Below are positions 1-64,000 of a DNA stretch of 64,000 bases, one piece after another. The stretch's first letter is position 1. Every line of letters begins with the position of its first letter. Origin of the DNA: Malachius bipustulatus (taxonomy: Eukaryota > Arthropoda > Insecta > Coleoptera > Melyridae); the NCBI GenBank assembly GCA_910589415.1, contig OU342639.1:20096268-20160267 (forward strand). The letters run 5' to 3'. The position numbers were made by a program, and so were the translations under genes. The notes beneath the pieces were generated by a model that searched no databases, was not told where the DNA came from, and saw only the letters and a list, made by a program, of their open reading frames with translations.

Positions 1-2432
1 TGGAGCTTTCATACTGTTCCTTAGTGCTTATTAGCAATGCCATTGTATAATACCATCAGGGACAGGAGTAACAATGCCGCGTACACCATTATGCAATCCT
101 ATTTGTGAAAAAAACATATTTGGGATCTCCTTGGAAATATTTAATTTGCTAAGGAAAATAAAATGATCACTTCCTGATGCTTTGAAAAGAAGGTGGACCA
201 CAACATCGTGTTTCTCAAGTATTATTATTGTGACATTTGTATTTAGGTAGTACCTAGGTCTTATTTTGAACAGCAACGCTCGTATACACAGTTACGCCCC
301 TGTTTAATTTATTAGTTCTCGTAACTAGAAATGAAAGACGGTGTATTTGTTATCACGAGTATATAGACATGAATTACATTCAGTCGTCGAGAGGAATCCT
401 ATCTGGGGAAAACATCGTTTTAGAAGTTCGTAACTTTAAGTTTCCTACGTGACATGGATATTTTAAGTATTCCCGGGCTACTTCGAACTCCCCTACCGAT
501 ATTACCGAAGTATTAGGTATAATAAAATTAAAATGATATATGTCACTATTTGAAAGTAATATATTTTTGTTCAGCTAACTGTTATGCTCGCAAAGAGTTT
601 ATTTTAACTCGCTGGAGTCTCCAAAGATTCCAAAGCAGTAGTTGTAGTTTTTATTACCTACATATATAAGTTTTAGCATTGTTTTATTCCTAATGCGGAT
701 CCCAACAGAATCCTATTCCTAACACAAAGGACACTTTCCTTAAATTGGTCCCGAAGTATACCGGTGATAATATGCAAGGGAAAGGGCCAGTTTATGACCC
801 GTTAAACTGAAAGCCTATAATACTCCCGTCAGGAACTTTCCAAGATTTCTACACCCGACGAGAAATAAAAATTTAGTCACGTCGGACCTAGTCCATTTTC
901 TAGTCTATCTTTTGAATATTCATTTATCGTATATTACCTTTTGACCAACAATATTACGAAAATTTATCTTTGTAATAAAACGTAAATATTATAATTGTAT
1001 AACCACGACTTTTCGTCTTCTTTAGTAAATCGAGCTCTGATGGACATTTTTCAATTAAGTAGGTTTATAAGGATAACCAGTCATAATCATACAAGAGTTC
1101 AATAATTCAGATTCTATGGGATTATACCGTTCTGTTGAAAACTGGATTTAGGCGCGCCATATGAAATTAATGAAGAATTGATAGCTGAGTTCGAAGTAAT
1201 TCGTGGAGTTTTAGGGTTTTGGAGGGCTTTATAAAGTTTCTCACGATCTTCACGCGTTGGAGCTTTTCTCAGGGAATATCTTAATGTTCTCAACGAAACT
1301 CGACGTGATCAAGATAAAAATACTCTCTATCATGGTAGTAGGAAATTTCATACCCGGATTACGATTTATAAAGCCACCGATGTTGGTGCTGAAAAAGAAT
1401 AAGTAATTAAAATGTACGGAGAGAAATTAGTAAATTAACTGTTGAAGATTAATTATGTTGCACTTCTGCAATACTAATGACGAACTCTGAATCATTTTAT
1501 AATGATCCAGGCTTGTTTTACACTGTTTCAAATATTAAACTCTTTTACTCGTTTTCGTATTGCGAAAACTTTTTCCGAGCGCTCACGTTTTGCAAATTAT
1601 ATACCTACCTGATTATTTTTAGCAATATAAAAACTTAATTTTTAATTTCAATACAGCATAAATATATATTTATGATTCTTCAATTAGATGCTTATAATTT
1701 TCTCTGCAATAATTTTTGTAGAGAATCAAGCAATTTTAAGATGTCAAGTGTTTTTTCGAACAGGTACCTCAAATAGCTGATGTTTATTAATGTCCTAATG
1801 TATGGTTTTATGTACTCTAACACAAAGCAATACCATTAAATATTAATACGGCCAGACTTGTTGAACACTAATGTCGCATTCTCTGTGAGTGAATAATTTA
1901 GTATTCTTCTCCTAATGCATAGTCATTACCTGCTAATACACGTACATTTGATAACCAATTGTCACTCGGTAGTGCTGAACATCAACTTCGTAATTAAAAC
2001 TACAAACAACTAAACTGCGATCAAATTTTCAAACAAAAAATGAAAACTGAAAATGTGCCAGTACCTCTCCTCTGACTTGCAAACTAAAACAACATAGATA
2101 ATATTGCTAAATTGGGTGTATAAGTTTTCACTAATAAGTAATAACGTATGACCAACCGATTAAAAAAAATATTTTTCCTCGATCACTTCCCCCCCCCCCC
2201 CTCCATATCGTATACTGAAGAGTTTATCTGCAACTTATGAGGCAACTTGTATAGTGAGAATGTTTGCGATAACTTTTGAACATTTGGATGGTGTGTTGTG
2301 TCATTCTATGCACAAGTAACTATGGTCAAGCTGCATGTTGATATTTCTGTTAAGTGAGTGTAAAAAAACTTATCAAAACTTATTTACAGATTCATACGAG
2401 ACGTACAGTTTCAAAACTGTTCAAATCCTTCT
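1..2432. other. No gene recognised
   Basis: AT-rich, mostly unique-looking sequence. The open frames here are short and resemble no family I know; the longest, on the minus strand at 31-276, has no splice or homology support. A run of twelve or so C lies near 2190-2202. There is no clear repeat structure until the foldback at 2433. Confidence 0.5.
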
Positions 2433-2959
2433 TATACAGTGTGTGTCACAGGCATGGTACACCCCCTTTTTTCTTTATTTTTGGAGATAATTTTTTGAAA
2501 TTTGGTACGTCGCATATTCTCGATAGAGCGCACTTTTTAGCAGAAAATTGAATTTTTTCCCACATCCGGTTTTTCCGGAAATGTAACCAACTTTTTATTT
2601 TTAAATGGCACATCCTATATATTATTATATTTTTGGATTATTGCTGAAGTCATGGCACACTATAATTGAGAAATAAAAAATTAAATAAAAACAAATTTGA
2701 CATTTAAAATGGTACTTATGTGGTATTGTTGGATTCGTACAAATGTATAGAATCCAAAAATATAATAATATATAGGATGTGCCATTTAAAAATAAAAAGT
2801 TGGTTACATTTCTGGAAAAACCGGATGTGGGAAAAAATTCCATTTTCTGCTAAAAAATGCGCTCTATCGAGAATATTCGACGTACCAAATTTCAAAAAAT
2901 TATCTCCAAAAATAAAGAAAAAAAAGGGGGTGTACCATGCCTGTGACACACACTGTATA
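2433..2959. repeat. Foldback element, arms of about 207 bp
   Basis: The left arm (2433-2639) is the near-exact reverse complement of the right arm (2751-2959), around a 111-bp spacer. The ends read TATACAGTGTGTGTCACAGG. This is a non-autonomous DNA-transposon-like foldback. The open frames inside it are mirror images of each other on opposite strands, which is a consequence of the palindrome and not of coding. Family unknown; the terminal TATACAG resembles the other foldbacks in this window. Confidence 0.85.
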
Positions 2960-4143
2960 GATGATTTTGCAGAAAACACGAATTTCTTATGGCGTTGTTC
3001 CAAATAGACTGATGAAGCTTCTAATGTAGCGCTTAGAAGTTAATTCGCAGTAAGCAAAAAATATTGTATATTTTTTTCATTGGACAGTGACAATGAGATC
3101 TCCGATTTTCATGACACGTGGACAACTGAAAAATAAAATAAACATCAATATTCAAAATTTATTCAAGACAACATTTAATCTTTTTCGTCTGTTATTTATA
3201 AGTAACCATTTATATCCAGTAATACAATCCACAAAAGTCTCATCATAATTTTTAGTCTATCTGTTAAAAAAAAATTGGATTTGAATAGTTTTGCAACAGT
3301 ATACAAAGAAAATAAAGAGCTTTGAAACTGTAATTATTGCGAAATGTAGAATGCTTTATTATATAAAAACCGCATAGTATACCATTTTTGGGAAAAACAG
3401 AACACAACAGCAGTAACTAAATTCTCATTCCTTTATTTGAAAAAATAGTTAAATAAATAATGGGATATTATACTATGTGATCCTCCAGTTTAAAATGTGT
3501 ACAAATTACACATTAATTCAAGGATTTTAGACTCAATATAAACCTCTTCTTCCCGTTTGGTTTATCAATTAAAAATATGTTTGATATGAGCTGGCCAGCT
3601 AAAGGAATTCACTTAGTAATGATACCTTTGCCTCTCAGTTCCTGAATCACCTGAGTCATGAACTCAGATTCAGTTCTAAGATTCAGTTTTTGAGTGATTC
3701 AGTTCTAGCGGACTTCGAGGCATTTGGTTAGGTGATACGTACCCCCCTCCCCACCCCACTCCTGTCGTCTCTGGAGGAAATGGAGAAAAAAGTCTGATCG
3801 ATAGACTTGATATCCTTTCGTCTTTTTAAAGCTGTCTTGCCGCGTAAATTCTTTCAATGATCTGTGATGTAAACAGATAATCATTTAAAGGTGTTTTACC
3901 TGCAATTTCTATTATCGATTTGGTCAGTAAGGGAGAAACCAACGATCCAACGAACGTCTCATGTAAGATATTTCGTTATAAAAGGCACATTCATAATATG
4001 CGACTGGAAGCCATTATGCTAGTCAGCAGCTTCTCTTTAATTGAATTTGGAATTGTTTCCCTTTATACTCAAAGAAAAAGTATTCAATGTACCCCAAAAA
4101 CAGATAAGCCACAGCCTAACTGCTCTTGGTAGTTACAGTGAGG
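2960..4143. other. No gene recognised
   Basis: AT-rich spacer without recognised genes. Near 3635-3700 there is a short direct-repeat patch built on variants of TCAGATTCAGTTCT / GATTCAGTTTTTGAG. The open frames at 3920-4268 run into the next foldback element and show no coding support. Confidence 0.4.
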
Positions 4144-5355
4144 TATACAGGGTGTCCCATAATATGTGGGCAATCTCCCGGATTTGGGTAAATTTCGTAA
4201 AAATAAATGAAAAAATAGCTATAAAATTAATTCCCCAGAGACACCCCTACAAAGATATTAGCTGTTGAAGTTGAGGGTTGAAAATCAATTTTTTGCCATA
4301 ACTTTTTTATTTCTTGACCGATTTTGATAATTTTTGGTGTTATGTATTTTGTATTATTTTGAACTGTTTAGAATAGTGTTTCTTAATCTTTGGTAGCACA
4401 TACATAGACCTCGGGATGGCATAACCCCCTCATTCACTTGAAATAAAACAATAAAAATAATAATTTTACAGTTTTTTTAGGTTAATTTTCTTTTTATTTG
4501 ACTTTTTTTACATAAAAAATGTATCTTTATTTATTTCGATAGAGCGAACCGTTATCGAGATAAACGTCCTTCTAATAGGTGATGCGTCGCAGGAACTTTC
4601 TAAATTTCAAGTAAATTTTAACAAGATGGCTGACCTATGACAGTAAACTGAGCAGGAAACAAAACAATAACTTAATTAAATACACGTAGTGTCAAAGATT
4701 TAATTTAATGCAGATTCAATTCCAACTGATTTTCTGCGTATTCAGCGTTTGTGTAACTCATTTTAAAATCAGTTAGAATTGAATCTGCATGAAATAAAAT
4801 CTTTGACACTATTTGACGTGTATTTAATTAAGTAATTGTTTTGTTTCCTGCTCAATTTACTGTCATAGCTCAGCCATCTTGTTAAAATTTACTTGAAATT
4901 TAGAAAGTTCCTGCGACGCATCACCTATTAGAAGGACGTTTATCTCGATAACGGTTCGCTCTATCGAAATAAATAAAGATACATTTTTTATGTAAAAAAT
5001 GTCAAATAAAAAGAAAATTAACCTTAAAAAACTGTAAAATTATTATTTTTATTGTTTTATTTCAAGTGAATGAGGGGGTTATGCCATCCCGAGGTCTATG
5101 TATGTGCTACCAAAGATTAAGAAACACTATTCTAAACAGTTCAAAATAATACAAAACAAAACCAAAAATTATCAAAATCGGTCAAGAAATAAAAAAGTTA
5201 TGGCAAAAAATTGATTTTCAACCCTCAACTTCAACAGCTAATATCTTTGTAGGGGTGTCTCTGGGGAATTAATTTTATAGCTATTTTTTCATTTATTTTT
5301 ACGAAATTTACCCAAATCCGGGAGATTGCCCACATATTATGGGACACCCTGTATA
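4144..5355. repeat. Long foldback element, arms of about 590 bp
   Basis: This 1.2-kb element is almost a perfect hairpin. The arms are 4144-4733 and 4765-5355 with a loop of about 31 bp. The termini are TATACAGGGTGTCCCATA and its reverse complement. The visible arm mismatches are few (for example GTAGTG versus ATTTGAC near 4687/4810, and an extra 'aaca' near 5155), so the element is young or conversion-maintained. No transposase frame is present. A diverged end fragment of the same family occurs at 32722-32800. Confidence 0.9.
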
Positions 5356-6650
5356 ACACGAAATATGCGGATTTGACAGTATACAATCAGGATTTCTGGA
5401 GTAACGAGAGGTTCCTTTGAAGCAAAGAGGTGCCTAAAGCTTAACAGTTCTTTGGTGTCGTGTGTTTCTCAGATAGTTGAGCTTTTACACTTTTTTCCAT
5501 GCCAGTATAAATTATATGAGATCATCTGTTTGCTATTTAGGTGTGTAGAGAGAAATAGTTAGGTTTTTCAAGAAGCCGATCTCATTAAAATTGGAGAGTC
5601 GTCATTTCCAGGGTCATCCTTATTTGCGTCGTGAATTATATTGCAAGTGCGATGAAATTCAACTGCGACTTTTAGGTACCTACATAGTTATTACGTGAAT
5701 CCGTACTTATCTCTCAGAAAACGGAGTTCACGAAAACGTTCATCTCGAGATGATGGCCGAGGACAAGAACTTCCAAAGTCGTTTCAGTAATTATTTCTTA
5801 GATATCTTAGTTAAATGTTCTCTCTTAGAGATCCTATAGGTGAATGATTTCTTCTTATTTCTCTTCCCCTGTCTTTACCCATCGTAGTTCCTAGATGAAC
5901 CTGCACTTGGCTGAAATTTTAATTATATTAGGATACTTAGGTATTATAACGAGAAGCAGCTGAGAGCGAAGCGGTGTATGCGATGCGACACCCCAAAACA
6001 ACGAAAGGGAATGAGGAATGATGGACGAATGAATGAGGATGAGGAAGGTCGGAAGAGGCCTGCTTTAAAAACGTGGTGGTGGACGTCCTTGACAGCCGAC
6101 TACATCTTATATTATACAGAGTGATAGTGATATCGAGAACGGAACACTCAGTTATAATTACATGTTATTTTCCTATGTTTGAAATCTGGATCAATACAGT
6201 GTATATTTGCAACGTTAATAATTCTGAGTGCATTTTATATTTATTCCACTTTGCTCTGTGTATAAATAGTGGATGTCCAGTATTAATTACATATAGTACT
6301 CAAGTTTTCTATATTACAATTTTATTCCATACCTACTCACAATTATTCAATAGTTAACAATATATTTTTTACAAAAAGTTACCTCTCCTGACCTAATATG
6401 ACTTTCTGTTGTGTTGATAGAGATACCATGCGGTTATACATGTTACGGTCAGTGTGATTAATTGGAAATTATTAATAATTACCGGGAATTAATAATACTA
6501 ACCAACACACGAGGTTAATATGATAAATTTATAGCATTGACCGGTAATTATTAATAATTTTCACCCACGAGTGGTAAATATAATAAATCCTAAACCTGCG
6601 GTAGTGCGGGGAAGAGCGCACCGTATGGCTTGACACGCAGCGACAAGTTG
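5356..6650. other. No gene recognised; small inverted repeat near 6460-6560
   Basis: Non-coding spacer. Near 6465-6490 and 6539-6560 the motif AATTATTAATAATTACCGG and its reverse complement face each other across about 50 bp. This could be the remains of a transposon end, but no element boundary can be set. Confidence 0.35.
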
Positions 6651-7480
6651 TGAACCTCACGAAGTTTGTGCAGCTTAGGGCTTAGGGCACTAAAAACTAA
6701 ACGTGCCGAGGAAGTTGCATACCATTTTTTGGATGTGTTCACAATATTTGGAGCCCCGTGCACATTGTACAGTGACAATGGGCGCGAATTTGCTAATAAA
6801 GTATTTGAAGAGTTTTGCCACATGTGGAATATGAACCGAAAATTGTACATGAAGCCGCAACACAGTCAGTCACAAGGTTCAGTTTAAAGAGCGAACCAAT
6901 AAGACATCGAGAATATGTTATCTACATGACTGGAAACAAACGAGACCACAAAATGGTCGGAGGAAATAAAATTTACACAGTTCATGAAGAACAAAGCCCA
7001 TCACTCAGGCATAAACCGTAGTCCTTATGAAGCTATGTTTGGGTGTAAAGCTAAAGTGGGTTTAAAAACGTTTTTACCAGCTTTTGATACATTGTTAGAA
7101 ATAACAAGTGAAAAAGATCTTCAGTCAATCTTAAGAGGTCAATCTGGTAACCATTTGGAAAATGTTGATGCTACTCTGAGCGCATTACCGACGAGAATAC
7201 TGACCACACGTTCAGAGATTTACTAGTTGTCACACAGTCTATTGTTATTGAGCCTGAAGATTTAAATCAACAGAATTATTATATGCATACGCCAGAATAA
7301 AGATCAACAACTTGTTTCCGATACTATCAATGCAACAATCAATGCTTCTTCACAAAAAATTCATGAGGCTCGAGAGTCTGCTAGACAGTCGCTGGAAAAG
7401 CAGGCCGAGATAATGTTGAAACGTTTTAACGGTAAATTTTTAGCAGCAGAAATAGGTGAAAGTGTGATAATTAAATTTCT
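6651..7480 (+). pseudogene. Ginger/KRBA2-like integrase relic
   Basis: A broken integrase gene. Around 6690-6830 the frame reads VFTIFGAPCTLYSDNGREF, the rve integrase-core signature with an SDNGREF acidic site. A TAA at 6885-6887 interrupts SQGSV|RANQ, where the family normally has E. After further frameshifts, 6984-7140 gives HHSGINRSPYEAMFGCKAKV, and 7300-7480 gives a helical tail including HEARESARQSLEKQAE. This order (core, SPYEAMFGCKAKVG, coiled ARES segment) is that of KRAB-A-domain-containing-protein-2-like integrases related to Ginger/gypsy elements. The N-terminal zinc finger and first catalytic Asp are not visible. It ends abruptly where an opposite-strand element begins (about 7485). 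Confidence 0.75.
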
Positions 7481-7494
7481 CTTGGTAAAAATCT

Positions 7495-8146
7495 TCCTCG
7501 GCGACGCAGCTTTAAGAGTTTTACCTGTTGACTCTTTCGCGTGGACTGCTTTCAGCTTCTCGGGGAAATCAGACCCGCAGAAGTAGGAGTCTGGCTTGGA
7601 TTTCAATAATAATTTCTTACAATTAACGAGTGGTAGAATCTGATACTTTCTGTGGGTGGAGAGCCGGTGGAAGGTATCAGCGATTATGCGACCGACATCC
7701 ATAATGATCGGTAAGGCCGCTCGTGGAGCAGGAGCGGAGGTAGAAGCACCCGGACTGAGGCTGCTTTCCGCCAAGGGGGCTAATCCGGAAAGAGCCACTC
7801 CAAGACTGGTTTGGAGGTTCTCAAGGAACTTGTCTTTCCTCAGATCAGAAGGTGACATCAATTGCACTAGTTCGGCATTTGATTTTGGAGCTTGAAACAA
7901 GCAATTTGAAGGGGGCCGATATTTCTAGGCGACTTCTTCTCTTTTATTAGTTGGTTCATCGCCGTTCTGAACGTAAAAGTTCCATCTTCTCGCTATGGAG
8001 TCATGAACTGGGTCGGCTAACGTGTCTTGACAAGCCGAAGGATCTTCACCCAACAGGGACAAGGCCGCAGAAAGTGAGTCATTATCGACTGGTGGTGACT
8101 CCTCTTCAGAAGAAGACGGAATGCGACGTATGCGGCGTTGTCTCAC
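7495..8146 (-). pseudogene. DIRS-like retroelement ORF1 (gag-like), one in-frame stop
   Basis: Reading minus from 8146, an acidic serine-rich N-terminus (RRIPSSSEEESP) is followed by LSLLGEDPS and SIARRWNFYVQNGD. An in-frame TAG (7925-7927) follows. The same frame then continues KYRPPSNCLFQAPKSN, a region with DVGRIIADTFHRLSTHRKYQ, and FCGSDFPEKLKAVHAKESTGKTLK. The LGEDP / RW / KYxPPxNC / GRxxxDxxxxxxxxR / FGSDxxEKxKAAK order matches the conserved ORF1 that precedes tyrosine-recombinase retroelements (DIRS group) in several invertebrates. That assignment is from memory of the family pattern. The reading frame is intact except for the single stop. It is cut off at about 7490 by the convergent integrase relic, so no RT or recombinase is present. 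Confidence 0.5.
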
Positions 8147-8197
8147 TAAAACAAGGAGAACTGAGTGTAACGAGACATTGTTAATGTTTACGGAAGG

Positions 8198-8362
8198 GTT
8201 GGTTAAACTTATACCAACGCCTAGGATGTGTTCTACTTGCTGTGCTTGAAAATTATACCACGAACGACTGTCACTAGGCTCGCTAATGGTTGGTTAAAAT
8301 TTATACCAACGTCTAGGTTGTGCTCTTCTTGATGTGGTTAAACTTATACCACGAACAACAAC
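8198..8362. repeat. Imperfect direct repeat upstream of DIRS-like ORF1
   Basis: Two copies of about 75-90 bp share GGTTGGTTAAA.TTATACCAACG.CTAGG and a downstream TTATACCACGAAC. They lie at about 8198-8270 and 8288-8360. They sit between the candidate first exon (8523-8601) and the main ORF1 body on the minus strand, so they would be intronic or leader sequence of that element. Confidence 0.6.
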
Positions 8363-8522
8363 TCTAGACTTCTTATTGGAGACGAGATTCCCAGGAGGAC
8401 GCGTGGCAACGCGCCTGAGGGGAATTCTACTGGCGCGTGAGTAGCAAAGCCGAGGAACTCCCATCAGCAAAACCGGGGAAGTCCCATCCGCGGCGTCGTT
8501 TCCTAGAAGTAAATGTACCTAC

Positions 8523-8601
8523 CTGGTTTTTCGGAGGCTTCTGAGTCTGATGAAATTAAGTCACTAACATCGAGCTCAGCACGGCGTTTTCGAGAGGCCA
8601 T
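8523..8601 (-). CDS. Candidate first exon of the DIRS-like element
   Basis: On the minus strand, CACAATGG gives an ATG in good Kozak context at 8601. It opens a short basic then serine/acid-rich peptide, MASRKRRAELDVSDLISSDS, that runs to a consensus donor (CCAG|GTAGGT; last exon base 8523). The acidic SSDSEASE style matches the SSSEEESP start of the downstream frame at 8146, so the two are plausibly one spliced N-terminus. An acceptor near 8150 was not established. Confidence 0.4.
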
Positions 8602-8689
8602 TGTGTTTTTCGAACCGACAACTGACACGCGCGAGCACAAAGAGTGTTCTGACCGCCGATCCTCGCTGCTGTGAAATCTTCTATTAGTT

Positions 8690-9400
8690 CAATTTGTGCG
8701 CACGCGTAACACAAAGCAGTGATACTACGTAGTGTTCTATGTATTTGGAAAAGATTTTTATACTACCTAGTGTAATGAAGTGCTGTAGACCTTTATCTAT
8801 ATCGCTGGGATATTTGATTCGTAGTCGAAGGTCAATAGCCTCATTAACGTAGAACCGAAATTTGTTCCAATCAGTATTTTTTGATGTTAGCTTTGGTGGA
8901 GGTGATTTACTGATAATGGTAGTACTCATGCTAAGAATAACCGGGCTGTGGTCGGAAGTGAGGACAAAACAGCTGTCGACTGCAATAGTTATAACGAAAT
9001 CAAGCAGATCTGGAGTCTTTGTGGGGTCCGTAGGCCAGTATGTGGGTTTTCCATTAGTAAGGAAATCCAGGTTGATGTCGGACATGGCACGAAGAAAGTT
9101 TCGACCTTTTGTGGTGACGAGTCTTGAATCCCAGTGTGTATGTTTGGCGTTCCAATCTCCTGATACATCTGCCACTGAGGCTTTGGAAGAAGTCTTTGTG
9201 CTCATTATATGATATAGTGTGCCATTGATGGACTATAATATATGGCGGTAGCTTGGATCTTCCATGGTGATTGGTGATGCATCTACTTCGATGATTGTTA
9301 CTTGTATTTTGTTTGTCCGGAAATGTGGTAGTTCGTGATGGGATATGGCTGAGCGAACGATTATTGCTTCAACAAAAGATCTTCTGCGAATCTATACGTT
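8690..9400 (-). pseudogene. Jockey-like LINE endonuclease fragment
   Basis: The minus-strand frame at 9205-8684 contains GDWNAKHTHWDSRLVTTKGR, then PTYWPTDPTKTPDLLDFVIT and LTSDHSPVILSM. These are the GDFNAKH, DLLDF and SDHxPV catalytic and substrate motifs of the APE-type endonuclease of Jockey-group non-LTR retrotransposons. Upstream frames (9400-9210) carry RSAISHHELPHFRTNKIQ-like sequence with frameshifts. The RT that should follow is missing: the frame dissolves at about 8690, next to the DIRS-like promoter region. It is a dead fragment. Confidence 0.85.
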
Positions 9401-9648
9401 TTAACTTTGTCTTTAAAATCGTCAAATTCGTGTTCAAAGGGTTTTGTAAATGTGCATATTTTTGAAAAAAATATATTTGATCAATTTCTAATAACCTTCT
9501 AGCCGGGGAACTTTGAATATTTTAGATTACAATATTATCAAAAGAGATTAATTTAAAAAAATAATCAAATGGTAGGTATTAGTTGTAGGTATATTAATTG
9601 ATGAAAAATATCTCTCATATCTTCAGTATCTGGATACATTCTTCAATA
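9401..9648. other. Short unassigned spacer
   Basis: AT-rich sequence between the LINE fragment and the hairpin-ended repeat. No feature recognised. Confidence 0.4.
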
Positions 9649-9797
9649 TTAGTGTATTTTTTAACAAAAAATACACTATTGAGGACGACATCACTTTTCG
9701 AAAATCACCCAAACTCATCAAATGTCCATCGATCATGACCCCCAGATCACGAAAAAGTAGTTTTCCAAAATTCACCTGCCCACGATATATATATATA

Positions 9798-9846
<49 letters not shown>

Positions 9847-12671
9847 TTATATATATATATATTTCTCCAAAATCGCGAAATTTCGATTTTCAAAACGCTC
9901 CTGTAGCTTTATCTTTCAAGATTAGTGAACGAAATTTTGGATTCTTGTAAAGCTGAGGAATGACTTTAGATTTTCGTTGAAAAAATTTCCAAAAGTCACG
10001 TTACTTCTACAGGGTGTCCCTTCAAAGTTCCACATATCCGGTTTTTGTCATCTCATTTCAGGTCGCAGTTTTGAATCTAGGAGGCTGAAATTTTTGTGGG
10101 AGTAAGATATCCACAAGGAGTGGTCTGGTATTGCACTTGAGCAAAATCGGCCGAGCCGTTTCAAAATGGCGGCTATTTTAATTTTTTGGAAAATTGACTA
10201 TTTTTGAATCCCGGTATGAGCAAGATGGCAAAAAAACTTTGAAATAAAATTAACAGGATTTGAAGAAAATTATTGGAAATTTGAGTTAATGCAATAAAAT
10301 TAGCATATTTTCCATTAATAAGCCAGTGTCGTGGGTAGGAAAAAGGGTGAAAATGTGTCAATTCTATAACCGTTTATGAGTCCATTTTTGAAGAAGTTGA
10401 ACCGAAATTTTCAATTTTTTTTTTGCTTTAACATATAATTTGATGTCTTAGCTTCAATTCGCCTCGATTAATGTAGCACTTTAAACGAAAAACAAAAAAG
10501 TTTTTCGCTTGTGCAAAATTAGCTTGCACTTATTAAATCGATGAAATGGTTCGCAATTTCTTTTTTATTTTTTTCCACATTCAATTATGAATGGTTCTGA
10601 AAATTAGAAGAGCAAACGCAACAACAATTAAATCACCTACATGCAGGTGAAAAAAGTATTCAAATTGGTTTTTTAATAACAAAGATACGACCAGTTTAAA
10701 AGTGAGGTGTGGGTACCTGACGTACTACATAATTATATCTACCCGATCATCGCTACAACCTTGAAACTCACCTTGGCGAAGTTAGTTAGGCAAGGGTCCT
10801 AGAAAACTGTTGGTGCTGGTTCGAAACCACGAGAGGGTCATTCTTTTTTTTTTTTTGGTAGGTAGGTGATTTTCCCCCAAAAAAAATCGGATTATTTTTC
10901 CATTATATTCATTATAAAAAAAAATAGGAAGAAAATATTTATTATTTTTACATGATGTTTATTTCTCTAAAATTTTAAAAATGCTCCTGTAGGTTAATTT
11001 TTCAAGATCAATGAACGAAATTTTTTACTTTTGTGAAACTTAGGGATGACGTTTGATTAAAAAAAAAAAACATTTTTCTAAAATTGTCTCTCCAAATTTC
11101 AAAAAAAAAAAACGGGTATGAGGCACGGTTTCTGGTCGCAGTTTTCAATCCTGGAGGCTGAAATTTTTTTGGTAGTAAGATAACTGCAAGTAGTCGTCTG
11201 GTACTGCATTTGAGTTAAATCAGAAGAGCCGTTCCAAAATGGCGGCCTTTTCAATTTTAGGAAAAATTGATGGATTTTGAACCCCTAATAAATAAGCCAG
11301 TTAGAAAAAGTCTTTTAAACGAAATTAACATTATTGGAAGAAAATTATTTGAAATTTGAGTTATAAAATATTGAGTTAAAATATTGCAATAAAATTTGCA
11401 ATATTTTTATTATTAAAGCCAGTGACGTGGGTAGGAAAAAAAATTTCTGTAACCGGTTATGAACATATTTTTGAAGGAATTGAACGAAAATTTTTCCACT
11501 AGACAACTATATTCTAATAACCCTTAACTATGAAAAATTTCAAGAAGCAAATAAGAAAAATGGCGGAGATATTAGAATATTTTTACATAGCTTGTAATTT
11601 GTTTCAAATTTCAAGATAGTGTAAAAAAATTGCATTTTTAAATTAAAAAATATATTATATAATAAACATTATTTACACTCCAAAACTTAGTTTGCACTCA
11701 TTACACTATTTTACTTTTGTGAAACTTAGGGATGACGTTTGATTTTCACAAAAAAACATATACCTAAAATTGCGCTACTTTTACAACATGTCTCTCCAAA
11801 TTTCAAAAAAAAACAAAAAAAACGGGTATGAGGCACGGTTTCTGGTCGCTGTTTTCAATCTAGGGGGCTGAAATTTTTTTGGTAGTAAGATAACTGCAAG
11901 TAGTCGTATGGTACTGCATTTGAGTTAAATCAGAAGAGCCGTTCCAAAATGGCGGCCTTTTCAATTTTAGGAAAAATTGATAGATTTTGAACCTCTAAAT
12001 AAGCCAGTTAGAAACAAAAACTTTTAAACGAAATTAACATTACTGGAAGAAAATTATTTGAAGTTTGAGTTATAAAATATTGAGTTAAAATATTGCAATA
12101 AAATTTGCAATATTTTTATTATTAAGCCAGTGGCGTGGGTAGGAAAAGGGAAAAAGGGCTAAATTTCTATAACTGTTTATGAACATATTTTTGAAGGAAT
12201 TGAACGAAAATTTTTCCAGTAGACAACTATACTAATAAACTTCAAAATTCAAAGATTTCAAGAAGGAAATAATAAAAATGGCGGAGATATTAGAATATTT
12301 TTACATATTATGTTTATTCCTCTAAAATTTAAAATTTTCGGTTTTCAAAGCTCCCCTTTCACTTTTTCCGTTCTATAAAAGGTAGTCTAAAAAAAAGTAT
12401 TTTTTAAGTAAAGTTAGCCAGTGGCGGGCATAGGAAATGGGCCAAAATTGTTCAATTTTGCCAATGATTTTTTTTGTTTTGTTAAATTTAAAAATTCATT
12501 CTAAGGCATGCACGGTTTAAAACGAAATGAAATGCAATTGTCAGTAAGCCACTACGCGAATATCACCTGACTATGTAAAATTTCAGAAAGCCAATTTAAC
12601 AAGCGGTGAAAATCAGAATTGAATCGCATAAAAATACACTATTTCTGCGATTGATGCGCAAGAAGGTTTTT
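9649..12671 (+). repeat. Hairpin-ended repeat with internal tandem units (copy 1)
   Basis: The left end has a 12-bp-stem hairpin (AGTGTATTTTTT, 9651-9662 with 9666-9677). A conserved segment ending CCTGCCCACGA and a (TA)n tract (9784-9862) follow. Then come three to four diverged units of about 0.6-0.7 kb, each with ATGGCGGC..TTTTCAATTTT, GCCAGTG.CGTGGGTAGGAAA and TTATGAACATATTTTTGAA. The right end has a hairpin (AATCGCA 12622-12628 with TGCGATT 12646-12652) followed by GATGCGCAAGAAGGTTTT. Copy 2 is inverted at 23111-26960 with fewer internal units; a decayed copy 3 lies at 27588-28260. No coding capacity is apparent. TAGTGTATTTTT occurs, inverted, at both ends. Class uncertain: long MITE or Helitron-like. 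Confidence 0.75.
9784..9862. repeat. (TA)n microsatellite
   Basis: Almost pure TA dinucleotide with a few TTTATA interruptions. It is an internal part of the surrounding repeat, since copy 2 has the corresponding tract at 24742-24778. Confidence 0.95.
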
Positions 12672-13148
12672 TAAATTTGTAATAATTATAAGATATTCAT
12701 TTTACTATTTAAATCACTTTTTTCTTGATTTTAGTAATGCGGCATTGTCGAGTGTAAATCTAGTATGCCACTGAACTCGGATAAAAATTGGGATTATTCT
12801 ATGAGCGTTTACTTAGTTTGCTGAAGGGTTCATGATAGGTATCTAATCTCTTAACATTTATTGATGACTTTAATGCCTACCATATATCTACCATATATCA
12901 ATCATTTTACCTGTCATTTACATATATTATGATAATTTTTATTGAACCTTCCTTTTTCTTGAATTTTAACTTGTGCATGGTTTATTGGGGCTTAGGTTCT
13001 TGGTTAAAAAATTATTTTTATTATATATATATAAACACCATTTTGGCGATGAATTTTATTATACCATAGTTTTATAAAAAAAATTATTTTTAAGTTTTTT
13101 ACACGTTTATACAAATTTGTACAGACAATATTCTTTTATTTTTAAAAT
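12672..13148. other. No feature recognised
   Basis: AT-rich spacer between the hairpin-ended repeat and the solo LTR. It includes the direct repeat ACCATATATC / ACCATATATCA near 12880-12900. Confidence 0.4.
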
Positions 13149-13293
13149 ATAATGTAACGGGATTTTCGGTAGGGTAGAGATGATTACACAGGGATGGATA
13201 ATTGCCCCCTTTTACCCGTGACAAGTCAGTTAAAATTATAAAAACCTTTATTTACAATTATGACATACAATCATACGCCTTCCTGTATGACTT

Positions 13294-13799
13294 TTATAGG
13301 AAGGCGAGAGTTTGACGAGAATTGGTTAGTGCGCAGCGATCGGCCATAAAATCCATAAATGTTTATTGTCCAATATCAACAATGTTAGTCGGTGTCCGCG
13401 TAAAAAAAGCAACCAACCAGATAAGGCTGATAAAAGTAACTCCGCCGTTCATCGAACAGGTAAAAAGTCAGTGGTGGTACTGTTTATCTCGTGTAGTATT
13501 TATTTGAAACAGGTAGAGTTTCTGTCGTCGTGTCGTAACCTCTTTTCATGTAAAATTGGTAAAAAAGGGAAGATCACTTGTTTGACTGACCAAGTATATA
13601 AGTATATTAAAAAATATATCTATAATGAATAAACGAGAGGTTATATCAGCACGAAGCCGGCGAATTATTTTTATGTGCGCGGCGCCACTGATGTGATTTC
13701 TAGTCTGATATGGTCGAACAGCGTTTATCAGTTCTATAGGTGGAACAATTAAAGCCGGCAAGATACGTAGTTCACGCCCAGATTCTTTCCTTCCTATAA
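13294..13799. mobile_element. MITE with TTATAGGAAGG termini, inserted in the solo LTR
   Basis: The ends are TTATAGGAAGGCGAGAG (13294) and CTTTCCTTCCTATAA (to 13799). The left half matches the reverse complement of the right half of the MITE at 41102-41477 (GACGAGAATT.GTTAGTGCGCAG, then GTCGGTGTCCGCG.AAAAAA). A second outward-facing end, CGCCTTCCTGTA, lies just outside at 13276-13287. The open frames inside are not coding. Confidence 0.75.
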
Positions 13800-14561
13800 A
13801 AATCATAGTATACTATGTTTAAACATATCTGTATCGATTAAATATTATCGTTGCGTCCTGAACAATATGGGCCGGCTTTTCTCCACGGCGGCCCGCTTGA
13901 TTGGCTAGAGATACTGGCGTCGGAGCACGCCCCTCTGCTAATTGGTCGACCTGACGGACGGTTCACCTCCGGCCCTGCAGCGACAGTAGCTCTATTGCCA
14001 TCGTCCGCTGCGTATCGTATCTGCTGCTGCTGTGGCCTCAGGAATACGCGTCGTGACGGGATTTGGGAGACAATCGTCCGACGACGCTGTAATCTGAAAA
14101 CAGAAACCCGCTCCCGGAATGCCGAGGTGGGTATTATTGACGATCAAGGCGGAAAGGGCTATATGAGACCTCTACCCCCTTGAATATGGGCTCATAGGAA
14201 AATGACTCGCCGGATCGACAACTCATTACATTGCGATCCCGACGTCTATTGTGTCTGGCCCTCAATACAGGCCAGGCGCCGTCTGAAAGGGTCCGCCGGG
14301 ACCTCACTACAGTCCCGGTTGTTACCCTGATGTGACCGGCAGTCGATCAGAGCTCAATTCACTCTCATCGATCTCCCGTTGCCGTATTACAGTTAAGTTC
14401 AACTCAATTCATTGACCCACTGTTACAGGCTGGATAAATGTGACGGAGTGCACTCAATGCATGCCTCCTGCTGAAGACCTCCTAGCTCAGTTCACTGGGA
14501 GGGAGATGTTTCGCGAGTCAATGCCTCGGAAGCTCTGACCTGCTTCTCTGTTGGCTCTGCT

Positions 14562-14567
14562 TATATA
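14562..14567 (+). promoter_or_regulatory. Candidate TATA box of the solo LTR
   Basis: TATATA in a GC-rich context about 120 bp before the LTR's 3' end. Assigned only by position and composition. Confidence 0.3.
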
Positions 14568-14689
14568 GCCGGTGCCGGCGAGATAACCTGCTAATCACCG
14601 CTGTAAAAACTGTATCCTTCTGATAGACCCCTTGATTAATTAAAATAAATAATAATAATCAACGAATGCCTTGGAATTCGTTACAATAA

Positions 14690-15544
14690 TTTTAGTTTTT
14701 AATTCGCGGTAATGAAAATCCATACAGGTTCGATCTCCGAATGGGGCCGAGAAGATAAGAGAAAAAACTCCCCACTCAAAAAACCGATATCATTAAGAAG
14801 AAAGTCTCTCGGCGGGACACAAAAAATTGTTCGTTCGAGGATTCCTAGTTATCGTTGTTAGTCAACATTTCCATTAGACTTAGCTATTAAAAAATCGTGA
14901 AATGGGAATTCGTGCCTATGAAATTATGAAATTAACAATGCAGAATGCAAGGGAATCAAAGAACGCGTATCCAGTGAAGATTCTCTCGACCGTGACCAGG
15001 TACGTGCCATTCAAGTTTTCACTGTCGATTTTGTATGGCTCGGTTTTTACATAATTCTCATTTGCAATCTATGCCTTTATAAGTACAGTTTTTGGTCCTT
15101 CGAGCCGGATTTCAACCAGCAAAAGAGTTGTTTGGAATAATAATTAATTAATTCGATGTGAATGAGAATATCAGCAAGTGAAATTCGCCATTTTTAAATC
15201 AATAAAATTCAAACGAAAATATAGCTATCTACCGGTTTTCATTTCGATCGACAGGACGAGTTGTTGGAAACAGTTATCAGGCCACTCTAGGATACTACCG
15301 CATCATTTACTTTATTTTCGCGCAAAATCAAGTACTTAATTGAGAAATTTATGAAAATTGATTCAGGGTTAAACTGTAATTTAACAAATTAGGAAGTAAA
15401 TAAATTTAGGATAAAAATGATACTTAACCTTCTATCCTATTTTCAATTGAAGTATAGGTATCATTCCTACCAACTTAAGATTTTTTTTAAATAAAGTTTG
15501 TATTAATTAATAATATTCCGTTAGTTGATTCTAATAATAAATAG
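14690..15544. other. No gene recognised
   Basis: Spacer between the solo LTR and the BEL/Pao relic. It contains a short GC-richer island near 14730-14830. No open frame with family resemblance. Confidence 0.4.
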
Positions 15545-16092
15545 ATTTAAAATTGCCGTTGAAAGGCTTAGTATGAATCGAAAAGTCCTTGTAAGCCGTA
15601 TAGTATCCTTTGATAAGGAGGAACCTACTTCGATCAAAGTATTAGGGTTGCAATGGAACCCAACTTCAGATTCCTTTTCATATTCATGCCACCCTACTGA
15701 CAAGCCCTGCACCAAACGCAATATCCTTTCTGAAATAGCGAGATTCTATGATCCATAGGATTTTTGTCTCCAGTGATCTTCCTAGTTAAACACATAATGC
15801 AAAGGCTCTGGATCTCAGGAACAAATTAGGACGAACGCCCTTCTCAAGCTATTATATATCTTTGGACCATAATTTTCAAAATTAACTTATGTCTTTCGCA
15901 AATATCGCTTCCTCTCCTTTCTTTGATAACAATATTCAACACTGTCAACTTTTTGGGTTTTGTGACGCTTCCGAAAAAGGTTACGCAGCCGCAGGATACC
16001 TACGCATAGAACTCAACGCTGGCATCTGCCAGAAACTGTTTCGAAGCCCTCACTTCCTCACCGTATGAGGGCACGAATTGCCTTGCTGCAAA
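15545..16092 (+). pseudogene. BEL/Pao retrotransposon RT-RNase H linker relic
   Basis: The plus frame at 15545-15758 reads SIKVLGLQWNPTSDSFSYS and then KRNILSEIARFYDP. This is the hallmark junction of BEL/Pao polyproteins (LGLxWNPxxDxFxF ... TKRxxLSxIAxxFDPLGxLSP). After a stop/frameshift at about 15757, fragments corresponding to FLVKHIMQRLW and, near 15950-16010, FGFCDASEKGYAAAGYLRI follow. The latter is the RNase H start (FxDAS..GYGA..Y.R). Multiple stops show it is dead. The catalytic YxDD region upstream and the integrase downstream are absent. Confidence 0.85.
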
Positions 16093-19000
16093 ATAGCGTA
16101 AATGATGGAAGACAAATGGAAGACAAACAAGCTGCGGCCAACAGATTTACAACATAAAAATCAGCTGTTAGCGAGAGCGCCTAGGCAGTTCCAATATCTC
16201 GAATTGGGGGTCGTTTCGTTAAATTGGTGGTTAAATCGTTTAGGTGGTTGTATTGCCAATACTGACGGACTCTGGTCATTTTAACATGCACTTTTGGTTT
16301 ATTTAATTTATTGTTCATAACTGTAGCAATTAACAAAAAAATTACACAAATAAATTTTGATTGTTGTGACAAGATGACAATAACTCTGAAATGTACAGGC
16401 ATAATTTTTTAATATTGTTGCAAAGCTATAAGAATCGTCGTACAAGACTTTTGAGCCTGGCATTCATGACGAGAAAGTTATTCTGCAGATAATAAATTGT
16501 ATTGTAACAAAACAATGACGACCCTGGTAATTACATTTGCAAATGATGTCAACTGATCATAAATGACTCCAACCGAATGATGCACTAATAGCAGCTGACA
16601 CCGACCGTAGACCGCACCACCACAAATGCCTCCAACCGCAAATCACACCGGCGTCAAATTAGGTATAACGGGCGCAGCTAATAACAACAGTTTAGAATTT
16701 CTACTATCATCTGTTTGCAACCGTTTTAAATTTCAGAATCCTGTCTGTGTTCATTAGATCGGGGATGTCTCTTAAAATTTATTTAAACTTCAGCAATAGT
16801 GATAAAAATCTGCTTCCCTCGCGTATAATTCGATTTAGCATTTCCCAAACACTGAAAGGATCGCATAAATTTATATAAACTCTGACAAGAATATGAGGAT
16901 GAATTTAAGAGAAACAAATAAAAGGGAGAATAAAAGCATTGATTTCTCCACCCCGACCTGAACTATCAGAGTCAGAGCAAGAATGTTAGGGGAAATAGAG
17001 AAAATGTTATAAAGTCCAAGAGGGCACGTGAGTTTGACAGTCACATAGATATTATGAGCGCGATCTATGTGACCCGCTTTAGGAACAGAGATGGGACTAC
17101 ATGCATAGTTGCCAACTTCACATGAATAAAATCACCAACAGGATCGTTACGAGTCTAAAATTATTATCACCGTCCAGGTTACATTAACGTCATGTTATTT
17201 GTGGTAGCCAGTCATTTGCTCTTATTTAATTCGCGGTCGAGGCTTTATGAAATTTTTCTCTACGATCATATTTATTTGGTGATAAAAAGAGGATTAAGTT
17301 TTGCATTAATATGCATGTTGTAACCCATAGAGCCCTGCTTCTCTTAAAGAAAGAGAATCAGGTCCAGACAAGGCACATTAGCTTCGGCTTATCAATCGGC
17401 AGATGACAGCATGAAACTTAGGCTCTGTATCAAAGAGATCGACTAAGCTCAGAAGGTTTACACACACACACACATAACACACAATCAGTAAATTAATTAA
17501 TTAAAAATTAACTATAGACTTGGTTATAAAAAATCTGCAGGAGGCGACGTGAAATTATGCAATAACTAGCAAGTTAAAATATCAAAAGCTAAATTTCAAA
17601 ATATTTATGTACAACTTTAAATTCATTTACCTGAGAGACCGACAGATGGGAGATCGTAATCTAGACGCTGCTGCTCATTATTATCATTCTTAATCTTTTA
17701 AATTCAGTGGAGACGGTAGCGTCAGAGTCGAGTAAATTGTATATCTTTCTTTATCAAACTTGATAAGACTCGTATTACTCGGAGTACGAAGTCAGGAAAG
17801 TTTAATTTTAATAACTACGTTGGAAAACGAATTTTAAATAAAAAAAAAAAAAACAGGATGAAATGTAGCCTGTGGAAAAGCACACGTTACAATCGATGCG
17901 ATCGTCATTTCGAAGCAGCTGCTAGTTAGAAAAATTTTCCAGGCCTCACAGATGATACTGACTGGTGAAAAAATTTTGATGACTTCTGCTACATTAATCA
18001 AGAAATCAAAGTTGACGTGTATGAATTCCTCAGTCAGATCGGTTCTTATATCACCATCACAATGCGAGAATCAGCGATAAAAATGAATACTTTCAAGTTT
18101 TCACGGAGGCTGATCTATACCGAAAACTTAAAAATCTTTGAACTGTCAGATTTATCAGTGCGGTGTGCATGAGGGTCGGCACTCGTAGTTGAGAAAACTT
18201 CAAATAACCCAAGAAAATTTAACCTGAAATTCACAAAAAACGGGTTTTTGAGAAATCGGAAAACTCGTGTAGCATGTGCTGCGGTCAAGATACATATACC
18301 GCCAATGTTTGAGAAAAAGAACTTTGCGCATCGCGTGTACTTTGGAATGTGGTCCAGAATACTATACCACTTATAATTATTTCTAATATAAAAATTTGAA
18401 GCAGAACGTACCTAGATAGAAAAATACTATTTTTTATATCCGTATAATATAATATAGCAACCACAACATGCTTCAGAAAGGTATATTTTGTCCTAGTATG
18501 TACCATAACACTCGACCTCTGTGGTGTCCACCTCTCAGGGGAACGCACGCCATCTAGCGACCTCCTGCATATTTCATTATCACTGTTTTCATGTCAACAT
18601 TAAACCTGTACGAATCGACGCTCTCTTTCAGTCGCTTTTGGTAAGCTTTAATGTTAAATGACGTCTGTTGCAATGTAATTTCATCGTTATGTGTGTAGGC
18701 AAGGTAAATATTATTAGAAATGTTTCATAAACATTTAATTGTAATTTACTGACATATGTTTAGAAAATTAAAGTTGTAAACTTGGACTTTTAATTTTAGA
18801 GAGGTTTAGTTTTTTCATTTACTTAGTTTAAAGCTTCGTTGGTTCCATTTAATTATCTCGACAGCACATAACTTCAAAGTTACAATAAAATGCGGAAGTT
18901 GAGGATCAGAACTAACATACAAGAGAGGATCTGAAAGTTGTTAAAGACCTAACCTTTGTTGGAAACGTAAAACTTCTATTAAGGTTCTTTGTCAATACAT

Positions 19001-20934
19001 TAAAGTGGAGAAGATACAATTTCCCTGTGCCACTAACTCAATTACCTTTACTTGTTCAATCTAAATAGAAATCAGAGACTCTTCAGCATTGAGCTTATAA
19101 AACATCTCTTTAGATAAGAAAAAATATTCCAGACGAACAAATCAAGGCAATTTTTCCATTTGAACTTTGTTCGATCCATTCCGAACTTATACTTGAAAAC
19201 ACCTTAAGACTCGAAGGTTTCAGAAAATCTCTCCTTAAGTCACAAAATTATGCCACTTCACGTAAATAAAAAATACCTCACCGAGTGAAAACTTCAAAGC
19301 AACATCCTTTCAGTAATGAAATTCGACCTAATATCAGCACCAACTCCTGAAATAAATTATTCACCCGTACAAGATACAAGAACGAAAGATAATGGACATC
19401 CTTGAATTTTTGGAGATGAATTTCCAACAAAAAAATAAAACTGCCAGTAAAAACTGGAGGAAGTGAACTTGCTAGCTACTAGTAGACTAAAGCACGCATA
19501 GATTAATACCCTTTCCTGTCATTTATCACGATTTTGTCATCGTGCTAGTATATGCAAAACCTCGTAGATAGCATTCAGCTACGTCAGCAGGACATCAGGT
19601 CGGAGGGAAAATCTTCCCAACTTAAATAAACGACCTGGAAGCTCTGATAATCACAATTACTATCAAGATGTGGGAATCGTTAAATCGCTTGATAAAATGC
19701 CAAGGGAATAATCTTATGTAGAAGTTTGAGCTATGAAATATTTTATTTTCACTAACACTATGGCAATTGGCTTTCCTTAGTGTCGGAAAAATGGATATTT
19801 ACAGTTTGGATCGCATATAAAAATCTTGCAATAAAAATATCAGCTTACTCGCAGAATCTGAGGAAAATTGTAACAAAAAACATTAGCGGTATCCTTTACA
19901 ATCTTTAAAATATCAGATAAATATCATGCAAAATACACATGGATCTAAAAAAAAGCATATATTCTAACCAAACAGAAACTTCATATTTAGATAACTTCTA
20001 TGGATTGTGCAGTTGTTCTCTTTTATTTTTGGTTTGTTTCCCATTTCAACAACTATTTCGTATCCGATTTCATATTCGCAACACTTTGGGAAACTCGATG
20101 TATGCAGTATTGACAGCAATAGTCTAACTAATAAAATGAAATAAAGCAGTTTCATGAATATTATACAGGCTGTCCCACAAGTCTCGGATAAACTCTTATG
20201 TACGTTGTTGACGGGTCATCAAATTCAGGCAAATTCACACCTTGGCATAGTCTCCCAAACATAGCAGAGACAATCCTTCTATCGGGAAGCTTCGTTTGTT
20301 GTGAGTTATTATCAAGAGACTCCTTAATTTTAAACAGTACAATATATTGGATCGGCCCCTGTGCCTTTTCACCGAACATTCACCTCAAGTGGGATATCAA
20401 AGCTCCTCGACTATTCAGAACCACGCCTGATATGTCTCAGTTTCATATTTTTTTCGGATATCTAACTTTAACGATCCGTCTTCGCCTTGTGATCCTTTTC
20501 CTCGTATCTCTTCACGTGTCATCTTCGTTTCCAATTTTTTCAAGCCTATTGACAATGAGATCCTGTGATTTACTTAGAGCAGTTAAATCTGTCAATTTAG
20601 CAATATATTTATGATGTCCATCAATGGCAGTCTAATGAGTAGACAAAAGGCTTCTAAAGTCATTATAGGATTTCTAAATTGACCAGAGATTATCTTATCC
20701 TATGGAAGTCTAATAAGTTTAATTTCCTCAAGTAACATCTTGAATTAAGACAGGCTGCTTGAAATACCTTTACTGGAGTCCACCCTTAGTTCCTGAATCA
20801 GTAACTATTCTGATGCTTTTCATTTTTGAAGTGTAACTGGAACACGTGTACTTTTCACAGCGCTTCTCCAGGTATTTAACATGTTTGGTTAGTCTTTATA
20901 AAACTGCAACGAACATTATTCTTGCGTTAAAAAC
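16093..20934. other. Long stretch without recognised genes
   Basis: AT-rich, mostly single-copy-looking DNA. A (CA)n microsatellite lies at about 17460-17484. A small perfect inverted repeat CACATAGAT/ATCTATGTG lies near 17042-17073. A lone transposon-end-like TATACAGGCTGTCCCACAAG lies at 20161-20180; beyond it, frames at 20161-20614 stay open on both strands but match nothing I know. No splice-supported exon was identified. Confidence 0.45.
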
Positions 20935-20946
20935 ATATAATTCTAA
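20935..20946. repeat. Left target-site duplication of the hammerhead array
   Basis: ATATAATTCTAA, identical to 22690-22701 on the far side of the array. Its boundary with the element is ambiguous by a few bases because of A/T microhomology. Confidence 0.8.
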
Positions 20947-21022
20947 ACAAAGACAAAAGATGAATGACATGTTGTCAGACAACATGCCATCCATTAATGT
21001 TGTGCTGTGAGCAGAGGCGGAA

Positions 21023-21067
21023 ATTGTAGACACGTGTTTCGTCCTGTTTGGGACTCTTCAGTACAAT
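21023..21067 (-). ncRNA. Type I hammerhead ribozyme, copy 1
   Basis: Sense strand minus. Stem I is ATTGTA (21067-21062) with TACAAT (21028-21023). CTGAAGA supplies the C3-A9 core, stem II is GTCC/GGAC closed by CAAACA, and GAA supplies G12-A14. Stem III is the tiny ACAC/GTGT. Predicted self-cleavage is after C17 of the GUC triplet, between 21029 and 21028. All conserved core residues are present; position 7 is A, which is permitted. Confidence 0.92.
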
Positions 21068-21342
21068 GTATCTACCAACACACAGCACAGTTTAGATCAC
21101 GGATCCCGTGAGCAGAATGCATTGAAATAAAAATAAAAATAAAATAAAAAGGCACGGTGGGTTAGGCTTGCGCCATAGGATACACCCCAGACAGCCATAA
21201 TGCATGCCAAAAATGAGTGCAGTGCCTCCCGGTGTGCATGAAGTAGGTAAAGCCCCTACTAGGCGTTGCTAGACAAAAGATGAATGACATGTTGTCAGAC
21301 AACATGCCATCCATTAATGTTGTGCTGTGAGCAGAGGCGGAA

Positions 21343-21387
21343 ATTGTAGACACGTGTTTCGTCCTGTTTGGGACTCTTCAGTACAAT
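21343..21387 (-). ncRNA. Type I hammerhead ribozyme, copy 2
   Basis: Identical in sequence to copy 1 and exactly 320 bp away. Predicted cleavage falls between 21349 and 21348 on the minus strand. Cleavage here and at copy 1 would release one 320-nt monomer. Confidence 0.92.
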
Positions 21388-21662
21388 GTATCTACCAACA
21401 CACAGCACAGTTTAGATCACGGATCCCGTGAGCAGAATGCATTGAAATAAAAATAAAAATAAAATAAAAAGGCACGGTGGGTTAGGCTTGCGCCATAGGA
21501 TACACCCCAGACAGCCATAATGCATGCCAAAAATGAGTGCAGTGCCTCCCGGTGTGCATGAAGTAGGTAAAGCCCCTACTAGGCGTTGCTAGACAAAAGA
21601 TGAATGACATGTTGTCAGACAACATGCCATCCATTAATGTTGTGCTGTGAGCAGAGGCGGAA

Positions 21663-21707
21663 ATTGTAGACACGTGTTTCGTCCTGTTTGGGACTCTTCA
21701 GTACAAT
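21663..21707 (-). ncRNA. Type I hammerhead ribozyme, copy 3
   Basis: Identical core and stems. Predicted cleavage falls between 21669 and 21668 on the minus strand. Confidence 0.92.
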
Positions 21708-21982
21708 GTATCTACCAACACACAGCACAGTTTAGATCACGGATCCCGTGAGCAGAATGCATTGAAATAAAAATAAAAATAAAATAAAAAGGCACGGTGG
21801 GTTAGGCTTGCGCCATAGGATACACCCCAGACAGCCATAATGCATGCCAAAAATGAGTGCAGTGCCTCCCGGTGTGCATGAAGTAGGTAAAGCCCCTACT
21901 AGGCGTTGCTAGACAAAAGATGAATGACATGTTGTCAGACAACATGCCATCCATTAATGTTGTGCTGTGAGCAGAGGCGGAA

Positions 21983-22027
21983 ATTGTAGACACGTGTTTC
22001 GTCCTGTTTGGGACTCTTCAGTACAAT
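21983..22027 (-). ncRNA. Type I hammerhead ribozyme, copy 4 (first in the left block)
   Basis: Identical core and stems, predicted cut between 21989 and 21988. This is the most upstream ribozyme of the minus-sense block, about 26 nt inside the block's 5' end. Confidence 0.92.
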
Positions 22028-22053
22028 GTATCTACCAACACACAGCACAGTTT

Positions 22054-22084
22054 TCTAATCAGTTTAGATCCGTGATCTAAACTG
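22054..22084. repeat. Head-to-head junction with 11-bp hairpin
   Basis: The left block's unit homology stops at 22053 and the right block's starts at 22067. The junction includes CAGTTTAGATC and, after a 3-nt loop (CGT), its exact complement GATCTAAACTG (22060-22084). It marks the inversion axis between the two divergent arrays. Confidence 0.8.
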
Positions 22085-22104
22085 TGCTGTGTGTTGGTAG
22101 ATAC

Positions 22105-22149
22105 ATTGTACTGAAGAGTCCCAAACAGGACGAAACACGTGTCTACAAT
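22105..22149 (+). ncRNA. Type I hammerhead ribozyme, copy 5 (plus block)
   Basis: ATTGTA (22105-22110) pairs with TACAAT (22144-22149). CTGAAGA is at 22111-22117, stem II at 22118-22121 and 22128-22131, GAA at 22132-22134, and stem III at 22135-22142. Cleavage is predicted between C22143 and T22144. The core is very close to the well-known schistosome hammerhead (CTGATGAGTCC...GGACGAAAC). Confidence 0.93.
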
Positions 22150-22424
22150 TTCCGCCTCTGCTCACAGCACAACATTAATGGATGGCATGTTGTCTGACAA
22201 CATGTCATTCATCTTTTGTCTAGCAACGCCTAGTAGGGGCTTTACCTACTTCATGCACACCGGGAGGCACTGCACTCATTTTTGGCATGCATTATGGCTG
22301 TCTGGGGTGTATCCTATGGCGCAAGCCTAACCCACCGTGCCTTTTTATTTTATTTTTATTTTTATTTCAATGCATTCTGCTCACGGGATCCGTGATCTAA
22401 ACTGTGCTGTGTGTTGGTAGATAC

Positions 22425-22469
22425 ATTGTACTGAAGAGTCCCAAACAGGACGAAACACGTGTCTACAAT
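22425..22469 (+). ncRNA. Type I hammerhead ribozyme, copy 6
   Basis: Exact copy of copy 5, 320 bp downstream. Predicted cut between 22463 and 22464, releasing a 320-nt plus-sense monomer. Confidence 0.93.
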
Positions 22470-22689
22470 TTCCGCCTCTGCTCACAGCACAACATTAATG
22501 GATGGCATGTTGTCTGACAACATGTCATTCATCTTTTGTCTAGCAACGCCTAGTAGGGGCTTTACCTACTTCATGCACACCGGGAGGCACTGCACTCATT
22601 TTTGGCATGCATTATGGCTGTCTGGGGTGTATCCTATGGCGCAAGCCTAACCCACCGTGCCTTTTTATTTTATTTTTATTTTTATTTCA

Positions 22690-22701
22690 ATATAATTCTA
22701 A
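22690..22701. repeat. Right target-site duplication of the hammerhead array
   Basis: ATATAATTCTAA directly after the T-rich end of the plus-sense block. It matches 20935-20946. Confidence 0.8.
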
Positions 22702-23110
22702 GTTGGTTGCCAGATATCTTAAGAGTATATTTCTGACAAATCAATTGTATCAAGAGCGATGGGTATATATTTACTTCTGATCATAAAATACAAAATAGTT
22801 GTGAAACATCACAACTGGGCCAAAAACGTGAAACGATTGTTTTCAATGGTGGCTCCATCGACCACCATTGTTCAACATACAAATTTTGCTATACATATTT
22901 GTTTTACAGTGCTTCAAGATCCTTGAATTATGAGGCTCCCAATTATTTTACCTAATACGTGGAAAAGTGTCTAAGAAAGTAGACATATTAGTACATGCTT
23001 GGAAAAAAAGTGAACAGAAAGAAGCCGACTTCAAGATAAAGGCGTGGGTAGGAGAGAACTTACAGGAAGCTGAGAAGTAGTGGTTAGCAAAAGCTGAAGT
23101 GTTAATATTT
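22702..23110. other. No feature recognised
   Basis: AT-rich single-copy-looking DNA between the hammerhead array and the inverted hairpin-ended repeat. It contains GGTGGCTCCATCGACCACC, a small imperfect hairpin near 22848-22866. Confidence 0.4.
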
Positions 23111-24775
23111 AAAAACCTTCTTGCGCATCAATCGCATAAATAGTGTATTTTTATGCGATTCAATTATGAATATTTTCACCGCTTTTTAAATTGGATTTCT
23201 GAAATTTTCCATAGTCAGGTCATATTAGCGTAGTGGTTTACTGAGAAAATTTCATTTCATTTAGTTTGAAAACGTCCCTTAGAATGGATTTTTAACAAAA
23301 TAAAAAAAAATGGCAAATTTAATTTTTTTTTCCTTTTTCTGTGTCCGCCACTGGCTAACTTTACTTAAAAAATACTATTCTTTACACTACCTTTAATAAA
23401 TTCGCAAAAAGTGAAAGGGGAATTTTGAAAACCGAAAATTTGAAATTTTAGAGGAATAAACATCATGTAAAAATATTCGAATATCTCCGCCATTTTTCTT
23501 ATTTGCTTCTTGAAAGAGTCAGAGTTAGGGGTTATTCGTATAGTTGTCTACTGGAAAAACTTCAGCTCAAGTCCTTCAAAAAGGGCTCATAAACGGTTAT
23601 AGAAATTTAGCCATTTTTACCCTTTTCCTACCCACGCCACTGGCTTATTAATGAAAAATATGCAAATTTTACTGCATTAACTCAAATTTAAAATAATTTT
23701 CTTCCAATCGTGTTAATTTGGTTTAAATTTGTTTTTCTAACTTGCTTATAGGTAGGTAGGTATAGGGGTTCCAAATCTGGCAATTTTTTCTAAAATTGAA
23801 AAGGCCGCCATTTTGAAACGGTTCGATTTTACTCAAATACAGTATCAGACGACTTCTTGCGGCTATCTTACTCATGAAAAAATTTCAGCCCCCTAGATTG
23901 AAAACTGCGACCAGAAACCGTGCCTCATAGACGGTTTTAATTTTTAGTTTGGAGGGACACCCTGTAGAAATAACGCAGCTTTAAAAAAATTTTTTTACGA
24001 AAATCAAATGTCATTTCGAAGTTTCGTAAGGGTAAAAAATTTCGTTCACTAATCCTTAAATATGAAGCTACAGCAGCGGTTTTAAAATTTTAGAGAAATA
24101 AACATCATATGAAAAAAATATTAATATCTCCGCCATTTTTCTTATTTACTTCTTGAAACTTTTAAGGGTTAAAGTATATTAGTGTACTTGCCTACTGTGA
24201 AAATTTCAGTTCAATTTCTTTAAAAATGAACTCATAAACGGTTATAGAAATTTAGACATTTTTACCCTTTTCCTACCCACGCCACTGGCTTATTATTATA
24301 AATAATGCCAATTTTATTGCTTTAATTTAAATTTCAAATAGTTTTCTTCCAAACTTGTTGATTTTATTTTAAAGTTTTATTTCCATCTTGCTCATACAGG
24401 GACTCAAAAAATAGCGATTTTCCAAAAATTCAAATGGCTGCCATTTTGAAACGGCTTGGCCGATTTTGCTCAAGTGCAATACCAGACCACTCCTTGTGGA
24501 TATCTTACTCTCACAAAAATTTCAGCCTCCTAGATTGAAAACTGCGACCTGAAATGATACCACAACAACCGGATTTCTGGAATTTTGAAGGGACACCCTG
24601 TAGAAGTGTCTCGACTTTTGAGAATTTTTTCAACGAAAATCTAACATCATTCCAAAGTTTTATAAGGATCCAAAATTTTGTTCACTAATCGTCAAAGATA
24701 AAGCTACAGGAGCGTTTTTAAAATCGTAATTTCGCGTTTTTGATGAAATATATAAATATATAAATATATATATAT

Positions 24776-25940
24776 ATATGTTATAGGCAATGTATATAAT
24801 CCGGTATTGTATATAATACCTTGTCATTGTATACATTGCCTAAAACGTCCAGGCAATGTGTGAAATACGATTTATTTCATAGATTGCCTAGGTATTGTAT
24901 AGAATACCAGAAGCGCATCAGGCAATGTGTATAATGAACGACAGCTGGCAGCGAAACGTGCACCCTACTACTAAGGGCTAAACTTAATTTGCCCTCCAAT
25001 AATTCATATTCGTATGTATAGGTATAAGGTAGTCAAGTTTATTTATTTTTTTCGTTAAATAAGTAGGTAGGCACCAGTTATTACAACAGGTATTTATAGG
25101 TATGTACTTCCATTGCCTACGCAGTTAGATACGTGAATAATGCTTTCCTGATTGTTGATATCATTATCTAAAGGGACAGTCAAAGTAAATGACCTGACCT
25201 GACCTGACCTAACCTGACCAATTTGTAAAACATGTATAACTACTTAATTGTTTAAAAACTCTATTTCATACATTGCCCATGGTTCAACGGGCATTCTATA
25301 CAATGCCTAGGTATTGTATATGTTATAGGCAATGTGTATACTGCAGGGATTCCATACAATACCTTGGCAATGTATACAATTCCGGGATCGTTCAGGCAAT
25401 GTATGAAATGATTTTAATTTCTCAAACTATTTCATACTTTACCTAGGTAATGTATACAATGCCTAGGCATTGTATAGAATGCCCGTTGAACCTTGGGCAA
25501 TGTATGAAATAGAGTTTTTAAACAATTAAGTAGGTATACACGTTTTACAAATTGGTCAGGTCAGGTCAGGTCAGGTCATTTACTTTGACTGTCCCTTTAG
25601 CCCTTAAGTAGTAGGGTGCACGTTTCGCTGCCCGTTGTCGTTCATTATACACATTGCCTAATGCGCTTCTGGTATTCTATACAATACCTAGGCAATGTAT
25701 GAAATAAATCGTATTCCACACATTGCCTGGACGTTTTAGGCAATGTATACAATGACTAGGTATTATATACAATACCGGATTATTTACATTGCCTATAACA
25801 TATACATTACATAGGTAAAGTAAGAAATAGTTTAAGAAATTAAAATGATTTCATACATTGCCTGAACGATCCCGGTATTCTATACATTGCCTAGGTATTG
25901 TATAGAATCCCTGCACTATACACATTGCCTATAACATATA
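24776..25940. repeat. Complex palindrome built on ATACATTGCCTAGG motifs
   Basis: Three segments and their inverted copies occur in the order A-spacer-B-C-B'-A'-C'. A (about 24779-24975) pairs with A' (25599-25803). B (25169-25312) pairs with B' (25462-25598). C (25313-25446) pairs with C' (25803-25940). The ends read TATGTTATAGGCAATGT. About twenty copies of GGCAATGTATA or its complement punctuate it, many forming local palindromes such as CATTGCCTAGG.ATTGTAT. No ORF is supported. It lies in the TA tract of the larger repeat. Confidence 0.8.
25190..25224. repeat. (CCTGA)n pentamer tract
   Basis: ACCTGACCTGACCTGACCTA followed by ACCTGACC. The mirrored copy is at about 25557-25578 as (GGTCA)n, and both lie within palindrome arms B/B'. 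The unit is a permutation of TCAGG with one TTAGG-type variant. Confidence 0.85.
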
Positions 25941-26819
25941 CAGGGTGGGCCACGGTATACGAAACGGAAGATTATGGCCGTGTCTCTGGATTTTAGGATC
26001 TTTTTATTTTTGGAGTGGATAGAGACCCGGCAGAGGTACGTTTTAAAATTATATTCATAATATACAGGATGTCCCAAAAGCATGAAACATATCAAAGTTA
26101 TGTTTTTTTAAATGGAATGCTCCTATGTTATTGCATTTTTGGATTGCCTGGGAAGAAAAAAGAAGATTGGCTTTTACAGTTGGTGTTTAAATTCAGAAGT
26201 TTTTGAGTTATAAACAAGTGAAAATCGTCATTTTTCAAGTTCAAGGCCCTGTACAAGGAAAACGGCTTAAGATAGAGAAAAACGGCTTACATGTCCCTAT
26301 TTTAACTTTTCATGTACTATTCAATGATGTAGATGAAATGTTTATACAGGGTGATAAAAAATTTGAAAAATTCTGAGATTTCTCCACGCGTCGCCAAATA
26401 AAAAAATCAAAGAAAGCACAAATGTTTCTATACCATAGGATAGTACATAAAAAGTTAAAATAGGGACATGTAAGCCGTTTTTCTCTATCTTCAGCCGTTT
26501 TCGTTGTACAGGGCCTTGAACTTGAAAAATGACGATTTTCACTTGTTTATAACTCAAAAACTTCTGAATTTAAACACCAACTGTAAAAGCCAATCTTTTT
26601 TTTCTCAGACAATCTAAAAATGCAATAACATAGGAGCATTCCATTTAAAAAAACATAACTTTGATATGTTTTATGCTTTTGGGACACCCTGTACATTATG
26701 AATATAATTTTAAAACGTACCTCTGCCGGGTCTCTATCCACTCCAAAAGTAAAAAGATCCTAAAATCCAGAGACACGGCCATAATCTTCCGTTTCGTATA
26801 CCGTGGCCCACCCTGTATA
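25937..26819. repeat. Foldback element with TATACAGGGTGGGCC ends
   Basis: The arms of about 390 bp (25937-26325 and 26430-26819) are reverse complements around a spacer of about 100 bp. That spacer itself holds a TACAGGGTGATAAAAAA end. Inside the arms at 26080 and 26690 a second end-like motif, ACAGG.TGTCCCAAAAGCAT, occurs, so the arms look composite. A sister copy is at 48296-49865. No transposase. Confidence 0.88.
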
Positions 26820-26960
26820 TGTCGTGGGCAGGTGAATTTTGGAAAACCACTTTTTCGTGATCTGGGGGTCATGATCGGTGGACATTTGATGAGTTTGGGT
26901 GATTTTCGAAAAGTGATGTCGTCCTCAATAGTGTATTTTTTTATTAAAAAATACACTAAA

Positions 26961-27587
26961 ACAAATCCCGACGCCATTTAAAGAAAAGAAGTGAAAGATG
27001 CACAAAAATAACATAGAAATGTGTCAGCAATCAAAAGTTAGCGTATCAATGCTATACCCCACTATCTTCACCATGACAATTAATTTGGGTTACATACCCG
27101 AAAAAATCTGAAGCTGAGAGTTACATCCCTTATTACATCCCTTTATCTCAAGTTTAGGAATAAATAATCGGCGAGATTGAATTACTTGAAACAAGTTCTT
27201 AATAGATGAATTCCAAAACTAACTTATTACATTCCTAAAAGCGGATTAACTTCGTTGTTATAATTTGAGTAAATTGATATTTCAGCGATCTGCATAACAC
27301 CGCTGGGATCTCTTGGAATAATTTTCTTGTCGTAATTCAAATACTAAAACCCATATTGACTATGTTCTAATTTTCTATGCAAGAGAGGTAATTTTAAAGT
27401 ATCTAATAATAAAAAGTGCCTAGTCAATATAAGAACTGCTATGACTTGCAATTATTATTTTCTTTCATCTTCAATTTTATATTTTATTATTCAGTTACAA
27501 AGAGATTATGCAGTTTCATCTAAGTAAATAATAAATATGCTATTGGATTATTTGGGCTCGAAAATAGATCAATATCAGTATGACAAG
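26961..27587. other. No gene recognised
   Basis: AT-rich spacer. No open frame or repeat match noticed. Confidence 0.4.
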
Positions 27588-28260
27588 CAAAACCTTCTTG
27601 CGCATCAACCGCATAAATAGTATATTTTTATGCGATTCAATTATGAATATTTTCGTCATTTTGGAAATCGAGTTGTTGAAATTTTTCAAAGTTATATCAT
27701 ATTAATATTATGTTTAGTTAGAAAAATAGCGGCAATTTTGAAATGTATTGACTGATAGTGGTAATATGCAATACCAGACAACTAACTGTTTAAAAAGAAT
27801 CAGTTCCCCAGATTGAAAACTGCAACCGAAATCAACTGACAAGCACACCATTTCTCGAAATTTGAAGGGTCACCCGAACAACAACGTTTTTTCAGAAAAC
27901 CGTTTTAACAAAAATCCGGCCTTCCCTGGGTTTTAAAAGGGTCTAAATCTTGAAGAGTAAAGCTACGGGGTTGTTTTTAAAATGAAAATTTTAAAATTTT
28001 AGAAAAATGAACATGCATAAAAATTTTGAATATCTCTGACCTTTTTATTATTTGCTGCCTGAAACTTTTTTTCTTAGTTTCTTATTATAGTTATCTACTC
28101 TCAAAATTTCGATTGAATTCCTTTAGAAATGTGCTCATAAATGGTTATAGAAAATTAACAATCTTTCCCTTTTTACTAACTACGCCACTGGCTTATTAAT
28201 AAAGAAATTGCAAGTTTTTTTACAGTAAAGTAAAGCTAAATAAATGTACTTCCGATCCTG
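27588..28260 (-). repeat. Decayed third copy of the hairpin-ended repeat
   Basis: It begins AAAACCTTCTTGCGCATCAA.CGCATAAATAG like the 23111 end. It keeps GATTGAAAACTGC.ACC and a GCCACTGGCTTATTAATAA-like segment near 28183-28203, but with many substitutions and gaps. It is clearly older than copies 1 and 2, and its distal end is missing. Confidence 0.7.
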
Positions 28261-29829
28261 TAAATTTAGTTTAAGTTTAGTTAATTTAGAGATGGGGTTT
28301 CATTCATTCTGAAAACGCTCCGAAAAATAGAAAATGAATGTTGTCTTTTACTTTAAAATATTCGCGCGTAGTACACAAACAAGATATTGATGTGGAGGGA
28401 CATATCATTCATGCCAAAATAAATCATGATTCTAAATGATTAACGATTGGCATGTTAGGTAAATGTCCCCACATACAAAATAAGCGGTCACGTCGAATAT
28501 ATCGAGAAGTCGTTCGTTTGAACTCAAACTGACAGCAAAAGGGAGATAGGAAATGACATAGAAAGTAACAGGAGGAACAAGTTAATTTTATTCATGAGTG
28601 GGAAGATATTGGCAAAGTATTAGACCAACATTTTTTTTCAAACGGGCATCAGGGTTTGCGTGTGTAAGTGTGTGTAATAGAATAGACTCTATGTAAATGT
28701 TAAACAGGGTTGCTTGGGCCCATTTGCAATTTCAAGTTGGAGGTAACCGAGCATCGGCTTTGTAACTAGCGCCTAATCAAATATGCTCTCTCCTTCCGTT
28801 GCTAGATTACGAACACTAAATTACCTCTGGCAATTGCCCAAAAACACATCAGGTCACTCGATGTACCTAAGAAGAAGCATTATATTCCCAGGACGTCAAT
28901 TCGTTGGTATTGAATAAAAGAACCGCTGCCTTTGGAATCAGCACTATAACTTTACGATGATAGCTTGGAAACGCCATACGCAAAATAAAAACATAGTTGT
29001 TTGTATTTCACGCCTGCCTATGTGCCCTACATGACTCAGAAATTTATATGAGTGTGCGTAATTTCTTATTATAATCATTTTGAGTTTTCCCTGGTCGTGC
29101 AGAACATCCTTTTGTTTCAATTTTATGTAGGTATATAAGAACGTAACTAGAGTGTTTTTATCAAGTGGGCTCATGGAAGTGCTATTTCTGTACATTAGCA
29201 TGAAGAAAACATTACTTTTTAGGTAAGCAATTTCCATTGAGATTTGATTAAATTGCCAATTAAACTTCAGCAACTTCAAGGTATATTAACTTTTACAGCT
29301 ACAAGAATTCAATATTCTCCATTAGATCGTTTATGCATAAGATCTGAAATTCGATAGAATTTCTAGACAGAATTCAAAGGCCATGATGTAATACTTTTAT
29401 TAAAAAAAAAATTAATAATTCTACATCATTACGACAATAAAAGACTCTGAATTTCAGAATTATTTGTACTCGTCCATAAATTCGAAATTAATTTAGAAGT
29501 TTCCAAATCTTAAAGAATTTATTTATCAATAATCTCAAGCTCATTGTCCAATTTGATGAAGCAGTTATTGAAAACCTGAAATGAGAAAAATCAAATTGAA
29601 TTTCATATTGAATCATTAATTGCAGATAAAATTAGGAAAACAACATGAAAATAAAATTAAAATCAATGGTCAAAAATTAAGTCTAATGGAAATGTTGCAC
29701 CCTATAATATTACTCTAAATTAAATTTGGAGTCCAATTAATCCAATAAATGATTAGCACATATTTGAGCTAACCTAACCGTGTGGTGATCATAGGAGTAC
29801 AAACGAACTGTACTTACACAGTCCAATTA
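28261..29829. other. No gene recognised
   Basis: Mostly unique-looking sequence. A TG-rich patch lies near 28658-28676. A 111-codon minus-strand open frame (28944-29279) resembles nothing I know and lacks splice or composition support. Confidence 0.4.
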
Positions 29830-29995
29830 TTATAGGAAGGCGAATAACTTCTTACTGCGCAGGAAGTGTGGTTACTAATGGTTACCGTCTTCCGAGTGCA
29901 TAATCATTAAACGTCCAATAAAACTAATTTTTGGTGGTGTCCACGTTAAAAAAACAACCAAACATGTAAGGCTTTCCCAGTTAATCACAATTCCA
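29830..29995. repeat. Partial TTATAGGAAGG MITE
   Basis: TTATAGGAAGGCGAATAAC, then CTTACTGCGCAGGAAG and TCCAATAAAACTAATTTTTG, then GGTGTCCACGTTAAAAAAAC. This is the same order as the left half of the MITE at 13294. The opposite end was not found. Confidence 0.65.
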
Positions 29996-30664
29996 AGAGG
30001 AGTAACGAGACGGAATTTAAGTCATTTGAAATCAGCTTGCTCGGTTTGATACCGCTGAGATAGCAGGTTTATATAAAATTTTGATTTCAAAATGGCGCCC
30101 AGAAAGACCTCCCAAAAATATGACCATCACTTTTCTAATTAAACATTTTTCAACATTTTTTAAGATTTTTTAAGATATTTTTTACTATTAAAATTTCATT
30201 AAATATACTTTTGCTTTTCCAACTTTTAAATACCTGTTACCCGTATGGATGACTTACGACCGGATTTTCGCTGTAGTCAAATATTTTCATGCCGTCCTTT
30301 TCCACTACGAGTTGTGGCGCTACAATAGCGTCTTAGTATACGCGCATTTGATTTCCATTCTCCAGTGGTTGAGACATCCTCTGAATAATTAGTTTTTTTC
30401 AACCAAGACTCTATCTAATTAGGTTCAGAATTTGATCTCGTTCCTCACTGTATTCGCAAATCCATAAAGCATGTCATCATGAGCAATATAATATAGTATT
30501 TTATAGATTTATAGATTCACGACCATTTTATACAATAACTATTTTATGCATAGTCGGTCATATTTACCCCTATAACCGATATCTCTTTATATGCAATTTA
30601 ATCGTTAAAACCGAAATCGACTACATTTAGGATTTAGTAGATCAAGCTTCAAGCTTTAAATTTT
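29996..30664. other. No gene recognised
   Basis: AT-rich spacer. Nothing assignable. Confidence 0.35.
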
Positions 30665-30975
30665 TATACAGGGTGATGAAGAAACTGACCATTTTCAGCA
30701 CCCTGCATAGAAATTTAAACCACCTAATTGGATACCACATGAAAAGTTAAGCTAGGGACATGAAAGCTGTTTTATAATATCTTGACCGTTTTCGATGTAG
30801 TTACACTGCTTTCAAAATGAAAAATTGAGATTTTCACTTGTTTATAACTCATAACCTACTCAGTTTAAACCGAGGTTTAAACCATTCTCATTGAATTTGA
30901 AAATACAATAAAATTTTCTTATTTAAAAAAAAAAAGACAATGTCGTCTTTACTGAGTCGAAAAACACCCTGTATA
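30665..30975. repeat. Diverged relative of the TACAGGGTGGGCC foldback
   Basis: The ends are TATACAGGGTG and CACCCTGTATA. The interior keeps ACATGAAAAGTTAA, TAGGGACATG, CGTTTTCGATGTA and GATTTTCACTTGTTTATAAC in the order seen at 49478-49590, but only one arm's worth. It is an old solo half-element. Confidence 0.7.
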
Positions 30976-32721
30976 CAAAAATGTTACGTCAATAGAAAAT
31001 AAATTATATTAAAAAATTTACCGGATTTGTTACACCCCATATAAATACCTACTTCAAGGGCTTCCGCATATTGTTTGTAAAAAAAATTTAAATTTCAATT
31101 GGCAAAACTTGGGATGTCATAACATCATCTACGCGAAACTAAATTTTATGCGCGATCTACGAAGTTTCCATATTGGTCTTTCAAAAGCGCTATAGAACAA
31201 AATAACAGAAAATAAAGGTGACTCATTTTGACTTTGTCAATGATTATTTAAACTCATGTAAGAGCTGGAGGCCCGAAGCCGCTTGTTATAACAATGCCTC
31301 CTGAGAGACATTGTTATAACGTTTCCTTATGGTCGTTAATGCATAATTACTGGATTCTACAGCAATAGATTTTCTATATTTTAAGAAAATGTGTTTTGAA
31401 AATTTTTATTATTTTCTAACCTGACTTGCTTCTCTTGATACATGCCAACCTGTATGTTACATAATATGTAACTGCTTCCGATGATATAATATTTTATCCA
31501 AATAAGGGAATCACCAAGCGTCGACATATTTCCGGCCCAGGAAGGTAAGACCAGCAGTGAATTTTTGTCGAAACTTCGCTAATGATGCGTTGGATTGCTG
31601 ACTAAGTAATTAGTAAGCGATATCGGGTTTGTTTAGAAGGCATCAATATCATCATCATGCCCTTGGACTGTTTCCGCTTCAGGTCAGCTCCCTCCGACTC
31701 TAGCTGTATGGGCAAGCCAAAGCGCTGAACGCCGTTCCGTTTTCAGTTTCAGTTTCAGCTGGCGCTGAATTAGCACTTTGTTGCGAAGTTTTAAAGGAAA
31801 TTATGGTTCAGTTACGTTTGCTGCCGAATCAATCTTCGCCTAACTAATTAAAATATCTAGAACGGCATTTGGGTGGCAGAAATTAGACATGAAATTTTTC
31901 GTAATTCAAGGAACATGAACGGAATTGTTTCTGGATAAAATTTGATCTTTTTATTAATTTGCACCCTGATAAGTTGATGAAAAGATACTGCTAAAGCCTA
32001 CCTATACGTATCTGCCTACAGAGTAGGTACATAATAATAAATTAATCTAAACAATACTCTACTCTAAGTATACGTAGGCAATATTCTAATCAGTACACGT
32101 GAATTAATTTCCTCAAAGATTTGCTCAAACAGCAACTACGCTATACTGCTATACATGACAAGGACTGTAATACTTAATAAGCAAAATGTCAACAGCCAAA
32201 GATAGGCTATTATATTGAACAGAGAGTTCAAAGCCCAAACAATATCTCACGGGAAATAACCGAGTTGTAGCCATAATTCTCCACATACTGCCTCTAATAA
32301 TCATCTCTATATACCTAGTAAGTAATTTCAATTGTCCCAAACAGTAGAACCTAGACAAGACTGTCGGAAACTGATGATGTACTTAATTCCTACATCATTT
32401 TCACTACCTACTCCCTTGCTAAAACACGCTTATGAAATCTTGTAAATATTTCACATTTCTACGCAATTAATATTATCTCTGTTACATTGTTACAGCGAAA
32501 ACAACTGCAACTTTTACAATTTCTTCTTCAAATGACGTACCTACTCTCAGGTCATGAAAATCGTATTTTTCTCCCTGGAAAGCTATAAAACGTCACTTAC
32601 ATTATTCGTGATTCCCTTCTATAAATTATTCGATCTCTGCTCAATTCAAATACTCAAAATTTGTTTCCATCAATTTTTTCCACTTTTACAGTGACTGTGT
32701 TGCCGATTCCGAAACCCATCG
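30976..32721. other. No gene recognised
   Basis: No supported gene. The minus frame at 32149-32358 is unassigned. Several TAGGTA/TACCTA-rich patches occur near 32000-32060. Confidence 0.4.
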
Positions 32722-32800
32722 TCCCATAAAAGATGTGAGCAATCTCCCGTATTTGGGTAGATTTTGTCAAAATAATTTGAAAAATAGCTGTAAAAAATGT
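32722..32800 (+). repeat. End fragment of the 4144-type foldback
   Basis: GTCCCATAAAAGATGTGAGC and AATCTCCCGTATTTGGGTAG parallel the first 70 bp of the element at 4144. A single truncated end. Confidence 0.65.
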
Positions 32801-33059
32801 TTTTTTTTACATTTTTCTCTGAATTGTTAATATAATTAAATATTAAATATTAATTATTAATAACTAATTAGTAAAAACTAATTAAATTGCTTTTAAATCA
32901 AATTAAATCCTCAAATTGTTTAGTGTAGATGAAACCAAGGAGACCATGACCAAATAGTTAAGAACAAACTTTTCTCCTGCCCTAACGGTTCGAAATCTTT
33001 TTGGTCACTCACAAGTCAGTCAGCCAGAATTTCACCAGATCAGCGATTCCACCACTTAC

Positions 33060-33800
33060 ACTGATCGACAGGACTATTATTGATTGCATCCACGGGTACT
33101 AAAAAGGCAAACCTGTTGGCGGGAGCATTTTCTTCATACTCTTCCGTCGATTTTCTGGGAATAAGAACCCTGCCAATGATGATGCCGTTGGTAGAATCCA
33201 AAATGCCAGATTAGTTGTCCGACAGCGTACCAGAAAGCGCATTATGTTAGCCTTGGACCTAAAACAAAGCTTCTGGTCCCGATGATGTACCTGTTATCGT
33301 ACTCAAGATATGCGCCACTGAGCTGTCACCTGTTTTCTGTCGATTTTTCAACATGAATTCAACATGGGACACTCTCTTCCTATCATCATCTCTTCGTTTA
33401 CTTGGCGTGAGCATCGGAGCGAACACGTCTTGGCATGACCATGTTGCAGGTCTGGCGAAGAGTTCTTCTCAAAAACTTGGAATAGGTACTCTTCCTCACA
33501 AAGAAATTTTATACACCTGAACAGCTTCTCCTCTTATACAAGGCTCAAATACGACCATATTTGGAGTACTGTTCATATGTTTGAAGCTCGGCTCCTACAC
33601 ATACACTGAATTTACTGGACTCCGTCCACAAAAAAAGCCATCCACCTGATCGGGGACCCGGCTTTGACTAAAAATTTAGATAGTCTTGAACACCGAAGAA
33701 AGGTAGCGGACCTGAGCCTTTGTTACAGATCTAGAATGAGGGCTAGAACGAATACTGTTTATGGCACGATTTACAATCATTACAAACCGAACAGATGCTC
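33060..33800 (+). pseudogene. Jockey/CR1-like LINE ORF2 relic, RT core deleted
   Basis: Near 33230-33345 the frame gives KQASGPDDVPVIVLKICATE, the NKASGPDxxP start of the reverse transcriptase. It then jumps, with no palm motifs between, to LLGVSIGANTSWHDHVAGLA (about 33397-33460). It continues with LLLLYKAQIRPYLEYCSYV and HKKAIHLIGDPALTKNL, ending about 33790. These last parts are the conserved C-terminal region of LINE ORF2. A Trp codon reads TGA in SYV*SSAP. The 5' part matches, at DNA level, the minus-strand LINE at 55072-55990, so both copies belong to one family. Confidence 0.8.
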
Positions 33801-33825
33801 ATGTAAAAAATAAGAACTCTGAATA

Positions 33826-33941
33826 GTGCAAAATAATTTTAAATAATGGCCATTCTGATCCTGTACTTAAAAAAAAAATTTTTGAAAAAACCCATCGTTT
33901 GGTCCACAGAGACCGCTTCGAATGAGCTGTAACACTCTATA
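33826..33941. repeat. Half of the 47874-type repeat
   Basis: GTGCAAAATAATTTTAAATA ... CATCGTTTGGTCCACAGAGA ... CGCTTCGAATGAGCTG matches 48050-48176 with substitutions. It directly follows the LINE relic. Confidence 0.65.
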
Positions 33942-36229
33942 TATTTTTAATTTCCTAAAACTACTGAGAAATACAAATACCTTAATGTACTGTACTTATG
34001 TACTGTATGGGTCGTTGATCTCCAATTTATTGGTCCTCCTGAATTGATGTTTGAAGCACCGTGTAAGATTGCTATATGACTATTTTGAATGTTGTTTTCA
34101 CCAAAAGATTTTCATATGAGTCTTGCTCAACTTTTTGGGACATTTTCAATCACAAAGCAGTGTTGCTACGTTTTGCAATGTGCTGATTTTCTTCTTTTTT
34201 TTCTCAAAATAGCGAGTCCTAAGTATATTACATTAGCTCATACGAAAACATTTCAAAAGACGAATTCAACGACATGTCACAACATAGGAATGAATTCATT
34301 TGTTTTAATTCAATTCGTGTTTTTTTTTTTTGAAAAATGCGTCATACGGTAAATTTTTTTATTATCCATTTTAGGAACAAAAAGGGATTCTTCATAAAAA
34401 GTTTTGCTTGATCTGAAACCAAAAGTGAAATAGTCAGACATCAAATTTTTGTAGTCGTATACGAGTTTTGTCCAAAAACATGAATCTTGTCAAAGAGTAA
34501 AGTGCCTTTATTTTCGACAAAATCAAAAATTGTTACTTAGAAAAGTTGATCAGGATTGCAAACAACATTCAAATATGCAACAACATGCAGTTGCATAACC
34601 AACAAAACACAGCATAAAAACTATTGATATGCAACTGTATTTGAAGTTGAAAAGGTAAGAAGATAATATATCCCAGGAGAACTACACTTAGCGTAGGTAT
34701 AGGTAGGTACCTACACCGGTGATTTAGTTAGTTGTGTCATCGTTTATTGTTTAAATCAGGTTAATCGCATTTCACTTTTTTCTTCGATAATAGAAATTAA
34801 ATTAGTTTTAATAGCCTTTGCAAATTGGAAACAGGCGGTAAACCTGTCGGCTGTTCCAAGCTTCGGCAGTGGAATTCGCAATCATTATAGAGTCTGTAAA
34901 GTAGTGAATTTGCGTACAGTAGTGCTGAAAAATATGTTCTTGTCGCATTTGTATTTGTATTAGAGGACGTCGCGAAAACAATTAGTTTCCCCGACGAATA
35001 GCAATGAACCAGATACCTCACTCCATGATCATTCCAACGAGACTCTAATTTGGACCAGCTATGAAACAGCCAGCCACCTAACATCTTCCCTTTCACTTAT
35101 AATCCGCAAAGTTTTGAGTGTGATGTAAACACTTGTGTTCCCACCACTCAACCAGTGCTTTAAGAATTCCACTTTCCAAGTATACGATCAATAAAAAAAC
35201 TCGTGTTCTGTTGATAATACTTCCTCCTTAATTGCATATCTAATTTCTGTAACGTCATCCATTTATGTTTGTTTTTTTTTTTTTTGACGGAAGGCTTTTT
35301 AAATTCATGGGACGAATTTATATATACGACTTCCGGAATGTAAAACAAGCACAAAACGGACCCGGAATGACAACAGAATGGCATCTTTTAATTAATTTCG
35401 GGGGTGTTTTCATGGGGGATCGAATATCAATGGTTCTCGTATACTCGTAAATACAGGCTTTCTAATCAAGGAAACGCCCATGTCGATAAGTCGATAACGT
35501 TCCTTCGTTCAGAACTATATGGAGGCCTGGCCCTGCTATCTTAATTGGGTAATTTAATTCCTTCCTGGCACAAACATAAACACTTTATTGTGTAGGTAGA
35601 TATACTGCTGCTAGCCCAACCCGGAATCACAGAGCCGACAAAGTACCTACCTATTCATTTCACTCCACCTAATTTATTTTATTAAAGTTACTTTATTTTT
35701 TATCGATTGGAAGTTGAGCACTTTTATTTGGTTGTTGCCCTTTTTAAATCTAGATCTTGATATGCAAAACAGGCGAGACTCCAGTAACTTTTTTTTACCG
35801 GAACACTCGTTTATATTATAGAATTTCTAGAAGAGCAATGGCCCAATGGCCAGCCTAATTACTACTTTTTAAACCATCGATATAAGTTATTATAAAAGCA
35901 CCGATGGTACCTATACTATACGTATAATATCCTATACGCTATGGTAAAAGGTTATTTTGCTACGTAAGTAGATAAGTAGGGATAAGAAAGTCTGGAAATT
36001 ATCATTTGGGACCGGACCGAATTAAATATAAGTATCAAATAAATATACATGAAATACAAAAAATAATTGAAACACAATCAGCTAGTCATGTTCCTCTTGT
36101 CAAAATGTAGAAATACTGCATATTTATTACCTTTGTCAGCGCTGACTTATAACACTACAATTCATATTATTTATTGTATTTAACCTGAACTTGTAGGTAT
36201 CTGACCTGATATAAGTTTATCGAATAACA
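33942..36229. other. No gene recognised
   Basis: AT-rich, with poly-T runs at about 34319-34330 and 35272-35285. A 99-codon minus frame at 34797-35096 is unassigned; it could be an unrecognised exon, but no splice pair stands out. Confidence 0.4.
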
Positions 36230-38466
36230 CAGCAGGACCGGTATTTCGTAAACAGACCGGGGAACTCTATTTTTTTTATTTTTTCAGGTGATGGAGTCGG
36301 ATCTTCCCTATCTTTGACATGTGTCTTAGGTTGGGTCGGGGTGGGGGGTAGGTGGGGCACGCTTTTAAAATTTACTGAAAATGAATTTTATCGGAAAAAC
36401 GGGTATATTTGAGCCGGATTTGATCTGACAAAAAAACTATGGTATCGAAAATTGAAGAGCTTGACTAAACACGGAAGTTCGTTTCGACCTGAATCCTTTA
36501 GCTCAACTAGTTCGCGAAATATTGCGATATTAAGGGTGCAAAAATGAATCAAAATTTAACTGACTTTTGCTCGTCAGGTGGTGGAGTTAGGGCGTCAATT
36601 TTTTGCGAGAGGAAGGGTGCCACCGAGTACTTTGACGGGCCGGAGGGAGGGGGTGGTGGGTCAATTAGGAGGGGAGATATGGGGGGTGAGAAGAAAAATA
36701 CGGAAACGCTCGTAAAAAGTTTATTTATTGACCTACAAAGACGAGGCACCACTCATTTTCTTCGTTTTTTATTTACTACCCGGTAGTAATGGCAAAAAAA
36801 TTATATATATATTTTATTTAATTTTTTTTTATTTATTTATATAATTATTTTCGTAAATGCGCGCTTCGCGCGCAATTTAAAAAAAAGTCTTTTTTTTCTC
36901 GCGTTTTTAAGGGTGAAGGAAGGGAGTGGGGAAAATTTTTTTTTCACCACTGAACGGATTTTTTTTTAATCTTTAATTTGAGCCCCACTTGAACCCGATC
37001 CGACTATAAATAAGGGCACAACGAACCGGCAAAGTCTAGGCTTTATTGCGGGCAAACGGAGAGGGGTTGGGGGTTCTTGTTAGGCTCATTGGAAAGAAAA
37101 AACATTTATTTATCTATTTATTTATTTGTTTTTTTTTTCGTGCGTATCTTGCTCGCGCGCGCGAGTTATACATGAAGATTTCTCTTTAAACCGAGCGAGA
37201 AAGATACCCGAGCAGCCGTGGGCGGAGCTTACGCTCTCCGCTTGTCTATACTCCGGGCATAGTCACGATCGGCCGGGAACGCGCGCTCGGAATTTATTTT
37301 CGAATGCTTGTTCGCTCGTACATCGCTCAATTATGGATCGATTTTGAAAATTCTTGCTTGCTTTTGATCGCTGAACGATCGGGAATGAAAAAACACATCG
37401 AGTTACTGTTTTTTCATCTGCTGGCGGGTCGATTTTTCTTACATTTGGGCCGTTGTTGGCCTTGATTTTCATTCTCAGTCGCGCTCTCTTATCTTGCTAG
37501 CCTTCTATTGTTTTCCCGGGATGACGCGCCGGGTTCACGAAAACAACAGGTACACAATAGAAAGAGGCGCTACACAAAAGACTGCATCTCTTTGTCAAGC
37601 GAGTGCAGCACATGGCTGCTTCAGGTAAGAAAATTATTTCGAGAATGGATGAAAGAGTGTTTTCCAACTTTCTCTAAGACTTTGCCGGTTCGTTGTGCTC
37701 TTATTTTTGGTCGGATCGGATTCAAGTGGGGCTCAAATTAAAGATAAAAAATATGCCGTTCAGTGGTGAGAAATAAAATTTCCCCACCCCCTTCCTTCAC
37801 CCCCAAAAAAGCGAGAAAAAAAATTACTTTTTTAATTGCGCGCCAAGCGCGCATTTGCGAAAATATATTTTTTTTTTATTTTTTTTTTTTTGCCATGACT
37901 ACCGGGTAGTAGATAAAAAAACGAAGAAAATGAGTAGTGCCTGGTCTCTGTAGGTCAATAAATAAACTTTTTACGAGCGTTTCCGTATTTTTCTTTTCAC
38001 CCCCATATCTCCCCTCCTAATTGGCCCACCACCCCCTTCCTCCCGCTCGTCAAAGTACTCAGTGGCACCCTTCCTCTCGCAAAAAATTGACGCCCTAACT
38101 CCACCACTTGCCGAGCAAAATTCAGTAAAATTTTTATTCATTTTTGCACCCTTAATATCGCAATATTTCGCGAACCAGTTGAGCTAAAGGGTTCAGGTCG
38201 GAACGAACTTCCGTGTTTAGTCAAGCTCTTCAATTTTCGATACCATAATTTTTTTGTCAGATCAAATCCGGCTCAGATATACCCGTTTTTCTGATAAAAT
38301 TCATTTTCAGTAAATTTTAAAAGCGTGCCCCCCCCCTCTCCACCCCACCCCGACCCAACCTAAGACACATGTCAAAAGACAGGGAAGGTCCGACTCCATC
38401 GACTGAAAAAAAAAAAATAGATTTCCCCGGTCTGTTTACGAGCTGTTTATTTTACCGGTCCTGCTG
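36230..38466. repeat. 2.2-kb foldback with GC-richer core
   Basis: The termini are CAGCAGGACCGG and CCGGTCCTGCTG. The arms of about 800 bp (36230-37043 and 37670-38466) mirror each other, including GGGTCGGGGTGGGG / CCCCACCCCGACCC and GCGCGCTTCGCGCGC-like short palindromes. Arm mismatches are scattered (older than the 4144 element). The core of about 600 bp (37044-37669) is not palindromic and is GC-richer. No clear target duplication was found. Confidence 0.85.
37521..37624 (+). CDS. Candidate first exon in foldback core (speculative)
   Basis: ATG at 37521 opens MTRRVHENNRYTIERGATQK and stays open to a donor-like TTCAG|GTAAGA at 37624/37625; unspliced, it stops at once (AGG TAA). It sits in the unique GC-rich core, which could be the retained promoter and first exon of the autonomous parent. 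No acceptor or homology supports it. Confidence 0.2.
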
Positions 38467-38869
38467 GGTTAAATAAAGAAATAATATTTATTTATCTATT
38501 TACTATTTTATAATTATTCATAAATAAATAAGTTGTAGTTTTAATTTCTTTGAATAATAAATGTGTTTAAAATGTATGTCCTCATTTCGTAGAATCTCTG
38601 CGCAATCAATTTTTTAAAAGATAGTAGGTATATAGGGTATCTATTTTCGAGGCTAACGTACTGGCCTCGAAAGGCATGGGTACCTCGTTTATCTTTAGAG
38701 TTACTCTTTGCAGTTTTCCAGTCAGAAAAATATTCCAAACTTTCTAGATGTATCGTCAAATATAAAAATCGAGATTTTTTTTCATTATTTCATACCTCGC
38801 TTCTATGATAGATATGAGATGAAAGCTATCTCTCTGGCAGAAGTCCGTTTGTTGAACTTACTGGCTGCA
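38467..38869. other. No gene recognised
   Basis: AT-rich spacer between the foldback and LINE debris. Confidence 0.35.
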
Positions 38870-39345
38870 GGTATGACGTATTTCCTGTTTCTTCTGGTAT
38901 TCCCCAAGATCATGGATCAATCGCTTTTCAACATCTTTATAAACGTTGTTTCTAATAATATTATCGGTGGTAATGTCTGATCTATCCCGATGACCTAAAA
39001 ATTTACACTGTCATTAAGTCTGGTGATGACACAAAGATGCTTCAGAAATGCCTGGATCGTTTCATTGAATGGTGTGAAAAGAATCTTCTGAGTATGAACA
39101 TTTTGCAAATGCTCTGTCGTGTATTGTGTTATTCCAGTAGTAAATGTCCTGCCTTATACCAATATACGCTTTCTGATGTCACCTTGGATCTAGTTGCTTC
39201 CAGTTCTTCCACTTCGCCGCTTCCAGCAGGCTGCTCGGATTCGTTATTCGAATGTCTTAAATGTTGTCCCTGTTTAAGGTAGGTATTGATTAGATCTCGC
39301 CTAGAGTATGCTTCTGTGATATGTAAAGCAAAATTTTCTTAAATA
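38870..39345 (+). pseudogene. LINE reverse-transcriptase palm/thumb relic
   Basis: Frames around 38890-39000 give FNIFINVVSNNIIGG, followed near 38978-39000 by LIYPDDLKIYT. This is the catalytic YADD box with A changed to P. The next frame gives TKMLQKCLDRFIEWCEKNLL (39028-39092), the post-palm helix. Then come RVLCYSSSKCPALYQYTLSD and, near 39285-39315, RSRLEYAS. This order is standard for CR1/Jockey-group ORF2. Frameshifts and a stop (39283) show it is dead. Confidence 0.8.
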
Positions 39346-39494
39346 TTTAAAAGCTTTCGTTTTGACTTGGAGTATCCACCAAGAGGCTTCCCAAAGAAGC
39401 TGCTTATATAGTCGTCACACAGCTTCCTTTCTTCTTTTTTAATTCGCACTTTTTCATTATATCATTGTAGTATATAATAATATAGCATATCTGA

Positions 39495-39745
39495 GGGCAT
39501 GGAAATGGGGGTGCGCACTGAGGGATGGCTTTTGAATCTCTCCAAGGTCTTCGACAGTGTGTACCACGAGTACCTCCTTCGGAAACTGAAGAATGTCGGA
39601 GTTCGTGGATTGCCCCTTTCTTGGTTTACCAGCTACCTACAGGGAAGAACACAGGTGGTTCACATTCCTTTGAAAAGAGCAGGGACAATAAACTAAAACT
39701 CAACTTAGATAAAACTGATTATTACACTCATTATGAATACAAAAA
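39495..39745 (+). pseudogene. LINE RT fingers fragment with internal deletion
   Basis: The frame reads LLNLSKVFDSVYHEYLLRKL, then LPLSWFTSYLQGRTQVVHI. This is RT motif A (normally LSKAFDSV, with its catalytic Asp) and the following helix. It then passes straight to KLKLNLDKTDYYT, a segment that normally lies after the YADD box, so the palm centre was deleted. It lies 3' of a fragment containing later domains, so it is not collinear with 38870-39345. Confidence 0.8.
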
Positions 39746-41101
39746 AAAATATTAAAAAATTACGAATACCTACTGTGACTATTTTACACTATTTTTCTGA
39801 AAAAATTTCTGGAGAGGAACCTCCCTTCAACCTGATCCCACGGAGGCTGTCCCCCTTAAGTGATCATAAAACTTTTTGTAACCTTAGTTAAATGCGCCTT
39901 AGTTAATAATGAAGGCCCCAAAATCTGTCCCGCTTATGGAGCCTCCACTTAACTGGATCTGCCACTAAAAGAGGGGCGGGTGGGGGTTGACGACTATTAA
40001 GTCCCCACACCCGGACTAATACTGTTTCGCCCGCTCTGCCCAAGGCAAGTATGATTTAACTCAAGAGAAGATTACATTATTGTTCCGAAGAAAATATAGA
40101 GGAAATGTTCCAAAAAAAATTGTAATCAATTTTTGATTTAATAAATATGGTCTTTCAAGTAAAAGCTACGTCACCAATATCTTCATTTTATTAAGATTTT
40201 TTGTTGAATATTATTTTGAAATTTAAAAATGGAATACAAAAAAAGTGTCTCTCACCCTCTTTCTCTCCACTCCCCTCGCTTCAATACACTTGACTGCACT
40301 AATTACGCTATGTTGAACAAAATTTTAGTAGTAATTAATGATACAAAATAAATTGTCATCGCTTAATTATATCCCCATTTAGGGCGATTAATTAAATTGG
40401 TAAATATTCTTGCAAAGGTAGCACAGCTTGGGCTGTATCTCCCTCACAAAACATTGTAGAGAAAAATTATATCTAGCTTTTCATCATTTTTTAAAGTTTT
40501 TTTATTGACCATGCTCGAGATAATTTACAATATCATAGACTCTTTGTATATCTAATAAGGAGGTGCTTGAATCTATGAGATTTAAAAGGGAGCCACTCAA
40601 TATAATAAAGCAACCATGTCTGATGTTCGGTAGGTAGTTAATAATCAAGGGAAGAATCAAAGGAAAGTGTAGCTTTGATGTCAGACAATATTCATAACTG
40701 AGAAATACACCAACGCGATTGGACTGGTACCAGTATTCATAATTTGATATTATACAAGTCTAGACCGCAATAAGCATGACAAAAGTGTCCTCAACTTTCA
40801 TTTAATGAAGTCGGAATCTGAAATAGAAGAAATTGCACATAATATTCCTGGTAAAGTATTCCCCTGCCTACCTTGAACTTTTTGTTAAATTCAAGTAGGT
40901 ATGACTGATTTACGAACGTTCCCATAGAGATTCTGAGGACTTTGAAAATTATTAAACTTCTAATTTTGCTGTTAATCTATACTTTGATGATATACATTTT
41001 TCAGTTAATATTTATAAAAACTTTCATTACGATCCCTATACAGTTTTCCGAATAGATGATGTTTACACTCTCTTTTTTAACGAATAAGTACTGTCCAATT
41101 T
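39746..41101. other. No gene recognised
   Basis: Mixed-composition spacer. A GC-richer patch lies at 39940-40050. No supported gene. Confidence 0.4.
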
Positions 41102-41477
41102 TTATTAGAAGGCGAGAGATTAGGCGTAAACTGCGCATTTTGACAGCTTTAACTGATGTTCCACCTTATCAGACTGGAAATTACATCACTGATGCGCATC
41201 GCACATCGCACATAATACCAAATATTTCAAATGATAAGTACGTAAGTATATGTATGATAAATATGATACCGAGTTAACCAGCCTCACCACTAAGCTTAAA
41301 ATCGTTCAATGAACGGCGGATATACTCTTATTATCCGCCTTATCTGATTGGTTGTTTTTTTAATGAGGACACCGACTAACATTGCTGATATTGGACAACA
41401 AATATTTACGGATTCTGAGATACTAAAACATATCTGCGCACTAATCAATTCTCGCCAAACTCTCGCCTTCCCATAAA
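41102..41477. mobile_element. TTATAGGAAGG-family MITE
   Basis: The ends are TTATTAGAAGGCGAGAG and CTCTCGCCTTCCCATAA. The right part (GTTGTTTTTTTAATGAGGAC, CACCGACTAACATTG, then CTGCGCACTAATCAATTCTC) is the reverse complement of the left part of the MITE at 13294. No coding capacity. Confidence 0.8.
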
Positions 41478-41989
41478 ATTTATACTGTATACAATGTGCC
41501 CATAAGAATGAACAGCGTGGGGATCTCGGAAACAGTGAGAGATACCTACAGGTTGGGTTAAATTAGCAAAAAGTTGGGCCATTTAGGGTTCAATGATATT
41601 CCGTTGAGAAAACCAGAAAATTACACTCAAATCCGGAGATATTCTAAAAAAATCGAAATCGTAAGATTTCGTATTTTTTTTTCCTAAAATTATTTGGAAA
41701 AATACGATGGGCACTTTCTCATTGCAATTTTTTTTTTGCTCTACAAGGTGGCGTTTACAAAATTTCAGACCAACCAAATTTCAGAAAAAAATTTGTCTCT
41801 TAAAAATTTCACTGAAACTCAATACTTTTCCACTAAAGAAATAAATTAAGCGGACTTACATAAATTATAAATTGTGATTTTACATACCTACATGTTTATA
41901 AAAATATGTAAATATGTAAAATATTTATAAAAATAAATATTAAATAACACAAAAAAAGATAATTAACAATAAACAAATCATATTTAACT

Positions 41990-42072
41990 AAATTAACAAT
42001 ATTTTGTTTAAGACAGTGCTCAAAATGGGCACCATTTTCTTGGATACATGCCCTTCGAGATGCCCTTATTTT
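41990..42072 (-). pseudogene. Transposase C-terminal scrap
   Basis: The minus strand reads RASRRACIQENGAHFEHCL. This resembles the RxxxCIExxGxHFEHL ending found in many insect DDE transposase ORFs. It stops being recognisable in both directions. Confidence 0.4.
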
Positions 42073-42604
42073 ATTTCTTTAGTGGAAAAGTATTGAGTTT
42101 CCGGGAAATTTTTAAGATACAAATTTCTTTTCAATTGAACTGGCCCTCCAAAGTGTGAGTTTAAAGATAAAAAAAATATATTAGGAAAAAGTACTGGAAA
42201 AAAACAACTTTTAAGGGTAGTATGATTCACACCCTCGCAGAGAACAAGGGTGCATAAAATTATGTAATTATGGAGGCTCCTGTCCTGGTACCTAGTAGTG
42301 TTCGAATACACTACTTTTACATTACACATTTCTTTTATTTCAAGTCATTTCAGAAAAAAGTCGATAAATGTGAGTTTTTTACCCTACTTTAAGGGGATGT
42401 TACTTCTTAGGGGAGACTTTAAGATTTTTTTTATGACGAACCTCCTTAAAATTTAGCAAGGAATCTCCAGTTGAATTTTATGCACTGATTAATGAAACAC
42501 CCTGTATAGTGGCGTCTATGAGTCGGAAAAAACCCGAGATTTCCTAATTTTTAGACGCAACGAAACAATTTTACCTCCCCCCCTGTTTTCGAGGGTGCTG
42601 AACA

Positions 42605-42708
42605 CAATGGCGTAGGGAAAATAATTTATTTTTCAGGTCCCATATCATTGGTTCACTTTGATAAAGTTCGAGAAACTGGAAAACTCTTTCGTCATTCCAG
42701 GTTGTCAT
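42605..42708 (-). CDS. MADF-domain exon, N-terminal half
   Basis: ATG at 42708 follows ACAACAACA. It opens MTTWNDERVFQFLELYQSEP and MIWDLKNK, the first half of a MADF (Myb/SANT-like) DNA-binding domain: W, FLELY, EP.IWD, K. MADF proteins are the usual partner ORF of PIF/Harbinger transposons and also occur as host regulators. Similarity fades after KNK (about 42625), and the second half and any transposase are missing. I read it as a decayed transposon accessory gene. Confidence 0.6.
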
Positions 42709-43040
42709 TGTTGTTGTATTTATTTTAATTTCAGTTATTACCGTAAATACACCGCACTGTGCAGTGAATAGTCGAGCGTAAATGACAAGATCGAACGGGC
42801 CAACGTGTGGGCAGCGCAAATAGAGCGAATTTGACAATAGCCGAATCTATTTGAATTCGTGCATTTGCCGACAGCGAGGCGAACGTAGACAAACTTCGCT
42901 CAGTTGGCCGAATGTTTGGGCAATCGAGACGAACTTACCGTCCACACGTTCGTGTTGGCACTGATTTGCCGGAGTTGGGCCAACGTGTGGAGCCGGCATT
43001 ACGGTTTCCGAGATCCCCATGCTGTTCATTCTTATCCTAT

Positions 43041-43562
43041 AAACTACAAAATATCGACTGCAAAAGATTCAGAACAGCTGTTGCAGATTCTTAAGCGTCT
43101 TCGAAAATACGACCATGTTTCAGGGAGGATTTGTGAACTGGGTTGGCTTAGGTTGGACGGTTTGTTTGCCTACCACATGGGTTGTTTGGTTTTTTCGGGT
43201 CCTCTCCACGTCGATACCTCCATATCTCAGAAAGAAATTTATGTTTACAGGGGAGATGCATGATCGCAGTATCAGGTATCCATGGTTCTTGAGCTTACCT
43301 AGATTTCGTTTGGCAGGTTCTCGGGTGTGCTTTTCATATAATGCAGTAAAAATTTATAATGAAATACCAATTGAATTGAAAACACGTACCATGGCTTACT
43401 TGCGAAAATACTATAAGTCATACTTACTGGATAGGCAGAGGGCGGCCTGCGTGCTGGCTGTGTGATCAGGTATTTGTGATCATCTTTGTTTTTTTTTTGC
43501 TTTTTTAAGATTGTTTGTTGTGCCTAGATTGGATTATGCTAGTTAAATAAAATAAATAAATA
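43041..43562 (+). pseudogene. LINE ORF2 C-terminus and 3' end
   Basis: An upstream frame gives LKRLRKYDHVSGRICELGWL and FAYHMGCLV. After a +1 shift near 43190 the frame gives PPYLRKKFMFTGEMHDRSIR, LPRFRLAGSRVCFSYNAVKI and YNEIPIELKTR, and stops at 43465. This is the conserved tail of CR1/Jockey-group ORF2 (LRKYDHV... LGWL ... P.YL...F ... HDRS.R ... SF...AV..YN.IP). A short 3' UTR ends in AATAAAATAAATAAATAT, the A-rich LINE tail. The copy is 5'-truncated exactly at the neighbouring transposon end. Confidence 0.85.
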
Positions 43563-43574
43563 TCTTATGGCTGT

Positions 43575-43830
43575 GGTAAAGCCGAAGTGTCAGAAGTTTT
43601 CAAGTAGCCTCAAGGGCCTCTGACGTAACTTAACGACTGCTGTGAAGCAGCCGGGACCCCCTTTTTAACGTACCTCCCGGAGCACGATCGATCGCAGAAC
43701 TTTTTTATTTACCACTATCAATTAAGTTTGGTCACCCATCCAAGTACTGACCAAACAAAGCCATGCTGCACTTTAGAGATCGTTTGACCGAAACTCTAAC
43801 AGTTTGGCTATTGTGACCATTATGCTAGTT
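43575..43830 (-). repeat. SINE-like repeat with 5S rRNA-type box
   Basis: On the minus strand, AGTACTTGGATGGGTGACC (43748-43730) equals the internal-control C-box region of eukaryotic 5S rRNA genes. GCAGCATGGC lies upstream of it, as in 5S RNA. Downstream is GGTCCCGGCTGCTTCACAGC. It is not a full 5S gene. A 5S-derived SINE (SINE3-type) or a degenerate 5S fragment would explain it. Confidence 0.45.
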
Positions 43831-46800
43831 TATGTAGACATAAGATTCATTGTATCTATGTTTAATTGATAATTTTGATTTATGTATTGCTGATTCGATG
43901 ATTTAAGTTAGTATTATGTAGAATTAATTTACAAATTAATTATAATTATTGAGGTTAAGTGGAGTAGCAATATTGCTAGACTTCGTCTCAATCCTGATTC
44001 ATGTGTTATATTAGTGATAACACTTAATAAAGGCACTTTATTATTATTATTATTATTACTATTATTATTATTATCCTGAACACACTGTATAGGTAGGTAG
44101 TAGAAATTTTGTAATTAAAAATCGATACAACTTCTAGGTTAATATTTTAATTGAAATAAATTACCCCTTGGTTCTTCTGCTTACCCCATGCTTTTGATAT
44201 GGTGTACCACTTGTATTGTATATCAATAAAGCAATTACCTCAAGTTCCGAATTGCCAAGTCAAGAGGAAGAGGAAGGCAATTACCTAACTAGGTAATCGT
44301 TATGATACCGGTCCTATATACGTCATGCTTCGAAATATTTAATAGGGAATGACATGTTAATGCGCCTGGAAATATTGGGAAGGAAACTCCAGCCACCTCT
44401 AATGTTTTCCTTTTAACTAGGTAGCTCTAATTTACTTGAGTGTATTCAGAACCATATAACAACATCAAAAACGTACCCTAAAGATTATATAATTATCTTG
44501 CAAGCATAAACTGTTTATCTGATAAAACATAAAATGTGGGTTTAGAGTTTTGACGTCTTGGAAGTCTCCAGATTTTTTCTGTCCAACTTTTTAAGGTGAG
44601 TTAATTCGTGCTTTTGATGTTTATATCTTGTTTTCCAGTTCACTCCGGCAATTTGCGTAGTAATAACTGTCGACATAATTGTTGAGATGTGTATTTTTTT
44701 AGGTCTTCTTTGAGTCGCCAGTCTTCAGTTATTTCTGCTAAACATTTCAAGTTAAATTAGCTTTTTGTCTTACAAACTGAATGTTAATATTCCCTTTTCC
44801 ATTTATTCCATAATAATATACGCTCTACTAAGGAATCAGATATACTTTTTATTCTAATTGCTTAGTTAGATCGGCAATATTTCTTTGGGTCATTATATAC
44901 ATCCGCGGCTCCTGCAGTTTCACTATGGCACCTATATAGGGGTGGAGGACATACCTATAGTAACACCAGGAAGGTATTAATTTGCTTTGCAAATGAAAGA
45001 TAAGCGAACGAAAGGGCATCAAAAGAAGATCTTCCTGAGTGCGGGCCTGTTTAGAACAGCGAAAATCACAATAAACATGCAAGGCAGAGTGTCAAGTGGA
45101 CGGCGGAAACTCGTAATATCAACACCAGAGCCGGTCTGGTAATATACGCAACATACATGGCATGTAAACGTAGTCGGAATATAATAGTGAGCGATGTCGC
45201 GTATTTTGGAATATAAATGCAAAATAAATGCAAAATTCAAAATAAAAACTGTGCTATTATTAACCTCGAAGATATTCCTTGCCCTGAAAGTGAAAAAAAA
45301 TAGAAATTCGACCGTAGTGCCAAAGAGGCCTTAGTGGTGACCTTGATATTAGTTTGCAATGGCTGTTTTTAGCTTCTTACCCACCCAGCACCCCTATTTC
45401 GCTCCTCGGTCCCGAAAAAATTGATGAAACGTAGGAGCCGCGGATGTATACAATTACCTTTCTTTGAAATAACGTTTAGGTCAATTTGGGTCAATTATGA
45501 AAAAACACCATCCGTAGTTAGCTTAATTCGTTAATTCGCGTAAAAGTCGTACGGCCCAAGACAATTCTCGAGTCCACGTTGAATTAAAATGAGGCTGTAA
45601 TTCGGGATTTTCCTTGATTCAACTGTAATAACGCACCAGGGCAGGAGTTGCGATGTTCCCCTGGTCTTCCCCAGGATAATAAAGTAAATAAGTTAATAAA
45701 AATAATAATAATAACACCGCTTCTCGAGAACTCGTTCCCCAAAAACTTCGCCAAAAATTTATTCTACCGCACCAATGTTGACGAAAGAAGTCTCTTCTTT
45801 CCTTCAGCCAGGCTCTGAGATAGGGCTCTACAAGGATCTCTTTCTCTCTAGGTATCTCTTTTTAGTTTTGTAGTATTCCTCTCAAAAAAGGTGCAGAAAA
45901 ACTTGAGTCGTATTTTTGTAACAGATAAATAAATAAAACCCCAATCACTCTCTTTCTCTCTCTCTCAAAACAAACTTAAATATGACACGGGTATATTAAT
46001 AGGAATTACTCTTCTATATATTTTCTGACTTTAGCTTTGCGTATCACCGCACTTCCGCCCTTCCTCGACTCTCATACCTCGGGTCCGCCCTAACGAGCGT
46101 ACTTTCAACCGATCCTCGCATCTCAGTCAACCGTTCCTGCTAACCCAGATTCCTTTGACTTGTGCGTATTTAGAAAATATTGACATAATCCAGGTGAAAA
46201 AGTGAATTCTGCGAACTTCAGTAATAAATATAAAACGATAAGATAATTTTTATTAAAAAAAATACGAATCAAACGAAAACAAATATCAAAAATGATAACT
46301 ACAAGAGCAAGGGTGCCTACTTGACAGGATGACGGGAGAAGGGAGGTATTTTCAAACTATGTCGATTTACATAGATGACTGCATCACTGATAACATCACT
46401 GATAACGGATCTGATAGAGGAATTTATTCACAGGAATTAGATCTACAAATAAAGTGTATCACTCGAAATACAGACCAGCATCTTTCAGGGTAAGTTCAGC
46501 ATAGTGCGACTAAATCCTTCATAAAGAGTGTGTATACTTGTAGGGTCAAAAAGTGCAAATCTTAACAGATAATAGAACTATGATGTGGCTTCAGGGTGGC
46601 ATTTATACGAAGATAAAATTCACAAATATCCTGAATAAACTAGCCCAAACAACACAAAATAGGTAGTCCAGGAAACCTGATAACGGTTCTCTGATCAATA
46701 AGAACCTAAAAATAAGCCTTCAAATTAGACTTGAACCAAAATATGCTTCTAAGCCAAGTTCTGGCGTAAGATGGAATGCTGCCAAGGCAAATCATCTAAT

Positions 46801-47873
46801 ACCAGCCTACATATAGGAAACAGAAGAATTCAATTTATTGATTAAGTACGTCCCGTCCCACCAGCATTAACTGTAGACTTTCAATTGTGCATTCTTAGCC
46901 AGTCTTATTTACTAAGTATATATTTACAACCTGACTTGGTATAGGAATGCAGGAATGATCCTTGTAGGTTCTCCTAGTATAAAAGGAATGGGCATGAGTG
47001 CAAGTGAATCTGTACCTCTGTTAAAAGGTTGGTGGATGAGGTCGCTATAGATACGGTAAAGCTTGTTAATTATTCCTAAGAATACAGGGGGAGCCTCAGC
47101 TTTTTCTCATTGATTTAAAAGCATCCCCACCGCCCCTTCCGAGTTACCTAAAATCGGTATGTGGGCAGCTGAAGTTGGGTTTTTACCATTATGATATTAC
47201 CACACCCTCTCATACAGTGAAAGAACGGGATCAGTAAATTTATTAAATTCAAGGAAATTTCTTGATTTGCAGTTGTTTATTTTCATGTTTATAAAAAAGT
47301 CTTTGGCATAAAGAGAATTAGGTAATCATTAAATTACTGCGGTCTCTTTTCAAAGAGCTTCACCGAAAATTAATTTAAATTGTGGGTAGAAAATAAGTAT
47401 TTTTAATATATCTTCTTTTTAAATATGCTTGTTTTTGTTGGAATCTCAATAATAATTTTAGAAAGTACTAGTTATTAAATATTCAAATCCACAAACAAGA
47501 CAAGAATAAGAGAAATTGTAAACCTAACGGCTTTTAGCATCTCCTTATCCAATACAGGAACGCTATGGAGATCTCGTTTATCTCAAAAGATTAGAGTTGA
47601 AAGAAAAGTTAAATGGAAAGCGAAAGGGGAGAAAAGTTGGGCTTTGATAAGTTTTTCTGGTAGTATAAACTGTTTTTCTAATTTCCTTTGATAAGAAACT
47701 ACGGATCAGCTTCGTCTGTCAGTTTGTAGTGAAATGTTCTGCTTTTAATTTGTAAGGACATTGTTGTTTTAATTGTCGTGTGCTACGATTTTACATGCTA
47801 GATTCAACAATAAATTAATTTTAGACTTAACTTTATAGTTACTTGCTTATTCTTATTTTTTTATTATTCTATG
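43831..47873. other. Long stretch without recognised genes; microsatellites
   Basis: A (TTA)n microsatellite lies at about 44038-44074. A short (TAA)n lies near 45701-45714, and a (CT)n near 45950-45966. Minus frames at 44849-45240 and broken plus frames around 46330-46900 are unassigned. The phrase ATCACTGATAAC repeats at 46383-46408. Confidence 0.45.
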
Positions 47874-48176
47874 TATACAGGGTGTCCCATGCAGCTCATT
47901 CGAAGCGGTTTCTGTAGGCCAAACTGCCAAACTGTAAAAACAAATCTTATTTTCTCTTCTCAGACAATCTAAAAATGCAATAACATGAGCATTCCATTAA
48001 AAAAAAAACATAACTTTAATATGCCACTAGCATATGGGATACTCTGTATAGTCCAAAATAATTTTAAATAATGGCCATTGTGATTCTGCACCTACTTGAA
48101 TTTTCAAAAAATTTCTTGAAAAAATCCATCGTTTGGCCAACAGAGACCGCTTCGAATGACCTGGGACACCCTGTAT
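47874..48176. repeat. Short repeat with TATACAGGGTGTCCCAT ends
   Basis: Terminal inverted repeats of about 45 bp: 47874-47926 against 48129-48176 (CATTCGAAGCGGT, TGGCCAAAC). The left interior carries a piece of the 48296-type arm (CAGACAATCTAAAAATGC). The right half recurs at 33826-33941. Confidence 0.75.
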
Positions 48177-48295
48177 TTAAACAATATAAAAGTTTAAAAA
48201 ATCAAGGAAACCAAAAACTTGTCACATTCAAAAATTTCACACTTTTATACAAACATTTTTCACATGACGTCATATTGCTTATCCTATGTTTTTTG

Positions 48296-49865
48296 TATAC
48301 AGGGTGGGCCACGGTATACGAAACGGAAGATTATGGCCGTGTCTCTGAATTTTAGGATCTTTTTATTTTTGGAGTGGATAGAGACCCGGCAGAGGTACGC
48401 TTTAAAATTATATTCATAATGTACAGGGTGTCCCAAAAGCATGAAACATATCAAAGTTATGTTTTTTTAAATGGAATGCTCCTATGTTATTGCATTTTTA
48501 GATTGTCTGAGAAGAGAAAATAAGATTGGCTTTTACAGTTGGTGTTTAAATTCAGAAGTTTTTGAGTTATAAACAAGTGAAAATCGTCATTTTTCAAGTT
48601 CAAGGCCCTGTACAACGAAAACGGCTGAAGATAGAGAAAAACGGCTTACATGTCCCTATTTTAACTTTTTATGTACTATCCTATGGTGTTTCGTGCAAAT
48701 TGAGCAACAACGAAGGACCAGCGTACTGCTTTTGAACTAAAGTAATTAGTTTAAACGAAACAATTTATTGAAAACAATTATAACTACATTCATTGATATT
48801 TAAAAATGATTAACAATTCTTCCTTCTTCTTTGAATAAGTGTCTACGATTATCCCGAAGATATCTTTGTGACTCTCTCAATCTAAAGGAAAAAGAGTTTG
48901 ATTAAGAAGGAGTGATAATAATGATAGGAGAAAGAGATGACTAACATTGCCCTGGCTGGATGATGGAGGTTATTCCAGACACGTGGCGTCGATCTTCTCG
49001 TTCCGTGCTTAATGTGGTCGATCAACTATCGTTCTTCTAGGGACGATCTTGATACAATCAGCAGCCAAACAATTCAAACAAAACACTAGGGATCTCACAA
49101 CTGACTTCGTTTCAAGTTTCAACAACAATTTCAATCAACAAAGGTAGGTACTACCATGTGAAAGTACCACCAGTTCTGCAATCTCATCTCGGTCTGTATG
49201 CTGTATTCAGCACGCAGTGCGCAGTTCTTCCCATGCTACCCCTCGATGTCTTCCGCTTCACCCTGGCGCGCTGACATCTCTAGGGAAGGGATTAAGGGTT
49301 TCGAGTGGAGGACAAGGTAGGCAACCAGAGAATCACAAACATCGAGTTGCGGACGATACACTATGGTATAGAAACATTTGTGCTTTCTTTGATTTTTTTA
49401 TTTGGCGACGCGTGGAGAAATCTCAGAATTTTTCAAATTTTTTATCACCCTGTATAAACATTTCATCTACATCGTAGGATAGTACATGAAAAGTTAAAAT
49501 AGGGACATCTAAGCCGTTTTTCTCTATCTTCAGCCGTTTTCGTTGTACAGGGCCATGAACTTGAAAAATGACGATTTTCACTTGTTTATAACTCAAAAAC
49601 TTCTGAATTTAAGCACCAACAACTGTAAAAGCCACTCTTATTTTCTCTTTTCAGACAATCTAAAAATGCAATAACATAGGAGCATTCCATTTAAAAAAAC
49701 ATAACTTTGATATGTTTTATGCTTTTGGGATACCCTGTACATTATGAATATAATTTTAAAACGTACCTCTGCCGGGTCTCTATCCACTCCAAAAATAAAA
49801 AGATCCTAAAATCCAGAGACACGGTCATAATCTTCCGTTTCGTATACCGTGTCCCACCCTGTATA
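48296..49865. repeat. Foldback, sister of 25937-26819, carrying a solo LTR
   Basis: The same arms and ends as the 25937 element (TATACAGGGTGGGCCACGG ... CACCCTGTATA), with the central spacer in the opposite orientation. It is longer by about 680 bp because of the insertion at 48687-49360. Without it the two copies are nearly equal in length. Confidence 0.88.
48687..49360. mobile_element. Solo LTR, 674 bp, 6-bp target duplication
   Basis: It begins TGTTTCGTGC and ends CGATACA, TG...CA with short inverted ends (TGTTTCG versus TGTATCG). CTATGG flanks both sides (48681-48686 and 49361-49366). The sister foldback has the uninterrupted site: CTATACCATAGGATAG at 26428-26443, its reverse complement with a single CTATGG. 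That empty site proves the insertion boundaries. No internal retroelement sequence remains. Superfamily not determinable. Confidence 0.8.
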
Positions 49866-52119
49866 TTTAGTGAAAAAGTTGATCGTTTTCTTTTTAATGT
49901 ATAAAAAAATATATTCGAATGTAACGGATTTTTAGTTTCCTTGTTTTTTAAATGCCGAATGACATGAAAAACAATATGGCGGCTATAAGAACAACAAAAG
50001 CTTCTAAATAAGAAATCTTGATTTTTCAGTTTTCAGGATATTTCAGCAATAGCTTAAGTTATCTCAAATTTTGTTTCAGATTCCTAATAAATATGGAATT
50101 TTGAAACTTTTCTATAAATTAACCTACCCTGAATCTCCGCTACATCTCAAGATTTCAGTTATGGGAGCTATAAAAGCAAACGATTTGCATTATTTGCTCC
50201 AGTAAAAATTATTCCAGAAAGTTGCAGACTTTGACAGTTTCAATAAGCAGTAGGTAAAGATATTTTAACGTATTTTTTAGTAAAGTTTTTTTTGTACAAT
50301 TTCCACAGTAAAGTTCACGGAAAATTAACCTGGACATACGTCATATTCGTAAATGTAAAAGTGAGATGGTCTCTAATTTCGTGACGAAACTAGATCAAGT
50401 TGAAAACTTCAAGCTGGAAAACAACCACTATAAAATTCATAAGTACGCAGAGTTGTTATTTTACTTTAATGAAATCCTCCATGGCATTCCCGGAAATGCA
50501 GATCTTGGAACAATGGAAAGTTTTCCCTTTGCTTTTTCACTCGTATAGCTAAAGGACAATAGGTAGCCTAAATATTCAAAGCACCACAATAAAACAAAAA
50601 TTGTCCCATAATATATATTTTAAAGCGTTTGTTTTCTTTTAATCTGAATATAATGCGTGTTTCAAAAATTACGGTAAACTTCTTCATTTTAAAACTTTCC
50701 CAAGTATTCAACATTAAATCATTTAAAGGGGGTAAACCGTGTTGAAGTAAATAATTAAATTGAATATAAACCTCAATCAAAACAGAATGGAAGAGAGCAA
50801 AAAAGTACAGAAGTCTATGTGAACGCATGCTCATTACATTTTAGTCTTGGGAAAAACCTGCTAAAATACTGTAAACAATAAAAGATGAGTTTCGATATTC
50901 CCGCAGTCTCAGAGAGCTTCTTTGATGTAACACATTTTGACAAGGTTATAGATTTACATCTTCCTGCACTTCTTATCTATCCCAAAGGCTTACGAGGCTT
51001 TTCTGGGTATTGCAGTTGCAGGTGTTAGGCTGCTGATGTGATGTGACCAAGAGATATGTAACTATGTTATTTATTTTCTTTTTCTTTCTTTATTCATTCA
51101 GAGTTTGCCTTTCAGCATAGAACATGTCTGCAACATCTACTAGAGAACATTAACAATAAGAAAACATAAAAAGGTATAATGAATATAATATACCTAACAT
51201 CAATAATTTGAGTGTAAATATAAAATCTCAACACATAAAATATATAAATGGGCGTCTACAAATTATTTATCACGATCATATCACTAATATTCTATAATGA
51301 GTACAGTTATAATCGTTAGAAAAATTTTATCCTCTGAAAAATCTATAGTGTCTTGAAATAAGTCCTGTATCCTGTAATAAGCCTCCTCTATCAACACTTT
51401 TTTCAAGATGCGTTCAAAACATTCATCTCCAAGACATTTCATCTTTTCTGGAGATGTTAGCTTCTTTGGTGTTCAAAAATGAGGTAGTGTGGTAGTGTGG
51501 ACGCATTAATTATAAAAAGAAGAGTGAACTATGTTACTGGTTTTGGAAAAAAATAATGAAATGCAATGGGCGACTTACCTGCTCCTGTGATCTACGTGTG
51601 AATTTCTGGCCTAGTTAGTTTCACCTGGGGTTTGCAGCCCTTCGGCTGTAAATCGATGCAATTGATTATTGATGAACAGAGCGAGCTTCACTACATAATT
51701 GCTTTGAAACGTCAAGGGAATACATATTCGAATAAGGGAACTGAAATAGTTGCATAAGGCCTACGCCATAGGCCACCAGAAAGAAGTTTGATAAATGTTT
51801 ACCTTTCGACGGTTGATAGGTAATAATTGTTGACAGGTTCTCGACGAAACTTACTCAGGGAATCCTACAGATATTTGTAAAATAGTATAAGACCTAATAA
51901 TGAACAAAATTCTCCATAACAAATTTTTAATAAATAAAGAAATAAATTATTAACTAAGGTAATTTTAAAACATAATGGAAAAAATAATATTCTTTTTATA
52001 TAATAACCAGTTGCACATTTCATTTGTGCTCTATTTACATAGTAGATAATTATTAGAGATCTATATTGGGCTCCTAATTCATTTTTTAGCCTTAACCGTA
52101 ATCACTTACTTCTTCTTCT
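49866..52119. other. Mostly unassigned; may hold host exons
   Basis: AT-rich DNA upstream of the host-gene exon at 53437. Apart from the candidate exon at 50315-50542, no frame is convincing. A tandem pair GTAGTGTGGTAGTGTGG lies near 51482-51502. Confidence 0.35.
50315..50542 (+). CDS. Possible host exon, function unknown
   Basis: 76 open codons with protein-like composition: KYAELLFYFNEILHGIPGNA, then DLGTMESFPFAFSL. A pyrimidine-rich acceptor region (TTTTTTTTGTACAATTTCCACAG, or the AG five bases later) lies just upstream. The frame ends at GTATAG, usable as a weak donor. It is on the same strand as the exon pair at 53437 and 57931. Joining its phase-0 end directly to 53437 would break the frame, so an unseen intervening exon would be required. 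Confidence 0.25.
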
Positions 52120-52399
52120 TATTCTTTCATTTGTTCCTGTATGAGATGGGCTGTCATCATTGCTATCTTCACTTTATTCAATGCTGCTATGAGAAGTCCA
52201 ATGAGCTACTGATAAACCGCTCTCTCAGATTTATAACCATAACTGTTTTCTTCTTCCTATTACTCCGTCTTCCCTCTATCTCACCCTGAATAATTATTGT
52301 TCTCAACAGCTCATATTGATCCCCTCTCCTAATAATATATCCTAAATATTGTAATTTTCTAGTAGTAGTAGTATGGTGGGTTGGGGTGGTGCACCCCAA
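52120..52399 (-). pseudogene. RTE-like LINE ORF2 C-terminus
   Basis: The minus frame reads TTRKLQYLGYIIRRGDQYEL, then LRTIIIQGEIEGRRS. In a shifted frame further down it reads LFRAALNKVKIAMMTAHLIQ. These are the conserved last segments of RTE-type ORF2 (RKLxYLGHxxR...YELLxxIxQGKIEGxR ... W.. LFRAAxxKVxIAxMxA). The expected Trp of the linker is lost and frameshifts occur. Dead. Confidence 0.8.
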
Positions 52400-52438
52400 G
52401 CGACTAGGCCACCGAGGGTGAGAACCATGGTGAAACTC

Positions 52439-53197
52439 CTACTCGAACCTCCCCGACCTTTTAATAAAGGCCAGAAGGTTGTTGTATGAGAGGAGTTTCA
52501 TTTCTTCCTCTTGTAGCTCCTCAGACCCAAAGATGTTGAGCCTGAGGTTGCTATATACCTCGCATACGCCTACATAATGGTGGGAGTCCTCGTCATCCAT
52601 TCCGCATTTAGGGCAGATCGGGTCCCGAGTGACCCCCATCACTTGTAGGTGTCTGTTCAGACTGCTGTGACCGGTGAGAACTCACAGAACTAGTAGTCTG
52701 AGTTCTTTCCGGTTCATTCCGGACATGCTGGTTCATCCGTTTCCGATCGGACCGGCCAGGAACAGCCTGGCCTGTCTGCAGCCTGGTGCTGTTTCCCAGT
52801 GGTTCTCTAAACCCTTGCGAGTCCATTCTTTCATAGATTCTTTGAGAAGATTTTTGGTCAGACCCAGGACGGGCTCTGGTCCACAAAAGGTTTCCCTGGT
52901 CCCGAGCTTCGCGTTTGTAATTTTCTAACCTTTATACATATTCCTGATGATTTCAGAATCCTTTCCCATCAATCCTAATACTTCCTCATTTGTTCTACTT
53001 TGCGACCAAGCAATTTTATGCATTCTTCGTGAAGCCTTTTCCTTCCCCCTCCTGTGGCACTCCCTACCCTTACTCTTACCAAGTAGCTTATTGTCTCGAA
53101 ATATAAACAAAAGCTCACTTACCTTGACCAGAAGGAGGTGGCCATTGATAGATCTCAATAAACCGTTTTCAAATTTTTCAAAAGATAACTTAACCAT
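52439..53197 (-). pseudogene. R1/I-like LINE RNase H and C-terminal relic
   Basis: Read minus, a frame near 52900-52800 gives TFCGPEPVLGLTKNLLKE-like sequence. Then GHSSLNRHLQVMGVTRDPIC is followed by PKCGMDDEDSHHYVGVCEVY (52640-52530) and LRLNIFGSEEL. GHxxLNxHLxxMG...CxxCG..DE...H..C is the C-terminal zinc-finger-like end that follows RNase H in R1/I-group LINEs. At least one frameshift lies near 52640. It abuts the RTE-like fragment, so two LINE 3' ends lie in tandem on this strand. Confidence 0.75.
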
Positions 53198-53436
53198 CTT
53201 GGCCTGTCGAAGCAGGACATGCCAGATTTAAAATGTCCCACCCAAGTATCAAAACCCAAAAATGTATGTATGTTCATGTCTAGGCATCTTTGATTAAATG
53301 AGTACATTGAGTGCGAATAACGCCTCCCTTGTTCCTAGTTTATTGCTTACTTACTGTTACTTACTGTTACTTACTTACAACGTAATAATCACTTACTTAC
53401 GTTGTTTTTAAATATACAATTTGAGTTTTTTTTCAG

Positions 53437-53573
53437 TGCTATGGCCGAAGGTATTCCAGCAGATAACCCTCATCTAGTTCTTCTATTTTTTATGTCACAA
53501 TTGTTTCTTCGCGAACTCACCAAGTGCCACCGACTAGTTCAAATAATCCCAATGGACATGTCTGGTTATTATG
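53437..53573 (+). CDS. Host-gene internal exon, unidentified protein
   Basis: TTTTTTTTCAG acceptor (ends 53436) and a perfect ATG|GTAAGT donor. Only one frame is open, and it begins with the last base of a split codon: AMAEGIPADNPHLVLLFFMS, then QLFLRELTKCHRLVQIIPMD, then MSGYY, leaving one base (G). The hydrophobic helix LVLLFFMSQLFLREL looks like a buried helix in a helical-repeat protein. The leftover G joins the AT of the exon at 57931 to give an Asp codon and keeps the frame open. I do not recognise the family. The gene extends beyond both exons. Confidence 0.65.
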
Positions 53574-55071
53574 GTAAGTCTTCAATATAGTTCATTCACT
53601 GCTAATGTACAGGGTGTTAATATGAATATGTTACAACGTTCTCATTCTAGTCGTATAGATTAGTTTCCGCTAATCCACTTAATAAGCCATTCTTGATATT
53701 TATTTTTACAATAAACAACCAAGAAGGAACAAACATTGAAGGAATACTCTAGGTTTCCGTCTGACTCTATTGAGAATACTCCTGGCATGACCAGAAGAAA
53801 GCCAAGAGGCATTAACAATTCTTTGTTCTAAACTCAGTCAAAGCAAATACTCTAGACTTAATAGAGTATTTCGTCCAAGTTGAAGTGACAGCCAGACACA
53901 GCAAAAACACGTAAGTAAGTGAGCTTGAACTCTGCACTTGAGAGAGAAGCGTCACTCTCTTTTTCTCTCACTTGCAGAGTGCATGCTCACATGTAAAGTG
54001 CATTCTCGCCTCGTGTCTTTGTCGTGTATCACCTTGTGTCTATCACCTTAACTTGGACAATGTATATTTCCATAAACTCTCTCGAATACCACCGGCCTTT
54101 GCTACAAAATACATTTCTCCGCCACGTACCTAAATGTGGAGTCAAGTCAGATGATGTCGTAGACGTAAAAGGATATGACCTGCGTTTACTCTTTCAACCC
54201 AAAATTCTTCCAAAATTAAAATTATACTTACATAATTATTCCCGGGCAGAAGTGGAAACGCTAGAAACTGTATGAGAGTATGAACTACATCATAAAACGA
54301 TCGCCTATTGTTGAATCCATTCTAGAACTGTATATTTTTTATGAGTATAGGACGAGTTTTAGAAAGAGAACTTTGGAGCCAACTTGGTCTCTGTACATAT
54401 TACCTTCGATATGTGCAGGATTTGTTTTTTTCGCAAAACTATGGACTATGCTGATCAGAAGAAATTCCCATGAGACGAAGAATACCAAAAATCGTTTCAG
54501 CACCCCAAGGCAGCCTTCATATTAATGCCCATCCAATTGTGAGTTTTCTCTTTCTAGAAGGATGGTTCATTCTGCATGTACCAACGCACGAACATGCTAG
54601 CCAAGAAAGGCTTATCAGATACTTAAGGAAGATCTTATCACACCTAAAGCAACTCTGTTACAGAGATTCTTGGGAGCAAGGACGGAGTCATGGTAGTGAA
54701 GGTGGGGTATGTTGTGAAACCAGGGACTCAACAGAGGCCAGTATGCCTACATTTCTACCACTTTTTTAGAAAGAATGTCGAAGATAAAATGGATCTCTGA
54801 GATACGCCGGCATTGATAGAAAAGGTCTCAGAAAGAACTCCATCTACGGCTACCTATAAGGAGCGATCTCTGAGATAACTCACAAGCCACAAGCAGAACT
54901 TCTCGGGCATACTGTGAGCTGGTAGTTTTGCCAACAATCCCCCGTGTCAGACACAGTTTTCTTACGTAGGTAAGGAGGTCACCAGTTGATCTCTGTTAGC
55001 GGATGCCGCACTGGCGGTTGCTGATTTTCGTTTAGAAAGTACTTTAAAGTACTTTAGCTTTGTCTATAATC
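53574..55071 (+). other. Intron, 5' portion
   Basis: Within the proposed 4.36-kb intron (53574-57930). It contains a lone TACAGGGTG-type transposon end at 53609. Open frames at 54024-54769 (for example TFLRHVPKCGVKSDDVVDV) fit no family I know and may be relic coding DNA. Confidence 0.4.
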
Positions 55072-55990
55072 TTAGATATAAACGAGAGCAGTGCCACTGA
55101 TCGGTAGTTGTTTGGTGTGGTCTTTTTTTGCCTTTATTGGGAATAGGCTGCACTCGCACGCATTTCCAGCATGAAGTAAATATTCCTTTTTTATAAGACA
55201 TGTTGAAGAGTCGATAGAAAACAGGTGACCGCTCGGTCGTGCAATTTTTAAGTACGATAACCGGTACGTCATATCGGGACCAGGAACTTTGTTTGGTGGC
55301 AAGGCTAACATAATGCGCTTTATGACACGCTGTTGTAAAACAATTTCTGAGATTTTAGATTATACGGAAGGGACACATAGCGGGGTTCTTCCCTGAAAAC
55401 CGACGGAAAAGTATAATGAAAATAATTTCACCAGCAGGTTGACTTTCTCAGAAGCCGTCGATGCAATAGTCCCGTCTATCAGCGTAAGTTGTTGAATGGT
55501 GGATTTGGTGAAATTCTGGCTAACTGTCTTAGTGAACGACCAAAAGATTTCGAACCATTAGGGCAGGAGAGAAGCTTATTCCTAATTTTTTGGTTATGAG
55601 CTTCCTTGGTTTGGTCTATTATTTCTTGAACATCCAACTCTTTGTGATCTTACAGTCTTTTTCTTTTGGTTTTCCTCTTTTGTCAATTGTATTTCCCAAT
55701 TTGTCACATTATTTTTGCATCTGTTTCGATCACGAATGAAATTGTAGTGATTTATGCCGTCGGGGCTCTCGCCACTGGCGAAAAGCCAGTTGTTTGAATG
55801 TGACAGCATCTTGAGGGCCTTTTTTAAGAAATGTAGGCTTCCATTCCAGTTAAGATTATTTGAGCAACTTCCCTAGTACAAACAGATGGAGGTCATCAGA
55901 GCAGAAACTAACGCCCGCCATTGAAAAGTTCGATAGATTTCCGTTCAAATAGCTGATAGCAAAATCTTCACCTTCACGTCTTTCTTCATC
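55072..55990 (-). pseudogene. Jockey/CR1-like LINE ORF2 relic within the intron
   Basis: Minus-strand segments in order: NHYNFIRDRNRCKNN (about 55750, the linker before RT), then a KNPAMCPFRI-like stretch, then LALPPNKVPGPD (55310). Frame-shifted RT sequence with a CSLFPIKAKKDHTKQLPISG-type segment (PIPKKG...NNYRPIS in intact relatives) follows, ending at 55072. The DNA matches the plus-strand relic at 33060-33345. It lies antisense to the host exons and downstream (in its own direction) of the ORF1 relic at 56698-57665. The two are probably one element interrupted by decay. Confidence 0.7.
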
Positions 55991-56661
55991 AATTAGAATG
56001 TCTAAGCCAGTTTATGTTTCCAAGATGTCTATCTCGACTTTAGGATAATTTATCTGTATGAAATCAACAGCCTTTGTCAGGGACTAAAATAGTGCATTTC
56101 GCTTGGTGGCCGGTATAAGGAAAAGATTCTCGTAGTTACTGGCACCGCGATATATAGAAATAAAACTATGAATGATAGCTTGAAATCCGGATTCAATACT
56201 AGGCTAAGGGTAATGGGTAGAGGTGTAAAAGGAAGGGTTATGCACCAAAAGCGTCTTCAAGGCCGTTTTCGCCAATCTTCACCGCTGTACCACGTAGCCC
56301 CCTTAAGGTTACTTGCCTAAGATTAGTGTGAATTTTAGGTTACCATATTGATATTATCGCCCTGTTTAATTACTACTTATCTGTAAGATCTCAATTTAGT
56401 TGCAAGCGAATATGTAACTCATTTATACTTGTACTTGTATCTGGATTGTAGTAATTTATAAATGTCTCTTCATTTTAAATAAGTTGGTATAATTACAATT
56501 TAAATTAAGCCTTATCAGACTCAGATTCTCGCTATGATTATAGTTTATTCATAAAGGCTGGCACACACGGTCAGTGTTGCATGCAGCATGCGCAAACTAA
56601 AGTTGTAAGATTTATAGCTGCGTTTGTGGTACAAGTCGTTGAAGCTAATACAGTCCCGTTA

Positions 56662-56704
56662 CTATAGGAAGCGAAGTTCTTACTGCGCAGAAAGGTTGGT
56701 TACA
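56662..56704. repeat. TTATAGGAAGG-family MITE end within LINE
   Basis: CTATAGGAAGCGAAGTTCTT then ACTGCGCAGAAAGG matches the end of the 29830 copy. It replaces the zinc-knuckle part of the LINE ORF1 immediately to its right. The other MITE end was not found. Confidence 0.55.
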
Positions 56705-57665
56705 CCGACATGATCTATTACGCCACACCTTCTACAGCCCAGCAGCACAAAATCATCCAAAACAACAAGTTTTTTACGTAGCAATTGAGTGACTTCCAGG
56801 ATACTCTTTTGCTTATCACGGTACTTGAACCTGGTAACAACTTTGACTTCAGAAACTGCGTGATCCTTCAAACTGTTCTGAGAAAACAGATTATAAACTA
56901 TCATTTCATTGCTCTCCAAGTTCTGATCAACTTCCACATTCTTGACTAATTCACGCGGCAGTAATTTTTTGGACTCAGACACACGTAGTTTCGAACCAAA
57001 CTTAGATTTTAGAGCGCCTTTCAATATTTCCAAACCATCCGTTTCATTGCAAAATACAGCAGCTCCATTGTGAATCTTTTTAGTACCATTAACAGTTATG
57101 CTCGATGACACAATTTCAATCTCTTCCTTAATACACTTCAAGACATCATCTTGCGATCCTAAATTAGCTGACCTAAACAGATGAACCTGTGAATCAAACT
57201 TATTTGGATACCTAATTTTTTAGAACATTTAAAGAGCGCTTGCCGTCCGTGTTATCTCTCGCCGCAAAAGCAAGATCCATATCTGCCACCGGTTTGCTAT
57301 ATTTATTAGCAACTTCAACATTTAATTGTATTTCATTCAAAACTTTCTTCATCAACTCCAACTCTCTTCTCAAACATTCGATTTCTTTCTTATAGATGAT
57401 GACAACTTCATATTTGCCATAAACTTCACCAGCATCAGAAACAGAAGCTGACCCGGAAATTTTATGACCCGCAAAAACCTTACATTCATCACAAAATCAA
57501 TATAAGTTACCATTTTTGCTCACTATTTTACTCTTTTTACTCACTATTAGTTCAACCTTTACATTAACACATGCACTATGGAATCGTTTTTCGCAATTAT
57601 TATTATTACAACTTATCTGCCTTGTATTTACAATGAAATTGTCAGAGCAGCGAGTAGGTACACAC
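56698..57665 (-). pseudogene. LINE ORF1: PHD-like finger, coiled coil, RRM-like domain
   Basis: Read minus. About 57640-57480 gives a Cys/His finger: ISCNNNNCEKRFHSACVNV, then FCDECKVF. The 57400-57240 segment gives a coiled coil (YKKEIECLRRELELMKKVLN). The 57141-56700 segment is a 140-residue open frame ending KVVTRFKYRDKQKSILEVTQ, LLRKKL and RRCGVIDHVGVT. The V..R..Y.DKQ...LEV.P..R..L ... HV.VTRCF pattern is the RRM-like end just before the zinc knuckle in Jockey/CR1-group ORF1. The knuckle is gone, replaced by a MITE end. Stops near 57490 and 57210 break it. Confidence 0.65.
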
Positions 57666-57930
57666 GTACTCGCTCGGCATTTTAGTCACGAATGAAAAAA
57701 TAAATGCAAAATCGATTGAAAGTTGTAAGATAAGACTGAATCGTTAGTGGGTTGTTTGGAGTTCAGTCTTACCCAGCGACTTAAGTTTACGCAAGCAAGT
57801 ATTAACGCAACACTGAGCGTCTGTGCCGATCTTTATTAAGGAAAAAGAGAATATAAACAACTTAGAAAGAAAACGTACACATTTATTAATTTATTTATGC
57901 AGAAAAATATTATTTTATTATTTTTTTCAG

Positions 57931-58107
57931 ATAACAGAGCTGGACCATCGAATTTGGGGAATGTTATCAGTCAAATTCTCCTATGTAAACAAATAACACC
58001 TGATTTCAACCAAGAGGAATTATGTAGCATCTCTAAAGATTCACAAGAAATATCAAAAATAATTAAGGAAATGCAAGAGTATATGCCTAAGCAGGAAAAT
58101 AATTTAG
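57931..58107 (+). CDS. Host-gene internal exon, unidentified protein
   Basis: ATTTTTTTCAG acceptor (ends 57930) and TTTAG|GTAGGT donor. After two bases that complete the Asp codon begun at 53573, 58 codons stay open: NRAGPSNLGNVISQILLCKQ, ITPDFNQEELCSISKDSQEI, then SKIIKEMQEYMPKQENNL. One base (G) is left over. The second half is a charged, probably helical segment. Conserved-looking composition, clean splice sites and matching phase make this the strongest host-coding evidence in the window. Confidence 0.65.
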
Positions 58108-60126
58108 GTAGGTGATATTCTTAGCACATTTATGTTAATACAACACGAAAAGTTTGCATTGTTACTGTTTAAATGCTTCAAATTTTAAAAATCTTCATAC
58201 TTAAGTAATTTAATAAACCGCACCCTTATTCCTTCAGAAGCATTGGATTTCTGCTTTTGTGTTTATATATAAGTTAATAAGCATTTCTTTAAAAAAAATG
58301 AGATATTTTCAGATTTCAAAAATTAACTTTTATAAAGTCAGTCGGCTGATACCTACCTCAGATAATATGGAGTATGTCAATGCAAACTCTTGCTTAGATG
58401 CAGCATTTTAAAACATGAAACTGACAGCGACGGCAATGAATTGGCAACATTTAGACTTCGAAAAAGAATAAAATTGTGTCTTTACAGAAAGGACTGTCGC
58501 ATTAACCGAAGACCTTACAAGCCAGTGGACCAATAAACGTCGGAGAAATTCGCTCTATAAGAACATGGGACTGTTATGTTGTGTTCGTCGACCAAGCTAT
58601 CTGTGACTAACTCTAACACATTGATAAATGTTGTTCGTGAAACCCGTAAAAAAAAAGAAAATGTGAACGGCCCCAGAAGACTTCGCATCAATAAATAGAA
58701 GATACGAACTCTCTCTCTCTCTCCCTCTCTCCCTCTCTCTCTTGTCTTCGAGGTACATTTGTTTATAATAAAACTGTACAGGGTTTGTGATCCCAAAAGT
58801 TTTACGTATTAAATCTTATTTTGTGACATCAAGAAATATTTTTTATACATTTTCAGGTAAACGAAATCAAAAATGTAAAAAAGTTAAGTGGGTAATAAAA
58901 AAAAATCAAAAATCTGCTCGAATTTATCTGATTACGAAATATAGTTAAATTTTTCTTCACTAATAGACTTTACATAAACCACTAATTTTTGAGACTTATT
59001 AACTTAGTTTGTTTATTGCTGCATAGAGTACCTATAACAGTAAAACATACTCATTCAGACTGAGAATTATTATGTATCCCATAATTTTTTATTTGTATTA
59101 TTTTTTGATTCTTATATTTAAAAATCCATGGTTTTACAATGTGCTTGTTTCTACAATGGTCATGTGAAGGTCCAAGATTCAATCTCAGTCAGAGTTTTAG
59201 CATTTTTTCTTGTAAGTTACCCATTATATTTCTTTGTCTTTATTTACCACGAAAGCAATGTAGATTTGTTCTTGAATGGAAGAATAATTTTGCTTTATTA
59301 CGCGATACTTATTCCTGCTCTCAGAAAACTAACGAAATTTTGCGAAGTCTGCGAAGCCAACATTTTTTTCGGTCACCTCAGCTGACTAGAAATTCGTTTC
59401 TCTTAGGTACTATCAAAGTGAGCCAAATAATCAGAACTCAAGGTGAGGTAACAATTCTTCCCATTGCTACTTTTTATGAGTTGAAATTCTGACGTTTATC
59501 CTGGGGAATACTGACGCTTTGCCATCGATATTGGGGGCTTCAATCCCTAAAAAATAAAAAATGTTTAGTTATATCCAAGGAGTAACAAAAAATTCAAAAT
59601 TTGTTTCTGCTTACTCAGATATAGAGATATAGCTGCAACATCGACAATTGCCGTTTACCTTCTTCTTTCACTTCTACAACCAACAATTTTTTTTTTATTA
59701 TTTTTTAGAATAGTTTTAGAAAAAGTATACTCTATAACACACGCGAAATCTTCCCACAAACTCGCTACATATCATTTTCATCAATTCGTCATACAATTGC
59801 TGATGTGTCAATAAAAATAAGTAGGCGTGCACTTGACGTGCTGATAACTGTCAATAATAGTTAAATCAAGTTTAGTTCTCGAGTATCCTTCGTTAGCTAA
59901 CCCGATGATTTGTGAATGTTGGGTGTGGAAGTTAATAATTCCTAGAGAAGTGAGAATTTCGTGATTATAACGCTGCATTTATAACATGATGACTAACACC
60001 TTAAAACACTCGCTCTTTTCCTATGATTTCGGATAACAAATTATTATTTTTTTGTGCAACAGGCGTAGAAAAAAACTAACATGTAGCACATGCGTGAAGT
60101 CTTTCCACACAACGTCACAATTTAGA
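58108..60126. other. Downstream intron and unassigned DNA
   Basis: It contains a (CT)n microsatellite at about 58710-58741 and a TACAGGGTTTGTGATCCC transposon-end-like motif at 58778. Open frames at 59128-59492 are considered under the exon candidate at 59264. Confidence 0.4.
59264..59406 (+). CDS. Possible host exon, function unknown
   Basis: CAATGTAG|A acceptor and CTTAG|GTACTA donor bracket 143 nt. One frame reads FVLEWKNNFALLRDTYSCSQ, then KTNEILRSLRSQHFFRSPQL, then TRNSFLL. The style is protein-like and the strand agrees with the 57931 exon. Its entry phase needs two bases from the previous exon, whereas 57931-58107 leaves one, so a direct join fails. Confidence 0.25.
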
Positions 60127-61012
60127 GATGGTGTTTAAGTGTCCATCTGCGAAACTGATTTTTTATTGTATCTTTCGACAGAGTGGAACCATAATTCGGA
60201 AATTTTGTATACGGGTTTTCTATTTAATAACCCGTATTTTGAAAAATTCTGGGTATAACCGGAGCACCCAGAGGCGTAAAATCCAGGGACACCTTTTGTC
60301 TCGTAAAAGATTTTTAAACAGTTTTTTTTTATTGCTTTTTCGCAATGGCAGATTAAATTGCTTTAAAAAATTCATACTTCTAAAATTTCGTTTTTGAGAA
60401 AAATTCAAATGTAGATAGTGCTTTTATAATTTTTTTTTATCAATATTATTTTTATCTAATAGTCGAAGATAAGTACCTAAAATTGAAGAGCTTGCAGATA
60501 AAGCTGAAGTATTAGGAAAATTTAGATAATATTTTTTCGGGAAATGTTTTTTTATAAAAAGGTTTTTCGACACTCTGCATTTCGGTTAAAAAACATTTTC
60601 GGAAAAAAATATGTAAATTTTCCTAATAATTTGACTTTATCTGCAAGCCCTTCACTTTATGGTACTTATCTTATTAGGCTTATTAAATAAATATAATATA
60701 AATAAAAGAATGGTAAAAACGCTACATTTGAATTTTTCTCTGAAACGGTGCGTGCTATCGAAATTTTATAAGGCTGACATTCCGTAAAAACCATAAAAAA
60801 ATTAACAAACCAGTTCAGAATTTTTTACAGTACAAAAGGTGTCCAGTGATCCCGTATTCTATACCACTGGTTGCTTTGATCATACCATACCCACAATTTT
60901 TCCAAATACACGGGTTATTAAATAGAGAACCTGTTTAAAAAAAATTCAGAATTATTGATCCACTCCGTAAAATACAATAAAAACCAGTTTCGTAAATCGA
61001 CACTTAAACATC
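60127..61012. repeat. Foldback element, about 0.89 kb
   Basis: The left end is GATGGTGTTTAAGTGTC and the right end is GACACTTAAACATC. Matching interior landmarks are mirrored: ACGGGTT.TCTATTTAATAACCCGT against ACGGGTTATTAAATAGAGAACC, and CTTGCAGATAAAG against CTTTATCTGCAAG. The centre is near 60560-60590. The arms are diverged by indels, so it is older than the 4144 element. Confidence 0.8.
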
Positions 61013-64000
61013 CTGCAAAACACCTGTTGAAAAACATTTTCGAAAAAAAAATTTATTTGAATTTTTCTTATTATTTTAGCTGTAGGTATCTACAATCCCC
61101 TCAATTTATGGTACTTACCACTGAATCACCTTGTATAATGTAAGGTCAAAGTATTTAATAAATGCTTGACTTATTTAATCTTTCAGATAAATTCTGGTAG
61201 CCTTTTTTGTATTTTTTTGATAATCTTAAGTTCGATTTGCACTGTTGCATGACACTTTTCTATAATAAAAAATAATTTGCACCGCTGACACTATTTCTTA
61301 TAACAGGAGAAGTCAAATGGTCGCGTTCCATAAAAACTCTATATGATCCCATATTATATTTGGAATATTTTTTGTCTATTCTATTTGAAATAATGGTGTA
61401 ATATGACATTAAGTATAATATATTTTGCAATAATATTTTCCCGTGGAGGAAAAAATATCATTTTGTGGTATATTTTATATAAAAACCAAATGTTGAAAGT
61501 GTTGGAAAAATAATATCATATAATGGAATTGAAATATAAAATCAAATTTAATAATGACCTAAAACTGAAAATTGCCTACACCGATAAATATTACTTTTGT
61601 TAAAATCTATCTTTCTTCGTTAACATTGTATACGCTCATGGATAATCAGCACAAGAATTTAGCAGGGGTTACTCAAACAGCGCAATCATTATCTCAATCA
61701 CCAATTTAGAATTGAATTTTCACCCCCTAGCTTGCAAATACTTCATTAATACTTAGATTATAGGGGACAACGAAAAATCTCAAGCCTAATAAAACACAAT
61801 ACATATATGTTTCTATTAAATTTGCCAGCTTTACGTGCAGACAACAACAAAACTTGACCAGCTCCAGCTATAGGTACTGCCGTCGGTTTCTGAATTTCCC
61901 TTATCAAGTTGAGATAAACCTCATCAATTTTTTGTCATGAGAGGGATAGGAAGATTTTTTTCCATAAGGAATATATGGAAGAAAATATTATTCAATTGAA
62001 TTGCGAAAGATTCATTTTAAACTCAAAATGGGTGGATGATGGATGATCAAATCCCTAAATAACACCATTCCTCTTTAATTAGACCTGTGTTAGGTGACAC
62101 GAAAATTTTTATGTGTAACCAAAAAAAAAATCACCGGATCCATAACTTGTTCATGATCATATTATTCTAAGTCCACTTATGACCAGAACCTCATAAGTAT
62201 TACTATCGTCGGACTAAAGTAACGGTTCAAATAAACTAAAATCACGTTCCACTTTACATATTCTTTTGCAAAGTATTGAAACCTGTGAATCTTTTCAATC
62301 TTATAAAAATGGCGTGTCATTTCTTTTATCTCAAACTGATCACGCGAATCCACGTTTACTATCGTTTGCTTCGTAACATATTTTTCAATTTTAATCTACC
62401 TAGTAGTAATCATTCTCCTTCCTTATGCACCACCATCGCCCCTCAAATATTTCATTGATTTCTGTCACTTAATCGGTGGTCTTCTTCTATTTATGTAGGC
62501 ATATTTCATTGCCAGTCTCTCCATTATTCATTTGATTCATCTATTCCAACCATTCGTCTCCAAATTTTAAATGATGGCAATGATGGCAACCCAAGTTTCA
62601 AGTTTCGATCTGTCATCAAAAGCAAAAAATCTTTATATTTCGCTATAGTTGGCAAATCTAATTATTTCTTGTTTATTACCACCTATTCTACCTTATTTGA
62701 CTGTCTTCAATGGAAATATTTCTACTGAGTAGGTACCAGGTTTGCCATAAATTAAGTTTTGGATTCATTGATATCAAGATGTGAGCTGGGTGAGCATTCT
62801 TGTACCATAATTTGTTGCCTAAGCACTTCTATGATTCTTAATTGAGGAATTTTCAAGATAATTTTACAAAAATTACTGACTTTTATTATTTGACATATCT
62901 TAGAATGCGATCAGTTTCAATTTATATGATTAAGCTCGAAGTTACAGTAATCTCAATACAGTTACCTGGTTTACGCAAGACTTTTTTCTGAAACATATTT
63001 CTTACAGAGGTATTTGTGCAGCTGTGTGTATATCAAAGCTAGGTTTTTACTTCTTGAAAGGGTTTTTATGTATCATACACTACCTACTACTAGATAATCT
63101 CTTCATGCGAGGGATTGTAGGGAGACCCTCACACATGCGTCTATAAGTGTGAAAAATTGAGAAATGTAAAAAAAGTTCGCAAAACTCCCTAGGGATAAAA
63201 AAATCACTACCGATAATATCCCAAAACATAGATACTAACAGAGGGGCGAAATGGAGTTTTTGGCAAAATTTTCTGCTGATGGCTGGCATCTGTGCTTAGT
63301 CGCAGAAAGAAACAGATTCTAAATACGGAAAAAAATATGAAACGCGTCTGATTATCAAGAGCAGGTGAATCTCAATCCAGTCAAATCAAACTAAACACTC
63401 GCAACTCTTTCTTTGTGGGGATCGTTTGTTGAGTTCTAGTAGGTATTGGTATTGGACTACCTATACCATCTAAGTATAAATTTCATATTTGCTGATTAAA
63501 ATCAGAAGTTAATCTCTGTTTGAGTAACCGCCAATGTGTTTTTATTGTTGTTTCCTATTTAAATGTTTTATAAATTATAGTTCTGAGATAATTTTGAAAA
63601 TAATTATCATTTATTATGTACTTCATTTATTTTAAGACATTTTTGTAAATAAAAATTATTTAAAGGCCTGTCCAGTGTAACATTGGGATCAGTAAGCTAT
63701 CAATTATGACGTTTTGATATTCCAGTTGATTGAAGCTTATCAAAACTCGAATTTGATGACAATAATTCAAAAGTATGGCACATTATCACTATATTAGGTA
63801 ACTGGAATGCCTGTGCGCTCAAGTAAATGAAATAGGTAGGACAGATCTTAAAATCGTCTGAGAAATGAGACAACTTTCAAAAAATGTTTATAATTTTATA
63901 TAATTGACCATTATTCTTCGAAAAATGTAACATTGAAGGGAACTAACAACTCTTCTATACATCTTGACTGTACTTGCTAATCAGAGGAAATCTATACTGC
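61013..64000. other. No gene recognised
   Basis: A piece of the preceding foldback's interior is duplicated at about 61018-61125, ending CACCTTGTATAATG. The rest is AT-rich. Frames at 62276-62458 and 63080-63289 lack coding support. Confidence 0.4.

Follow-up and report, generated by a model that had tools for sequence, protein, structure and literature searches.

A hammerhead retrozyme with two inverted arms and its probable copying by a Penelope-type reverse transcriptase

Six hammerhead ribozymes in a window of 64,000 nucleotides from Malachius bipustulatus make up one insertion of a non-coding element, rather than a satellite block, and this element is a metazoan-type (non-LTR) retrozyme. 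Its two tandem arrays run in opposite directions between the copies of a target site duplication. Probably, a Penelope-type reverse transcriptase (RT) copies the retrozyme RNA, which we predict to be circular, starting from each of the two 3′ ends that a staggered break leaves.

An insertion of two inverted arms

Scanning the window against Rfam with cmscan returned six matches to RF00163, the type I hammerhead, all with the same score and E value (58.7 bits, gathering threshold 34; E = 7.5e-13; Table 1). An earlier note on this DNA had named six such ribozymes, and each of them was recovered at precisely its stated coordinates; the architecture that it had described also held, with a complete core and a stem II of GUCC and GGAC. 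Reading along the window, four minus-strand hammerheads are followed by two plus-strand ones; the blocks are thus mutually inverted, a point on which the note was silent. Tandem Repeats Finder (TRF) gave a period of 320 bp in both arrays, as had been claimed for the spacing within the blocks, with 100% matches in each. Not one difference separates the four full units (three minus, one plus), in keeping with the earlier description. Recent amplification, which had been read from this identity, is consistent with the zero differences.

A single insertion, flanked by a target site duplication, has the two blocks as its opposite arms; this is the informative feature, and it had previously been missed. 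The inverted arrays, their outward RNA 3′ ends, the perfect 12-bp direct repeats that flank the whole and the lack of coding together identify a single non-coding insertion. Its longest stop-free stretch is 71 codons, which bears out the reported absence of a protein-coding component. The target site reads AAC-N12-GTT, and the four extra bases beside the left duplication are possibly a stutter where copying began. Folded as RNA (RNAfold), the whole unit reaches −95.8 kcal/mol (z = −2.87), a value matched by 0 of 100 shuffles. In the predicted fold, the position at which the left array stops (site A) lies about 10 nt past a 16-bp hairpin; site A and the corresponding position of the right array (site B) are single-stranded and flank a stem-loop domain.

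Stem III of the hammerhead is short. The palindrome ACACGUGU provides 2 bp and a tetraloop in the monomer, or 8 bp between two ribozymes. By computed energy, the hammerhead fold of the monomer reaches −3.9 kcal/mol and the best alternative fold of the monomer −6.0, compared with −22.9 for the two-strand fold. Short stems III with a tetraloop are described for invertebrate hammerheads, and action as a dimer for amphibian ones, in passages of PMC7229834.

Metazoan retrozymes are a known kind of element with insects among their named hosts. In the portion of PMC7229834 used here, the non-LTR retrozymes have type I hammerheads, non-coding tandem units of 150–450 bp, a GC content below 50%, self-paired RNA and, when duplications are present, duplications of more than 4 bp. 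The window element fits this description, as the earlier note had proposed: six RF00163 hammerheads, a non-coding 320-bp unit with 44.7% GC, self-paired RNA, a 12-bp duplication and dispersed copies.

Elsewhere in the window, positions 8684–9229 (minus strand) hold a jockey-like LINE endonuclease fragment (PF14529, E = 3.7e-9), which is the main hint within the window sequence of an insect or other arthropod host. Positions 25168–25600 form an inverted repeat with 47-nt arms that are 98% complementary, (TGACC)n / (GGTCA)n pentamers and further nested inverted repeats, possibly an inverted-repeat DNA element. A tandem duplication of ~710 bp, with copies 78–96% identical, lies at 11023–12335.

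Table 1. Features of the retrozyme insertion, in window coordinates
Feature	Position	Strand	Evidence and remarks
Left target site duplication, 12 bp, ATATAATTCTAA	20935..20946		Repeat search and sequence; preceded by AAC (20932–20934)
Four extra bases, ACAA, between duplication and left array	20947..20950		Sequence
Left array, 3.4 × 320 bp	20951..22053	−	TRF and phase mapping; RNA-sense 3′ end outward (left), stops at unit position 117–118 (site A)
Type I hammerhead	21023..21067	−	RF00163, 58.7 bits; predicted cleavage after GUC, between 21029 and 21028
Type I hammerhead	21343..21387	−	RF00163, 58.7 bits
Type I hammerhead	21663..21707	−	RF00163, 58.7 bits
Type I hammerhead	21983..22027	−	RF00163, 58.7 bits
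13-base filler between arms	22054..22066		Sequence
Right array, 2.0 units	22067..22691	+	TRF and phase mapping; RNA-sense 3′ end outward (right), stops at about 265–267 (site B)
Type I hammerhead	22105..22149	+	RF00163, 58.7 bits; cut predicted between 22143 and 22144; unit numbering starts at 22105
Predicted 16-bp hairpin, unit positions 74–108, just before site A (118)	22178..22212	+	RNAfold of the unit; one example
Type I hammerhead	22425..22469	+	RF00163, 58.7 bits
Right target site duplication, ATATAATTCTAA	22690..22701		Overlaps the array end by its first 2 bases; GTT comes next (22702–22704)

Arms, ends and targets across the genome

The genome searched comprises 544 Mb in 52 contigs. 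A hammerhead search scored the best 74 of 73,468 loose candidates, most of the 74 on contig C1, and a DNA search with the 320-bp unit gave at least 276 matches in the best 40 of 1,163 candidate regions. We analysed 61 copies: the window insertion, 56 hammerhead-match loci and four large loci chosen from the DNA search because both orientations were present. Two arms were found in 28 copies and a single arm in 33. All 28 two-arm copies are (−)(+), with RNA 3′ ends outward, and none is (+)(−); excluding the four loci picked for orientation leaves 24 two-arm copies out of 57, every one of them (−)(+).

The outer ends fall largely at two places in the unit, site A at position 118 (within 6) and site B at position 265 (within 8), 147 nt apart. 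One arm ends at A and the other at B in 22 of the 28 two-arm copies, compared with 11.8 expected, a number reached in 0 of 20,000 permutations; among the C1 copies alone the pairing holds in 14 of 18. One copy (L038) is B/B, none is A/A and five have another end. Single-arm copies end at A in 19 of 33 cases, at B in 5 and elsewhere in 9. Of the 22 A arms, 14 are longer than one unit, as are 9 of the 22 B arms. The comparison of the 61 copies shows a uniform mode of insertion.

Duplications of at least 10 bp flank 34 of the 61 copies, compared with 2 of 400 mismatched flank pairs. Of these 34 copies, 23 are among the 28 with two arms and 11 among the 33 with one; 31 of the 61 copies have duplications of 12–14 bp. 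The duplicated sequence has a GC content of 18%, compared with 36% for the loci. A strict motif, RRC-N12-GYY, occurs at 11 of 34 targets and 33 of 3,400 control places, and the half-strict form C-N12/13-G at 19 of 34 targets, 15 lacking it, compared with 683 of 12,200 control places (5.6%). The 14 targets of exactly 12 bp have 28 edges, of which 22 show G after the cut and all 28 show C or T as third base. The target is nearly fixed in its spacing and reads similarly on the two strands. A flank palindrome within each individual target is weakly supported, as 52 of 2,000 shuffled pairings reach it.

Sequence variation between units bears on the template. Full units differ by a mean of 0.89 changes within an arm, 0.44 between opposite arms of one insertion and 5.2 between insertions. 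In the seven insertions with full units in both arms, the between-arm means were 0 for the window, L066 and L068, 0.22 for L065, 0.53 for L052, 0.89 for L067 and 2.67 for L064, the last exceeding the distance of 2 between L064 and L009. Private variants of L052 and of L068 are present in both arms of each; the haplotype of L066 is that of L009; and L065 and L066, with arms of up to about ten units, each carry one haplotype. The units of L051 are mixed. This pattern fits the copying of both arms of an insertion from one template, and arms longer than one unit, together with the similarity between arms, are in keeping with repeated copying round a small circle. The minus arm of L067 carries one variant in units 3 and 7 only, a hint of a multimeric template or of later exchange.

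At the 28 inner junctions, where the two arms meet, 11 have letters common to both arms, 2 are blunt and 15 contain 1–24 bases of filler. The inner phases lie within 30 nt of each other in 12 of 28 copies, compared with 5.3 expected, so the inner ends are not fully independent; the other 16 are more than 30 nt out of phase. The junctions resemble products of end joining in which similar positions are somewhat favoured, perhaps through pairing of the two ends at palindromes of the unit.

Penelope-like elements and the route of insertion

A search of the genome for GIY-YIG domains gave 775 candidates, of which the best 150 were scored. Among the scored matches are many open frames of 823–855 amino acids, in tandem arrays and in minus–plus pairs, and RVT_1 and GIY-YIG domains were found in an 820-aa frame from locus L103 and a 604-aa part in L074. 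These are Penelope-like elements (PLEs). The short contig C11 is a large head-to-head PLE array, with GIY-YIG matches every 3.3 kb from 3382 to 82839, six minus and then plus, mostly in 833-aa frames.

We examined 15 minus–plus PLE pairs and resolved both outer ends in 13 (excluding C14:42474894 and C1:48214266). As the pairs were selected for (−)(+) matches, their orientation carries no evidential weight. In all 13, one end is short and the other, the ‘tail’ end, lies about 30–42 nt further. Family labels were assigned from GIY-YIG scores and end sequences, without a tree, and ‘fam8’ has the end sequence of ‘fam1’. All 3 pairs of the 823-aa family carry 13-bp duplications together with C-N12/13-G; the other ten resolved pairs sit, as judged by eye, in AT-rich simple repeats. 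Of five further 823-aa-family loci, L099 has a plausible G(T/C)C at 12 nt and L098 lacks it, L100 and L102 end outside the stretch taken, and L101 continues into the next unit. By eye, L075 has a minimal hammerhead 56 nt before the short site, which cmscan did not report; nor did cmscan report a hammerhead in any of the nine PLE-search loci. At the inverted junctions of L075, L076 and L077, Rfam plant miRNA families score in cmscan, apparently only on account of the long perfect hairpins.

The retrozyme matches the layout of these PLE insertions in its head-to-head arms, two different outer ends and short duplication, and it has the target motif and duplication length in common with the 823-aa family. 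Its A and B ends thus correspond in layout to the short and tail ends of PLEs, with a longer interval. With no stop-free stretch beyond 71 codons, the retrozyme has no RT or GIY-YIG frame of its own. Local alignment with four PLE ends detected no common sequence above shuffles, so the case for a partnership is one of layout and target rather than of homology. Published PLEs are similar: passages of PMC3846280 describe rotifer elements with inverted pLTRs, 8–10-bp duplications and a 31-bp tail optionally at one inverted pLTR. The purified anole protein, PAc, for which a dimer is predicted, cuts and extends both DNA strands with a preference for AT-rich targets, and its copying begins at two internal sites; in vitro, copying did not require hammerhead cleavage (PMC11167929). 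PLEs co-occur with metazoan retrozymes and have been proposed as their helpers, ‘a strong candidate’ in the wording of one section of PMC7229834.

The arms, ends, duplications, motif, shared haplotypes and PLEs of the same layout were all observed in this genome, and PLE machinery is the simplest account of all these regularities. In the route that we infer, tandem copies would be transcribed, hammerheads would cut the transcript into 320-nt monomers and a host ligase would close the monomers into circles, as part of PMC7229834 reports for retrozyme monomers of other animals. A symmetric, probably dimeric GIY-YIG endonuclease would cut the two strands about 12 nt apart at C-N12-G with an AT-rich middle. 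Both 3′ ends would then serve as primers on a single RNA, with copying begun at 118 from one end and at 265 from the other, and the polymerase would pass more than once round the predicted circle. Joining of the two copies end to end, through short homologies or filler, would leave inverted arrays with outward 3′ ends between 12–14-bp duplications. The most likely source of the enzyme is the PLE family of this genome with the 823-aa ORF. Counting against this route are the lack of sequence common to retrozyme and PLE ends, the longer interval between the start sites, the absence of hammerheads from the cmscan results for the PLE loci, the 15 of 34 targets that lack the motif, the weak flank palindrome, the 6 of 28 two-arm copies that do not pair A with B, the 33 of 61 copies with a single arm, the divergent arms of L064, the variant in two units of L067 and the closeness in phase of many inner ends.

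Mobilisation by a LINE with an APE-type endonuclease, in which the inverted arms would be ordinary twin priming as in human L1, is unlikely. Twin priming does yield inverted arms and target duplications from two primed ends, and the window contains a jockey-like endonuclease fragment. It affects a minority of L1 copies, however, with a second start that is not fixed, no circle-derived tandem units and a different endonuclease. No second fixed start site is expected of it, yet 22 of 28 copies pair A with B; the nearly fixed spacing and similar strands of the target do not resemble the work of an enzyme that nicks one strand and places its second nick variably; and the PLEs of the same genome display the whole pattern. 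An origin at the DNA level, as an inverted-repeat DNA transposon or as a satellite rearranged by inversion and unequal exchange, is scarcely credible. The long perfect inverted repeats speak for it, but the two outer ends differ in sequence and hence form no terminal inverted repeats, and the dispersed copies each have their own duplication and arms that stop at two fixed places. Barring coincidence, the end positions and duplications lead us to reject both the transposon and the satellite reading.

Fold-back self-priming, suggested for rotifer PLEs in part of PMC3846280, in which a single cDNA folds and is copied into a palindrome, is highly improbable here. The excess of inner ends that are close in phase speaks for it, but a folded copy has to finish at the start of the first arm, which predicts A/A or B/B ends, of which 28 copies furnish none and one, respectively, and most of the inner junctions are out of phase. 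The end pairs refute it as a general route, and individual copies, for example L038 with its B/B ends, could have arisen in this way. Another rival reading concerns the template: the same machinery might copy a linear multimeric transcript of an existing array instead of a closed circle, a version that we regard as possible but doubtful. Existing arrays are homogeneous, so identical units would also be expected from them; the variant in units 3 and 7 of L067 and the mixed units of L051 agree with such a template, as does the independence of PLE copying in vitro from hammerhead cleavage (PMC11167929). Against a linear template stand the arms of about ten units with a single haplotype in L065 and L066, and the abundance of circular retrozyme RNA in three other animals in the text of PMC7229834 consulted. 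We retain the RNA circle, copied from both ends of the break by a Penelope-type RT, as the probable route.

Known systems and meaning for PLE biology

The portion cited here of the paper that defined animal retrozymes (Cervera and de la Pena 2020, PMC7229834) does not settle their mode of integration or the source of the enzyme, and it describes no inverted outward arms, two fixed start sites, 12–14-bp duplication or target motif for metazoan retrozymes. A search of open-licence papers, taken without supplements, turned up no account of retrozymes with outward arms, paired start sites or a target motif. Plant LTR retrozymes (PMC4918200), as described in PMC7229834, are likewise non-autonomous hammerhead elements with a circular RNA intermediate, but they have type III hammerheads, LTRs, 4-bp duplications and a Gypsy-type helper. 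The likeness to PLEs, as given in PMC11167929 and in part of PMC3846280, extends to head-to-head inverted repeats, a tail at one end only, short duplications and AT-rich targets. Also in common are a hammerhead that precedes the points where copying starts, the presence of two such points and, on the proposed route, a break whose strands are both cut and extended. The retrozyme differs from PLEs in lacking an RT or endonuclease, in the 147 nt between its start sites and in having no detectable sequence in common with the PLE ends compared.

This genome places many near-intact retrozyme insertions beside PLE families with open frames. It thereby offers falsifiable signatures: outward arms, two start positions, 12–14-bp duplications and a C-N12-G target common to one PLE family. 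The same signatures are relevant to how the head-to-head layout of PLE copies, with its one-sided tail, arises. In 2013, head-to-head PLE copies were explained by self-priming on antisense RNA (PMC3846280, in part); the layout fits better with extension of both DNA ends, as seen in vitro (PMC11167929). We lean slightly towards a broader proposal, that animal retrozymes are the SINEs of PLEs: a naked RNA circle would present two start sites, set about a stem-loop, to a PLE dimer, which would make a symmetric 12-nt staggered break and prime both DNA ends on that one RNA, and double-ended priming would be the general route of PLE integration. If this is true, double-ended priming would explain both the one-sided tail and the head-to-head repeats of PLEs.
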